From Lepas anatifera (lineage: Eukaryota; Arthropoda; Thecostraca; Lepadidae), in NCBI GenBank assembly GCA_034440635.1, contig JAOTON010001819.1:1147001-1211000 (forward strand): DNA of 64,000 bases, written 5' to 3'. The position numbers and the translations under genes are program-made. Position 1 is the first letter of the stretch. Each line of letters opens with the position of its first letter. Below, one piece after another: positions 1 to 64,000 of the stretch. The notes below the pieces were generated by a model, which worked only from the letters and a program-made list of their open reading frames with translations, was not told where the DNA came from and did no database searches.

Positions 1-179
1 CTCCAATAGAGGGAAATCCGACGGATTGAGAACCATTGCAGGGAGCTGGAGACAAGCCGGTTCCAGTTTGGTACGCCGGTCAGATTAGAAAAATATTTGG
101 GGCTAATATTCCCTTTCCCTCAACTACCCGGACGGAGGGATAACCAGAAGAAATTGTCCTTAGAATATTTACTTCATCC

Positions 180-407
180 CATAGGAGGATCCAGGAGGGC
201 AAAGGGGCACGTGCCCCCCTCCCCTCTCTGATCAACTCTCGGTGAACCCTAAAATGTCCCCTCCCCCAGGATGCGAAAATCGGCGCACACTGATAGGATT
301 TAGCGTCCATCTGATAGGTTTTGCCGGTCAAAGGTGGCGCCCCCCTGGTCCGGATGGTTCCCTCCCCGGAAGTTACCCCCCGATCGGCAATCATGGATCC
401 GACTATG
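180..407. mobile_element. hAT MITE with 8 bp TSD CTTCATCC
   Basis: The ends are imperfect inverted repeats: CATAGGAGGATCCAGG on the left and the complement of CATAGTCGGATCCATG on the right. CTTCATCC is present at 172-179 and again at 408-415, an exact 8 bp target duplication as hAT transposases make. The body contains a CACGTG palindrome inside a G/C run and no coding capacity. Copies of the family are at 29981-30226 (inside the other TTAA element, same target) and, more diverged, at 58327-58596. Confidence 0.85.
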
Positions 408-476
408 CTTCATCCATTAGTACGCATGAACAAACAAGAAGAAAATCAGAAAAATTGTTTTTACCGTAAAAACTTC

Positions 477-545
477 CACGACCTAGATTCGAACCCGTAT
501 TACCCGTTTGAGAGTCGGGAATGGAGGCCACTATACCATCCCCGC
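477..545 (-). tRNA. tRNA-Glu(CTC)-like sequence, pseudogene or SINE head
   Basis: Read on the minus strand, there is an A box (GGTATAGTGG), an anticodon-arm-like CCCG/CGGG stem around a loop holding CTC, and a B box (GGGTTCGAATC). The T stem and acceptor stem pair poorly, so I do not regard it as a working tRNA gene. It sits inside the TTAA element end and recurs at 29844-29912 in the other copy. Confidence 0.5.
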
Positions 546-904
546 TGTACGACACCTACCCGATTTTAAAACTTTCCTGATTAGTTTTCTCAAGGCGAAT
601 GTTTTGGACAAACTAATCTAATATTTCTATTTTTAGGGTTAATAAAAATAAATTGAATACGAATACAGCATTCAAACATTTTCTACCCCCAAAAATTATT
701 TATAGAACTTAAAACTTTGATTGATAGAATAGAGGTGAAGAGCAGGTTACAGCCTATTATTGATATGGTTAGCAAATTTGAATAATTGTTGAGTGGCCTC
801 CAAAAATTTAGCTGAAGATAAAGAAATGATTGATAGTACCAGAATCAGGATTTTTCAAATATTAAGAAACCACAATAAAAATTTTTGCGACAATGTCCCT
901 TTAA

Positions 905-1974
905 ACCTGGCTGATAAGCTTAAGATCTGTTCGATGAATTGTAGGGGCCCTGGAGACTGGAAAAAGAGGAAAGACGTATTTAATTGGCTTCGACAATCAC
1001 AATTTAATCTAATGATGCTACAGGATGTCCATTGTGCGCAGGGCCAAGAAAAGATGTTTCGTAATAGTTGGGGCAAAGATATTCTCCTTGCGCCTTTGAC
1101 TAACAACGCTAGAGGTATAGCGGTGCTTACTAATAAAGCAAACATTAACTTCTGTCAAACAAAGGTGACAGAGGATGGTAACTTGATAATGACGAAGGCT
1201 AATGTTAATGGGGTGTTTGAGCTGATCCTCATTGCTGTATATGCACCTAATCGGGACACACCGGACTTCTTTGACACCATTGTCGAGTATCTGGAGAACG
1301 ACGGGAACGATGTTCCTGTTGTTATGGCTGGTGATTGGAATTTGGTTCTAGAACACAGGGTGGATTCCTATAATTATGTGCCCCAAAATAACTTAGCATC
1401 ACATCGCAAGGTGCTAAACATGATGCAAAGATTTTACCTAATAGATATATTCAGGGAAAGGAATCCGGCTGCACGCAGGTACACCTGGAGAGTACGACGC
1501 CCAATCATTAAGCAGGCACGACTAGATTTTTTCTTAGTGTCAGACTGTCTGAATGGAAGGATTGTTCAAACAAGCATAGCACCTGGATATAGGACTGATC
1601 ACTCTATGGTAACATTGGAACTAAGTATTATTGCGCAATTACACGGAAAAGGATTCTACAAGTTCAATGTATCCTTATTGCGTGAGGACGTTTTCGTTCA
1701 GCGCATGAGACAGATTGTCCGGGAAACTTTGTTTCAATACGCACTTCCAGTTTACAATTTGACTTTTCTGGAAGAATCACTCCGCACCGATAGATTAAGA
1801 GACATACAATTTGTGATAAGTGATTCCCTGATGTATGAAACACTCATACTGAACATGAGGACAGAGACGATAACATATGGCATTAGGAAACGAAAAAAGT
1901 ATAGACAGGTGGAGCAGGACTTGTCTACCGTCATATCACGATTGGAGCACTTAGCAGACGAGGACCATGATGAT
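905..1974 (+). pseudogene. LINE endonuclease domain (APE-like)
   Basis: This is an apurinic-like endonuclease of the L1/Tx1 type, which nicks target DNA to prime reverse transcription. Visible motifs in order are SMNCRG (near 932), MLQDVH (near 1018), YAP (near 1243), AGDWN (near 1328), RLDFFLV (near 1520) and RTDHSMV (near 1590), covering the Mg-binding and catalytic positions. The reading frame is open from 793, but the first ~36 codons come from the TTAA element end rather than from the LINE, so the apparent 394-residue protein is a junction artefact. The frame stops inside the hAT-like insertion at 1975. Skipping that insertion and one duplicated target restores the frame into the linker at 3463. 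Confidence 0.85.
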
Positions 1975-2137
1975 TAGGGTGTTTCATTGTTCCAAAATGC
2001 AATATTTCGACGCATATCGATGTTCCCCGCAAACTTCATCTGCTTACAAGCTTCTGTGCAAAATTTCCGTGCATTTCGATGATATTTAGAGGTGGCGCAC
2101 TTTTGCAGATTTTTTATCATATGTATTAAAATGTACA

Positions 2138-2285
2138 CATAAGCGTAGGAACGTCCAGAATATTGGGGAGGCCAGGGTGCATTTGGAAGTCATTTCTTTC
2201 CAGTCAACGCCATAGGGTTAAGGGTTAAGAATCAAGAATATTGGGGGGGGCTATGGCCCCCCTGCCCCCTGTTCCTACGCCTATG
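2138..2285. mobile_element. hAT MITE, 148 bp, TSD AATGTACA
   Basis: The left end CATAAGCGTAGGAAC and right end GTTCCTACGCCTATG are inverted repeats with one mismatch. AATGTACA flanks both sides (2130-2137 and 2286-2293). It is nested in the 1975-3454 element, making three insertion layers here with the LINE. Confidence 0.85.
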
Positions 2286-2579
2286 AATGTACACATTTCC
2301 AGACTGATACTGGCCCTGGTTTTCTTTTGATTGTTTTCTATTTTACATCTGAAATATTTTTCAAATTAAGTAAAATACTTATTACTGCACAATGACTAGC
2401 CTGAGTATAAAACCCGACTGATTTCAGGAGCATCCCGTCCCCGTTTTCAACGGAGATGAAGATAACACTATGACATGAACCTAACTAAGCGAAAAACACG
2501 AAGACAGGGTACACTTTGAAAGAACAATCTTAGATATGAACATGACGAATCATTTTATAATTATTAGCTCTAAACACGT

Positions 2580-3070
2580 GTTATTCTTCAATTCAATCTC
2601 TTGTTTGGCTGGCGTATTAAGAGGTCCAAAAATCCAGAGAAGATGGTAACTTTGCCAATATTTCTGTTCATTTTTGGTTTCGTGGTGGCTTGGATGTAAA
2701 TTGCCTCTTTTATTTCCCGCTGTTTTTGCCTTGAGTCAAAAAGTAAAGTCGTTGTGGCGTCCCATTTGATATAATGATCCTTCTTGAATGAATGTTCCGC
2801 TGTTTCCTCCGCTGCTCTCTCGTCAATTGACCCTCGGATTAGTTTTTGTCGAGATTTTCGGAGTTCGTCTTGTCGGACTTCCATCATCCTTTTGCTTTCT
2901 CCAATGCATATTTTTGGACAGTCATCACATTCCATCTTGTATACTGGGCCTGGTTTTTCCGGTTGTCTATCCTGCCCTTTGGTTTGACCAGTAATTGTTT
3001 AATAGTTTTATGTGGCTTAAAATATGTTCTTCCGTTGAATTTCGAACATATGCGTCGAATCTGTTGCGTT
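2580..3070 (-). pseudogene. Penelope-like element fragment, GIY-YIG endonuclease region
   Basis: Penelope-like elements (PLEs) are retroelements encoding an RT followed by a GIY-YIG endonuclease. On the minus strand the conserved pre-endonuclease stretch QLLVKPKGRID appears near 3005-2975, then VYKMECDDCP with the paired cysteines, then CIGES (a degenerate YIG), and further on AEHSFKKDHYIKWDATT and FDSRQKQREIKEAIYIQ, the usual C-terminal portion. A one-base frameshift separates the first part from VYKMEC near 2945. The RT itself is absent. The fragment lies inside the hAT-like element, so it was captured by or inserted into it before that element landed in the LINE. Confidence 0.8.
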
Positions 3071-3086
3071 ACTCATTCTACATATG

Positions 3087-3310
3087 GGAAGGATCATGAT
3101 ATCAAATGGGACGCCACAACGACTTTAACTTTCGACTCACGACAAAAACAGCTGGAAAGGGAGATCGCCCTCATCAAGAGGTTCAACGGATTCGTCAAGG
3201 ACGAGAAGCAGAAGCAGTGCCTGCTCCGGGTGGTGGAACTCCATCGGAGGGCTCTACCCAAGCGCACCAAGAAAGAATGCACCTCTTTCAAGTGTAATGG
3301 TTTTTGGTGA
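3087..3310 (+). pseudogene. Second Penelope-like fragment, opposite orientation
   Basis: The first ~65 bases encode KDHDIKWDATTTLTFDSRQK, matching the minus-strand fragment at 2790-2725 almost base for base but inverted. After the shared RQKQ the frame continues for ~50 residues with no match to the other copy (LEREIALIKRFNGF and onward), which I do not recognise. Penelope-like elements often integrate as inverted or partial tandem copies, so a rearranged pair is the simplest reading. Confidence 0.6.
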
Positions 3311-3462
3311 TAAAAGTGCGCGACCTCTAAATTTCCTTTTATTTTGCTTTTAAGGGTGTCAATCGATTCAGTTTTACGTATAGAGCTGGGGGAAAGTCGA
3401 TATGACTTCGTTCCAAACAAACACAATTTTACTATAGTGGGCTGAAACACCCTAATGATGAT

Positions 3463-6191
3463 GAGACTCTAACTATATTGGATGAAAAGAAAAAGGAGTT
3501 AGAGGAAATAAGAAAACCCTTCATGGAGGGAATAGCTGTTCGGTCGCGAGCAAGGTGGTACGATCAGTCTGAAAGATCCACTAAATATTTTCTGACTCTG
3601 GAAAAGAGAAACTTTATGAGCAAAACCATACCAGCATTGAAGATAAGTGACGGAAGTGAAATTTAAGACCAACGAGAGATAATGGATGCTCTTGGTCAGC
3701 ACTTTAAAAAAATTGTTTCGAAGTCATGATACGGAACAAGATTTTGAAGCATTTTTTGCTGATATGGAGCTGAAACAACTAGGCGATGCAAATTATCGTT
3801 ATATGAACCAGCCCCTTGGTATAAACGAGATTAGTGCTGCACTGCATAAGATGCGAAATAACATCTCCCCAGGGAGTGACGGTTTTCCTCCGGAGTTCTT
3901 TAAGTTCTTTTGGATTGATTTGAGGGAATTTGTATTTCGAATGATTAATGAAAGCTGGACAATGAACACATTGCCGCGGACGCTCAGGGAGGGTATCATA
4001 ACCCTGATTCCGAAACCGGGAAAATCAAGGAACCTCATAAATTCCTACCGACCCATCACACTTTTGAATACCAGCTATAAAGTGATTTCCAGTGCTCTTG
4101 CAAATAGGTTCAAAGCCATAATGGGCAGCCTAATCGGTGAAAACCAGACAGGATTTTTGCCGAAAAGATTCATAGGCGAGAACATTCGACTTATGTCAGA
4201 CGTTGCGCAGTACCTACAACAAAAAGAGCTAACTGGGTTATTTATTAGCCTCGACATTGAGGGAGCGTTTAATTCCGTTAGCTGGCGGTTCATCAGGGAG
4301 GTTCTAACACGTAGAGGCTTCCCTCCCGAAATCTTGCGATGGTTCCGTCTACTGTACGACGGTTCTCAGGCCAGAGTATTGTATAATGGTCATGTCTCTG
4401 AGGCGTTTTCTTTAAAAGGTCATGTCACCAAGGCGACCCATTAAGTTGTTACTTGTTCCTCTTGGTAATGGAGTGTCTCATTTTAAAAATACAAAATAAT
4501 CCGGAGATCAAAGGCATCAAGATTGGCCGAATAGAATGCAAGTTGTCATGCTACGCAGATGATACGCTATGTATGCTGGATGGATCGGTGAATAGCACTA
4601 GGGCACTTTTCCATGATCTGGGTACATTTGCCAAGTATTCTGGGCTCTCCCTAACATTGAAAAAACGCAGGCTATGTGGGTAGGATACCGGTGTGGTAAG
4701 GACCCAATTTGTCCTGAGCTAGGAATGCGATGGGTCGAAAGAATGAAAGTATTGGGTATATTTTTCGATGGGGACGAAACCGCTTTGTGTAGAATGAACT
4801 ATGAAGGTAAAATGGCCGAGATAAAAGCCACAATAAAAAGCTGGCAGCAGAGAAACCTTTCATTATACGGCAAAGTGGTAATAGTTAAATCTCTTCTGCT
4901 TTCGAAGTTAACTTACTTGTTTTTGTCTCTACCGAACCCAGATGGTAGGTTTATATGTGATCTTAATACAACGTTATTCAGATTCTTATGGGGAGGAAAA
5001 AGGATAGAGTAAGCCGCAAGAGTGTGACGAGACCCATTCTTCAGGGTGGTTTAGGAATGACTGACATAAGCCTATACATAGCTGCCCTAAAATGTACTTG
5101 GGTGAGGAGAGAGATGAATTCTAATCACTTATGGACCCGGCTTTTTCAGGATAAGATAAGCCAAGGCAGTTTTTTGTGGGAGAGAGGTACGAAGGCAATA
5201 AAAGACTTGGCGTCAACTATTAACAGCAGCTTCTGGAAAGATGTGCTGCTTTCATTCAGCACGCTATCAGATGCCTTCGTAGTCTAGCCAAGGGACCTTG
5301 GAGCATGTAGCATTTGGTTTTCTGATGGAACCAGGTTTAATGAAGATTTAAGACGATCCTGGTTTACTAGAGGTCTCCGAACGTACAATGATCTGTTGGA
5401 TGAAAATGGGCAGGTAATGACCTTCATTCAGGCCAAAAACAAATGTGGCATTCCAGGAACTTTTCTGGATTACATGGGTGTAGTAAACAGCGTGCCTCCA
5501 CAGTGGAGAAATAGTGAGAAACAAAAGCTGCCTGCACCGGATATCCATCCCTTAGTTCGGTACATTCTGGGCGAAAATATTAAAGCTAAGAATTTTTACA
5601 CTCTTATGATCCTGAATAAGCTTAAGGAACACAGACACAAGTGGGTGCCAAAGTGGCACCTTCAGTATGGTGAGGATCTCGAATGGGCCAACGTTTATGG
5701 TAACATAGTAAGCGTCACTAATTGCACCGCTTATAGAGCCCTGCATTTCAAAATAGTGACTCGTATTGAAGTTACCAATGTACTGCTGCAAAAAATGGGC
5801 CTAGAAAGCAGCAGTAGCTGTAATAGATGTCACAGCCGAGATGAAACACTGATTCATAAATTTTGGCAATGTCCGATTGTCTCGATATTTTGGGAAAGGG
5901 TACATGCGTGGTTGGTTCATATTGGCGCAAGGAGAGTTAATGAGCCTTTTACTAGTCAGCAGGTGCTTTTGGGCTTAGGAGAAAATGCATTTGTTAACCA
6001 TGTTGTTAACCATTGTTTCAAAGACCGTCATTAGGAGGCAGACGGGACCACGCTTGGAAAATATGATTCAGAGACTGTGGCGAGATAAGGGGTCCGAACA
6101 GTTGGCGGCCTCGATTGGGAGTGGTGGTAACATGCAACGAACTAATGATAAGTGGGTGCATCTGAGAGAAGAGACCCCTACTACAGATTGA
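3463..6191 (+). pseudogene. L1/Tx1-like LINE reverse transcriptase and C-terminal region
   Basis: This is the RT of the LINE at 905. Motifs in order: GSDGFPPEFF (near 3874), LIPKPGK and YRPITLLN (near 4003-4065), LDIEGAFNSV as motif A with its catalytic Asp (near 4252), CHQGDPLSCYLF (near 4414-4450) and CYADDT as the catalytic YxDD box (near 4550). The C-terminal part contains a cysteine/histidine cluster (CNRCH, then IHKFWQCP, near 5815-5875) as in L1/Tx1 elements, and the last stretch ends at 6191. At least five frame breaks are needed to read it through: a stop at 3664, a poly-A frameshift near 3713, a lost base near 4410, a break near 4670, and a stop near 5285. Confidence 0.85.
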
Positions 6192-6422
6192 ACCGGCACT
6201 GTGGCCTAAACGAGAAAGATGGCGTATGGTTGTGGGATTTAGTACATTTGTGTTCTTTGAGCAGGTATAAGCATGCAATGTTTCTAATAGTGCAGTTTTG
6301 TCTTTGTCCTATCTCAGGTCTTCGTCTTTTGTAGGGTGTTATCCGTTATCGGCAATCGTTACTGAGTTGCGTTAGGCAATGTTAGTGTTGTGAATTGAGG
6401 TGCATGGATGTGAGAGAAATAA

Positions 6423-7201
6423 ATGAGTACAAGTCGGAAAAAAAGGCTCCGGAATTTTTCTTCTATTAATGGCCCTGTAACAGCAGCAAAAGTTAGCCAG
6501 ACTACTTTAAATGAAGAGATCACAAAATTATCAATTAAAGAGAAATCTCGCAGAATCAACCCCATTCGGCCTTGGATCTCATTTAGCCTTCTTAAATGCA
6601 TCAACCATAAATCGGACCTCTACCTAAAATTTATGAAATCTCGAGATAAAGTCGATGAAACTAACTACAAAAACTACAATAATTACCTCACTAGCACGAT
6701 TCGAACAGCCCGTAAGCTCTACTTTCAGAGAAAATTAAGCGAGGAAAAAGACCATCCAAAAAACTCTGGCACACTCTTCTCACCCTTAGTCGTAAAAATA
6801 AAGTAAAACGCGAACTTCCAGAACAATTCAAAGTAAATGATGAATAAATCACTGAACCCTCTTTGATTGCAGACAAATTCAACAACTACTTTTCCACAAT
6901 AGCAACAAAACTTGATCAGGCGCTACCACAGTCCACTTAAGATCCTCTTGAATACCTGGATAACCAAACAACGCAACGTTTTGAATTTAACCTGGTGAAT
7001 ATGCAATTAGTAGAACACATCATTTCTTCTCACAGTAACAAAGGCGCCGGTTACGATGGAGTCAACTCAAAAATATTGAAAGCTATTAACCCAGTAATCT
7101 CTCCACACTTAACTCATTTATTTAATATATGTCTCTGCAACGGGTTATTTCCGGATGAATTTAAAACAGCACTCATAGTACCTATATTTAAGTCAGGTAA
7201 C
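6423..7201 (+). pseudogene. CR1-like LINE, linker and RT start
   Basis: The first open stretch (6423-6806) is the basic linker between endonuclease and RT, with the LYFQRKL-type sequence that precedes RT in CR1/Jockey LINEs. After a frame break, 6995-7201 carries SNKGAGYDGVNSKILK and LIVPIFKSGN, RT blocks 1 and 2. The frame is then cut by the hAT element. Stops near 6845 and 6938 show decay independent of that insertion. Confidence 0.8.
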
Positions 7202-7561
7202 CAGGGGCGCAGCCAGAGCTTTGGTATGGGGGGCACACCAACTTTGAGGGGCACCCCAGGGAAAAAAGGGCACTTTTTAACGTAACCTATAAAACTTGCT
7301 ATATATTTGTTTATATCATTTTTTGGGCATCTTTGGTTCAATAAAAATGCAAATAAATCATTGAAGGAGAAGGAAAACGCGATTAAAACCGAAAAAAGGA
7401 AAAAAATATCAAAATATCATGGAAGTAGCCAAAACACGACTGTTTCGGATAGATTTAAGGACAAATCAGCCAACTCATGCGAGTACTTAACATCAGAGAA
7501 ATCAGCGGAGCATGTGATATATGTTACAATGTGCAGGTTAAGGCATATTGGAGTCGAAAAT

Positions 7562-7905
7562 TAATTTTTATGCCCACTGGTTTTGTCGTGACGAGTGAGC
7601 CCTGGCTGAACGCGGATTAAGTTCCTTGCCTCCCACAATCGCCGTGGGACGAGGAGTGGCATAGTGTCTTTGGAAGAACACATTTGTGCTGCTGGAAAAG
7701 TTTGGGAGATACCTTTTGAACGCGTTTATTAAGTTCCATATTCTCAAGGATCGGTCCCAGTTAAGAGTAAAAAAAGGTGAACAGGCCGGTGGTTTGGATG
7801 GGGATGGTGTGACAGGGCTGAAAATTGTGAAAACTAGTTCTTCATTTAAATCAATTAGAAGAAATCCTGGTTTAGGGGGACTGTGCTCTGAGCTCAGGGG
7901 CAAAT
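7562..7905. repeat. Internal module shared by both giant hAT copies
   Basis: Non-tandem sequence beginning TTTTTATGCCCACTGGTTTT and ending in GGGGGACTGTGCTCTGAGCTC. The same module occurs twice in tandem in copy 2 (59425-59760 and 59790-60120). No coding signal. It may be the original internal body of the element before minisatellite growth. Confidence 0.75.
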
Positions 7906-8039
7906 GCCTTTTATCATCCCTTCCCAGAATCCACCAGTATAATAAGCATTTTATATAACCAGGGGTGCCTAGGTATCACAAGCCGTTTTAGAGATTCTTC
8001 ATTCCTTGTTAGCTCCGTTTTACAAGGGGAGTTTCCATT

Positions 8040-9880
8040 GTGTTCTTATTCCCCATCTATTCAAGACCAGCTCTGGGGCCCCCAATTGTGGATCAGAGGC
8101 CTCCAGAGCAGCTTCCCCCATCCCCCCAGTTGTGCCTCCAGGGACTAGACTAGCTCAGTGACCCCGCCTCGAGATGATGGGAGTTGGTCTTGTGTTCTTA
8201 TTATCTGTCTATTCAAGACCACCTCAGGGGCCCCTGATGTAGATAAGGGCCACAGAACAGCTCATGCTTCACCCAGGGACTAGACTAGCTCATTGGTCCC
8301 AGAGATGAGGTCATCAGACTAGCTCAATGGGCCACAGATAGGCTTAAAGACCTTAAACCAGTAGGGCCTTAAACCAGTTCAAGAAGCCCCAGAACAGTTT
8401 AAGGCGCCAGATCACCTCAGGGGGCCTCAAGCCAACTTAAGGAGCTCTCACAAGCTCAGCGCCCACACCAGCTCAGGGTACCCTCAGAACCTAGATCCGC
8501 TCTTGGGCCCCAGATCAGCTCTTGGGGCCCCAGATCAGTTCAGGGGCCTCAAGTCAGGTCAGGGGACAATATCAAGTCAGGGCCACTAAATCAGCACAGT
8601 GATCCCTAACCAGCTCGGGGCCCAATCAGTTCAAAAGCCCCAGAGCTGCTCAGGGGACACCAGATCGGCCCATAGGGCACCAGATCAGCCTCGAGGACAA
8701 ACAATCAGATCAGTGGTCCCCGACCAGCTCGGGGTCCAGATCAGCTCGGGAATACCAGATCAAGTCAGAAGGCACTCCTGCTCAGGAAATCACGTAATCA
8801 ACCCAGGAGGCCCGGGTCAGCTTAAAGGGCACCATATTAGCCATGGGGCACCAGACTAGCTCAGAGGGAATAAGATGGGCTCAGGAGACACACTGATGAC
8901 TTAGCAGGCACCAGATCTACTCAGGCGGCATTAGTTAAGTTCAGGAGGCAGTATATCTGCTCAGGGTGCACCAGATCGATCAGCGCAGGGGCAAGTTCAA
9001 GTCAGGGGCACTAAATCAGCTCAGGGATCCCTCACCAGCTCGGGGCCCAATCAGTTCAAAATCCCCAGAGCTGCTCAGGGGACACCAGATGTCCATAGGG
9101 CACCAGATCAGCTTCGGGAGCAAACAATCAGATCAGTGGTCCCGGACCAGCTCGGGAATACCAGATCAAGTCAGGAGGCACTTAATCAGCTCAGGAGGCC
9201 CATACCATCTCAGGGGCCCTCATCAGCCTCTGTGGGCCCGGCTCAGCTCAGGGCTTTAGAGCTGCTCATGAAAACACGTAAGGAGGCCCAGATCAGCTTA
9301 AAGGGCACCAGATTAGCTTAGGGGCACCAGACTAGCTCAGAGGGCATCAGATGGGCTCAGAAGGCACCAGATCGACTCAGGGGCATTAGTGCAGCTCAGG
9401 TGGCACCAGATCGTTCCGCTCGGGGGCCAGATCAGCTCCCAGCCCCCCAGACTATGGCAGGAGCCTAATTCAGCTCAGGGAGCAACATAACAGCTCAGGG
9501 GACACAAGGTGGGCTCAGGGCCCACCAAACCAGCTCAGGGGGCACCAAGCCATCTAAGGAGACATCAATAATCAGCTGAGGGGGCACTTATCAGCTGAAG
9601 AGGAGACAGAATCAACTTGGGGAGGCATGAGATTAGCTCGGGGGCCCGGATCAGCTCAAGGGGCACTAAATCAGCTATTAGGGCACCAAGCAAGCTGGGA
9701 AGCATTATACTAAATCGGAGGGCATTATATAGGTTCAGGAGGCACCATTATTTGCTCAGTAGGGCACTCGATTGACTCAGTGGCACCAGATCAGCTTAGA
9801 GGGCAAGTAATCAGCTCAAGGGGCCAAGACCAGCTGAGAGGCCACAAGATGAGCTCAAGGAGCACCAGATTAGCTTCACC
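8040..9880. repeat. Degenerate ~20-30 bp minisatellite in giant hAT element
   Basis: The phrase AGATCAGCTCAGGGGGCACC recurs continuously with many variants (CAGATCAGCTCAGG, GGGGCACCAGATTAGCTC). Unit spacing is irregular, mostly between 20 and 30 bases. The open frames across it are chance products of an internally repeated sequence free of stops in some phases. The equivalent block in copy 2 is 60280-61745. Confidence 0.85.
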
Positions 9881-12246
9881 CGTACGATTATTGGCGACGA
9901 TGAGGCATTAGCTGGACACATACTAGGTGCCCATACTCTTCCCGGGTGCTTGGAAAGGCGACAGAATGCCCTAGCTGACCGAAAAAGGTATTAAGTAGTC
10001 CAAAAATAGTTTCAATCGCTACATGCAGTCCAGTTACATCTAGGTTCAACGGCGTATGGCACTAAATTTCGAGCGGCACGGCCCAAATTGGGTACACTAC
10101 CTGGCAATCAAAAGGCCACCCCGGCAGTGATGGAAGGCACGTGCCCCATGTGCCCCTCTGGACAGAAGATCAACTCCGGGAGGCATTAAATAAGCTCAGG
10201 GGGCCCGGATCAGGTTAAGGGGCACTAAAACAGCTAAAAGGACACCAGGCACGCTCGGAGGCTTCAAATTAACCCAGAGTATTATATAGGTTCAGAAGGC
10301 ACACTTATTTTCTCAGGGGCACCAGATTGACTACGAGGGCACCATATCAGCTCAGAGGGCACATGATCAGCTCCAGGGGGCACCAGATGAGCTCCGCCCG
10401 TACGATTATTGGCGACGATGAGGCATTATCTGGAAACGGATTACGTTCCTATACTCTTCCCGGGTGCTTGGAAAGGCGACAGAATGCCCTAGCTGACCAA
10501 AAAGGCACTTACTTGTCAAACAATAGTTGAAATCGCTAAATGCAGTCTAGTGCCATCTAGGTTCAATGACGTAGGGCACTAAATTTCGAGCGGCACGGCC
10601 CAAAGGGGGTACACCACCTGGAAATTAGAAGGGCACCCGGCACCGATGGGGGCACGTCCCCCCTATGCCCCCTGGACAGTAGATAAACTCCGGGAGGCAT
10701 TAAATAAGCTCAGGGGGCCCGGATCAGGTTAAGGGGCACTAAAACAGCTAAAAGGACACCAGGCAAGCTCGGAGGCTTCAAACTAACTCAAAGAGAATTA
10801 TATAGGTTCAGAAGGCACACTTATTTTCTCAGGGGCACCAGATTGACTACGAGGGCACCATATCAGCTCAGAGGGCACATGATCAGCTCCAGGGGGCACC
10901 AGATGAGCTCCGCCCGTACGATTATTGGCGACGATGAGGCATTATATGGAAACGGATTACGTGCCTACACTCTTCCCGGGTGCTTGGAAAGGCGACAGAA
11001 TGCCCTAGCTGACCAAAAAAGGTATTAAGTAGTCCAAAAATAGTTTCAATCGCTACATGCAGTCCAGTTACATCTAGGTTCAACGGCGTATGGCACTAAA
11101 TTTCGAGCGGCACGGCCCAAATTGGGTACACTACCTGGCAATCAAAAGGCCACCCCGGCAGTGATGGAAGGCACGTGCCCCATGTGCCCCTCTGGACAGA
11201 AGATCAACTCCGGGAGGCATTAAATAAGCTCAGGGGCCCGGATCAGGTTAAGGGGCACTAAAACAGCTAAAAGGACACCAGGCAAGCTCGGAGGCTTCAA
11301 ACTAACTCAAAGAGTATTATATAGGTTCAGAAGGCACACTTATTTTCTCAGGGGCACCAGATTGACTACGAGGGCACCATATCAGCTCAGAGGGCACATG
11401 ATCAGCTCCAGGGGGCACCAGATGAGCTCCGCCCGTACGATTATTGGCGACGATGAGGCATTATCTGGAAACGGATTACGTGCCTATACTCTTCCCGGGT
11501 GCTTGGAAAGGCGACAGAATGCCCTAGCTGACCAAAAAGGCACTTACTTGTCAAACAATAGTTGAAATCGCTAAATGCAGTCTAGTGCCATCTAGGTTCA
11601 ATGACGTAGGGCACCAAATTTCGAGCGGCACGGCCCAAAGGGGGTACACCACCTGGAAATCAGAAGGGCACCAGGCACCGATGGGGGCACGTGCCCCCTG
11701 TGCTCCCTGGGTGCGGCCCTGTACCGTAGATAAACTACGGGAGGGCACTAAAACAGCTACTAGGGCACCAGGCAAGCTCGGAGGCATCAGACTAACTCAG
11801 AGAGCATTATATAGGTTCAGAAGGCACAATTATTTTCTCAGGGGGGGCACCAGATTGACTACGAGGGCATCAGATCAGCTCAGAGGGCTCATGATCAGCT
11901 CCAGGGGCCAAGACCAGCGCTCAGGGGGCACCAGATGAGCTCAAGGGGCACCAGATTAGCTCCGCCCGTACGATTATTGGCGACGATGACGCATTATCTG
12001 GAAACGGATTACGTGCCTATGCTCTTCCCGGGTGCTTGGAAAGGCGACAGAATGCCCTAGCTGACCAAAAAGGCACTTACATTGTCAAACAATAGTTTAA
12101 ATCGCTAAATGCAGTCTAGTTCCATCTAGGCTCAACGGCGTAGGGCACTAAATTTCGAGCGGCACGGCCCAAAGAGGGTACACCACCTGGCAATCAAAAG
12201 GGCACCCTGGCACCGATGGGGGGGCACGTGCCCCTGTGCCCCCCCT
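9881..12246. repeat. 518 bp higher-order tandem array at the right end of the giant hAT element
   Basis: The marker CGTACGATTATTGGCGACGA starts at 9881, 10399, 10915, 11434 and 11967, giving spacings of 518, 516, 519 and 533 bases. Each unit combines a unique part (marker, CTTCCCGGGTGCTTGGAAAG, TTTCGAGCGGCACGGCCC), a GGGGGCACGTGCCCC palindrome and a run of the short minisatellite. Copy 2 has only one such unit (marker at 61748), so the array expanded after the copies separated or collapsed in copy 2. The small frames repeated here at 10327, 10843 and 11362 are repeat translations, not genes. Confidence 0.9.
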
Positions 12247-12269
12247 GGCTGCGCCCCTGCAGGTAACCG

Positions 12270-13597
12270 CTTCACTTTTACCAACTATCGCCCAATTTCA
12301 ATCTTACCGGTGCTTTCAAAAGTTTTCGAAAAAAATTGTATGTGCCCAGCTCACTGAATATTTGACTGAAATTGACATGCTATATAAATACTAGTTCGGT
12401 TTTCGGAAAACAACATAGTACTTCATGCCCATTGCCCTACTCTACGATGATATTACCTCTGACCTTGCATCAAAAATGATTTCTGCTACAATTTACCTGG
12501 ATTTCAGTAAGGCGTTTGATACCGTGAATCACAAAATTCTCCAATCAAAATTACACTTTTGGGGCATCCAAGGCAATTCATTAAAATTTTTCAAATCATA
12601 CCTGTCAAATCGTTCACAAACTCTGAAGTACAACTCGACTATCTCAGCTAATCCAAAAAAGTATCCCTTGGTGTACCGCAGGGTAGTGTGCTGGGCCCCC
12701 TCCTTTTCCTAATATATAGAAATGATATATCAAGAAGCTCAAATGCCCCGAAATTCTATCTCTTCGCAGATGACACTGCACTGCTATATGCCGTTAAAAA
12801 TATTGATGAACTGCAGTCCAAAATTAACAACAGTCTATCAGATATAACCACCTGGCTCTAATGTAACAGGCTCACCCTTAACACAAAAAATCAACTTACC
12901 AAATATTCTCCACTCGTAGTGTACTCAATTTGGCTATCAAAATTAATAATGACGTACTGGACAGAAAATTCACTACAAAATATCTTGGCGTCTATATCAA
13001 TGAGGATCTGAAGTGGACCAACCATATACAAAGTATAGAAAACACAATGTCACGCAATATATGTCTTATACGTAGGTCACAACATATTCTAGACTCTGGT
13101 CATCTTTTCCTGCTCTACAATGCTCTTATTCTCCCTTTCTTGAATTACTGCCTTCCAATTTCGGGGAGCACATTCAAATGTCATTTAAATAAGCTGATGA
13201 TGCTACCGAAAAAATTGTCCATTTGATAGATAAATCTGAGCCCCTTGCTCACACCAGTCCCTTATTTAAAAAATACAAAATCCTGAAAATTGAAGATCTG
13301 ATGGAAGTAGCCCAATTAAAACTCGTCCATAGCCATCTCATCCAGACTTTACCGAGCCCCCTCAGTGAAAGGATTAATACAACTAACCCAAATCCCCTTC
13401 TCCCTAATATAAGACGAACCCAACACTTTCAGGTCCCCTTCGCCTCAACCATGCACAGGAAATTTTCTTTATTCATTGCGGCCCCACGAACCTGCAATAA
13501 TGTGATTACCCCTAAAATTAGAAGACTGGAAGATATCCCACTAAGTAAAGCGTTTTTCAGGACAGTGATTACAAAACTTTCCCTAGACAAATATTGA
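12270..13597 (+). pseudogene. CR1-like LINE, reverse transcriptase core and C-terminus
   Basis: This continues the LINE after the hAT insertion. Motifs: NYRPISILPVLSKVFEK (12283-12335), LDFSKAFDTVNHK as motif A (12498-12535), a GVPQGSVLGPLLF-like block broken by a frameshift near 12655-12710, and FADDTALLY as the catalytic box (12764-12790). Next come KYLGVYINEDLKWTNHI (12978-13028) and the C-terminal region ending at 13597. Stops near 12860 and frame changes near 12710, 12920 and 13223 make it non-functional. Confidence 0.85.
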
Positions 13598-13599
13598 AT

Positions 13600-13929
13600 A
13601 TCCTAAACCCTCTTATTGGCATCTTTATATCCCTAATTGCATCAACGTAAACCGTTACAATAAACATATTATGCCCCAGCTTTTGTCACGATTCGTCTCT
13701 TTGCATAAGTAAAGTACAAAAAGTAATACAAACAAGTAAAAATAAGCATGAGTAAAAAAAGCGCTGTAATCTTTGATTTGGCAGTAAGGTACCACACAGG
13801 CCAGCCTCCGGCACCTGTACACCTATCATTTCCTCAAACTTACCACGCGCCCTCAAATCTCTCCACGACATCTGCAGTGCTATAAAAAATAGTATCCACT
13901 CCCTTCCCAAATTCTAACAAACAAAAAAC
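13600..13929. other. Short intervening region, no recognised feature
   Basis: This contains the LINE 3' UTR (to ~13675) and then ~250 bases of mixed composition. A minus-strand frame of 74 codons (13910-13686) is open but matches nothing I recognise. I make no gene call. Confidence 0.4.
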
Positions 13930-14680
13930 CCTATTTCAGGACCTGGCGACGGCTGATTGAGAGTGGCGCCGTGGGTGCGCCGCTGGCCCGTGATGATGGT
14001 GTGCGCCGGGCGGGTTGCGGCGCATTCTCCAGTCTGCGGCATCCATGGCGGCGTTCTTTTGCTACCCCGGGGCGAGTAGAGCGCGCCGCCAGCCCCTCCG
14101 TAGTCGCCTTGCCGGTGGGCGACATCCTCGCTTCTGGTTCGCCGGGTGAGCGGGGGGCGCGACTGGTCGTTAGCGGCGGGCGGCTTCGCCGGTGCGGGAG
14201 CTGACTTCTCAAGGGGCGGCGCTGCTCCTGCTACCCCGGGGCGGTGGAACCACTGTGCTCGGTCCCGGGGAGCTGAGCGCGCCGCCGGACTCTACTGTGG
14301 TCACCGTTGCCCGCGGACGAATTCTTCCCTGCTGGCTCGCCGTGTGACCTGGGGCGGCTGGTCGCTGGTGGCGGACGGCCTCGTCGCTGCGGGGCCGACT
14401 CTGGACATCTCGAGGGCGGCGCTGCTCCTGCTACCCACGGGGCGGTAAACCGTTGTGCTCGGTCCCGGGGAGCGGAGCGTGCCGCCAAACCAAGAAGCGC
14501 GGTATGGACGGGATGGCGCTGCGGCGGCGGGCTGTGTCGTGGCCCGTGCTTGTGAACGGACTGAGGGCGCCTTTCGACCGGTGTGCCCTGGCGGCTGCGC
14601 AGGCTGGCGCCTGCGGCGCTCCTGTGCGCGGGAGAGCGGTTCTGTGCGGCGCGGTGGGGTGCGGCGGCGGCGGCACCAGA
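13930..14680. repeat. GC-rich tandem repeats, possible LINE 5' monomers
   Basis: Composition changes sharply to very high GC. The phrase GGCGGCG followed by CTNCTGCTACCCCGGGGCG starts at 14048, 14215 and 14415, and GCTCGGTCCCGGGGAGC occurs at about 14258 and 14457, so there are 2 to 3 units of 167-200 bases. The block stops abruptly at about 14685 where the LINE coding sequence begins. It could be promoter-bearing 5' UTR monomers or an unrelated GC-rich satellite joined by a 5'-truncated insertion. Long frames here are an effect of GC content. Confidence 0.65.
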
Positions 14681-14689
14681 CTCAGAATT

Positions 14690-16271
14690 TTTTTCTATCA
14701 CTCTCGGCGGAAAAATCATCAGTCATTGTCTTTGCCAGAGCACATTCCAGACACGACCCTCCACGGCTCCAAATCTCGGGTAAACCTATTGAATGCACCA
14801 ATAGCTTTAAATTCTTGGGCGTCACCCTAGATTCCCGATTGAGTTTCAATGAGCATATCACCAAAGTCGTCTCTAGCTGTCAAAAGCGAGTCAACATTCT
14901 CCGCATGCTCGGCGGCACAGAGTATGGCGGGGATCGAAAGACCCTGCTTATGCTCTACAAGTCCCTGATTCGGTTCATTCTCGAATATAATTCGTTCGTT
15001 TTTGACTCGACGAACAAGACCAATAAATTAAAGCTAGAGCGAGTCCAAAATGCCAGTATCCGGGCAGCCACAGGCGCGCTCAGAGAATCCCCCATCACCA
15101 GCCTGCTAACTGATAGCGGGCTATGCCCACTGCAGACAAGACGCGAAGCCCAGCTTATTTCTTACTACATTAAGGTACAATCCACCGAAAACCACCCGGC
15201 AAAACAATGTTTTGCCCATCCCAGACGAGCAAATAAAGCCACTCTACAGAAGTGGCCCCCATTTAAGCACAGAGTAGCGAAAACCCTGGAAAGCCTCAAT
15301 CTTGCACTGCCAGCAACAATAGGCAAACCCCCACTCTCCCGCTTCTGGACTCAGAAAGAGCCCAAAGTGGAATTTCTTTTCACTTCCCGTAAAACGGACT
15401 TCTCAGAGGAAGAAGTCTCCCAGAAATTCCTAGAGTTCCGATCTTGTAACGCGGACAAGACCTTTATATTTACAGACGGCTCCAAAATAGGCGAAAAAGT
15501 AGGCCTCGGCATCTGGGGGCAAAATATTTGCCTTCAGAAAAGACTTCCGGACAACTGCTCTATCTTCACAGCCGAGGCTGTTGCCATCCTAAATGCATTA
15601 GCCATAATCAGAACCCAAAATATCAACTCAGCCGTCATCTGTTCAGACTCTAAATCTGTCCTGCAGGCCGTCAGTAACGTAGTCAACCCCAGCCACCACG
15701 TTATAGCAGATATTCAGAAAGGTATCGATGATGTATCCCTGATGTCTCTTTTCTTTGGATCCCGAGCCACTGCAAAATTCAAGGAAATGAAAAGGCCGAT
15801 GAGCAGGCAAAAAAGTCCCTAGAACTTAGAGAGATCGCACCCTTAACGTGGTCTGGAGACGATAGCAAAGCTCTCCTCCAGGACACCATCCGGAAGCAAA
15901 TTCAAAATAACTGGACCACAAACCACAGCGCTCACCTATTCTATATCAAGCCTAACATCGGCTACTGGCCCAGTTCCAACCAAAAGAGTCGCCGGCGCGA
16001 GGTTATTCTAACCAGACTCAGAAATGGACACACAAAATTAAATGCCTATTGGAACGCGGGTACCTGTGGTACCTGCGACGCAATGGAGAATCCCTATCAC
16101 ATTCTCATCGATTGTCCCCAGCACAATACCCATCGGCAACCCATGCTAGATTACTGCCGAATCCAAAACATCGCTGTAGACCTAAAAACTCTGCTCGGTA
16201 ACGACCATCCTGAGCTACTCGAAAAAGTCTTTACATTTCTAAAGGGCTCTGGGCTAGAGAAGTTTCTATAA
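14690..16271 (+). pseudogene. I-like LINE 3' half: RT thumb, RNase H, C-terminal CCHC
   Basis: This is a 5'-truncated non-LTR retrotransposon starting just after the RT catalytic box (SAEKSSVIVFAR). It continues FKFLGVTLDSRLSFNEHI and ILRMLGGTEYGGDRKTLL (14805-14960), the region after RT in I-superfamily LINEs. An RNase H domain follows with FTDGSK (near 15469), AEAVAILNALA (near 15571) and CSDSKSVLQAV (near 15640), which supply the D-E-D catalytic residues. The frame breaks near 15770-15822, and the C-terminal CGTCDAMENPYHILIDC (a CCHC cluster, 16068-16118) ends at 16271. The long frame starting at 14455 includes ~75 codons of GC-rich repeat, which I exclude. Confidence 0.8.
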
Positions 16272-16740
16272 ATCACCCCTCCCAGTATATATGATGGAGG
16301 GTGCATGGTGCACCCCCAAAGTAGGACTTGCCTATTTTCCAATCATAGATGATCCACCGCAAAATTTAAGCAATAGTTGTTTAACCTTTAAATGGTTTAT
16401 CGTAGGCTAAGGATAGGTTGTGTTAGGCTAGCTTTGAAATCAGGTTAGGTTAAATAGGTTAGATTTTTCACCGCAGTGATACCTTTCACTGCGGGTCTAT
16501 GCTAACCACACTTATACTCTTACTAACAATCTAACTATCCTCTGTTTATTGTTTATTGTTTATTAGACAAGAACAGCCACAGGCCAGAGCCCACTTATGG
16601 TTGCAGTCGTTGGTTAAAATCGTTCAACATTCCGTAAGGGATCACACTCCACACTCGCACGCTTCCACATTCAACCACCCACACATATCCTACACATGGC
16701 ATTACAGAGTCTCTCCATGGCTTAAAAAGGCACTCTAAAA
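16272..16740. other. Intergenic/UTR stretch with GGTTAGGTTA-like sequence
   Basis: This probably includes the 3' UTR of the preceding LINE. It holds a short run of GTTAGG-like words (16420-16465) and a hairpin GCAGTGATACC..TCACTGC (16483-16500). The word CTGCGGGTCTA at 16489 recurs as GTGCGGGTCTAAAC near 18692, suggesting related LINE tails. No coding signal. Confidence 0.4.
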
Positions 16741-18430
16741 ATGTATAAAAGTATATGTATATATAAAATACAACGATAGCCTCCGCATGGAAGCTGCTGC
16801 TGCTAAAAATGATGAACTACGTGGGCGTAAAATAAAATATATGAAGATGGACCACCATATGAAAAATACTACTATAAAGGCATCTAAAAGCATAAAAATC
16901 CTAAAATAATTAAATAAAAAAGCAAAAAAAATCCGCAATCACACAGTGCACATAGCAAGTAAGCATACTATCTCATGTACGTGCCAACGCTGTTCGCATA
17001 CCGCAACACACTCGATCGAAAAGAATGAGTAGGCTGAAAAAGTCCTCTGCTGGTGTGTGCCGCAGAAAATCATTTACAAGTTTCGGAAGCCTGATCTGGA
17101 ACCCATTCTGCACGGCATTAACTCGCCCACGAGGCACATTAAACAAGCCAGTGTGTCGTGAGCGTCGGCCGGGAGTCAGGAGGGAGAACATGGGCATCAG
17201 CTCACTACAGTCCAGGCGGCCGTTGAAGACGGAACGCAGGAACCTTATGTCGGCTTGTATAAACCTCGCTTTAATAGAAGAACAGCGAAAATGATTTAGG
17301 AGTGACACGTAGTCCATTGCACATCGGCTATGTGTGCTGGCGGCTAACCACATTAAAAAGCGATGCTGCAGCCGTTCAAGGCGGGACAGGTGAATGTTTG
17401 CGGCACCAGCCCAGATAACACTGCCGTACTCTAGGAGTGATCTGACGTGAGCATTATACGCACACAAAGCAGCACAATGGTTGAATCTCGGAAGGCGTGC
17501 GCAGGAAGACACCTGAATGCTTCGCATCAGCAAGCCAAGCATTCGATTTGCCTTGCTCATAACCGAGTCTACATGCTCAGCAAATGTCAGCCTAGAGTCG
17601 AGAACTACACCTAAGTCCCTAATGTGAGAACAGCGTTCCAGCTGATGTCCGTCTAAAATGTATGAAGAGATGATGGGTGATGTCCGTAAAGTAAATGTGA
17701 TGGTCCTGCATTTGGCTGGATTGAGCTTGAGAAGCCAGGTTTTTGACCACTCACTTAAGCGGTTCAGGTCGGCCTGGAGAGAATCGACGTCTGCTGGGCC
17801 TTGAATTCTATGGAAAATTTTGACATCATCTGCATATGCCAGAGAGCATGTTTTAATGTGACTTGGAAGGTCAGCAACGTAACAAGTGAAGAGGATTGGG
17901 CCAAGAATGCTGCCTTCCGGAACTCCGGATGTTACCGGGGCCCAGTCAGAATGCTTCCCATTGATCATGACTCGCTGGGAGCGCTGGCTTAGGTAGGACT
18001 CAATCCAGCTATATGCAAGTCCAGTGATATTAAAAGGGTGCCTGAGCTTGTATAAAAGCAACCTATGGCTGACACTGGTAAAATCGGATGAATAATCCGT
18101 GTAAATGGCATCCGTCTGCGATCCTTCTGTCAGTGAGATCCAGCAGTGATCCATAAAACAGGCCAAATTCGTCACGCACGAACGGTTGGGAAGAAATCCG
18201 TGTTGAGAATCAGGTAGCGCGGGCCGGCAAGTTCGAAGTAAGCTCTCGCAAACTACCTTCTCCAAAATTTTTGAACTGATTGCCAAAAGAGAGACAGGCC
18301 TGTAATTTTCCGGAAGTTTTTTTGAACCCTTTTTGAAAACTGGAATCACGTTGGCCTTCTTCCATGTATCTGGGAACACCCCGGATCCCACCGACAGACG
18401 ACATATAATCTCAAGAGGGGTCGCAAGCTC
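16740..18430 (-). mobile_element. CR1/Jockey-like LINE with open RT frame, 5'-truncated
   Basis: The minus-strand copy starts within the RT fingers at about 18430 and extends past its stop at 16973 into an AT-rich 3' UTR of ~230 bases. It is the best-preserved RT in the window because the frame is uninterrupted. 5' truncation removed the endonuclease and ORF1. Confidence 0.8.
16973..18430 (-). CDS. LINE reverse transcriptase (partial, N-terminally truncated)
   Basis: This frame encodes RT of a CR1/Jockey-type LINE, which copies element RNA at a nicked chromosomal site. Motifs: VFPDTWKKANVIPVFKKGSK, YRPVSLLAISSKILEKVV, QHGFLPNRSCVTNL, TDYSSDFTSVSH as motif A (the catalytic Asp is kept but SKAFD has changed to SSDFT), SGVPEGSILGPILF, YADDVKIF (17837-17814) and LGVVLDSRLTFAEH, followed by a C-terminal region of ~170 residues. 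The frame is open from 18493, but the first ~20 residues are GC-rich flank. It lacks endonuclease and any visible promoter, so it is a fossil that happens to be open. Intactness suggests a relatively recent insertion. Confidence 0.8.
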   Translation of the reverse strand, partial: ELATPLEIICRLSVGSGVFPDTWKKANVIPVFKKGSKKLPENYRPVSLLAISSKILEKVVCESLLRTCRPALPDSQHGFLPNRSCVTNLACFMDHCWISLTEGSQTDAIYTDYSSDFTSVSHRLLLYKLRHPFNITGLAYSWIESYLSQRSQRVMINGKHSDWAPVTSGVPEGSILGPILFTCYVADLPSHIKTCSLAYADDVKIFHRIQGPADVDSLQADLNRLSEWSKTWLLKLNPAKCRTITFTLRTSPIISSYILDGHQLERCSHIRDLGVVLDSRLTFAEHVDSVMSKANRMLGLLMRSIQVSSCARLPRFNHCAALCAYNAHVRSLLEYGSVIWAGAANIHLSRLERLQHRFLMWLAASTHSRCAMDYVSLLNHFRCSSIKARFIQADIRFLRSVFNGRLDCSELMPMFSLLTPGRRSRHTGLFNVPRGRVNAVQNGFQIRLPKLVNDFLRHTPAEDFFSLLILFDRVCCGMRTALART

Positions 18431-18589
18431 TTCTGCACATTCTTTTCCTCTGCGCGGCGGCTGCCCAGCCGGAGAGGGGAGCTGCAACCTCACCTCCGGG
18501 TTGCAGGGTAAATTCGCAGCACCCTGGCCAGGTGTTTAGCGCACTTTCTAAAATACGAAAATTATTGAGTTAACGGAGGATTTCGAGTA

Positions 18590-18935
18590 ACGTAGACAAG
18601 CGGACATCAGTAGCTGACACACAAAATTCTAAATTCTAAATTACAAATTCTAAATTTAAAGTCTTCAACCACAGAAATAACCTTCGCACTGTGCGGGTCT
18701 AAACTTATTAAAAGACCTCCCTTGGCATGGCTATGCCATTGCCACGACCGTCCATTCGCAAGCTAAAACATCTTGCAACCCATTACTTGAAATAACTCCC
18801 ATTGCTTTAACAGACTAACGTAGCTTGCCCTCACACAAAATTCTAAAATTCTCCCACGCACTTCTTTAGAGGCGGGCAAAGGTGCTATGCACAGAACGCC
18901 TAATAAAAAGCCATTGATTGATTGATTGAGAGTGC
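18590..18935 (+). mobile_element. LINE 3' tail fragment with (ATTG)n end
   Basis: The stretch ends AATAAAAAGCC followed by ATTGATTGATTGATTGA (18905-18930), a poly(A)-signal-like word plus a 4 bp tandem tail as seen at 3' ends of I/R1-type LINEs. A heptamer repeat of AAATTCT occurs at 18625-18660. There is no coding sequence, so this is a strongly 5'-truncated copy. Confidence 0.5.
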
Positions 18936-19426
18936 GGTGCGGGCGGGCTGGCGTGTGAGCTGCGATTTGCCGATCTTGCTGGTCCCTGTCAAATCTAACG
19001 GAGTGTCGTAATGTATGTGAATTGCTTTTTATGTGTATGACTGCTCTGTTTCATGTCTGTGTATGTCATCCCGTTTTATGTCTCATCACTGCCGACATTT
19101 GTGGGCTCCCCCGGCGTAATTTAGGCGCGCCGCGTCGGGGGTGGCCATGTGAAATACTGCTCGGCCTGTCTGTCCTCCGGGACATGCCTCATACTGTTGT
19201 GTGCTGCTTCAATACATGTATGGATCTATAAGCGCAAATGCAGAGCGTGATTGACAAATGTGTGTTGGGCATACCTGGGAGCTCAATTTGTTACCAAGGT
19301 CATGAATGTAATTTAGAGCGTGCGAGCACTGTGACCTACCGGCCACAGCAGCGGCTCGATGCCGAGGTGTGCGGCTCGCACATGCCTGCAGCTGAGAAAG
19401 CCGCCGCGGGTAGTGGAGGGGTCAGT

Positions 19427-19625
19427 AGTTTAGGGGGCGCCGTAGTGGAGTGGTCAGCGTAGCTGGCTGCCACGCAGCCGACCCGGGTTCAAGGCCCGGT
19501 GGCTTCCCTGAACAAGGGGCAAGCCGGCTCCCGAGAAACCCTTCCAACAGGGAAAGAAGAGTTGGCGACGCCATATGACACTGGCAGTTGGTGCGTCGAT
19601 AAGCCTCAAAAATTATTTATAATAA
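19427..19625 (+). mobile_element. tRNA-Gly-like SINE
   Basis: The head carries an A box (TAGTGGAGTGGTCAGCG, 19443-19459), a GGCTG/CAGCC stem enclosing CTGCCACGC with GCC in anticodon position, and a B box (GGGTTCAAGGC, 19485-19495) with a CCCGG/CCGGT-like T arm. About 120 bases of unrelated body follow, ending in an A/T-rich tail (AAAAATTATTTATAATAAG). A tRNA head plus such a tail is the SINE layout. The acceptor stem does not close, so it is not a working tRNA gene. Confidence 0.65.
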
Positions 19626-20109
19626 GAAAGCCACCGACTCTTCCCGCTGCAGCTGCCTAGTTCACGCGAAAACAAAGGCACCATGAGCATGCACCATACC
19701 AGAAACCTTGACATGTATTCTTAGCCCGCAGTAGTCGGTGTCCGTCTCGGACCAACCCGGCTAAATGAACGCGCCACACACGTCTGGCCGGTAACGACAC
19801 GGGCTGGCTGGTACTGGCTCTCTGCTAAGGACAGGGAGCCACCAACCTCGCCTCACCGCGTAGTGACTAGCAGGCTGGTGCTGACGGGCCGACGCAGAAG
19901 TCATAGATAGCCGACACCAGGCACTACCTCTGCTAGTGCTCGGCTCCTCCTCCGCCCCGCCACATCAGGTAATACACATAACACTGCACAAAAAGGAATT
20001 TACAGAACCAATGATTGCCCTTTTCCCCATGAAGTGTTTTTCGATTACCTCTGGACCACACATCTATAGTTGTGTGCTTTGTTGATCCACTCCACCACTC
20101 CACACTCAG
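19626..20109. other. Unassigned region
   Basis: Mixed, moderately GC-rich sequence without long frames, repeats or recognised motifs. It may include part of the 3' flank of the minus-strand LINE that ends near 20110. Confidence 0.3.
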
Positions 20110-21750
20110 CAGCCTAGCACTCCTCCGCGGCACTCGGCCAGGCCGATCACCGGGCCCCGCGCAGGAGGCCGGACGCCCGGACGAACCGCATCACGGCCTC
20201 CGGGTCCTCCTGTAGTATGTCTATGCTTGGTATGGGTCCCAGATGCTGCGTGCGTGTTTGCTGGTATATCGGGCAGGTTGTGATGTAGTGCTCCGAGTTA
20301 TCTGTATCGCCGCAGAAGGCACGCAGCCCGTCCGCCCCGGGCCTCCCCACATGCGGAGTGTCTCCGCTAGGAGGGGACAGCGGTCGACGCGCAGCTGGTG
20401 GAATACGACTTGCTCCCGTCTAGTCCAGGTTTTCCCCACTGCGGGGGCTTTCCTCCCGACACACGTCGGTGTAGATGGTCAGGTGGCACTCCCTCATGGT
20501 AGGCCCCCGCCCACCTGCGTCTACACACCTCTCTGATGGCCGATCTGGCCGAGGTCAGGTCAACGGGTAGTGGGCTGTCTGGGAGATTGAGGGCTCTCCC
20601 CGCATTTGCCGCCGCGTCCGCCACCTCGTTCTCCATCACCTCGGCATGTCCCGGGACCCGCACTAGTTGGATGTTGATTCCACGACTTGGCATTTGTATG
20701 AATTCGTCTTGGCCTTCAGTTCTAGATTTGGTGTTTCTCTTCCATGGTGGTTCTCTCAGTTTTTGAAAGAGGGAGAGCGAGTCAGTACAGATGCAGAACC
20801 TCGTGATGGCGGTCGGGGCGTCGCTGATATCGTTTAGGGTTTCGTTGAGAGCTATCAGCTTGCTGCGGAATGAGCTCGTTAGCCCTCCAGCCGCGACTGA
20901 TCAGACACGGAGCCCGTGCCCGCCCGGTTCCGTCCTCGAAATGCCTCCGCCCCCGGCTCCGAAGCAGCCCGCCGTTGAGCCAGCGATGCGGTAGACCGAC
21001 TGTACCGGGGGTAGTTCGCTGACTGTCTTCTCGAAGGCTTCCCTGCGCACGCTCACCCGGGCTGTGCGTGGGGCGAGCTCGGCCGCCCGGGTGCATATGT
21101 CCACACTGCCAGGATCAGCTCGGTCCGTCCCATGGGCTTTGGTTTGGTGTGCCGCGGCCTTCTCTAGGGGTCTGCTCCAATTTTTCCTCCTGGGCGATCT
21201 TTACGGCGCGTTCCCTCCCTGTGTCGCGGTTTTTAAGCCGTCCTTGCACGAGCCCTGGCCGTCCAGTGTGCCGGGATACTAGTATTCAGGGTTTGGAGTT
21301 TCTCGCTGGATAGCTCCGATTTCGTCTGCCATGGATGATATGTCGCGTATTTGCGCCTCCGATATGAGCGCCCCCGTGCACGTGTCGACAGGGCATCCCG
21401 TTATGACCCTGGCTGCCCCCCCCAGCTGTTCTGTCCACAATTTCCTTGTTAGTTGCTGATGCGCATTGCATATATGTTGCACATCCGTAGAGCGATACTC
21501 GTTGGATGAACGTTTTGTAGACTTTACGCAACGTGGTTTCTCTACAGCCCCATTTGGTTCCGGCAAGGGCCCACTGCCCCCATTCTATTGTCAATTTTTA
21601 TTTTCGTTATCATGGCATGTGAGCGGAACCTAAGATGGGTGTCGAATTTCCGCCCCAAGATTGATACTTCCGAGACTTGCTCCAGGGCTTGGTTGCCCAG
21701 GCATAGGTGGATAGGGCGTTTACATCCTCGCTGAGCACTTCCCGCCAACC
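20110..21750 (-). mobile_element. RNase H LINE, 3' half, same family as 46440-50053
   Basis: Read on the minus strand it starts at HLCLGNQALEQVSEVSILG (near 21720), matching SLCLGNFVLEQVSEVSILG at 48445-48500 of the plus-strand copy. It then passes through the region after RT, an RNase H domain, and a C-terminal CxxC/H/C cluster (AFCGDTDNSEHYITTCP) to the shared end PEAVMRFVRASGLLR (stop near 20150). At least four frame breaks are needed. RT and endonuclease are missing through 5' truncation. Confidence 0.8.
20367..21096 (-). pseudogene. RNase H and C-terminal region of minus-strand LINE
   Basis: The RNase H part of the 20110-21750 element. The DGS region is frameshifted: YRIAGSTAGCFGAGGGGISRTEPGG (near 21000) corresponds to YFTDGSTRDGFGDGGGISRTEADG in the other copy, so the first catalytic Asp is lost. 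The QLVRVPGHAEVMENEVADAAAN block (20670-20605), with the WVPGH/ADxxA signature, is retained. Further on are CRRRWAGAYHEGVPPDHLHRR and the tail. The copy is clearly inactive. Confidence 0.75.
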
Positions 21751-21759
21751 ACGATCAGC

Positions 21760-22067
21760 GTTATGGGACGATGTTTCATTTTCGTGGAAGAAGAAATACT
21801 AACGCAGATTCAAGGAAGCATAAAGTATCCATTTGACTCCACTATTTCATTAATAAATCAAAATCCAGTATCATCCCACAGACTTACGGCGAAACCTATC
21901 GCCAGATCAACCAGCTCGCCGTTCAACAATTGCTCTGAGTCATGGTGCACCGAAGAAGCTTGGTGAAGAAATTAATTGATCTGTGAATTTACAGGACGTT
22001 GAGCCTTTTTCAGTCTCGCTGTCGACAATTACATACATGAAGGGTTTAAAACGTAGTGGTAATGATA

Positions 22068-22139
<72 letters not shown>

Positions 22140-22654
22140 TATTCGCATACTTGGGTAGCAGTTCATTGTCGATACAAGTTTGGTTAAAAATGACCGCATT
22201 CCGGAAGTTGACCAGCTTTTTTGTATTTTTTCTAAGGATCTTACCGCATTCTTACTGTCATTGTCAAGTTTTGATAAAATGTTCCCCAATAAAGTCATAC
22301 AGTTTGACTACCGGTTTCGTCTATTCATGAGACATTATCAAGTCCTACATGTTTTACTGGAAAATAGAATTGTAGCGATTCGTTCTATCTACATACGTTC
22401 GAAAAGTGCCTAATATTTATGCAAAGTGTTATCATTTCTTTGAAAATTGAGTATCAATATGCATGCTAAAATTTCAAGTTCTCCTTCCTTTTTGAAGACA
22501 CCACATATATAAGAACACAAATATAAGCCTCGCAAATAAGACACTTTCTCACAACACTTCTTTTTTGCCGACTCAAGTTATGGAGACCCATCGCTTAACG
22601 TCAAGATCCCCAGGTGCTCCCGCTAGTTGTTGAGCGCAGGTCGGCGGATTTGGA
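21760..22654. repeat. Unassigned AT-rich region with a (TA)n microsatellite at 22071-22142
   Basis: About 36 TA units run from 22071 to 22142 and end in ACACATATAT. Both sides are AT-rich without recognisable coding or repeat structure. Frames crossing the microsatellite (YIYIYI on both strands) are artefacts. Confidence 0.8.
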
Positions 22655-22915
22655 TCAGGGCTGCCTGCATTATCTTTAGACGTCGCGGGTTGCTTTCGTG
22701 GGTGAGGATCCGTGTGTTTTACACCAAATCCTGGCGTCTGATGTTGGTGTTATGTTTTGTGGCCATGTGTTGTTGAGGACGACCATTCTGGAGGTGACAG
22801 GTGAAGCGTCTGGATAGGGACGTTGTGGTGTGACCAATATAGGCTTCTCTTGGGTTTTGAGGCTTGCAGGCCTCATGAGGGCAGGTATATGCGTAAACTA
22901 TATTGGTGCACCAAC
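22655..22915 (-). pseudogene. Penelope-like element fragment, GIY-YIG endonuclease
   Basis: On the minus strand, from about 22909, the frame reads NIVYAYTCPHEACKPQNP, then EAYIGHTTTSLSRRFTCHLQNG, then QQHMATKHN and a stop near 22722. This is the GIY-YIG signature (here VVY/IVY and YIG) preceded by the paired cysteines that Penelope-like elements carry, with the TTTSLSRRLTxHLQ block typical of those of invertebrates. Only this domain remains. It is a different subfamily from the fragment at 2580-3070, which has VYKMECDDC and CIGES. The RT is not found upstream (22915 onward is minisatellite). Confidence 0.8.
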
Positions 22916-22974
22916 CAGAAGGGGGTGAATTTAGCCCCCCCCAACGGAGCGCGTGATAAACCTCAACAATGGTG

Positions 22975-23627
22975 ATGATGATACACTCATGCTATCCAGG
23001 GGGGACGCCATTGCTCTGTGGGACGGCCTTTTGCTGTCCAGGAGGCGCCTCTGCTGCCCAGGGGTGCCCTTGCTATCCAGGGGCACCCATGCTATCCAGA
23101 GGGGGCGCATTTGCTCTTTGGGGAGGGGGCGCTTTTTGTTGTCCAGGGGGCGGCTTTGATCTGGGGAGCGCCTTTCCATCCAACGGGCGCCTATGCTCTC
23201 CGGGGGCGCCTTTGCTCCGTGGGGGCACCTTTTTCTGACCAGGGAGCACCTGCGCTAGCCAGTGGGCACCTATGCTGTCCAGGGGCGCCGTTGCTCTTCT
23301 GGGGTATCTTTTTCTGTCCAGAGGGCGCCTCTGTTATCCAGGGTGTGCCTCTGCTATCCAGGGTGCGCCTCTGCTATCCAAGGGCGCCTTTCCTATCAAG
23401 AGGGGGTGTCTTTGCTCTGTGGGGGCTCCTTTTTTTGTCCAGGGGGGGGCGCCTTTGTTATGCAGAGAGGTCATCTTTGCTCTGTGGGGGGGGGGACGCC
23501 TTTTGCTGTACAGGAGCGCCTGTGCTGTCTTAGGGGCGCCTTTGCTTTCCAAGGGCGCCTATGCTATCCAGAGGAGGCGCCTTTTCTCTCCTGGGGGGGG
23601 CACATATTTGTCCTCCATGGGGTGGGT
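22975..23627. repeat. 20-22 bp minisatellite (GGCGCCTTTGCTATCCAGGG type)
   Basis: Units such as GGCGCCTCTGCTATCCAGGG repeat about 30 times with variants (TGCTGTCCAG, TTGCTCTGTGGG). The array is cut by a TTAA element at 23632. A second block of the same unit is at 24960-25265. Open frames across it (for example the 171-codon one from 23018) result from the unit being stop-free in some phases. Confidence 0.9.
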
Positions 23628-23631
23628 TTAA

Positions 23632-24651
23632 CCCTCGCCCCACCGGGGGGCCATCGATGGCCCCCTAAGGTTTTTCCGGGATAGCAGAAAAACGACGAGG
23701 CGCAGCACCGCGATTGAAGGCTCTACCTTTCACTGCATCATTTTCCCACCATCCCTGAAATATTTTACCCCGGGTCACCCAAGGTCAGGTCACCAGACGA
23801 GGTCAACCAAGGTCACCTCACTTCAAATTTAGAGCTCCGTAAGAGCTACATTTCAAAGTCGATCGATTTGAAACTTCCTACACTTCATGGCCCCTCCAGG
23901 GTCTACAAGGTGTATATCCGGGATTTTTCGATTTCGTGCCCTGAGGTCAGGTTACGAGGTGACCTCTCCCATTGAAAAAGCATGGGGAAAAGCTGTCATA
24001 TGATCTAAGTCACAAAAACGATTAAAAATGCTCAGCTTGATCAGAAAAGCGTTCTTGGACACACTTTCACGGATTCCAGGGCCATATTTGCCCTTTGACC
24101 TCTCCAAGGTCATCCAAGGTCACCAGGGGTCAAAAACAGTATTTTGACAATAACTTTTGACCTAATTATGTTAGAGCGCTGAAACAAAAACCATCGTGTT
24201 TGTCTTGTCACTGGCTTTCATTTGATATACGGCAAGGTCACTTTCTGACCTTTCGTGACCTCAGGTCATATTAGGTCACGAGGTGACCTCTGGAGGTCAA
24301 ACTACTGGCGGGAGGTCTTTACGTTCCACATAGCGGAAAAAGTACTGACAATTTCCTATCAAATGAGATTTACCAGACCTCAATAGCTCTAATGGCCAAA
24401 GAGTTATACCCAGTTTGCCTAAGCATTGCATATTTGAGTGAAAATAGCCGATCTTGACCTAATTTGACCTCTGGAGGTCAAACCATTGACCTGAGCACTA
24501 AAACATGCAAAGTAATTTCTTACTGAATTCACGCGAGCTTTCTAATGCACTTTGCAGATTTGCGCTAACGCCCATATTTTCGGAGTTAGAGGGGGCATCG
24601 ATGGCCCCCGGTGGGGCGAAGGTGGCGCCGGACCCCCGGTGGGGGCGCGGG
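23632..24651. mobile_element. AGGTCA-rich TTAA element (family 1), copy 1
   Basis: It begins CCCTCGCCCCACCGGGGG just after TTAA (23628-23631) and ends CCCCCGGTGGGGGCGCGGG at 24651, followed by TAAA, a decayed TTAA. A CCATCGATGG palindrome sits near each end. The interior is crowded with AGGTCA/TGACCT words. It interrupts the minisatellite block. Sister copies are at 30618-31637 (nearly full) and 50054-50422 (right part). Confidence 0.85.
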
Positions 24652-25505
24652 TAAATGTCAGGAGGCGCCATTTATATTTGGAAGTGTATCTTATTTTACA
24701 CAGAGGATACTACCTTTTCAGGTAGGCTGTGTATACGTCTAGGCTGTGTCTAAGTCTGATTTTCTCTTGACCGGCCGGAAGCTCCGGCCGAATCCGAGGG
24801 GTGCTGCCCAAATCCGGGGGAGGGGCCTCCCTGGGCCAAGTCAAAACCAGGTCTGCAAGAAGATACTTTAGCACACCATGATTTTTTTCAAGGTGTACAA
24901 CTGCACACCCTGCCCCCCCTCCCCGGAATCCGCCGTCCCTGCCACCGTTACTCTCCGGGGGAGAGACGTTTTTTGCCCTCCAGGAGGCACCACTGCTCTC
25001 CGGAGGGGGGGTGCCTTTCCTATCCAAAGGCACCTATGTTGTCCAGAGGTGGCGCCTTTTCTCTACGGGGGGAGGTGCCTTTTGCTCTCCAGGGATGCCT
25101 GTGCTAGCGAGGGGGCGCATGTGATATCCAGGGACGCCGTTGCTCTTCTTCGGAGGCGCCTCTGCTATCCAGGAGGCGCCTACGCTATCCAAGGGCGCCT
25201 ATGCTATCCAGAGGGGCGCCTTTACTCAGGGGGGGTGCCTTTTGCTGTCCAGGGCACGGCTTTGATGTCAGGGGAGGCCATTCATATCTGAAAATGTCAT
25301 ATCTCCACAGAGGATCCTACCTCTTCAGGTAGGCGGTGATTAGGCTTGATTTTCTCTGACAGGTCGGGGGCGCTGGCCGAATCCGGGGGAGGGGGTGCCT
25401 CCCTGGACCAAGCCAAAGTAAGGTGTGCAAAAGATACTTTTGCATCCCTTGAAAAAATTCAAGGGGTGCAACTGCATCCCTTGCCCCCCGAAATCCGCCG
25501 TCCTG
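24652..25505. repeat. Duplicated unit: unique flank plus minisatellite
   Basis: A ~300 bp unique sequence (24655-24955) starting ATGTCAGGAGGCGCCATTTA and passing CACAGAGGATACTACC, TTCAGGTAGGC, GGCCGAATCC and CCGGAATCCGCCGTCC is repeated with changes at 25267-25505. Between the two lies the second block of the 20-22 bp minisatellite. The arrangement is a higher-order duplication of about 0.6 kb. No coding signal. Confidence 0.8.
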
Positions 25506-25975
25506 TATATTGCGCATATTATTTAATTTAATCAGGTCCAGGGGCGTAGCGAGGATTTCGCTCGGGCGGGGGGGGGCGGCAGCCAAAAAGGGCCCCTGAC
25601 ATTCCACCAAAAGAGCCCGAGAAATGTCGGCAAGCAAAAAAAAAAAAAAACGTTCAGCGCGGTTTTGGCGTCTATTGATTTAAAGAAGGTTGCTTTAAAC
25701 CCGAGCGCCCCAAAGATATCGCCTTGACAAGTCTAGGCTGTGTAAGTATGTGTGCCTACCAAATTGCTTCAGAGCCAATCGTGCTCGAAAAGCGAAAAAG
25801 ACCATAAGTGTTTCTTCCTCTTCGGAAGAAACTTTTTAAAAGAAATATAGATTTCGCGGTGTTGCACTCAGGAGCAAAATTATGCCTGGAAAAGTGGGTC
25901 ATTAACCTATCTCCTCAAATTCGGATTCATAATATGATGATGACTTGGGCTTAAGCGCGCCAACCCTAAAGGTCA
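25506..25975. other. Mostly unassigned; possible hAT-type left terminus at 25539
   Basis: CAGGGGCGTAGCGAGGA at 25539 has the look of a hAT-family end, but no matching right end or target duplication was found. An A15 run lies near 25637. The remainder up to the Gypsy pol remnant is unrecognised. Confidence 0.4.
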
Positions 25976-26104
25976 TATAGCGCCCCGGTGAACCTCAACG
26001 TTCAACCGGATTCGTCGGAGTTGGAGGCCTCCAACTACCGCACACGTTCAGGACGCGTCTCCAAGCCTCCGGTACGCTTCGACCTCTAATCTAGGAGGGG
26101 GTTC
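25976..26104 (+). pseudogene. Gypsy (CsRn1-like) pol 3' end and polypurine tract
   Basis: The frame PVNLNVQPDSSELEAS then YRTRSGRVSKPPVRFDL, with a stop at 26087-26089, is the typical C-terminal tail of Gypsy polyproteins, where TRSGRxxxxPxR precedes the stop. AGGAGGGGG at 26093-26101 is a good polypurine tract, directly before the LTR start. It belongs to an element lying to the left whose upstream pol is no longer recognisable, and not to the gag at 26965, which lies on the other side of the LTR. Confidence 0.75.
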
Positions 26105-26831
26105 TGTAGCGGCCACTGCACCGCTACACGGCTCCAGCTGCAGCCAACCAGCTGACCCCGCGCCCTCAGCCGCGGCGCGGTCAGCCGACCACCGCCGCCG
26201 GCACAGGCGCGCGCCGGGTCACTGCCACCACACCAGCGACCCACCCGGCCGACCAACCAGAGCGCGACCTGGTCACGTGACCACTGTCAGCCGGGTATAA
26301 ACGCGCGCTTGGGGTGACAACACCGGTCAGTTCGCCAGGGCTACTCTCTGGGCTGGTCTACTCCTCCACTTCTGCATTGCGATCACTCGCCAGGGCCACT
26401 CCCTGGAGTGTTTCGTCCTCCCCCCAGTTGCACTGACGATACCGTCGTGCACTCGTGACTGAGCAGATCCCTGCTCACTGCAAGTCCGATTTCGGTTTGC
26501 AGCCATCGCTGAATTCATTGTCAATTACGGCATCGAACCTGCCGGCGATTTAATCCTCGCCGTCACACGCTCTCACAACCACTCACGCTCTCACTCACTC
26601 TACACGCGCCCATATTGAGTTTCACATATTGTTCTGGGATTTTGTTATTTCCCATCGGAATGGATATATGTTCCCATTTGTAAATATTGGCGCTGTTGTT
26701 GTCGGTTATCATTGTTGTCTCTCATCGGCTGTTTGGCCATTGCATCAATAAATTGGACATTATCATCGTCGATTTCTTTCCTTCGATTGGTAGATTGAAT
26801 AAGGCCTTACGTGGCCGAGTTGAATCCTACA
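26105..26831 (+). mobile_element. Gypsy/CsRn1-like long terminal repeat (727 bp)
   Basis: The LTR begins TGTAGCGG and ends CCTACA, with a perfect 5 bp terminal inverted repeat TGTAG/CTACA. It contains a TATA box (TATAAA near 26296) in a GC-rich promoter-like stretch and a poly(A) signal AATAAA (26747-26752) before a GT-rich end, consistent with U3-R-U5 order on the plus strand. A polypurine tract abuts it on the left and a primer binding site lies two bases to its right. It therefore has internal sequence on both sides, unlike a normal 5' or 3' LTR. A second LTR was not found in the window. Confidence 0.85.
26295..26301 (+). promoter_or_regulatory. LTR TATA box
   Basis: TATAAA within GGGTATAAACGCGCG, 190 bases into the LTR, at the expected U3 position for an RNA polymerase II promoter of a Gypsy-type element. 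Confidence 0.6.
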
Positions 26832-26833
26832 AC

Positions 26834-26846
26834 TGGTGGCCCCGAC
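26834..26846 (+). promoter_or_regulatory. Primer binding site, tRNA-Trp-like
   Basis: TGGTGGCCCCGAC starts two bases after the LTR. CsRn1-clade Gypsy elements are known to use the 3' end of tRNA-Trp (TGGTGACCCCGAC-type site). This matches with one difference, which supports the clade assignment made from gag. Confidence 0.7.
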
Positions 26847-26964
26847 TTTAAATTAGTTCTATGGTCGACTGGTTCTGTCCAGTTTCTTCAGGCTCAATTT
26901 CCGGAAAAATCTGCTCCCACAGTTACGCCTATTGTCAACTTGCGTCATTCTGTTTCACGCTACC

Positions 26965-27883
26965 ATGGCAGTAAACGAAAACAAGGACGTTTTGCCTCCA
27001 CCAGCTCAGCCCACCATTCTCGGGCCACCGCCTCCATTTGTGGAGCACGATCCATGTGTATGGATCATACAGCTCGACCTGTATTTTGCACGCGCCCAAA
27101 TCACACAACAGAGCCTCCGGTTTCAAACAGCGGCTTCACTGCTGTCAGCCCAACATGTCATGAAGTTTATCAACATGATCCGTAGCCCACCTGAGGACTG
27201 TTATACACAGCTCTGTGAAGCCCTGCAATCTCGCTTAGGGAAATCTACCGAGGACAAACTCCGGTCCCTGCTGGAAGACCAAGTTCTTGGTAAAAGAAAG
27301 CCTACATAATTCTTGCGGTACTTGCAAGAGCTTACAAAGTCCCACACAGCGGATGTGGCCTCGCCCTTCATAAGGCAGATATTCCTCAAAGCTATGCCAG
27401 AGGCCGCCATGCCGTTTCTGAGTTTCCTACCCGCACACACCACTCGCCACCCTGGCTGGAACAGCGGATAGGGTGATAACTTCACTTCCGCGCAACAGCT
27501 TCCCCATCAACACTGTGTCTTCCAATGACATATGTAAAGTAGGCAGTGCAGATTCCTGCCGGCCTGCTGCAAACCAAGGCGATGGATGCCAGAGGTCCCG
27601 GGAAAACTCAATGACGGTGAAAAATATATATAAACAGCTTGAAGACATCTCGGCTCAGCTCAAATCGCTCAGGAGTCGCAACCGCTCCAGCTCGGGCCAT
27701 CGCTCCCGACCCACAGAGCGTACCGACTCTCCGGAGGACAACATTTGCTGGTACCATCGTAAGTTCGGCAAGGACGCCCGTAGGTGCACGAAACCCTGCT
27801 CATATGAACATTTAAAACTAGCCATGGGGCGTGAGGACTCGCCGACCTCAGAGGTTCACTCCAAGGATGCCATAACTGGGTAG
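26965..27883 (+). pseudogene. CsRn1-like Gypsy gag
   Basis: This encodes the capsid-like gag of a Gypsy element. The ATG at 26965 is in a good context (ACCATGG). Features seen: PPFVEHDPCVWIIQLDLYF (capsid N-terminus; compare PPF-x-P-x-WF-x-Q-E of the clade), RSPPEDCYTQLCEALQSRL, LLEDQVLGKRKPT, then after a stop at 27307 FLRYLQELTKSH and IFLKAMPEAAMPFL. A second break occurs near 27450. At 27748-27810 is CWYHRKFGKDARRCTKPCSY, the unusual CxxxF-x-C-x-C terminal motif of CsRn1-type gag, instead of a normal CCHC knuckle. Two or three mutations disable it. Confidence 0.8.
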
Positions 27884-28180
27884 ATCGTGTCCCTATTGCA
27901 CTGATTGGAATACGCGCGGCACTGAAGGAGGATATTCAATGTTCCTCCGCAGACCTAGTCTTTGGCACGCCACTCAGACTCCCGGGCGAGTATATCGACC
28001 CGCCCAAAACAATACCAGATCACTCACAGTTCCTAGCCAGCCTCAGACAGCTCTTCATATCCATCCGACCAGCACCGTGTGTATTGGGGTTTATAGAGCG
28101 CCTTCAGCGTCTAGGTTATATCGCGCCCATCATTATTTAGCCTACTTAGTTTCTAATGCTATGTAATTTAAACCTGCCCT
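27884..28180 (+). pseudogene. CsRn1-like integrase C-terminal fragment after a large pol deletion
   Basis: Directly after gag comes LIGIRAALKEDIQCSSADLVFGTPLRLPGEYI (27900-27998), the conserved end of the Gypsy integrase core (compare L-G-L-R-x-x-x-KEDL-x-C-S-x-A-E-L-V-Y-G-x-x-L-R-L-PG). Protease, RT, RNase H and most of integrase are missing, so an internal deletion of some 3 kb fused gag to the pol end. The relic ends where the minus-strand LINE 3' end begins near 28190. No 3' LTR follows. Confidence 0.75.
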
Positions 28181-28206
28181 GGATTGTTGCGAGCTCTACA
28201 TGTCAC

Positions 28207-29481
28207 CTAATTAGGTGGGATGGGATTGTAGATTATGTCAAACTTGATCTCCCGCAGGTATGGTAGAACCTGACAGATGTGTATGACTGTGTTGTCGCCT
28301 AAAATCTGTTCCAGTGGAAACGGCGGGAAAAACCGGCGCTGAATTCGTTTAAGCTGTTCACAGGAGTCAGTGACAGATAAAACGTGTTGAACAGTGAGGC
28401 GGCTGCCACAGTGAGAACACATGTTGGGGTTCGTGCTGTTGAGATAGTGAAAGTGTGTGGTATAGCAGTGGCCAATGCGGAGTCGAGTGAGGCAGACCTC
28501 CTCCCTCCTATTACGTCTGCAACTCGACTCTCATTGGCCAATGCGTGGTCTTAAGCGCTTCGTCCGCTAATTCGTTGCCAGTCACACCCACATGACTTGG
28601 AACCCATAGAACCTGGACGTCAAAGCCACGAGAAGCCATTGCAGTCAATAGCTTTAGTATAGCAGCTACAAGCCACGATGTCTGTAAATGACTAGATTGG
28701 AGCGCTGCCAGCGAGCTGGCTGAGTCAGTGATAAGATGTCGTGTCCCAGAAAGGTGTCTGATGTGTCGTAAAACTTGCAAGATGGCAAACAGTTCGGTTG
28801 TAAAGACCGACACAACATTCGGCAGCCCGAAACAGCGGCGGGTTCCTTCGCTAACAAAGGCACATCCGGCTCCAGCTGCTACCTTGGAGCCGTCAGTGTA
28901 GAACTTTGTGCGGTCGGTGTATGAATGGATTCTTTCAGCAGCGAGTTGCGCAAAGTCTGGTGGAAGTGTATGCGACTTTCCATTCTGCATCAACCTTGTG
29001 TCACATTTCGCGGATACTTCACGCCATGGCTCTAGGGTCCCTGGGCGTTGTTTTGCGATCATGGTGATATTAATGTTAGATTCTCCAAGCCAGTGTGAAA
29101 TCCGGCTGCACAGAGCCGAAGATGAGCTTTGCATCCCCGCAGAGAATAAGTCTATTAGCGAATGGTCAAAGATCCACTTGTACGTTGGGTGGGTTGGGTA
29201 TTGGCGGATCTTAGTGGCATACATAAGTGCTAGTCGCTTCCTCCTAAGGTCAAGCGGGGCCTCGTCAGCGTCAGTCAGAAGGCTTGCTCTACTAAAGGTG
29301 CGGAAAGCACCAGTGGCCACTCTTATACAGGCGTGGTGGACTGCGTCCAGGGGCTGCTTAGTGCTCGTTAGAGAACCGTCATAAACCACGGAAGCATAAT
29401 CCAGGACCGATCTTACCAGCGCTCGATACAGGCGTAAAAGTGTGATTCTGTCCGCTCCGTAGGATGTGCGTGATATCATCT
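28207..29481 (-). pseudogene. I-like LINE: RT thumb, RNase H, C-terminal CCHC
   Basis: From the TTAA at 29482 the frame reads KMISRTSYGADRITLLRLYRALVRSVLDYASVVY, the post-RT region. The RNase H domain follows with FYTDGSK (near 28893), TTELFAILQVLRHI (near 28800), ITDSASSLAALQSS (near 28730) and VLWVPSHVGVTGNELADEALK (28615-28555), so the D-E-D-D set is complete. A frame break near 28520 leads to the C-terminal cluster CSHCGSRLTVQHVLSVTDSC (near 28420-28365), ending near 28207. The apparent start at 29593 is leader from the TTAA element end, the same in-frame leader that precedes the LINE at 905. Confidence 0.85.
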
Positions 29482-29843
29482 TTAAAGGGACATTGTCGCA
29501 AAAATTTTTATTGTGGTTTCTTAACATTTGAAAAATCCTGATTCTGGTACTATCAATCATGTCTTTATCTTCAGTTAAATTTTTGGAGACCACTCAACAA
29601 TTATTCAAATTTGCTAACAATATCAATAATAGGCTGTAACCTGCTCTTCACCTCTATTCTATCAATCGAAGTTTTAAGTTCTATAAATGATTTTTTGGGC
29701 GTAGAAAATGTTTTCATGCTGTATTCGTATTCAATTTATTTTTATTAACCCTCAAAAATACAAATATTAGATTAGTTTGTCCAAAACATTCGGCTTGAGA
29801 AAACTAATCAGGGAAGTTTTAAAATCGGGCAGGTGTCGTACAG

Positions 29844-29912
29844 CGGGGATGGTATAGTGGCCTCCATTCCCGACTCTCACACGGGTAATACGGGTTCGAA
29901 TCTAGGTCGTGG
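29844..29912 (+). tRNA. tRNA-Glu(CTC)-like sequence in TTAA element copy B
   Basis: Plus-strand counterpart of 477-545: A box GGTATAGTGG, loop with CTC between CCCG and CGGG, B box GGGTTCGAATC. The T and acceptor stems do not pair well. Conserved between both copies of the element, so it predates their separation. Pseudogene or SINE remnant rather than a working gene. Confidence 0.5.
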
Positions 29913-29980
29913 AAGTTTTTACTGTAAAAACAATTTTTCTGATTTTCTTCTTGTTTGATCATGCGTACTAATGGATGAAG

Positions 29981-30226
29981 CATAGTCGGATCCATGATTG
30001 CCGATCAGGGGGGTAACTTCCGGGGAGGGCACCATCCGGACCAGGGGGGGCGCCACCTTTGACCGGCAAAACCTATCAGATGGACGCTAAATCCTATCCG
30101 TGTGCGCCGATTTTCGCATCCTGGGTGAGGGGATGGGACGCGACATTTTAGGGTTCGTTCACCGAGAGTTGATCAGAGAGGGGAGGGGGGGCACGTGCCC
30201 CCTTTGCCCTCCTGGATCCTCCTATG
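29981..30226. mobile_element. hAT MITE, same insertion as 180-407
   Basis: Flanked by GGATGAAG at 29973-29980 and 30227-30234, the complement of the CTTCATCC duplication around 180-407. The shared target proves one insertion event copied along with the TTAA element. It is 18 bases longer than the left copy, with length differences in the G-rich part. Confidence 0.85.
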
Positions 30227-30617
30227 GGATGAAGTAAATATTCTAAGGACAATTTCTTCTGGTTATCCCTCCGTCCGGGTAGTTGAGGGAAAGGGAATAT
30301 TAGCCCCAAATATTTTTCTAATCTGACCGGCGTACCAAACTGGAACCGGCTTGTCTCCAGCTCCCTGCAATGGTTCTCAATCCGTCGGATTTCCCTCTAT
30401 TGGAGACTAGTTCCCCTGTTTTCTGACCAGCGGGACACGTTGTTCGCCGTTCGAAAATGTCTTTTGTGTCCTTTGCTGAAGGCCATTCTTGAAGGCTGAC
30501 CGGTTTTCGTGCAAACCAAGAACCAGACACCGGCCCAATAAAAAGCAGGGGTGGCTCTTCGAGATTATATGTGTTAATCTCGAGATTAATGTGTCTCGAG
30601 ATTAATTGATCGTTTAC

Positions 30618-31637
30618 CCCTCGCCCCACCGGGGGCCATCGATGGCCCCCTAAGGTTTTTCCGGGATAGCAGAAAGATAATGAGGCGCAGCACCGTGGTT
30701 GAGGGCTCTACCTCTCACTGCATCATTTTCCCACCATCCCTGAATTTTTTTTTACCCCGGGTCACCCAAGTTCAGGTCACTAGACGAGTTCAACCAAGGT
30801 CACCTCACTTCAGCTTTAGAGCTCTGTAAGAGCTACATTTCGGAGTCGATCGATTTGAAACTTCCTACACTTTATGACCCCTCCAGGGTCTACAAGGTGT
30901 ATATCCGGGATTTTTCGATTTCGTGCCCTGAGGTCAGGTCACGAGGTGACCTCTCCCATTGAAAAAACATGGGAAAAACTGTCTTATGATCTAAAAGTCA
31001 CAAAAACGATTGAAAATGCTCAGCTTGATCGGAAAAGCGGTTTTGGCCACCCTTTCACGGATTCCAGGTGCCATATTTGCCCTTTGATATCCCCAAGGTC
31101 ATCCAAGGTCACCAGGGGTCAAAAACAGTATTTTGACAATAACTTTTACCTGTATATACTAGAGCGCTGAAACAAACACCATCGTGTTTGTCTCGTCATT
31201 GGCTTTCATTTGATATACGGCAAGGTCACTTTCTGACCTTTCGTGACCTCAGGTCATACTAGGTCACGAGGTGACCTCTGGAGGTCAAACTACTGGCGGG
31301 AGGTCTTTACGTTTCCATAGCAGAAAAGTACTGGCAATTTCCTATCAAATGTACTTTCCCACACCTCAATAGCTCTAAGAACATAAGAGTTATGCCCAGT
31401 TTGGTTAAGCATTGCATATTTGAGTGAAAATAGCCGATCTTGACCTAATTTGACCTCTGGAGGTCAAACCATTGACCTGAACACTAAAACATGTGAAGTA
31501 ATTTCTTACTGAATTCACGCGAGCTTTCTAGTGCACTTTGCAGATTTGCGCTAACGCCCATATTTTCGGAGTTAGAGGGGGCCATCGATGGCCCCCGGTG
31601 GGGCGAAGGTGGCGCCAGACCCCCGGTGGGGCGCGGG
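30618..31637. mobile_element. AGGTCA-rich TTAA element (family 1), copy 2
   Basis: It starts CCCTCGCCCCACCGGGGG after TTTA (a decayed TTAA) and ends GGTGGGGCGCGGG before TTAA (31638-31641). It is collinear with copy 1 (23632-24651), including GCAGCACCG, TTCCGGGATAGCAG and CCATCGATGG near both ends. I count 18 AGGTCA/TGACCT words between 30770 and 31485, where about 0.4 is expected by chance. No coding capacity. Nested in the 8 kb TTAA element. Confidence 0.88.
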
Positions 31638-31641
31638 TTAA

Positions 31642-32210
31642 CAAGCGCATTGACGGGAGGCGGGTACCCGCCCCCTCGTCTGGTTTTTTGACAGAACATA
31701 AAAACGGCGGCGCTACGCGCCGCCGCACTTGTATCCATACGCGTATATTAACAGTAAAAACGCAGTACATGGTAAAACATACACTCCTAACACTAGGCAA
31801 AGAAAACTAGGCAGGGGCGCCGCCACGGAATTTAAGCCATCACACATTTATTAGGTAGGTACTTAACACATTCGGGTTAAAAAAAACTCGGGTTAAAAAA
31901 CTTGGCATACCTTCTCTCATCATTTTTACAACTTTTGTCAAAATTTTAAGGTTAGGTCATCTCAGGTCAGGTCACCAGTACAGGTCAAGTGACCTGACCT
32001 CAAAGTTTAAGACAACATAAGTCGGAACAAAGTGAACTCATCCGATTGAAGTGACCTGACAAAATGGTTAAAATATTTCGATGGAGAAGCGTATGGGCTA
32101 CCCAAAGCCGTTTACCATTTTTCACTACCTACCGTGGTTCTGGAGATTTTAGGGGGTACCCGCGCCCCCTGTCAAAGCGAAGGTGGCTCAGAGCCCCGTC
32201 AATGCGCGTG
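31642..32210. mobile_element. TTAA element (family 2), 569 bp, sharing a TTAA with its neighbour
   Basis: Ends CAAGCGCATTGACGGG and CCCGTCAATGCGCGTG form a terminal inverted repeat, with TTAA at 31638-31641 and 32211-32214. The left TTAA is also the right TTAA of the family 1 copy, so one element inserted into the other's flanking target. A GGCGGCGC..GCGCCGCCG hairpin lies at 31705-31727. The inner part has CAGGTCAGGTCACC and GTGACCTGACC words. Sister copy at 52888-53711. Confidence 0.88.
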
Positions 32211-32279
32211 TTAATCTGGTAAAACAACGAGATAAAACGTTAATCCGTACGAGATAAAACGTGTTCGAGATTAAATGTG

Positions 32280-32640
32280 GCGGTCTCCCAGGGCGGACCA
32301 CCCTGAAAGACCGCCTGGGCCTTTCACGGCACGAGAGTGTGGAGGTGGAGCGCCTGCGCATTGGCCACTCCCTTCTCCTGTGCAGCTACCGAAAGAGGAT
32401 CGGCCTGAACCCGGAGGCCACGTTACAGGAATGCGACGATGGAGAGGACGAGATCCTCCACCACCTTCTGACCCGGTGCCCTGCGTGCGCTGACCTGCGC
32501 TGGGACATATTTGGACGGGACGACCCGCCCATCCGGGAAGCGCTGGCGGACCCACGACGGCTGGCGATGTTCCTGCGGCGGTTGGAGCGCCTGCAGGGGC
32601 GCCCCCTCCCATATGGCCGGAACACTCAATCAATCAATCA
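32280..32640 (+). mobile_element. 5'-truncated LINE 3' end with 11 bp TSD
   Basis: GATTAAATGTG lies at 32269-32279 and again at 32641-32651, and the insert ends in a CAATCAATCAATCA tail, the hallmarks of target-primed reverse transcription. The 120 codons encode the C-terminal region of an RNase H-type LINE: RLRIGHSLLLCSYR, then a CCHC-like set (CDDG, ILHHLLTRCPAC). It is the cleanest LINE insertion in the window and younger than the 8 kb TTAA element it sits in. It differs in sequence from the C-terminus at 49800. Confidence 0.88.
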
Positions 32641-32651
32641 GATTAAATGTG

Positions 32652-34629
32652 TCCGTCGACATCTAAATCTTTGATATAATTGTAATTCTTTGGTCTCCGG
32701 AGGACATAAAAACACGTAGTCTAGAGAACCGGAGAATAGCTGAATGTGATACGGAAGAATAACTCTTGATATGCGTCAGAACTGGGGAACCAGAGAGCAG
32801 CCACCACGATCCTTGGATGAACTAACAAAAGTGTGGAACGCACCACGAACCCAAACCTGACCACTTTTTGTTTCAGGGGGAACGTTTGTTGTGTGTTGCA
32901 GGTTGGAGATGGACTGGCCACCTCACTCCTCTGTCCGTGGTGGTAGCTCTTTCTAATTTTTTTCGTATATAGATATACAAGATTTAAGAATACATTGTTT
33001 TTTACTTCAAGTTGAGTTAGTTTCTGATCAGGGCACATCAAGAAAATATACCTCAAAATTATAGCCTGGAACAGTTCGTATTAAATAAAAAGGATTCTAT
33101 AATTAATCTTAACATTGGTAGTCACAGAGTCTAAACCTAAGAAGACGCATCGCAGCTTTAAGACAAGCAAGCTGCTAGCCTCATGAGTGACATTTGTTTA
33201 TGAAAATGATAAGCGTTTATTTTTAATACTTCGGAGTTCGGAAACGGTCCTTTCTCATAATAGAACAAACAATTCCAGAAGCACTTCACATAACATCATA
33301 TCATTATATAAAATAGTATATTAACCGTTATTTTTATTAGATTGTTTATTAGATGATCTACGTTGATAAGATATTTCATGACCAGCCTCCTCGAATCCTA
33401 GTTCCAAAATGGGGCTAATACACTGATAAATATTCAGGTACATCCCTTCACCAAAATTCTCATAATATAATAGGTGAACACATACATTTTTAGTCAGAGT
33501 GCTATGATAACCTCGAATCGAGTTCCAATATTTGAATATTCCAGTACTGAACTGCATTATTCCAGCATTCGATTTCCAAATCAGATCTAAATTTCAAGCC
33601 TTGGTCACACTATGACCAAAAGTTTTCGCTTATTGTATTATGAGGATTCTGACGAGGGGCTGTGCCCGAATATGTGATCACAGTGTGATCACAGGCTCCA
33701 TTTTGCGTCAAGAATTCGAGAGGCAAAGCCATGAAACATCTTACCAATTTATAATCATGCTCCTCGGCTACGCAATGCAAAATTCATCTACTTTTAAAAA
33801 CCAACAGATATCAGTTGATCAATGAGGCTTATATTCAATCTCACAAGAACATGAGAAAATATAACCTACCAGGAAATTACAAGCGAGTGATAACCCTCGG
33901 CAGGTGAGAAACGCGTGCAACAATCAGGTCTGCGAGTCCCCAACGAGCAGTCTTCCGAGTGCAACGTGGACTAGAGGATATAACTCAGTACGTCAGTGAC
34001 GGATCCAGGCCAATGCTTTTTGTGGGGGGAGGGGAGGACAGGGTCCAAAATCGTGAATACACATTTTTTTAAAGGTCGGTGAAAATCGCAGAGTTTGGGA
34101 GGAAAGTAAATTTTCCCTGAACCCACCAGTGGGTATGCAGCTCCTAGCTTCCAGTCCTTGGAAGTGCACTCTAAGAAGGCTGGGAGCGAACCAAATACTG
34201 AGTGTACATCAAAAGCATAACAGATTTTGCATCTGTCCACAATAAGTGCTACACGGTTTGATAAAATGTTCACCGCAATAGTCTGAGCACAGAGGTGTCA
34301 CTTATTATTTCCGCCGACTTTCGCACGTACGACCACCAACAAAATCTGACCACTTGGTTTTTTACTATAAAGACCCTTTGCATTACTAGTTTTCTTACCT
34401 TTAGGCTAAAAAATACTTTTAATGGCATGTTTTACTGAGGTCCTCAGAGGATTTGCCTTAATATACCGCGATAAACACCACTTACGCACATACATGGCTA
34501 GGCTCTTCTTAAATTAGAAGATATTTTCACAGCAGGAACAAATGGGACCAAATAAAGGGTACAAATAAAATATCACAAGCCCACAATGAAAGCAAACAAG
34601 ATATCACTGAATCTTGTTTTAAACATATG
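32652..34629. other. Unassigned interior of the 8 kb TTAA element (left part)
   Basis: AT-rich and free of long frames. Small items: a perfect palindromic TGATCACAGTGTGATCA (33674-33690), and CAGTGACGGATCCAGGCC at 34000, which resembles the left end of the hAT MITE family seen at 56136 but has no matching right end. No coding sequence is supported. Confidence 0.4.

Positions 34630-34695
<66 letters not shown>
34630..34695. repeat. (TA)n microsatellite
   Basis: About 33 uninterrupted TA units. It accounts for the YIYIYI frame at this position. Confidence 0.95.
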
Positions 34696-34699
<4 letters not shown>

Positions 34700-36642
34700 G
34701 AACAAAGACATCCCCAAAGACGATCTATAGTCTAGATCATGGGTTTGTGGAGGGGTCAGGTGGAACCATGCAAATTCATGTTTTTTATAAATTACAATAC
34801 ATTATTTCAACACTGGCCCACAATAGGAAACAAATATTCCAAATTTCAGGTCTATGGGAGAATCGGTCTGATTGGGTTCATCCCATTCAAACTAACAAAC
34901 AAAATGATCATACACAAGCTGGTCCATTGGGACGATAGCTTGATGATACACAGCAGCTACAAAAGACAGGTTTTCTAGTAAACAAATTTTCTCTTTGAAG
35001 CGACCCACCTAATCTGTCATATATTCTTCCAGGAAAACACAAAAATTGCATCACCCAAGACTGCCCCCCTGTCATTCCTACATGACTATCCATACTCTTT
35101 GTTCACAATTATATTGTTGTATTGGGTACACTCCTAGTGTTTCAAATCATAATACATCTTATCCTGGTTTTCCTTCAGTTCATTTTTAATATCAACTATA
35201 AGAAGCATGCAGATGGGCATTTTCAGAGGGCAGATGGATGAATTCATCTGCAGATGAGCATGAATGCAGATGGGCATTTTCCGAGGGCAGATGGATGAAT
35301 TCATGCTACAGTCACTTTCATGTCTGGAAACAAACAGTAGCACTTGAAATATGAGTAGATGGATCTGATAAGTAGTTAGGAGTACACTGACTACTATGTA
35401 CTGTATGGTACCAAAATAAATGGAAAATCTGTTTCAATCTGTAAAATTAATCAAAAACATTTTCATACTTAAAAGAAGGTAAGCTAAGCAGCAAATGCAC
35501 TAGCATGCACACATTGTGCAGAGCCAGTATTTGTAGCAGGTAGAAATTTGTAATTCAAATTACAAGCTTGATATAGACTTTTACTAGAGTGCACAAATAT
35601 TGTAAATATAAAGTTAGACCAAAAAGAGAGGGAATATGGGCAATTCAAAAATAATATGCTTAAATAATCATTGGAGAATTGCCATCACCAAATAATTTTC
35701 ACCTATTTTAGTACACAAGTTCACCTGTGCAACAATAAAATGAGGACTTTTTGGCATTGACACTGCTCATAAGCCTTGTTCCGTCTGCCAGCACAGCCTT
35801 GTCCGTGAGCCCTCGAGCCTCTCCTCTAGAAAAGAAATACCACAACTGTCTCTAGTATATGCTATGGATAATCAGACAAAAATGAACCAGAATACTTATC
35901 TACCAATCACAAAAAAGTATGCTACCACTGTTGTGCTGTTACTGTTTTTCCAGCAGCACCACAGCAGGTAGCCAGCCTGTAAATCTAAGATTGGTTCTAA
36001 GATTGGTTCTAAGGGAGAGGCTATAGCCATGTGACATAGACTCAATCCAGTGTGCAAAGTATGGCATTTTCAACGAGATCTCGTCAGGGTGAGTGCCCTA
36101 GGAGACAAGAGTGAGTGGTGTGAAGTTCATCAACCTGGTGTGAATTTCCCAGACTGGTGCAAGGAAGGTGACACTGAAAACCAAACAAATAATGGCTGAA
36201 TGGTTATAAAGACACAGGAGGGGACCTTATAACAAGTATTTAACTAACTAATACAAGAGGTAGCATTGCATTGTGTGGGTACGAAAGGGTGCATTTTTCT
36301 CTATGGTATATAGCAGTTTGGTGTGAATTTTTGGTGTCTGGCAGTGCAATGATTTTAGGTGGCTGGTGTGACTCGTCTAGCCTGCTGCCATACTTTGCAG
36401 ACTGGGACTCAATGCTGCTCGCTGATTGGTGTTGACAGACGAAACGAGACCACAGCTATAACAGTGGGCCAAAATGAATAGTTATCAATTAAGCATACAA
36501 TTTGCTTTTTGGCAACTTCATGAACCTAATTAATGCAGAACAGAAACATTAAATGCATTGCCCATACTTGAAAGGATTAGTGTTTGACTAACTCACTACA
36601 CTCACTAAACAAAACCTCAATAAGCATTGGTGGCCAGCAAAG
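34696..36642. other. Unassigned interior of the 8 kb TTAA element (right part)
   Basis: AT-rich sequence with intron- or UTR-like texture. A 57 bp unit (ATGCAGATGGGCATTTTC and onward to GATGGATGAATTCAT) is duplicated in tandem at 35207-35305, and GATTGGTTCTAA is duplicated near 35995. No coding signal. Confidence 0.4.
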
Positions 36643-36751
36643 ATGGATGGCAAAAATTCAAATTGTTTCATTAACTTTTCACGCATAGATTTTTTACCTC
36701 TAAGAAAATCTCAATTGACCACATCAAAGGCTCAAAATATTCTACGTGCAG

Positions 36752-36970
36752 ATTACCGACGATATGTTGATCCACGAGACCGGAGAGGCGACAATCTCCT
36801 CGTCCGAAAAACCACCCAAAGCTTTCTTCATGCCTCAAAGGAGGCTCTTCTGGATCGCGCTACCCGTATCTTTTTATTGTATCATTTTAGCTGCAATGCA
36901 ATCATGCAATAACGAACAATTATTAATTATAATCTTTAGGGTATTCGGGCCTGACCGCAGCACTAATTAG
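36752..36970 (+). pseudogene. Unrecognised coding-like stretch with one membrane segment, candidate captured exon
   Basis: Base composition rises and the frame opens directly after a splice-acceptor-like ATTCTACGTGCAG at 36739-36751. The predicted peptide starts ITDDMLIHETGEATISSSEK, continues PPKAFFMPQRR, then a hydrophobic stretch of ~19 residues (LFWIALPVSFYCIILAAMQ), then SCNNEQ, ending at 36970. That is the profile of a short cytoplasmic N-terminus and a first transmembrane helix. I do not recognise the family. It may be an exon captured by the TTAA element, a remnant of the host gene, or chance. The likely coding part ends near 36910, where composition drops. Confidence 0.35.
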
Positions 36971-37457
36971 TGTTATAGAATTTGTATTCATATCTTCGCG
37001 TTTGCCGAGGTTTTTGAAATGGTAAATATCGATAGTTCGTTGGTAGCCATGATGACATCACATTGATGTAAGATAAGCCCACGTGACCAGATCCTATAAG
37101 GACTGGGCTTCTGATTGGTTGATGGTATTTCTTTAAAGTCCTATATTTCTCTTTCAAAAGCATTTTGGAAATATCTTTTTATAGAATAATTTTTGATGTT
37201 ATAGGTTTTAACTACTGAACTGATTTAAAAGAAATTTTTGACATTTTTTCATATATAAATTGATAGCTATAGCCGGGTCTACGTCACTTTATCGTTACCA
37301 TAAGGACTCGGTAAAGTCGTCTATAAATGTTGACTTTGAGGCCGATTTTCAGGCATTTTGAGCCTGAATTTGCAAAAATGAGAATATGACTTCTGAAACA
37401 ACTTTTTGTAACCTTTTGATCTAGCCAATAAAAATGTTTGCGACAATGTCCCTTTAA

Positions 37458-38425
37458 TACATTTGCGCGTTTCATGCATTTGTTTCTTGTCAATATAATG
37501 TGCTGTGTGTAGGTAAGACGCTTGTCGATGGTTAAACCAAGAAATATGGCATGGTCAGAGACTGGGATTCGCCTCCCGTACAGCATCAGCATCCGCTCTG
37601 GGCAGTAGCGGGTCCGGCGGCAGAAATGCGCACAAACCGTTTTCTCAGTCGAAAAGTTAAAACCAATCACGAGGCTCCACTCGGTCAGGCCGTCAATACA
37701 TAGCTGTAGCTGTCGCTGTGCAGAGAGTGTGGTCGAGGTGCTTATCCAGACGGCTAGGTCGTCGACATAAAACGATCTCAACCGTGGAAGGGATTGCACT
37801 GCAGATGTCTTTGATTAAAACCCCGAAGAGGGTCACACCCAGGACACTTCCCTGTGGTACCCCGCTCAGCTGCTCAAACCTCCTTGACACGGCATTTCCT
37901 ACCTTTACCCTAAAATACCGATTCCTGAGAAAAATGGCCAGAAAATGGCCCATGTGCCCCCCTCACTCCCGCAGCATGGAGCTTCCGGAGAATCGCATGT
38001 CTCCAGGCCGTATCATAGGCTTTCTCGATATCATAGAAGACCGCGATGGTGTGCTGTTTCCGCGTAAAAGAGCGGCGAACGGCTGTGTCAAGTGAAACTA
38101 AATGAGCAGTGGTGGACCGGCCGGCGCGGAAACCACACTGTGCGTTGGATAGAAAGCCGGTGCTTTCTAGAAACCATGTGAGGCGACGATTAATCATTCT
38201 TTCGAACAACTTGCATGCACTAGAAGTCAGGGCGATGGGGCGGTAGTGGAGAGGGTCACTACCGTCTTTGTCCTGTTTTAAAACAGGGACTACCATGGCC
38301 TCCTGCCAAGTATCCGGGAATTCGTGCGTGGTCCAAATATGGTTATAGAATGATAAAAACACCCGAAGTGATGGCTCGTCCAAGTTCCTAATCATGCTGT
38401 AGTGAATGTTGTCGGGTCCGGCTTT
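37458..38425 (-). pseudogene. I-like LINE: reverse transcriptase
   Basis: Minus-strand RT block of the 28190-43015 LINE. In order: GPDNIHYSMIRN (near 38425), FPDTWQEAMVVPVLKQDKD, YRPIALTSSACKLFERMINRRL (near 38250), CGFRAGRSTTAHL, FYDIEKAYDTAWRH as motif A (38045-38000), LSGVPQGSVLGVTLFGVLI (37870-37820) and FYVDDLAVWI as the catalytic box (37770-37745). LGLTIDKRLTYTQHI and CMKRANVLK follow, up to the TTAA at 37454. Frameshifts near 37950 and 37790 split it into three frames. Motifs A and YVDD are intact. Confidence 0.85.
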
Positions 38426-39115
38426 AATGATATAGAGGAGCAGTTACAGAGCATTGTCACAGCTTACCCATCCCAGCGAATCATTGTTGCTGGTGATCTG
38501 AACGCTGACCTGCGCACAAACCCGTTCGCGTGTGAGAGATTATGGGAGCTGGAGAGATATGGCCTGAATAGTTTGTTCAATGAGCCTACCTTTTATCGTG
38601 GTGACTGTGAATCAAAACTTGATGTAATTTTAGCCTCGGATTCCATCAGTAGTGCGTTTCCCCAACCAGAGTGTAACGTAGAACACTGTGATTATTCTAA
38701 TCAGCATCGCCGAGTGTGCCTGAACGCTTATGTTCCCCGAGCGAAGAACAAGCCTTCGTATAAAACTGGTCGCAATTGGCGTGCTTTTAATCCAGACCCC
38801 TTTTTATCTGATGTCGCGTCTATCGACTGGAACAATGTTGTGAACCAAAATGATGTATGTGAGTTGCAATGGGACATGTTCTCATCCGCTGTACTGGATA
38901 TTTTGGATAGGCGTGCTCCACTTCGTCGTTACAGGGTGTTTAATCCTACACCGCCTCCAATGTCAGAGGATACCTTAGGTCTGATGGCTCAACGCAGGGA
39001 GGCCAAGGGAAATGGCGATCCATTATATCAACAATTAAACATTCTTACCAAACGAGCCATACGGAGAGACTGCCGAAGCGATATCTGCAAAAATTCAAAA
39101 TTCTTCTTCATCTGA
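38402..39115 (+). pseudogene. LINE endonuclease, C-terminal part
   Basis: VAGDLNADL (near 38490), a catalytic-domain motif of APE-like LINE endonucleases, is followed by LFNEPTFYRGDCESKLDVILASD (38570-38640) and EHCDYSNQHRRV in the place of SDHxPV, a diverged final motif. Next comes the linker to RT. The N-terminal half, including the QxxH motif, is absent. The frame ends at 39115. Confidence 0.75.
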
Positions 39116-39128
39116 CCTTTACCGAAAT

Positions 39129-40879
39129 TTGCGGCCCATCATTGCCCCAAAACATGGAGCAGTAACCCAACCATCGAACTTGGCACCAAATGATCTAAAC
39201 AATTATTTCACATCTGTGGGCCAATATACCAGAAGTAAAGTGGAATCGGAATTCAGGCACTCTGGACGGCAGTCACTCAATACTCGAATGTCGCGGGTTA
39301 ACGCAGGCAGTCTACCGGTTACCATCGAAGAACTCAGAAAAATCTTGTTTTCCATGCCAAACAAAACTTCACTAATCAAGGATGATATACCGGTAAAAAT
39401 TTTCAAATTAGCCTTCCTCATTTTAGGACGAATTTTGCTTAGAATCATCAACAAAAGTTTTGTTTTAGAATCCGTGCCATTGAAATGGAAGGAGGCTATA
39501 GTGGTGCCATTGCACAAGAAAGGAGATGCGTCGGTTGGGGCAAATTTCAGGCCGGTTACAAATATTCCTACAATTTGCAAAATTGTTTAAACATTGGTAC
39601 TTCTCCAGCTTAGTCAATACCTCGACCAGCAGCACGTTTTGGCTGACGACCAGCATGGCTTTAGCTCTGGGCGCTCAACAGCCACTGCTCTTTTAGAAAT
39701 TACCGATGAAATTTTAAAAGGGATGGACCGCTCAATAGTGACTTTACTAATCCTGATTGACTTGAGTCGTTTCTTTGATGTAATTGATCATGGGTCACTT
39801 CTGACTAAATTAAAGCTTTTACAAATCCATCCGGCTGGTTTCGGAGCTATCTCAGTGGACATGTGCAACGAGTCCAAATCGGGGATAAAATGTCGGAACC
39901 CCTCCCTATCAACATGGGTACTTTTCAGGGCACATGTTTGGGCCCTGTGCTCGCAAATATCGCGGGTAATGATCTAACGTGTCACATCCCATCACATCGT
40001 AATGGCTTTCAAGTTAAATGCATAAGGTACGCAGACGACATACAGCTAGGAATCACTGGTCCACGTGGTCGTATGCCTGAAATGAAAAATTGGTTGGAAG
40101 AAATTCTGGAAGTGATGACCACATGGTTTCAACAAAACGGGATGTTGGTCAATGCCAGCAAGACGGAGCTTCTCCTGTGTGGCGACCAAAGGCAGCTAAA
40201 ACACATATCGCAACCTGTACACATTCAGTTTATGAATGAGGAAATTGAAAGTAAAAATGTAGTTAAAAATTTAGGGGTATTTATCGATCGCAATCTTTCT
40301 TGGTTTCATCATGTCAAGTGCATATCGGATCGCTGTTTTGGTATACTTATTGCTTTGTATAATGCCAAACATGTTTTGTCCACTGAAGTACTCCCTCGTG
40401 TTATTGACTCGCTTGTATTTTCACATGTTAGGTACTGCATTCAGGTCTATGGAAGCACAAATTCTGAATCAAAGAACAAGATGCAGAAAATCTTTAACTT
40501 TGCGGCCAGAATAATATCAGGTCGAAGGAAGCACGACCATATCTCGGATGTCATTGAAGAGCTGGGATGGCTCAATGCCCAGCGTTTTATCGAATATTTT
40601 GACATGTTTATGCTTTATAAGCCGATAACGACAGGTTGCCCTTCGTCCCTGACATCGAATTTTCGTTTTAACCGTGATGTTTTGAATTGGGAGACAAGAA
40701 AATCGGAAAATTTGGCACTCCCAAAGCCGAGAACAAATTATGGAAAACGTAGCTTTGTTTATCGTGTCTCATCGCTTTACAATAATATTTGTATACTTGT
40801 TGGAAATCCTCGGGCAACAAACTATTGTGTCTTCAAAAAGAATATCAGGCGCGCTGTGCGGGGTGATCGGATGAATTGA
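39129..40879 (+). pseudogene. CR1-like LINE reverse transcriptase
   Basis: Reads RT in three frames. 39129-39590 has IKDDIPVKIFK, WKEAIVVPLHKKGD and FRPVTNIPTICKIV. 39594-39880 has QHGFSSGRSTATALL and LILIDLSRFFDVIDH as motif A. 39863-40879 has MGTFQGTCLGPVLANI, RYADDIQLGI (40025-40055), LGVFIDRNLSWFHHV and a C-terminal region ending with the stop at 40877-40879. Only two frame changes (near 39590 and 39880) separate it from an open RT, so it is younger than the LINE around it. FFDVIDH replaces the usual AFDTVDH. Confidence 0.82.
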
Positions 40880-41095
40880 GTGCTCGTAGATACATAGTAT
40901 CATATTTTACATTTCTATTTTAATTTAGCAATTCTCATATCAGGTTCGGGCACGTGTGTAGTTCTTGTGTTCATTTCGTGACGATGTGCTGGAGCAATGA
41001 CATTTGACTATGTTTTTGACAAAGGTCTAAGAATAACCCACTGTGTGCGGAAAGACCTGCTGATGTGAATACATACATACATACATAAATATATC

Positions 41096-41460
41096 CCCAA
41101 GATCACCAGTCGCAGCCACTGCCTGCAGTTCAGTGCGAAGCGTAAATGCTACAGAAGGTACGCTGTAGTGAATAAGAAGAGCGACACCTCCATGGGCAAT
41201 TGTTGTGCTCGGTAAGTTATGTTGATATGTTTGATAGTGGTGAATATTGCAGCCTTGGCCGTCCCTGAGCTTCGTCTCCTGAAGTGCAACTGCAATGGGA
41301 TTGCCTGCTGACACCAAGGCCTGGAGGTCAGGGAGGTTGGATCGGAAGCCGCGCATGTTCCATTGAAGGAAGCTGGTCATGGTCATGAGAGTGATAAGAA
41401 ATGATATAAAACACTGATCACGGCTAAAAGAGAAACCAATCATCATGGCTGACTGGGCCC
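41096..41460 (-). pseudogene. I-like LINE endonuclease, N-terminal part
   Basis: FLQWNMRGFRSNLPDLQALV (near 41380-41320) is the opening of the endonuclease domain, with the Asn of the QWN motif. PIAVALQETKLRD (near 41300-41265) contains the catalytic Glu of QET. GGVALLIH follows. The frame is cut at about 41096 by the plus-strand LINE tail. The continuation of the 167-codon frame into the (ATAC)n repeat is artefact. Confidence 0.8.
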
Positions 41461-43015
41461 CTGGAAGGGGATTCCTCCTGTTAGAGTTACACTCAGCTGA
41501 GGAGCCGTTCCTCGCTCCCATACCGGACATGGCCGGTCCCTTGAGCGTGCACGCCTATAGCTGTCAGACTCCCGAGAGTGAAAGCGCGGTCTCTCCGGTG
41601 GGTCAGAAAAAGAATGTGCTCTACTGCGATCCCGGGCCCGAAAGCCAGGTGGCACTCTGGGAGGGGGGATGGGGGGCACAAAGCCGTCCTGTTTGTGTGT
41701 GTCTATGTTCATGTTCAATGTATTTACTGTGTTTGCTATATTTTTGTTGTCTTTGTTTTGGCCTGTGGCGCTAGCTCTTTTGTTTATGGTTTCTACTAAT
41801 TCATTTACTCGCCCCGGAGGCCCTATGTGCGGCGGCGGCGGAGCGGGCATAACCATATTGTCTTCATGGTCCATGGGCTGACTATCCGATGGGGCTGGCA
41901 GGGGGAGCAACGCCTTGTGGTCTCTGTGGTTTGGGTGGTGATGGTGGCGGTGGCACCCTATCACTGCACTCATCTGTGGTGGGGAGGTGGTCAGAGTCAG
42001 TCTCTCTCTGTTCAGAGCCGGAAGGGGCAGTTCCAGGTGTGCTTGATAGATCTCGATTCTCGAGATCTTGATTGATCTCGGTGATAGGGAGGGGGTTTTC
42101 CATCCGGGACAGCACCACTCGCGCCTTTTTAGAGAAGGACTTAGGGTTTGAAGCACTTCTGACTGAAGTGGGGGGGGGCTGGGGTCATTTGCGGCTCTTG
42201 GGGGGGAAGTTGGGGAGTCTTCCCTAGCTCTCTTCCCGCAGGGCTCACTGTTCGTTGTTTCGACTGTTTGTTGTTTCAGTTGTGTTTGTTGTTTCAGTTG
42301 TGTTTGTTGTTTCAGTTGTGTTTGTTGTTCCTGAGATCACTATGCTGGGTTATATGACACCCAGCTCAGCGTCCAGTTGGGCCGGAGAAACGTTGGTTTC
42401 AGCGTCACAGACCCCCTGTGTTGTCTGAGTGGATTTGCTCTCCAAAGGAAGGGCTGTCGATGTGGTGGTGTCTGCTACCTGGGATTGGAAAGGCATCAGA
42501 GTTGCCAGCATGGCGATGAATTGGCGCATGGGCAGCTGCATATACTCGCCTACAGTACTGTCCATATTTAGGGATGTCCGGACCTGTGAGTGCGGTGAGG
42601 GAGGGGGCTCCTGGTTAGGACCAGACAGGAGTGCGCTTCGGTATGTTGGGTGTGGGACAGCGGTCTGTTTTGAGGTCTGTGTTGGGGGCTCGTTAGTTGT
42701 CCTTCTGGTATCCCGCTTCAGTGCTTCCCTCGCTTGGATTAGGCGTGGGCAGGCTCGATCCCAAGCCTCGTGCTCCCCTTCGCAACCTACGCATTTCAGC
42801 TTGGCAGCCGTACACGCGGTGGATTTATGGCCTGTACCTGCACACTTCCCGCACCGTTCTTTGGCCCTGCAACTCGCTGCCATGAGCCCTAGTGCTTGGC
42901 AGTTAAAGCAGCGGACTGGGTTCGGTACAAACTGACGTACAGTCCCCGCAATTGAAATTGCCATGACTAGGCTCGACCGGTTTAGGATGAATATCTCACA
43001 ACCTATGGCGTCTAT
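41443..43015 (-). pseudogene. I-like LINE ORF1 (gag-like, zinc knuckles)
   Basis: This encodes the nucleic-acid-binding ORF1 protein that packages element RNA. Three zinc knuckles lie at 42910-42780: CFNCQALGLMAASC (the His is replaced, so this one is broken), CGKCAGTGHKSTAC (intact CCHC) and CVGCEGEHEAWDRAC (third type). In-frame sequence extends upstream of the Met at 42964 to about 43015 (AIGCEIFILNRSS), so the true start was further 5'. The first frame ends at 42350. After a repeat-rich interval a second frame (42156-41443) gives a proline- and then Arg/Ser-rich C-terminus. Insertion or frameshift near 42200-42350 separates them. Confidence 0.8.
42257..42327. repeat. 18 bp tandem repeat in LINE ORF1
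   Basis: GTTTGTTGTTTCAGTTGT repeats nearly four times. Eighteen bases is six codons, so copy changes would not shift a coding frame. On the minus strand it gives a Gln/Asn/Thr-rich stretch between the two ORF1 frames. Confidence 0.85.
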
Positions 43016-43039
43016 AGCTTTATAAACGGGTTCTTCTTA

Positions 43040-43997
43040 TGTATTTTAGCAAGAGCTTTCCAGTGGTCGCCATTATTTCCTAATCTGCCATCTGCGTGAG
43101 AAAATATTACACAATTACTGATTTTGCAGCATTCTGACGGGGTAGTCTTCGGCTGACTTGCCACCGCCCCTGATAATCCTCGACCCTTCGCTCGACTGGC
43201 ACGCATACCTGGGTCACGTGATTACTACGTGTTTACAACGACAGATGCAAGGTCACACGTAGTAAGTAGTGTGTCGTGCGCAGGGGGCACGGTGTTTTGA
43301 ACCGAGGTGATCAGTACTGTCTAACAGGTGTCTAGAGCCCCAGGCGGTCCGTCCAGTGACCGAGGCGCCTGGGCACGAGAGCCTAAGACTGGGTATGTCT
43401 GAGTTATGGCTTCAAACAATGTTTCCAGCCTCATAAGGCTCACAGGATCACTGCTGAAATATTTATTCGGGTGAATTAGAGTTCATGGGGTTTAGAACAG
43501 TACCCTGTGGCTCCCTGTGGCTCCGTGGGTTTCCGAGCCATCTTCCCCTGTTGGGGACAACATTTCCCCTCGAACCCGGCTCCTATGCAGGATAGAGAAA
43601 AAAATCGCGCACACTGGTAGATAGCTCATAAGAATTTATCTTGAAACTAAATTAGTCACGTTTTGTCTCAGGTCAATATTTAGGTTTATGACAGGTAAAA
43701 AAATGTGATAGGGTGTAGAGGAGTTTCTGGGGCCTATCGTCTGACTGAATTCAGTTAGTATAAGCTGTATGGCGCCATTCGCCTCCTCTTTTTACGGAAA
43801 ATCGAACCATGTATAATGTAACTATACTACATGAATACATAAAAGTAACGTGACCTAAAGTTAGGTCAAGCTCTTCATCTGATCTAGCATAATCAATATG
43901 GATATCAATCAAATTGAAATATCAATCATAACGTAATGGTATCAAAATAAAACTTATTCATAATTTCCTGCGAAATTATTGACCTAAGTCTACCTGT
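43040..43997. repeat. Repeat shared with 59090-59200, then unassigned sequence
   Basis: The complement of 43090-43220 matches 59085-59200 (phrases CAGGTATG, GGATTATCAG, GGTGGCAAGTCAGCCGAAGA, CAAAATCAGTAATTGTGTAA), so an unnamed dispersed repeat lies next to the LINE ORF1 on this side. The remainder (43260-43997) has a tandem CCCTGTGGCTC near 43502 and scattered AGGTCA words, but no coding sequence. Confidence 0.55.
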
Positions 43998-44001
43998 TTA
44001 A

Positions 44002-44984
44002 CCCTCGCCCCGGTGGAAGGTGTTAAAACACCCCCTCGGGTGTTTTCCGGCGGCACGAAAAACGGCGGCGCGAAGCGCCGCCGTACTTAGCAGCTTTATC
44101 CTTGATGGATTACGCAGCTTTTCCCAATATTTTAAGGTTGGGTCATCTCAGGTCAGGTCACCAGTGCAGGTGACCTCACCTCCAAATATGTTTAAGCGGC
44201 ATAAGTAAGAAATGGGTAAATTTATCGAATTAAAACTTATTCCATATAATGGGCCTAACGAGTGCTACAATATATATTCCGGGATTTTTCATATTGATGA
44301 CCTAAGGTCAACTACGGACCATGACCTCGCTATTGTAAATATTTGGGAAAACAGAAATTGGGCTGTATTTGTGTACTCAACAGCTGAGAAAACCTCAATA
44401 TTCCCCAAATCGTAGTATCCTGGGACCTTTCCAGGCTCATGTTGCAATTTTTGACCTGTGACCTCTGAGAGGTCATCTGGGGCTATTCAAGCAGTTTTCA
44501 AACTTATGTCAATAACTTTGCATGAAATGATCCAGCTTTTATTTTGATATCATTGCATTTAGATTGCTATTGCGAGTCGATTGATTGCATATTGACTATG
44601 CTAGTTTAAAAAGTGACCCTGAGCTGAGGTCAGATCATTTTTAGGTTTTGACCTAGTATGGGTCGTTCGATTTTCCGATTTGATTCATCATTCGATTTTC
44701 CGTGACGAGAGGAAGCGAATGGTGTCTAAAAATTCTTCTCACTCAGCTCTGTCAGACGCTAGATCCCAAAAACTCTACTCAAAATCCCACTTTCTTTGAC
44801 CTGTCATGACCTCAAAATTGACCTGAGCCAAAAAGTGACAGATGTAATTTCTTCATGAATTTGTATGAACTATCCAACAGTGTTCGCTTTTTCACTATCA
44901 CACATAGAGGCCGAGTTCGAGGTGGTATTCAAACACCCCCTCCCACCAGGGCAAAGATGGCTCGGAGGCCCACTGGGGCGTGGG
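44002..44984. mobile_element. AGGTCA-rich TTAA element (family 3), 983 bp
   Basis: It starts CCCTCGCCCCGGTGG after TTAA (43998-44001) and ends CCCACTGGGGCGTGGG before TTAA (44985-44988). The ends are inverted repeats with two mismatches. Near the left end is a CACCCCCTCGGGTG hairpin and GGCGGCGC..GCGCCGCCG (44064-44084), as in family 2. AGGTCA/TGACCT words are frequent (AGGTCAGGTCACC near 44150, TGACCTGTGACCTCTGAGAGGTCAT near 44453). No coding capacity. A right-hand fragment of the family is at 57640-57949. Confidence 0.88.
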
Positions 44985-44999
44985 TTAAGTAATCCAAGA

Positions 45000-45495
45000 T
45001 GACCTCTCAGAAATCACAGGTCCAAACTTGCAGCATTAGCCTGGAGAGAGGCTTAAGCTATTACGATTTGGAGAATGCGAAGGTATTCAACTATGTACAT
45101 ATCAACAGAAATAAAACCATTTCCCTCAATTTTCGTTTCCCATGCATTTCCAATGGAGAGGTCATGATCTGTATTTGATCCTAGGTCATCCATATGTAAA
45201 ATCCAGAAATATATTTTGCACTATTTGATGGGGCTATTATGTGATATGAGTTTTAAGAAGACAGATTTACACCGTTCTTACTCATGAAATCTTAAACTTT
45301 TTGGAGTTGAGGTAACTTGACCTGCACTGTTGACCTGACCTGAGATGGTGCAACCGTAAAATTCTAGAAAATGTTGAAGAACTAATGACGGATAGGATGC
45401 ACAAAATACGGCGGCGCTTTGCGCCGGAATTTTGTGCACAATTGGAAAAAATCTGAGGGGGGTGTTCAGACCCCCCGCCTCCGGGGCGGGGGTGA
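45000..45495. mobile_element. Decayed TTAA element, family 2-like, right part
   Basis: Collinear with the right part of 52888-53711: GTGATATGAGTTT (45241 and 53463), TCTTAAACTTTTT (45290 and 53513), TTGACCTGCACTGTTGACCTGACCTGAGATG (45317 on; 53539 on), then a GGCGGCGC hairpin and a G/C-rich end. The right terminus has lost its TTAA. It abuts the family 3 copy almost directly. Confidence 0.65.
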
Positions 45496-45499
45496 AGAC

Positions 45500-46439
45500 G
45501 ACGCCAAGAAATTTTTGATTTGGCTGAATCCAGTCAGGTGCAAGGGATAATCATGGGAAAAGCCAAGTATGTCAACCAGACACCACCTGGCCTCTTCTCG
45601 CACCCACTACGACGTGGGGCGTCAGTCCATCTCCCTTCCCCCTGTTAACTCAGGAGGCAAAGGTGATACGAAAAATAGGAATGACACTGAAAGCTCCTTG
45701 CCGTCTTATTCTTAAGATATGAGCACAAACAAGATCGAAAGTATGACCTTCGGTGATCCCTGGTAGCGTCATTATTGAGGTGGTCTCAAAATAACTAGAC
45801 GATATCTGGGCAATTTTTATTGCCAGGAGCTTTTGAATGAGGAGGAAACTCGACCTAGGCCTGCTATAGGAGTCGCGTTTTTCCCTTGCTTTGTCGTCCT
45901 TATCTAAGAATAACAAAATTGCCCCACATGGGCGTGAAAATCACGTTAAACTCGTTCGCCTCACCTGAACTGTTATAAATTTACAGTTATAAGTTGTCAG
46001 GTTGATAACCATAAATTGGTGTAAGTCGACTAGTCTCTCATTAAAATCGGCTCCGAATAACTCGCCAGAAAATGAAGATGGGCCCGAGAAGAGCACCAAG
46101 GCGATTAAAATTATGTATATGGGCATATGTTTCCTTTATATTTCCCGCTTAGCTTATCAATGGAATGGCCTGGGGCTTTTGGGTCAGTTTGAATTCAAAT
46201 TGTTTATCAGGTTTAACATACATGCCTCTTCCATGGGTGTCTGTTCCTGTTATGAATTATGCTGATAGTATTTTCACCATTGTGCTGCAAAATAAATAAA
46301 TAAATACATCTTTATTATATGGTAATCAGGACTTATGGACCCTAAAATGGCTAAAATGAAAATGATTAACATATTTTGCTACAATTCATGAACGCTAGGT
46401 CGCTAAAACTCCTTATGAAGAACAAGAAGGGAGCATGAA
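45500..46439. other. Unassigned region with an (AAAT)n stretch
   Basis: No coding or repeat structure is recognised except AAATAAATAAATAAATAC at 46289-46306, possibly the tail of a degraded retroposon. Sequence is moderately AT-rich. Confidence 0.4.
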
Positions 46440-47451
46440 AAAGTACCGTTTGGGGAAGAAACCTTCAAACTTCTCAACGCATACATAGCCGTCATACGAC
46501 ACGGTGGGGCCGACACCAGGGAGGACATGTTCGACCCCGCAAACCTCCCTTCTGGAAGGGATACATTATTGCTTGCAGATCTAAGCGGCCACTACGGATT
46601 GTGGGATACAAATTGCCATGAAGACGCCAGGGGAGGAAAACGGCAGACTGGCTCATCTCAATCAACTTGTGTGCCTTGCACACTGGAGCCCCTACCCGTT
46701 TCGACCAGAATGGAAGGGGCACCGCTCCCGACGTAACGCTCGCCCATGCGTCCAAGGCCCAGGACATGGACTGGACGGTGGGTGTTGACTTCGCATCGGA
46801 CCACAGACCCATAATTGTAACGATCCCTGTCAAAAGGCTTAACATTAAGCCCCAGCGCGCAAAACCAAGGCCGTGACCCAGGAAGACGGACTGGAGCAGG
46901 TTCCGGGAGCTTACTGAAGCCGCCTTCGCAAAAAGAAGGCCCAACAAGCCGCCTCTCTGCATGCGACTGTCACCCGGTTTAACAAAATCATCAAGACCGC
47001 GGCTGACTCCTGTACCCCTACAGTGACTCCCAGTCTAAACGCCAAGCCGTGGTGGACCCAGGAGGTGGACGAGGCAGTCCAGCACCGCAGACGGTGTCAG
47101 AACGTACGCAACAACAACACAGATGAGGCGGAAACGGAGCGGCTGAACACTGAGTACAACAACGCCACCAAAATAGCCAAAGAAAAAATCAATGACGCCA
47201 AAGCCCAAGCCATGGACAGCTTTTGCAACAAACTAGACGCTTCAACCGACCCATCACTAATTTTCAAGACCGTAAAGAAAATAGCAGGGAAGTCCCAGAA
47301 CCAAACAAAGAAAAGTATCCCGATAGTAAAGAACGGTAAAACCGAACGCACAGACCGGGATAAGGCCAACTTACTGGCGAAACATTACGCGGCCACCAGC
47401 AGATCGACCTTTATCTGGATCTTTATCAGATCGACCATACTGGCTCCCTAG
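46440..47451 (+). pseudogene. LINE endonuclease C-half and linker
   Basis: LLLADLSGHYGLWD (near 46570) stands where LINEs of this group have ADLNAHHxxWG, so the catalytic Asn is changed to Ser. Then, after a frame change near 46640, SINLCALHTGAPTRF and TAPDVTLAHASKAQDMDWTV lead to SDHRPIIVTIPV (46798-46835), the final catalytic motif. The linker frame (47023-47451) is rich in Lys/Asn/Ala and precedes RT. Frame breaks occur near 46640, 46870 and 47400. Confidence 0.8.
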
Positions 47452-48900
47452 ATAAACGCAAGGCCCTGAAGGCCCGTCGACTCCTGGTGGACAAGACCTG
47501 TAAGACGTCATGCCAGGACCACCGGAACTGCAATTTCAAGCTCTGCAGACGTTTCCGGATGTTAGAGCTAGAGACAGCGTTGCGACAAGCCGGAGGGGGG
47601 GCCGGGCCCCGACGGTATTTCAACGAGGATGCTGCAAGAGTTGGGACCCAGGGGGAGGGCCGCCTTGCTTCTGATCGCGAACAAGTCCCTGGAAACGAAG
47701 CAGGTACCAACCATCTCGAAACGAGCCGTAATAGATGCCATCCTCAAGCCGGGTAAACCCCACGAAGACCCCAAGTCATACAGACCCATAAGTCTCCCGA
47801 GCTGCGTGGGTAAACTAGTCGAACGTATGCTCCAGGGGAGAATCCAATACCTACTAGAAGCAAACCACAGCCTTGCCCCGGAGCAAGCCGGCTTCCGAGC
47901 CACACGGTGCACGGAGGAGCAGGTAACGCGACTCGCCCAAAATATCATGGACGCTTTCGAGAAACCCAAAATGGAACGCACCGTACTAGCCTCAATTGAC
48001 TTAACGTCAGCCTACGATAAGGGGCATAAAGACAGTCTCAAAATTGTGGACCTAGACATTCCCCCTGTGTGCTAAATTGGATCCGCAACTTCTTATGTGA
48101 CCGCAGAGCATGTGTGCGATGTGACGACGCACTTTCAATGGAGGTTATTATGAGGGAGGGACTCCCCCAAGGAGCTGTGTGCTCTCCAATGCTGTGGTTG
48201 TGTTACATTAACGACCTGGCTCCGGTTCTGCGCAGACATGGAGTGGAAATGGGTATGTACGTCGACGACCTGGATATTAGCTGCAGCCACCGCGACATCG
48301 ATACGGCCACTTCACGCGTCCAGGCGGCCCTTGATGAACTGAATGAGTGGGCAAATACCTGGGGCATGACAGTGAGCGAGGACAAGTCCAAGGCAATATT
48401 GTTCTCAACTCACCGCGATGAGGTCAAGGCCAAGCGCCCCGTCTCCCTGTGCCTCGGAAATTTCGTCCTGGAACAAGTCTCGGAAGTCTCCATCCTCGGA
48501 GTCAAGTTCGACACCCAGCTGAGCTTTCGCCCCCACATCGACTCTACCAAAACGAAAGTCGACCGAAGAATAGGCGTCATGAAAGCCCTCGCCGGTACCA
48601 AGTGGGGTTCCCGTGAGAACACGCTCCGCAAACTGTACAAGTCACTCATACAGCCCGTATCATTGTACGGCAGCGAGTCATATATGCAATTTGCCAAAAA
48701 ATCGAGCCGGGAAGTGATGGATAAAACCGCCAGGGCCACAGCGCGAGTTATCACTGGGTGTCCAAAAGACACGAAAACCGAGGTACTTATGGTAGAGGCG
48801 CAAATTCGAGACGTTTCATCCATGGCTGAGGAGCTGGGAGCCATCCGACGTGAAAAGCTCCTCCGTTTGGACCCAAGAGTCCCAGCGCGCAAGACTGCCG
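47452..48900 (+). pseudogene. LINE reverse transcriptase
   Basis: The frame 47629-48075 contains GRAALLLIANKSLETKQVP, ILKPGKPHEDPKSYRPISL (47752-47800), AGFRATRCTEEQVTRL and IDLTSAYDKGHKD as motif A (47995-48030; the usual AFDxV is changed). The frame 48069-49085 continues with RNFLCDRRACVRCDD, REGLPQGAVCSPMLWLCYIND (48150-48213), MYVDDLDIS as the catalytic box (48255-48280), and SEVSILGVKFDTQLSFRPHI. A frame change near 48070 separates the two. Upstream of 47629 the fingers region is disrupted. Confidence 0.82.
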
Positions 48901-49941
48901 GGAGGAAAACAAAACGGTGCCTCAAAAAACCGGGACACATGGCGAGAACGAGCAGAGGAGATCGCTGTGCTCGCCGACCTCGAGGGACCGCCCCGCGAAA
49001 ACATAACGAGACCCGACGCGCACCCATGGGATCGCGACCTATTGGCCAACGTTACAATATGCACCAAAGCCGCCGAGATAGCTAACCGGTCGGCACCCCC
49101 AGACGCTCGCAGGGTGGCTTTCGAACAAACCCTGGCAGAGCTCCCCCACGTCCAGTCAACATATTTTACCGACGGATCAACAAGGGACGGCTTTGGCGAT
49201 GGGGGAGGCATTTCAAGAACGGAGGCGGATGGTCGCGGCCCACGCACCTGGTCTATCCCGGCAGGCACAATAACAAGCTCATACCGCAGCAAAATGCTAG
49301 CGATGAGTGAGGCTCTGGACGACATCAATCAAGCCCCCGTAAATATAAATAGCTTCAGAATCTGCACCGACTCCCTATCATTGCTGGAAAAACTCAAGGA
49401 CACACCATGGGGCCTGAGGTGTGAAACCCTCACTAAAGTGATAGACAGCATTAGGAAGATCTCTGAAGAGAATAAGAAACTACAGCTAGTCTGGGTGCCG
49501 GGGCATGCGGGTGTCGAGCAGAACGAGGAGGCGGACCAGGCAGCCAATGAGGGACGCACCTTAAACCGTCGGGATCAACCGCCTCTTCCCAACGATTTTT
49601 TCACGGCCAAGTCGGCGGTTCGAGGAAGCTGCCGCCGGCGATGGGCGGGGGCGTACCATGAGGGGGTTCCACCGGACTACGTCCACCGTCGCATCTCCGG
49701 GGACCGACCGCTGAAGATGAACAACAGATGGACCAGAAAGGAACAGGTGGTGCTACACCAGCTTCGCGTTAACCGGTGCCCACTCCTAGCGGACACGCTC
49801 CGCAGGTGGAGTAGACCTGGACACGATGGATTGTGCACCGCTTGCAATGAACCGGAGACCACCAATCACTTCATCACAGATTGCATTAAATACCAGACGG
49901 CACGCACGAGAACCTGGGCACTGTCCCAGACATCAGCATAA
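48900..49941 (+). CDS. LINE RNase H and C-terminal zinc cluster (open frame, partial)
   Basis: RNase H degrades the RNA strand of the cDNA hybrid during LINE replication. The frame (open from 48850) carries YFTDGSTRDGFGDGGGISR (49163-49215; first Asp), AMSEALDDI (49300; Glu), ICTDSLSLLEKL (49360; Asp) and LVWVPGHAGVEQNEEADQAAN (49486-49545; His and last Asp), so all catalytic positions are present. CRRRWAGAYHEGVPPDYVHRR and a C-terminal CTACNEPETTNHFITDC cluster (49840-49885) follow. The frame runs to 49941, while the family's true end MRFVRASGLLREAR (49960-50008) is one frameshift away. Confidence 0.82.
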
Positions 49942-50053
49942 TCGACGAGGACCCCGAGTCGACCATGCGCTTCGTTCGGGCATCCGGTCTCCTCCGGGAG
50001 GCCCGGTGATCGGCGACCTGCCGGATCCGCGGGACAAAGAAGAAGAAGAAGAA

Positions 50054-50422
50054 GGTGACCTCTGGAGGTCAAACCACTGGCGGGAGGTCTTTACGTTTCA
50101 CATAGCGGAAAAGTACTGGAAATTTCCATCAAATTTACTTTACCAGACCTCAATAGCTCTAATGGCATAAGAGTTATGCCCAGTTTGCTTAAGCATTGCA
50201 TATTTGAGTGAAAATAGCCGATCTTGACCTAATTTGACCTCTGGAGGTCAAACCATTGACCTGAGCACTAAAACATGTGAAGTAATTTCTTACTGAATTC
50301 ACGCGAGCTTTCTAGTGCACTTTGCAGATTTGCGCTAACGCCCATATTTTCGGAGTTACAGGGGGAGCCATCGATGGACCCGGTGGGGCGAAGGTGGTGC
50401 CGGACCCCCGGTGGGGCGCGGG
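50054..50422. mobile_element. AGGTCA-rich TTAA element (family 1), right-hand fragment
   Basis: Matches the last ~370 bases of 30618-31637, from GGTGACCTCTGGAGGTCAAA to GGTGGGGCGCGGG, with TTAA at 50423-50426. The left part is missing where the LINE tail abuts. The near-identity of GTAATTTCTTACTGAATTCA and the CCATCGATGG end with the other copies marks the family clearly. Confidence 0.85.
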
Positions 50423-50426
50423 TTAA

Positions 50427-51831
50427 AGAGGGTCCACCTGACCAGACAGGGTCCTTATGTCGACACAGGACCCTGGGGACCACGTGGTTCAGAGGACCCT
50501 CTTTTTAAAAGAGTTTCGATGGTCCAAAGGGCCTTTTTGTCACAGAATGTAGTGATGTGGACTGCTTGAGATGGTCCCGTCTAACACGAAGTTCGACGTC
50601 AGGTCACAGAGTAGGATGGGGTAGGGGCAGAGCGTCCTTGAGGGGGCCCTCAGGGGGGCACCGTCCCAATGACCTCCCCTTGGCTACGCCTCTGGAAGGG
50701 CCCTGCTGGCTATAGAGAGCTCCACGGAAAATAGTCGATCGTACTAGTTCAGATGCTTCGCTAGTTAAAGAGGGTCCTCACAGTCAGAGTGGGCCCTGCG
50801 GGCTAAAATGATCCCTGCAAGTCACAGTGGCATCCTTACTTAAAGAGGGCCCAGCTGGCCCGACAGGGCTCTGCAGGTTTTAGCTGACCCTGCGACTCGC
50901 AGTGGGCCCCGTGGCCCAAAAGCCCTGCTGGCCATAGCGGTATTATCGGTTGAAGGTGGTCTGGCTGACCAGAGATAGTCCTACTGTCAACGAGTGCCTT
51001 GGATGGGGGGGGCTGATAGTGGTTTAGGGGACCCTGTGGTAAAAAGCCCTACTTGTCGCAGAAATTGAGTACTGTAGAGGACTTAATAGGCCCTGTTGGA
51101 CATGTAATTCCACGGCAGGTCACAGTGTATAATGCGGGCGGGCCGCGCTTTGCGCCATCCTCGAAGGGCCCTCCGGGCCCTCAAGGGACCACCGCACCAG
51201 CCGCTTCTACTTGGTTACTCCTATGTAAACGGCCCAGCTGACCAGAGGGCCCTGCGGAGAATAGACGGATAAAATAGTTCAGAGCCTTCTCTAGTTAAAA
51301 AGGGTACTGACTGTCGGACTGGGCCCTGTTAAACTAGTCCAGAAGCTTATCTAGTTAAACATGGCACTATCAGACTGGGCCCTGTGGGCTAAAATAGTCC
51401 CTACTAGCCACACAGCCTCCCCAATGAAAGAGGACCAGCTGATCAGACAGGTCCCTGGCGGCTATAGACCGGGTTCTGACAGCCTGCGAGTCGCACTGGA
51501 CCCTGTTGCCCAAATAGTCCCACAGGGATCGTGCCTTTATCGATTAAAGAGGGCCTAGCTGACCAAAATGGGTCCTACTTTGGATAAGGGGCCCTGACCA
51601 CCAGTGGTTCAAAGGCACCTTTTTACTGACGGTTTTGATGGGTGAAACAGCCCTGCTTGACACAGAAAAGAGTGCTGGAGAGGGCTTAAGAGGGCCCTGT
51701 CTGGTATGAAGTCCCACATTTGGCCCCAGAACATACTGCGAGCGGGCCGCGCTTCGCCCGGCCGGTATCCTCAGGGAGCCGTCCGGGCACTCAGGGGGGG
51801 GCCCTAGCCGCCCCCCTTGGCTACGCCCCTG
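50427..51831. repeat. Degenerate ~0.55 kb tandem array ending in a hAT-like terminus
   Basis: Three related blocks begin near 50515, 51045 and 51645, marked by CAGAATG/CAGAAATTGAGTACT/CAGAAAAGAGTGCT, GAGGxCTTAAxAGGGCCCTG and GGGCGGGCCGCGC (51136 and 51731). Spacings are about 530 and 600 bases. Within each, GGGCCCTG and TAGTTAAAGAGGG words repeat. CTTGGCTACGCCTCTG occurs at 50681 and CTTGGCTACGCCCCTG closes the block at 51831, matching a hAT-type right end like that of the giant hAT element. No left end was found. Confidence 0.65.
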
Positions 51832-52499
51832 ATCAGATCTATATGTAAATATAACGGGTATTTATACAGCTGAAATATTTACCAGTAATAAATAAGTTAT
51901 CATGGGAGGCATGATCGGGAGGGAAATATACATCCTCCTTACGTGGGGACAAACAAGAAAACTATTCAGCTGCCTGTTGTTGGACGTCATGACAGAGGCA
52001 CGTATCTCTGACAGTATGGGCTCATAAAAACCTGGATACGATCCAGTTCTTCCTCAGAGAGGATCTTCTTTAGAACGCTGGCAGTAGATGACGCTGTACG
52101 AGCGGACCCAGTCTTATCCGGGTGGAAATCTGGTGCCGCCACGTCATGGCCATCCCAGAAGGGCTATCGGGGCCTGGACTAGCGCTGATCTGGCAGTGCG
52201 ACCATCACCCCCATGTGCGTCTGAAGGCTGGTCAGCAGGACAACAGCCGCTCCAGACTTCCACCATCACCATCCAGCCACCAGTCTTCCAACCATTCAGA
52301 AGCGCAGCCCTAGCCTACTCGCCCCGGCGACTACACTACCCGCCTCGATTGAAAAGCAAGAACGCTTTTGTGGCGATTGAGATGCTGCAGTTGTCAAGCA
52401 CTCTCTGCAGAAATATGTGCATGCATTTACGTAGTACGTATGTGGCTTGTATGCGGCATGCGAGTGCGTGCATCTATGTATGTATGCTGGTATGTATGG
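51832..52499. other. Unassigned region; contains a segment duplicated near 52500
   Basis: No long conserved frame. CGTCTGAAGGCTGGTCAGCA (52218 on) recurs as CGTCTGAAGGCGGGGCAGCA (52518 on), so about 40 bases are duplicated ~300 bases apart, the second copy leading into the exon-like stretch. ATGTATG words cluster near 52470-52500. Confidence 0.45.
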
Positions 52500-52787
52500 A
52501 TGAATGGGAGCGCCGTCCGTCTGAAGGCGGGGCAGCAGGACAGAAGCCGCTACGTCATTCAGTGTGCCACTAGACAAGGCGACGTGGCGGGGTCAGATTG
52601 CATCTGGCCGGACAAGGTTGCCAGTGTGGCGGCGGAGACTGACTTGTCGGCGTACTGGACGTGGCGTCGGTCCAGGTCGGCCAGAGCAGAGCTGGTGCTG
52701 CTGCGGGTCACTCCGGAGCCGGCGCTGCCGCTGGAGATGCCCGAGCTCTGCCGGGAGGCCACACAGCAAACCGTCAAACAGCGTCAG
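52500..52787 (+). pseudogene. Unrecognised coding-like stretch ending at a splice donor, candidate host exon
   Basis: The frame VRLKAGQQDRSRYVIQCATRQ, then GDVAGSDCIWPDKVASVAAETDLSAYWTW, RRSRSARAELVLLRVTPEPA and EMPELCREATQQTVKQR is open from at least 52512 and has strong G/C preference in third positions (GTG GCG GCG GAG, CTG GTG CTG CTG CGG). It runs into GTCAGTAAGTCAG, a perfect GTAAGT donor (52788-52793). Upstream, GGGGCAGCAG at 52530 could serve as an acceptor. The stretch belongs to no transposon family I recognise. It may be a host exon or an exon remnant with partial duplication; the function is unknown. Confidence 0.4.
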
Positions 52788-52887
52788 TAAGTCAGCACCA
52801 GGTCACTGATGAGAGGGCTTCAGGTTGAGAAGTAATGCAAGTGGAAAAGGAGTATTTCAGTCAGAAGGTCTTTTTCAAATGACTTAA

Positions 52888-53711
52888 CACGCGCATTGAC
52901 GGGGTCTGGGCCACCTTCGCTTTGACGAGGAGGGCGGGTACCCACCCCCTAAAATCTCGAGAACCACGGTAGGTAGCGAAAAACGGTTAACGGCGTTGGG
53001 TAGCCCATCCATTTCTCCATCGAAAATATTTGTACCATTCACATTTAAGGTCACAAGAGGTCAAAATATGCCGTAATAGGGATAACATGTACATTAAGTT
53101 TTTTGGCCATTACATCTGAGCAAGTAAAGATAGAGCAAAACGACTTGAACTGTATGAATCCTCGCAGCAAGCCGAATCGAATGATATATAATTTGACCTT
53201 GCTAGGTCAAATCAAGGATTTGAACTGACCTGAGGTCAGGTCAGGGTCAAATTATATAAAATGCATATCACTAGAACCGCAAAACCAAGGCGAGGCTAAT
53301 GCAGCTAAAATAAACGCTTTATCACTATCCGTTACTGAGTTATACAGTAAAAACCATTTTTTCCATGTATTTGCAATGGAGAGGTCATGCCTCGTACCTG
53401 ACCTTAGGTCATCGATATCAAAAATACCGGAACATATTTTAGAGAACTCGGTGGGCCCAATGTGTGATATGAGTTTCAATTGAATAGGTTTACCCTGCTC
53501 CGACTTATGCTATCTTAAACTTTTTTGAGGTCGGGTCACTTGACCTGTACTGGTGACCTGACCTGAGATGACCTAATTTTAAAATTTCACAAAAGTTGTT
53601 AAAATGATGAGGGAAAAGGCATGCGAAGTACAGCGGCGCTACGCGACGCCGTTTTCTGCATGTCCGAAAAACCCGAGGGAGGCGGATCCCCGCCCCCCGT
53701 CAATGCGCGTG
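52888..53711. mobile_element. TTAA element (family 2), 824 bp
   Basis: It begins CACGCGCATTGACGGGG and ends with the exact complement CCCCGTCAATGCGCGTG, a perfect 17 bp terminal inverted repeat. TTAA is at 52884-52887 and 53712-53715. Inside are CACCCCCTAAAATCTCGAGA, paired AGGTCA words (GACCTGAGGTCAGGTCAGGGTCA near 53226; ACCTGACCTGAGATGACC near 53557) and a GGCGGCG/CGCCG hairpin near the right end. No coding capacity. Sister copy 31642-32210. Confidence 0.92.
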
Positions 53712-53715
53712 TTAA

Positions 53716-54402
53716 AGGAACAAAGAAAGGCGTGTTCGTACTACATGACGAGGGAGGGAAATACAACAGTGATATCGACAAGGCTAACGTATTGAATAAA
53801 ACGTTTGCTTCAAAATTAACCGATCAGCGTGTTGATATCTTCCCACCCGTCATTGCATACAATGTGCCAATTCTTGATCAATTTGAGTGTAATAAAGACC
53901 TTGTTGGTGCTGTTTTGGACAGTGTACCCATCAATAAGGCGTGTGGACCTGATGTAATCAGTGCGCGGATCATGAATGAATGTAGAATGAACTTTTAAAG
54001 TGTAAATCAGGCTCTTACGACCTACAAACTCGAAAAAGTATACAATATTTATGGACCAGCATTAAAATAGTTCTCTTCCTCTCCTCAAAATCGACAGCAG
54101 CGAGCTGTTCTAAACGGGAAGAGCTCGGAGTAGTGCCCGGTTACCAGTGGCACCCCTGGTGGGGGATTGATTTCGCCCTTACTTTTTGCAATTCTTATCA
54201 ATGACCTTTCCAGTGAAATTGTAGACTCCCAATGTCTGATGTTTGCAGGTGACGTCAAACTGTACAGAAAGGCGGCCTTTGAAGCGGATGCCGCTCTCTT
54301 GCATGCAGCCCTGCAGAGAAGGGTGTCCCATTGTGAGCCGATCTCTGAAAATTGTAGGTGGGTATGTACTATCCCGTGTATTCGGACCTGCGCAGTTCAA
54401 TG
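53716..54402 (+). pseudogene. Decayed LINE RT fragment
   Basis: After the TTAA element the frame shows KGVFVLHDEGGKYNSDIDKA and NKTFASKLTDQ (linker to RT), then KACGPDVISARIMNE (RT block 1), a stop, and after ~170 bases LISPLLFAILINDLSSEI (54163-54215) and CLMFAGDVKLYR (54234-54270). The catalytic FADD has become FAGD, so the enzyme would be dead even if intact. Motif A is missing through an internal deletion. Most similar in style to the CR1/Jockey LINEs elsewhere in the window. Confidence 0.75.
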
Positions 54403-55469
54403 ACACCACATTTATCCAAATCTGGATTTTCTCTAAAAACGGCCGATTTTTCAGCTATTTACGTCTCCATCTTTGTTCATAATTAGTTTGCATTAGCAAA
54501 GTAAAGAACATCATCTTTGTTGTCACCAGAGAAATTTGATATTTATAGATATACTATATTATATAGACATTTGATAACCAATTTGATACTTTTTAACACT
54601 TGGTCAGGTTAGGAGTCCAGTCAATGTTCCAAATGGGTACTTAATTACGATTTCCAGGGAGGACCAATCTTTCGACCGTACTTGACACGAAAACATCACA
54701 ACAAGTGAATATCATTTTTTCATCACCTTGATATCCGAATAACTGTTATCCTTTTGGTACCCTGTATGGTTGTTCATTTAATCAAGTCAATATACCATTC
54801 GTGCCCAAATTGCGGTCTGAGGTACACCACACCGCGGCAGGTCAGAAATCAGGTCTACATATAAGTAATGCCGCGTCCGTCCCGACCCTACCAGAGATTG
54901 AGTTTGCTCAAGCGAGTCTGTCGATATCAAACATAATGAAATATGAAAAGACGCAAAACTGGTTTAAAAACTGCATATCCAGTGTGAGATCATCTCCCGA
55001 CCCGTGCACCTCGGCTAGCTCCCAAACAGGTCCGGCAGGGCACCCAGTGATCATGGCAACGGAACTAAATGAGCAGGTGCATGGACGGGACTGTACGCAC
55101 AGGTTTTACTAGACTTACGCAAGGGTGCTAACGCAACTTATTCAACTAAAACTCTCGGTTCATAATGTAAACCGGTTTACGTGTTCAGAAGTCACCCGAA
55201 TCGAGGGTCAGTGGCCCGATGCCACAAACCGCTGTCATCGGGCCGCCAATCGGGGTCGGTGTTCCACAGGTGGAACAGGTCAACAGGTTTTAACAGGTGT
55301 TCCGCATGTCTGCTAAAAGTATCGGAACGCTATTGCTATGCTATTTCCTGCGTTATTCAACAGCCGGCAGAGCACCCTGCAGCAGCTTCTCATCTTTCAC
55401 CAACACCGCATAGTCCTGCATTAACTCGTTCTGCCACATCGTTTGCGACCTTTTACGAAACGAGGAATG
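54403..55469. other. Unassigned region left of giant hAT copy 2
   Basis: Mixed AT-rich sequence. One frame of 103 codons (54801-55112) has ordinary composition and matches nothing I recognise. No repeat or signal stands out. Confidence 0.35.
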
Positions 55470-55807
55470 CTTGAAACCAGGGGCGCAGCCAGAGCTTTGG
55501 TGTGGTGGGCACACCACCTTTGAGGGGCACCCCGGGAGAAAAAGGGCACTTTTTAACGTAACCTTAAGTCTTACGATATCCTAGTTTATATTAACTTGTG
55601 GGCACATTTGGTCCAAGAAAAATGCAAATCAAGCATTGATTGAGAAAGAAAACCCCGGTCTGCAACCTTGGCTAACGCCCCACCGGCGCAGGAGAGCCGC
55701 ATAGCGATGTGCAGAAAGCAAACCATATTTCGTTCTTAATGTATCTCTTCATAAGCCTGTAAGTCACTTTTATCCTTCTTTTTTTAAATAACTAATAAAG
55801 AGTACGT

Positions 55808-55882
55808 GGCCCCCCCCGGATTCGAACCGGGCCCAACTGATCAAGAGACATGGCCTCTCACCACTATACCACCGTGCCACAC
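55808..55882 (-). tRNA. tRNA-like sequence, pseudogene
   Basis: On the minus strand: GTGGCAC at the 5' end pairs with GGGCCAC at the 3' end (6 of 7), an A box GGTATAGTGGTGAGA, and a B box in a perfect T arm (CCGG TTCGAATCCGG). The anticodon arm does not fold normally (CATGTCTCTTGATCAGTTG), so identity cannot be set and function is doubtful. It is better paired than the other tRNA-like stretches in the window. Confidence 0.5.
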
Positions 55883-56010
55883 CACGCACTTTCTTACTAG
55901 CTGAACACCTGTGACCCCGTGCCACACTACGCACTCTCTTACTATCTGAACACCTGTGACCCCGTGCCACACTACGCACTCTCTTACTAGCTGAACACCT
56001 GTGACCCGTC
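55875..56010. repeat. 45 bp tandem repeat, three copies
   Basis: CTGAACACCTGTGACCC starts at 55901, 55946 and 55991. The unit also includes GTGCCACACTACGCACTCTC. As 45 is a multiple of 3, the minus strand shows a repeated 15-residue peptide, which is not evidence for a gene. Confidence 0.9.
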
Positions 56011-56221
56011 AGGAGGTCACTGGCCGGTACCACTCAGGCGAATATGCCGGGACGCTGGCGCAGGGTGCTGTGTTTGTCCCAAAAAGGCACGATATAAAAG
56101 TGCTTCTAGAAGACGAACCAAACATTCTTTTGGGCCAGTGACGGATCTAGGATTTCGTTAAGGGGGGCATGCTCGAGGGGCGCCAAACCTGAGGGGCACC
56201 GAACCTGAGGGGCGCCAATTT

Positions 56222-56606
56222 CAGTGGCGGATCTAGCCGGTCGGTTTGGGAGGGGCAATCCAAAGTCGAGAAGCAAAAAAAACGTCACGCAGTAAGAAAC
56301 TGCGCTACCAATATCACTTGCTGGTAGAATTATGGGTATTTGAGGCGAAAGGAAAAAAAACGCCACGGGGTAAAAATATGGGCTCGAGATACTTCTTCCT
56401 AGCCAAGGCCCAATATTTACACTGAATTTAGCAGGTTCTGTTTGAAGTTGAGAGTTGAAACACAAAAATCTTGCTCATAAGCTAAAAAGGAAGGAGTAGA
56501 GGAAAAAGAAGGTCGATGGCTTTGGGGGCAAAAACTTTTTTCTCGAGCTTTTTCGTTTGGGGCGGGGGAGGGGCAAATACCTTTTTGCCCCCTAGATCCG
56601 CCACTG
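56222..56606. mobile_element. hAT MITE, 385 bp, TSD GCCAATTT
   Basis: CAGTGGCGGATCTAG at the left and its exact complement CTAGATCCGCCACTG at the right, with GCCAATTT at 56214-56221 and 56607-56614. It is nested in giant hAT copy 2. A related left end CAGTGACGGATCTAGG lies just upstream at 56136 without a partner, apparently the flank of an older copy. Confidence 0.92.
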
Positions 56607-56615
56607 GCCAATTTA

Positions 56616-57639
56616 CCACCCAAAAGGCGGCCAGTGTCAATGAAAAAAAAACGCGTTTAAAAAAAGGATTTGTAAATGTTTATTTTCATGAAAACTTCCT
56701 CCTAGTGAGGACATGTTCACGTTTACCATCAAACATATTTCGGGCCAGCTAACGACTGGTACCTTGGTAGAAAATGCTGAAAGCACCCACTGACACTAAC
56801 TGAAGCACGATGAGCAAATAATACAGTTATATTCGGTCATGGCGAAAACTGAGGTGTCGTATCCACCACCTCCACTTATCACAGTTGTCTTGGCTAACGG
56901 CTCCATACTGAAATACCCGATTGACGCTGACCTGAGCCTCAAAGGCCGCAGAGCCTCTGCGGGCCTGGGCCCCTGAGTTTTTGGTGACTTCCCTGAGTTT
57001 ATATCAAGTCCCCTCAGCTGATCTGGGACCGCTTTAGAACCAGGCCCTCACACTGAACTTGAAACCTATATGTCGCCACTGAAGCCTATTGAGCTTTTCG
57101 GGCCCCTTTATTGGTATAGGACCCCCTCAACAGGTCCTGGGCCTTCTGAGCTAAAAGCTGGAGCTCTGAGCTCTTTGCCCCAAGCTGAATTAGTGCCCCT
57201 TAAGCTGGTCAGGGTCCCCTGGGCTGGTATCGTTTTCATTTAACTGATATAGGTCCCTTCAGCTTGTTTGGGGCCCGTTGTGCGTATCTGGGCACTAGTT
57301 CGTCGAGGCACCCAGCTAGTCTGGCCCTATTACTTTGATATGCCTCCTGAGCTGCTGCAGGGTCCCCTCAGAGTGTCTGGGCCCTATGAATTGAAGATTG
57401 GACCACCGGGTTAGTTTTGGGTCTCTGAGCTTATTTAGAAACCGTTTAAATAGGTAGGCACCCCACGCTGGTCTTGAGAACCCTGTGTTGGCACTGAGGT
57501 CAAATGAGCTCGTCGGGGGCCCTTATCTGGGCCCGCTTAACTAGCACGGGCCCTTCAGCTGATTTTTGAGACCCAAAACCCTTCTAACAGATTCCACCCA
57601 CGCCAGATTTCCTGTCTCAGACCTAGTATGGTCATGTAA
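56616..57639. repeat. Unassigned stretch, then GGGCCC-rich degenerate repeats (56940-57600)
   Basis: From 56940 words such as GGGCCCCTGAG, AGCTGATCTGGG and CCCTCAGCTG recur at irregular 20-40 base spacing. The words resemble the complement of the AGATCAGCTCAGGGGGC minisatellite in the same element, so this is probably a diverged, inverted part of it. No coding signal. Confidence 0.55.
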
Positions 57640-57949
57640 TTAATATGGTCACATAATTACATTCACCGTGACGAGATGAAGCGAATGGGGTCTAAAATGA
57701 TTCTAGCTCAACTCTGTCAGACGCTAGAGCCCAAAAACCCCAATAAAAATGCCACTTTCTTTGACCTTTCATGGCCGCAATATTGACCTGAGACAAAAAG
57801 TGACTGATATAGTTTCCTCACGAATTGTTGTGAGCTATCCAATAGCTTCCGCGTTTTTCGCTATCCTGCCCGCATGGGGGCCGAGTTCGAGGGAGTGTTC
57901 AAACACCCCACCAGGACGAAGGTGGCTTGAAGGCTCACCGGGGCGCGGG
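57640..57949. mobile_element. AGGTCA-type TTAA element (family 3), right-hand fragment
   Basis: Collinear with 44690-44984: CCGTGACGAGATGAAGCGAATG, CTCTGTCAGACGCTAGAGCCC, TGCCACTTTCTTTGACC, CACCCC..GGACGAAGGTGGC and the end CACCGGGGCGCGGG before TTAA (57950-57953). The left part is absent. Confidence 0.82.
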
Positions 57950-58326
57950 TTAAAGCAATGACTGGCGTTGGTTGAGATGAGACGGCTGTGTAATTTGGGT
58001 CAAGCAAGGGCAGGTTTTGGCTATCCCCGAGAAATAGACTCTACAAAGTTGATCGGGCTGGAAATGTCGAAAATTTGTGTGTAGACAGGATTAACCCCAT
58101 TTATCTTGAAAAAGACCGATAATACATAATCGTCGCCACCGAAGAAACAGTGATGGAACCAGTGAATCTTCAAACTTCCTGTAGACAAGATAATGTCCCT
58201 TCTAAAAACAAAACCTCGTGAGGTTCAGGCTCCCTGTGACATTTGCAAAATACTGCCCACACAATGTCCGATTTTTCTCAATGTTTCTTAAATCGGGATG
58301 TTAAATGAAAATTGGGGGTCTGAAAC

Positions 58327-58596
58327 CACCCTAGGCCGATCCAGGATCGCCGATGGGGGTCACCTTGCCGGGGGTGGGACGCCATCCGTACAAAGTGGGT
58401 GCCACTTTTGGTCGGCAAAACATTTCATGTGGCGCCAAGTCCTATGGCGGGGCGCCGATTTTTGCATCCTTGGGAGAGGGGGTGGGAAGTGACAGTTCAG
58501 GGGGCACCATCGTCCCTTCAGAGGAGTGCTGTAATCATTTTAGGGGCGCCGGGGGTCGATGGGGGACCTGCATCCCTTTCCCCTAGATCCGCCTAT
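58327..58596. mobile_element. Diverged hAT MITE, family of 180-407
   Basis: The body shares GGTCGGCAAAACATTTCA, GGCGCCGATTTTTGCATCC and GTGCCACTTTTG-like phrases with the MITE at 180-407. The right end reads CTAGATCCGCCTATG. The left end CCTAGGCCGATCCAGG is degraded, and the flanking 8-mers (GAAACCAC/GCTCCCAC) match only partly. Confidence 0.6.
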
Positions 58597-58929
58597 GGCT
58601 CCCACTGCCCCCTCTTCTGACTCTTGTCTAAAAATATGTTTTTACTGGAACCCGCAAAGAAAGTTATATCACTGGTTCAGCCGTTTTACCAGCTTCCTCT
58701 CTAAATAAACGGACAGTTGATGAGAGCCCCGGCATCCAGTGACAGCTAACGTGTTTCGCAACCCAAGCACAAGGACGGATCCAGGACGGAAAAGCTACTG
58801 CAGGAGGGAAAAGGGACCAGGAGGGAAAATTTGTTTATCCCCCCGCAACAAAAGAGATTCTGATCTTTTTTCCCGAGTGTGACCATCTTATTGGATTTTG
58901 ACCCCACCTTAAAAAGTCGCTCCTGGTTC

Positions 58930-59205
58930 TGCCACTGCACTGCCCCAGGCCAGTGACACCAGATGTCCAGCACACAGCAACACAGTGGGAGCAATTGCAA
59001 TACGAGTGCCCCTCAGACACGACGAGATTTGTGGGAGGGTTGCATGAGCTGGCGCAATGCCAACTGCCCATTCATCTGTGAGGTCACGTGGTCCAGGTAT
59101 GGGCGAGAGGGTCAGGGATTATCAGAGGCGGTGGCAAGTCAGCCGAAGACTACCTCGTCAGAATGCAGCAAAATCAGTAATTGTGTAATATTTTCTTGAG
59201 TTATG
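58930..59205. repeat. Dispersed repeat shared with 43090-43220
   Basis: GGATTATCAGAGGCGGTGGC, AAGTCAGCCGAAGACTAC and AAAATCAGTAATTGTGTAAT match the complement of sequence beside the LINE ORF1 at 43040. Nature unknown; no coding signal. A second-level similarity includes CACGTGxxCCAGGTATG. Confidence 0.55.
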
Positions 59206-59424
59206 GAGCATCAAAGATGGGTCTACAAGGTGACCTCCCGAAAATGCCTCGGGCTATAACTCGGTCACCGTTGATCGGAGGGGGCTAAGATTCTCACAGG
59301 CATGTTTCTGGCCCAAAACTACCCCGGAGACAAAGTTTCAGATTTTTTCTAGACATGGTGGTGTCAAGGCTTGGTCGATCTGTCCTGGAATGCCCCAGCT
59401 ACGACATTTTGGAGCCGAAAATTC

Positions 59425-60120
59425 ATGTGTTATGCCTACTGGTTTGGCCCGTACAATTATACATAATTATTCATGCCGAGTGAGCCCTGGTTGAACGGAA
59501 ATAAAGTTGCGCGCTTCCCACACGGTCCATGGGAGGAGGAGTGCCATCGTGACATTGGAGGAACGAAATTTTTGCTGCCAGAATAATTTGGGAGATGCCT
59601 ACTTTTAACGCGTCTATAAAGTTCCACATTTTCAACGATCGTTTAAAGCAGGGGCAAAGAAAAGGTAAACAGGCGGATGGTTCGGATGGGGAGGGTGCGA
59701 GTGGGCTAAAAATTGTAATAAAACTAGTATTTATGTAAATAAATACCAAAAATTATGTTATGAATTGAATTGAAAATTCATTTATTGTGCCCACTGGTTT
59801 TGTCGTGACAAGTGTGCCCTGGTTGAACGCAGATTAAGTTCCGCGGTTCCCACAAGATCCATGGGAGGAGTGTCATCGTGACATTGGAAAAGTAAAATTT
59901 TTGCTGCCGGAATAATTTAGGAGATATCTTTTTAACGCATTTATTAAGTTACATATTTTCAAGGAACGGTCGGTCCCAGTAGAAGTAAAAAAAGGTAAAC
60001 AGGCCGGTGGTTTGGATGGGAATGGTGTGACAGGACTGAAAATTTAGAAAACTAGTTTTCCGTTTAAATAAATTAGTAGAAATTCTGGTTTAGGAGACTG
60101 TGCTCTGAGCTCAGGGGCAC
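59425..60120. repeat. Tandem duplication of the giant hAT internal module
   Basis: Two units, 59425-59760 and 59790-60120, each with TGCC(T/C)ACTGGTTT, GTGAGCCCTGGTTGAACG or its variant, CATGGGAGGAG, CATCGTGACATTGGA, TTTTTGCTGCC and GGTAAACAGGC. Copy 1 of the element has one unit at 7562-7905. Confidence 0.8.
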
Positions 60121-60279
60121 ATGCTATTTTATCACCCCTCCCAGAATCCACCGGTATAAAAGGCAATTTATATAACCAGGGGTGCCTAGGCATCACTAGC
60201 AGTTTTAGCGATGACTCATTTCTCGTTAGCTCCATGTTACAAGGGGAGTTTCCATGGTGTTATTATTCCCCATTTATTC

Positions 60280-62010
60280 AAAACCAGTTCAGGGGCCCCC
60301 TAGTGAGCATCACAGCCCTCCAGAGAAGCTGCCCCTCCCCTAGTTGAATCGTCAGAGATTGACTAGCTCAGTGGCCCCCGAAATGATGGGAGTTGGCCTT
60401 GTGTTATTTTCTGTCTATTCAAGACTAGCTCAGGGGATCCCTGATGTGGATCAGAGCCTCCCCCCCCAGAGCAGCTCATGCTTCGCCTAGGGACTAGACT
60501 AGCTCAGTGGCCCCTAGAGATGGGGTCATCAGAATAGCTCAATGGGCCCCAGATAGGCTCATAGGGCCTTGAACCAGCTCAAAGAGCCTCAGACCAATTT
60601 AAGGCGCCAGATCACCTCAGGGAGCCTCAGGCCAACTTAAGGGGCTCTCACAAACCCAGCGCCCAGACCAGCTCAAGGTACTCCCGAGGCCCATACCAGG
60701 TCAGGGTACCCCCGGGACCCAGATCCACTCTTGAGTCCCAGAACAGCTCTTGGGTCCCAGATCAGTTCAGGGGCCCTAAGTCAGGTCAGGGGGCCAGATC
60801 AAGTCAGGGACACTAAATCAGCTCAGGAGCCCTTTATCAGATCGGTGATCCATCACCAACTCGGGGCTTAATCAGTTCAGGAGCCCCAGAGCTGCTCAGG
60901 GGACACCAGATCAGCTTAGGGGACAAGGGATCAGCTCAGTGGTCCCCAACCACCTTGCGACCCAAATCAGCTCAAGGTACCAGATCAAGTCAGGAGGCAC
61001 TTAATAAACTCAGGAGCCCCATACCAGCTCAGGGGTCCTCATCAGCCTCGATGGACCCAGCTCAGCTCGGGGCCTCAGAGCTGCTTACCAAATTACGTTA
61101 TCAACTCAGGAGGCCCAGATCAGCTAAAGGGGACCAGATTAGCTCAGGGGCACCAGAATAGGTCAAAGGGCACGGAACGGGCTCAGGAGGCACAATGATA
61201 GCTCAGGGGGCATTATTTCAGCTCATGGGCAACCTATCTGCTCAGGGGGACCAGACCGATCAGCTTGGGGGCCCGATCAGCTCCTAGCCCCCAGAAAAGA
61301 GCATGTGCCTAAGTCAGCTCAGGGAGCAACATATTAGCTCAGCGGACACAAAATTGGCTCAGAGCTCACCAGACCAGCTCAGGGGGCACCACATTTTCTA
61401 AGCAGACATCAATAATCAGCTATGGGGGCATCTGACCAGCTCAAGAGGCACCATATTGGCTCAGGGGACAGTAGATCCACTCCGGGAGGCATTATGTCAG
61501 CTCAGGGGGCCCGCATCAGCTCAAGGGGCACTAAAACAGCTAATAGGGCACCAGGCAAGCTCAGAGGCATCATACTAACTCAGAAAGCATTATATAGGTT
61601 CAGGAGGCACAATGATTTTCTGAGGGGACACCAGACTGACTAAGAAGGCACCAGATCAGTTCAGAGGGCACGTGATCAGCTCCAGGGGCCAAGACCAGCG
61701 CCCAGGGGGCACCAGATGAGCTCAAGGGGCACGAGATTAGCTTTGACCGTACGATTTTTGACGACGATGATGCAGTAGCCGGACACGGATTAGGTGCCCA
61801 TACTCTTCCCGGGTGCTTGGAAACGCGACAGAATGCCCTAGCTGACCAAAAAAGGTACTAAATTGCCAAACAATAGTTTTAATCGTTACATGCGGTCTAG
61901 TTGCATCTAGGTTCAACGGCGCAGGGCACTAAATTTCGAGCGGCACAGCCCAAATGGTGTAGAGCACCTAGCGACCAAAGGGCATGCCAGCACCGATGGG
62001 GGCACGTGCC
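60280..62010. repeat. Minisatellite and single 518-type unit in giant hAT copy 2
   Basis: AGATCAGCTCAGGGGG-type units run from about 60280 to 61745. The CGTACGATTTTTGACGACGA marker then occurs once at 61748, followed by CTTCCCGGGTGCTTGGAAAC and TTTCGAGCGGCACAGCCC. The order of words matches the start of the copy 1 array, so copy 1 shows four further units. Confidence 0.85.
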
Positions 62011-62379
62011 CCTGTGCCTCCTTGGCTGAGCCCCTGCTTGAAACTTCCAAAAGTCCTCATCGAAGCGCCCATGTTTTACCGGCCTGTGTACAGTGGTCGG
62101 AAAAGGCCTCACGGATGGCCACCGAGGTTTCTGTTCATGTCCATTTTGCCACAGCGCTGAAACGGCCGAACCGATTCACCCCAAATTTTCAGCAGATCAT
62201 GCTAAATCAATTGCAATGGGCGAAGTATACTTAAGTTGATTCAACTAACACCCGCACTGGAGAGGGGTCTGGCACTAACGCGCACTGTAGGGGCCTGGTA
62301 GGCCCCTCTCTAAGGTCTCAGAAACTAAAGAGACGCAGAAAAACTCTGTTTGGAGGGTGGGTGGGGGCTATAGTGATCT

Positions 62380-62880
62380 ACATCATGACTAATTTCATTG
62401 ACCTAGGTCAATATCTTCAAGGTCAAACGATGTCATAAACGTGAAACATTGGCCATGCTGGGGACCTATTAGGAAATACCATTATTAAGCGGGAAATGAC
62501 GGATATAAGGCAGATCACGGTCATAGAGGGAAGGTCGGAAAGAAGCTTTTCTACAATTTTGGGGTCAAGGTCATCCAGGGTCATTGACCTATGAGGTCAT
62601 AATATGGTATACTACCGATAATGTACACTTTGACTAACACTGTTGCCAGTGTTTGGTGGCAAATGAGGATCGACCTTCAAAAATGACCTTTAACCTTGAC
62701 CTTTGACCTTGATATTTACATTCAGGTACCTTAACTATGATTTCATAGCATAATACACGTCCAACCGGGTAACGCTATTTGACCAGAAGCGCTAGGGTCA
62801 ATGACCATGAAAATTCTGATATGACCTCGACTTGTGACCTTTGACCTTAACATACACCTTCATGTGAGATGATCTTGGCA
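62380..62880. repeat. AGGTCA-dense sequence of uncertain origin
   Basis: About 12 AGGTCA/TGACCT words in ~450 bases (for example TTGACCTAGGTCAA, TGACCTATGAGGTCA, CTTGACCTTTGACCTTGA). It does not match the TTAA element families in its other sequence, and its boundaries are not defined. The frame at 62927-63160 next to it is unrecognised. Confidence 0.65.
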
Positions 62881-64000
62881 TATTATCCCGGTTATATGAC
62901 GTTATAACGTCACCACTCGGTATCCAATGCAAGCGAACTGGTCCTACCGCGCCATTGTGGCAATCTCAAAATGCAGGTCTGACTTTGAAAGCCTATACGT
63001 CACAACATTTTCAGCCGATTTTTTGGATATCTTCGCCAACCGATGCGCCGTTAAATTCTCTCGAATGAGGCCAAATATCGTTTTTCGACTCTACGATCTG
63101 TTCTTACGCCACCTCGGAAACATAGGTGAGGGAGCCTCCGAGATCCCCTCCTCGTATTAAGCAAATGAATTGGCCTAACCCCACCCCTAACGACCTGGTC
63201 AAGTGTGCTGACTCCGCATGCAGAAGGGCATGCCCAGCCTCTTCTCAGACTAATCGTCTAATGGGGCTAAAAGAAAATACATAGTGTCATTCGGAACCCC
63301 TGAGTGAAATGAGTTTGAGAGCTGCTTACCATTTGCTATCCCCGTTAAAATTGATGTCGCCAGAAGTCAGAAAGAAGATTTTTGGGAGCGAAGATTTGTT
63401 TGCTCTACAGACCTAGTGTCAACACCTTTCTTCGGTGCTCGACAGACCTAGTATAGGCTACCTCTCCAAGTACTTGATCGCTCTCCGGGGTGGGGGGGGG
63501 GTGGTGGTTTTGGGAGCGAATATTGTTTTTGCTCTACCCACCTAAACACTTTTTTCAAAAAATTTCCGGCGTTTGGAAGGGGGCCAAAGATAATTAGCCC
63601 CCTCCCGAGCGCTTTGGGGGGCATGGCCGGAATGCCCCCCCTCCTGCGTCCGCCAATGGTCGAATTATGTGCAATATGAGCATGGTTTATGCATGGGTGA
63701 CCTTGACCAACGGTGATTCCGGGCAGGGTTGGCATTTTTTGCCAGTTGAGAAGGGTTTCTGCCACTAGCCGGTTTTTACCTGTTTAAACTGGCAAAAAGT
63801 GGCAGAAAGTGTAAAAAATTCGGGGAGGCCAAATTTGTCATTATTTATGGAAACTGAACTTTAAGTGTTTTCCAATAATTGTTACCAACATCATGCCGAT
63901 AATTACACTGTATTTCCGGTGTTCTGATCATCTTATTTAGCATTATATACTTTCTAGTCTTAGTCTTAAGCCTCAGTGCAGCAAACGCAGATAGGATCGC
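62881..64000. other. Unassigned right end of window
   Basis: No recognised gene. A G/C-rich stretch at 63490-63655 ends CCTCCTGCGTCCGCCAATG, which resembles hAT MITE right ends (complement CATTGGCGGACGCAGG), but no left end or target duplication was found. The rest is AT-rich. Confidence 0.4.

What the first reader, a model, noticed from the sequence alone, without database searches (positions are those of the whole stretch)
29482..37457. A complete ~8 kb TTAA-inserted element proven by the LINE frame it splits
The ends AGGGACATTGTCGCAAA are inverted repeats next to TTAA on both sides. The two LINE halves (CMKRANVLK ending at 37458 and KMISRTSYGADR from 29485, minus strand) join in frame across a single TTAA. 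An 8 kb TTAA element with no visible transposase is large for a non-autonomous piggyBac-like unit. It carries tRNA-like, MITE and exon-like cargo.
Basis: partly seen in the sequence, partly recalled or inferred. Interest (0 to 1): 0.82.

Follow-up and report, generated by a model that had tools for sequence, protein, structure and literature searches.

The report
Large Kolobok-type transposon without transposase
An 8-kilobase piece of DNA sits inside the remnant of another mobile element and is one of several hundred copies of a jumping element in this animal genome; it shows no enzyme of its own and most likely moves with a borrowed Kolobok-type transposase, so it is a new family of a known kind, unusual mainly because it is so long.

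Summary
Window 29486-37453 is a complete element with 28-bp inverted ends (AGGGACATTGTCGCAAAAATTTTTATTG) and TTAA on both sides. Leaving it out with one TTAA rejoins the host LINE frame. The 15-bp end occurs 619 + 580 times in the 1.04-Gb genome, against 0 for the reversed pattern. All 23 complete copies read have TTAA at both ends; 2 of 19 joined target sites have uninterrupted paralogues in sequence already held.

The piggyBac reading is not supported: TTAA plus AGGRR (5'-RR...YY-3') ends are the published Kolobok signature. No transposase is visible: six frames give no Pfam match and 42 ORFs show no purifying selection. No partner transposase was found, so Kolobok rests on ends and target only.

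Less ordinary: of 37 adjacent facing end pairs among the first 100 places none is under 6.5 kb. Copies carry foreign inserts that spread with the element: 12 of 19 share three, 3 share one, 4 none. The family (roughly 400-600 copies) seems to have grown by swallowing other transposons rather than shrinking to MITEs. The window's copy is young (0.8% from the young majority). New member of a known kind; moderate interest.

The parts
29486..37453 (.). complete non-autonomous Kolobok-type element (7968 bp)
   Evidence: TIRs and TTAA; 19 copies aligned along its length
29482..29485 (.). TTAA target copy, left
37454..37457 (.). TTAA target copy, right
29486..29513 (+). left terminal inverted repeat, 28 bp, starts AGGGA
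   Evidence: arm I3 without TTAA
37426..37453 (-). right terminal inverted repeat, 28 bp
30616..31637 (.). nested unit 1 (1.02 kb, GC-rich inverted ends, TTAA-type target with the left copy decayed, CCC.../...GGG ends: piggyBac-like, inferred); present here in 12 of 19 copies
   Evidence: (I1); uninserted site read in 6 of the 7 copies without it
31732..31899 (.). nested unit 2 (168 bp; 5-bp direct repeat ACTTG); present in 12 of 19 copies
   Evidence: ACTTG single in L010 and L022, other copies without it differ around the site
36047..36405 (.). nested unit 3 (351 bp plus 8-bp target duplication GACTCAAT), a MITE; present in 15 of 19 copies
   Evidence: the 8 bp are single in the 4 copies without it (one substitution in L015)
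32258..32671 (+). 138-codon ORF, LINE-like C-terminal fragment (by eye); neutral
   Evidence: found in all 23 copies aligned
28511..29481 (-). downstream half of the split host LINE (RNase H)
37458..37814 (-). upstream half of the split host LINE frame
1..900 (.). end part of a second copy of the same family (6568 bp, runs on left of the window; TIR at 886-900)
   Evidence: L028

Best explanation
A non-autonomous DNA transposon of the Kolobok type. Shown: 28-bp inverted ends beginning AGGGA, TTAA target duplicated, uninterrupted paralogous target sites, several hundred copies, no detected coding sequence under selection, recent spread, and stepwise gain of nested inserts that were then carried along. 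Inferred: a Kolobok-type DDE transposase made elsewhere in the genome binds the ends, cuts the element out and joins it into a TTAA. The element grew because other transposons landed in mobile copies without harming the ends, and those enlarged copies went on transposing. The window's copy belongs to the youngest group; it jumped into a LINE copy.
For: Genome count 619+580 vs 0 control. 23 of 23 complete copies read have TTAA at both ends (the pair at C80 shares one TTAA). 61 of 61 end 15-mers beside TTAA. LINE frame rejoins. Uninterrupted paralogous targets for 2 of 19 joined sites: L019 vs L030, 90.5% over 200 columns; L027 vs window 44348-44494, 83.7% over 153 columns; the four target bases there read GTAA and TCAA, one change each from TTAA. 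End signature as in PMC6004289 and PMC9587614. No Pfam hit in six frames; 42 ORFs of 60 aa or more, smallest p for excess synonymous change 0.077. Window copy 0.8% from the young majority sequence over 2450 sites. Inserts with their own target repeats, absent from deep-branching copies.
Against: No partner transposase was found. Kolobok membership therefore rests on ends and target alone. Other TTAA superfamilies (Sola3, recalled) were not tested.
Confidence: 0.82

Rival explanations
1. It is a non-autonomous piggyBac-like element.
For: TTAA target duplication, which piggyBac shares.
Against: Ends begin AG and finish CT; PMC9587614 (section 3) names 5'-RR/YY-3' as what separates Kolobok from piggyBac. 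The nested unit 1, with CCC/GGG ends at a TTAA, looks more like piggyBac (CCC rule recalled).
Confidence: 0.08
2. It is autonomous after all: a transposase split into many small exons lies in the 8 kb and was missed.
For: Full-length Kolobok copies in Xenopus are 6.8-13.9 kb with a CDS of about 2.3 kb (PMC6004289, Table 5), so length alone fits.
Against: No Pfam hit at E<=1 in six frames with stops masked; none of 42 ORFs shows an excess of synonymous change, and each of the 42 is broken by stops or frameshifts in part of the copies. Short exons would escape both tests.
Confidence: 0.05
3. The length is itself required: shorter derivatives cannot move, or the large unit has a function.
For: 0 of 37 adjacent facing end pairs are under 6.5 kb; 35 of 37 are 6.5-38 kb.
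Against: The three inserts vary between copies, so the interior tolerates additions; only the first 100 of 1199 places were listed, and MITEs with diverged ends would be missed.
Confidence: 0.15

Closest known systems
Kolobok superfamily, Xenopus XKol/T2 (PMC6004289)
   Same: TTAA duplication; ends AG..., AGGRR in T2 (Xenopus full-length pairs include AGGGGAACTATCATGA); full-length copies 6.8-13.9 kb; non-autonomous relatives thought to be moved in trans
   Different: Xenopus Kolobok transposases have DDE, THAP and H2CH motifs (CDS about 2.3 kb in the full-length copies); the T2 non-autonomous members are MITEs, here about 8 kb. Not all ten Xenopus pairs of Table 5 start AGGRR (some AGCGA, AGTGA, AGAGC)
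KolobokP (PMC9587614)
   Same: a Kolobok lineage; Kolobok is defined there by TTAA and RR/YY ends
   Different: KolobokP has long terminal direct repeats, a His-Me nuclease and multimers that share a direct repeat; here no such repeat is seen, and touching copies share only a TTAA. Its oyster non-autonomous families are 1.7-3.3 kb
piggyBac superfamily
   Same: TTAA duplication
   Different: RR/YY ends here; no piggyBac transposase (PF13843) hit in the element

Membership tests
Kolobok | TTAA 4-bp target duplication | tested here: met
   23 of 23 complete copies read
Kolobok | 5'-RR ... YY-3' ends | tested here: met
   AG...CT (definition read in PMC9587614)
Kolobok | AGGRR terminal motif (T2 branch) | tested here: met
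   AGGGA in the copies read, which were found by that pattern (definition in PMC6004289)
Kolobok | DDE transposase with C/DxxH signature, in the element or in a partner with the same ends | tested here: inconclusive
   none seen in the element; partner not found, search tool mostly unavailable
Kolobok | THAP DNA-binding domain (usual in Xenopus Kolobok) | tested here: inconclusive
   150 THAP matches scored of 1373 candidates in the genome; 6 family representatives lack this end in the roughly 2.9 kb upstream read
piggyBac | TTAA target duplication | tested here: met
piggyBac | ends that are not RR/YY (CCC.../...GGG, recalled) | tested here: not met
   AG...CT
piggyBac | piggyBac-type transposase (PF13843) | tested here: inconclusive
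   no hit in the element; genome search PF13843 not answered
KolobokP | long terminal direct repeats of about 450 or 660 bp | tested here: not met
   The repeat finder lists no direct repeat joining the two ends (longest direct family 41 nt, internal)

The most novel reading that the evidence does not exclude
A several-hundred-copy, transposase-less Kolobok family that stays above about 6.5 kb, does not collapse to MITEs, and enlarges by keeping foreign transposons landed in it: a passenger vehicle that evolves in the opposite direction to the usual internal-deletion derivative.
Probability: 0.3. Interest if true: 0.5.

Novelty: new member of a known kind. Interest (0 to 1): 0.36.

Why it matters
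Non-autonomous DNA transposons are usually thought of as shrinking. Here a family of roughly 400-600 copies (about 4-5 Mb; arithmetic: 1199 ends, 70 of the first 100 falling into pairs under 40 kb, median 9.1 kb) appears to stay long and to take other transposons along, with target repeats that order the events. It would be a usable system for asking what sets the size limit of Kolobok cargo and whether length matters to the transposase. If a partner enzyme is found it would also be a large-cargo TTAA system.

Tried and rejected
Partner transposase. (a) Of the first 8 end loci, 7 continue into the family; L001 (C14) keeps only 40 bp next to a LINE, and the fetch further in showed another 150 bp of the right end and then foreign sequence; unresolved. 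(b) 40 further end places were sampled 0.7-1.25 kb inside: 34 matched the family (L059 and L072 only by a generic or short stretch, L067 and L068 over about 100 bp), 6 did not (L038, L044, L049, L055, L061, L065). L055 gave a THAP-like reading (by eye), but the 10-kb fetch (L074) showed a family copy with a 5.66-kb insert flanked by an 11-bp repeat CTGCGGCCAGG, so it is nested and not the partner. L061 is a family copy with foreign inserts. L038 and L065 look like LINE ORFs and L049 like repeats (by eye). C155 (L075, 70 bp of family end) and C184 (L077, 151 bp) have family ends with foreign interior and are unresolved. (c) PF05485 (THAP) in the genome: 1373 candidates, 150 scored and matched. 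One representative each of six multi-copy THAP families was read for roughly 2.9 kb upstream; no AGGGACATTGTCGCA in either direction with up to 3 substitutions, no TTAAAGGRR on the + strand. (d) PF13843, a LINE-flank DNA search and atypical-end patterns did not complete.

Coding: six frames against Pfam gave nothing at E<=1; 42 ORFs showed no selection; the LINE-like fragment's unique changes are N 75, S 39, stop 2, near the neutral expectation. RNA: only an (AT)n artefact. Organism: not identified; among the 107 relatives of the split LINE the best with a name are from a barnacle and orb spiders.
Full report
WHAT WAS CHECKED. Window 29486-37453 begins AGGGACATTGTCGCAAAAATTTTTATTG and ends with its inverse (97% over 32 nt including TTAA). 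TTAA stands at 29482-29485 and 37454-37457. Leaving out the element and one TTAA in a script gives a minus-strand LINE frame of 443 codons open to a final stop, through ...CMKRANVLK-MISRTSYGADR..., with RNase H in the downstream half and RT in a frame further upstream. So the split-LINE argument is right.

GENOME EVIDENCE. The window lies in a 1.044-Gb, 2126-contig genome (G000:C1705). The 15-bp end occurs 619 times forward and 580 reverse; the reversed control pattern 0 and 0. In the 100 places listed, 37 neighbouring pairs face each other (+ then -): 35 are 6.5-38 kb apart (median 9.1 kb), two are much further, none is closer than 6.5 kb. Seventy of the 100 ends are thus in likely pairs; the rest have no exact partner nearby. 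I read 23 complete copies: the window's, L009-L027, L028, C15 and C79. Every one has TTAA on both sides, and 61 of 61 end 15-mers in the sequence then held touch TTAA, some places counted twice through overlapping loci. Beyond TTAA the target shows at most a weak preference (T at -1 in 23 of 52 distinct flanks). In C80 two copies touch and share one TTAA (read); the 4-base gap in C150 suggests the same (not read). L020 touches the end of another TTAA/AGGGAATGTG element.

EMPTY SITES. Of 19 joined flanks compared with all sequence then held, two have an uninterrupted paralogue across the junction: L019 with L030 (90.5% over 200 columns) and L027 with window 44348-44494 (83.7% over 153 columns). 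In these paralogues the four target bases read GTAA and TCAA, one change each from TTAA, so they show the site without the element but are not themselves TTAA. L014 and the C80 tandem pair sit at the same TTAA of the same repeat (85.7% over 112 columns, only about 14 of them beyond the junction). The direct search for uninterrupted copies of the window's own LINE did not complete.

ANATOMY AND HISTORY. The 19 copies L009-L027 align along the window's copy. Twelve share all three nested units: unit 1 (30616-31637), unit 2 (31732-31899) and unit 3 (36047-36405). Seven lack units 1 and 2, and four of those (L011, L015, L021, L022) also lack unit 3; L021 has a unit-1-like insert elsewhere and reversed. 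Unit 3 is flanked by an 8-bp repeat GACTCAAT that is single in the four copies without it (one substitution in L015); unit 2 by ACTTG, single in L010 and L022; unit 1 sits at a TTAA (left copy decayed) and has CCC/GGG ends, its uninserted site being read in 6 of 7 copies. The uninserted state is therefore ancestral and the family gained weight step by step, unit 3 first. Divergence from the young majority sequence (16 copies) is 0.6-1.4% for 14 of the 23 copies (window 0.8%), 1.6-3.7% for L027, L017, L014 and L010, 5.7% for L009 and 7.3-8.3% for L022, L021, L015 and L011; the tree is ladder-like, with low support inside the young group. Against a simple ladder: L027 is close to the young group yet lacks units 1 and 2, and its left 1.1 kb is only 89.5% like the window while the rest is 94.6-97.7%, which reads as a mosaic. 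L074, a copy of the deep lineage, is 98.9% identical to L011 over 3.6 kb, so the deep lineage was also copied recently. Single copies carry further private inserts, among them a LINE (C79), some at TTAA.

CODING CAPACITY. Six frames with stops masked give no Pfam match at E<=1. None of the 42 ORFs of at least 60 aa shows an excess of synonymous change over expectation (smallest p 0.077). The best conserved long ORF is a LINE-like C-terminal piece (32258-32671) that evolves neutrally (unique changes N 75, S 39, stop 2). The family is non-autonomous as far as these tests reach; a gene of many short exons would escape them.

WHICH SUPERFAMILY. From passages and named sections read: PMC6004289 (passages, section 15) gives the T2 hallmark as TTAA target and terminal AGGRR, shared with Kolobok's TTAA and RR, and lists ten full-length Xenopus copies of 6.8-13.9 kb, all with AG ends, one with AGGGGAACTATCATGA; PMC9587614 (abstract, sections 3 and 10, passages) states that Kolobok ends are 5'-RR and YY-3', unlike piggyBac, and that oyster non-autonomous KolobokP families are 1.7-3.3 kb. 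The transposase, the remaining defining feature, was not found. 150 THAP matches were scored of 1373 candidates in the genome. Six family representatives do not show this end in the roughly 2.9 kb read upstream. One THAP-like reading inside a family copy (L055/L074) is a nested insert with an 11-bp repeat.

HOW IT PROBABLY WORKS. Shown: inverted ends, TTAA duplication, uninterrupted paralogous sites, recent copies, no detected coding. Inferred: a Kolobok-type DDE transposase from another locus acts on the 28-bp ends and perhaps subterminal sequence, by cut and paste. Inserts that spare the ends are tolerated and amplified with the element.

NOVELTY AND LIMITS. A new family of a known kind, as far as I can tell; Repbase and Dfam were not available, so it may already be catalogued. 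Literature searches listed no paper whose title or shown abstract describes it; I read only the two papers above, in part. The unusual point is size: about 8 kb, roughly 400-600 copies, no short pair among 37. That rests on the first 100 of 1199 places, and MITEs with diverged ends would be missed.

Noticed in passing
window 1-904 and L028 3333-9900: A second copy of the same family (6568 bp) ends at window 886-900 with its TTAA, directly before a LINE endonuclease frame; it lacks about 1.6 kb of interior that the window copy has (near window 35136-36701).
   Followed up: partly
window 30616-31637; L018 3740-4937; L023 3719-4598 (orientation of the window copy): GC-rich inserts at TTAA with CCC/GGG-type ends, two of them (L018, L023) at the same TTAA of the host element: probably a different, piggyBac-like TTAA family.
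   Followed up: partly
L020 54-67 and 8022-8035: Ends of another TTAA element (AGGGAATGTG) on both sides of this insertion: a possible second Kolobok-like family.
   Followed up: no
L074 604-6261: 5.66-kb nested insert with an 11-bp target repeat and a THAP-like exon repeated three times in tandem; type unknown.
   Followed up: partly
L081 1890-2697, L083 283-658: Relatives of unit 3 (8-bp duplication MITE) lie in the sequence upstream of THAP exons of two multi-copy families, so unit 3 may belong to a THAP-encoding superfamily with 8-bp duplications such as P (recalled).
   Followed up: no
L027: Mosaic copy: deep-lineage left 1.1 kb joined to young-lineage remainder, suggesting recombination or gene conversion between copies.
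   Followed up: no
window 34496: The window copy, like L016 and L020, lacks about 210 bp that most other copies have here.
   Followed up: no
L075/L076 (C155), L077/L078 (C184), L033/L001 (C14): Ends of this family (70-190 bp) with foreign interior; nested, truncated, or different elements sharing the ends.
   Followed up: partly
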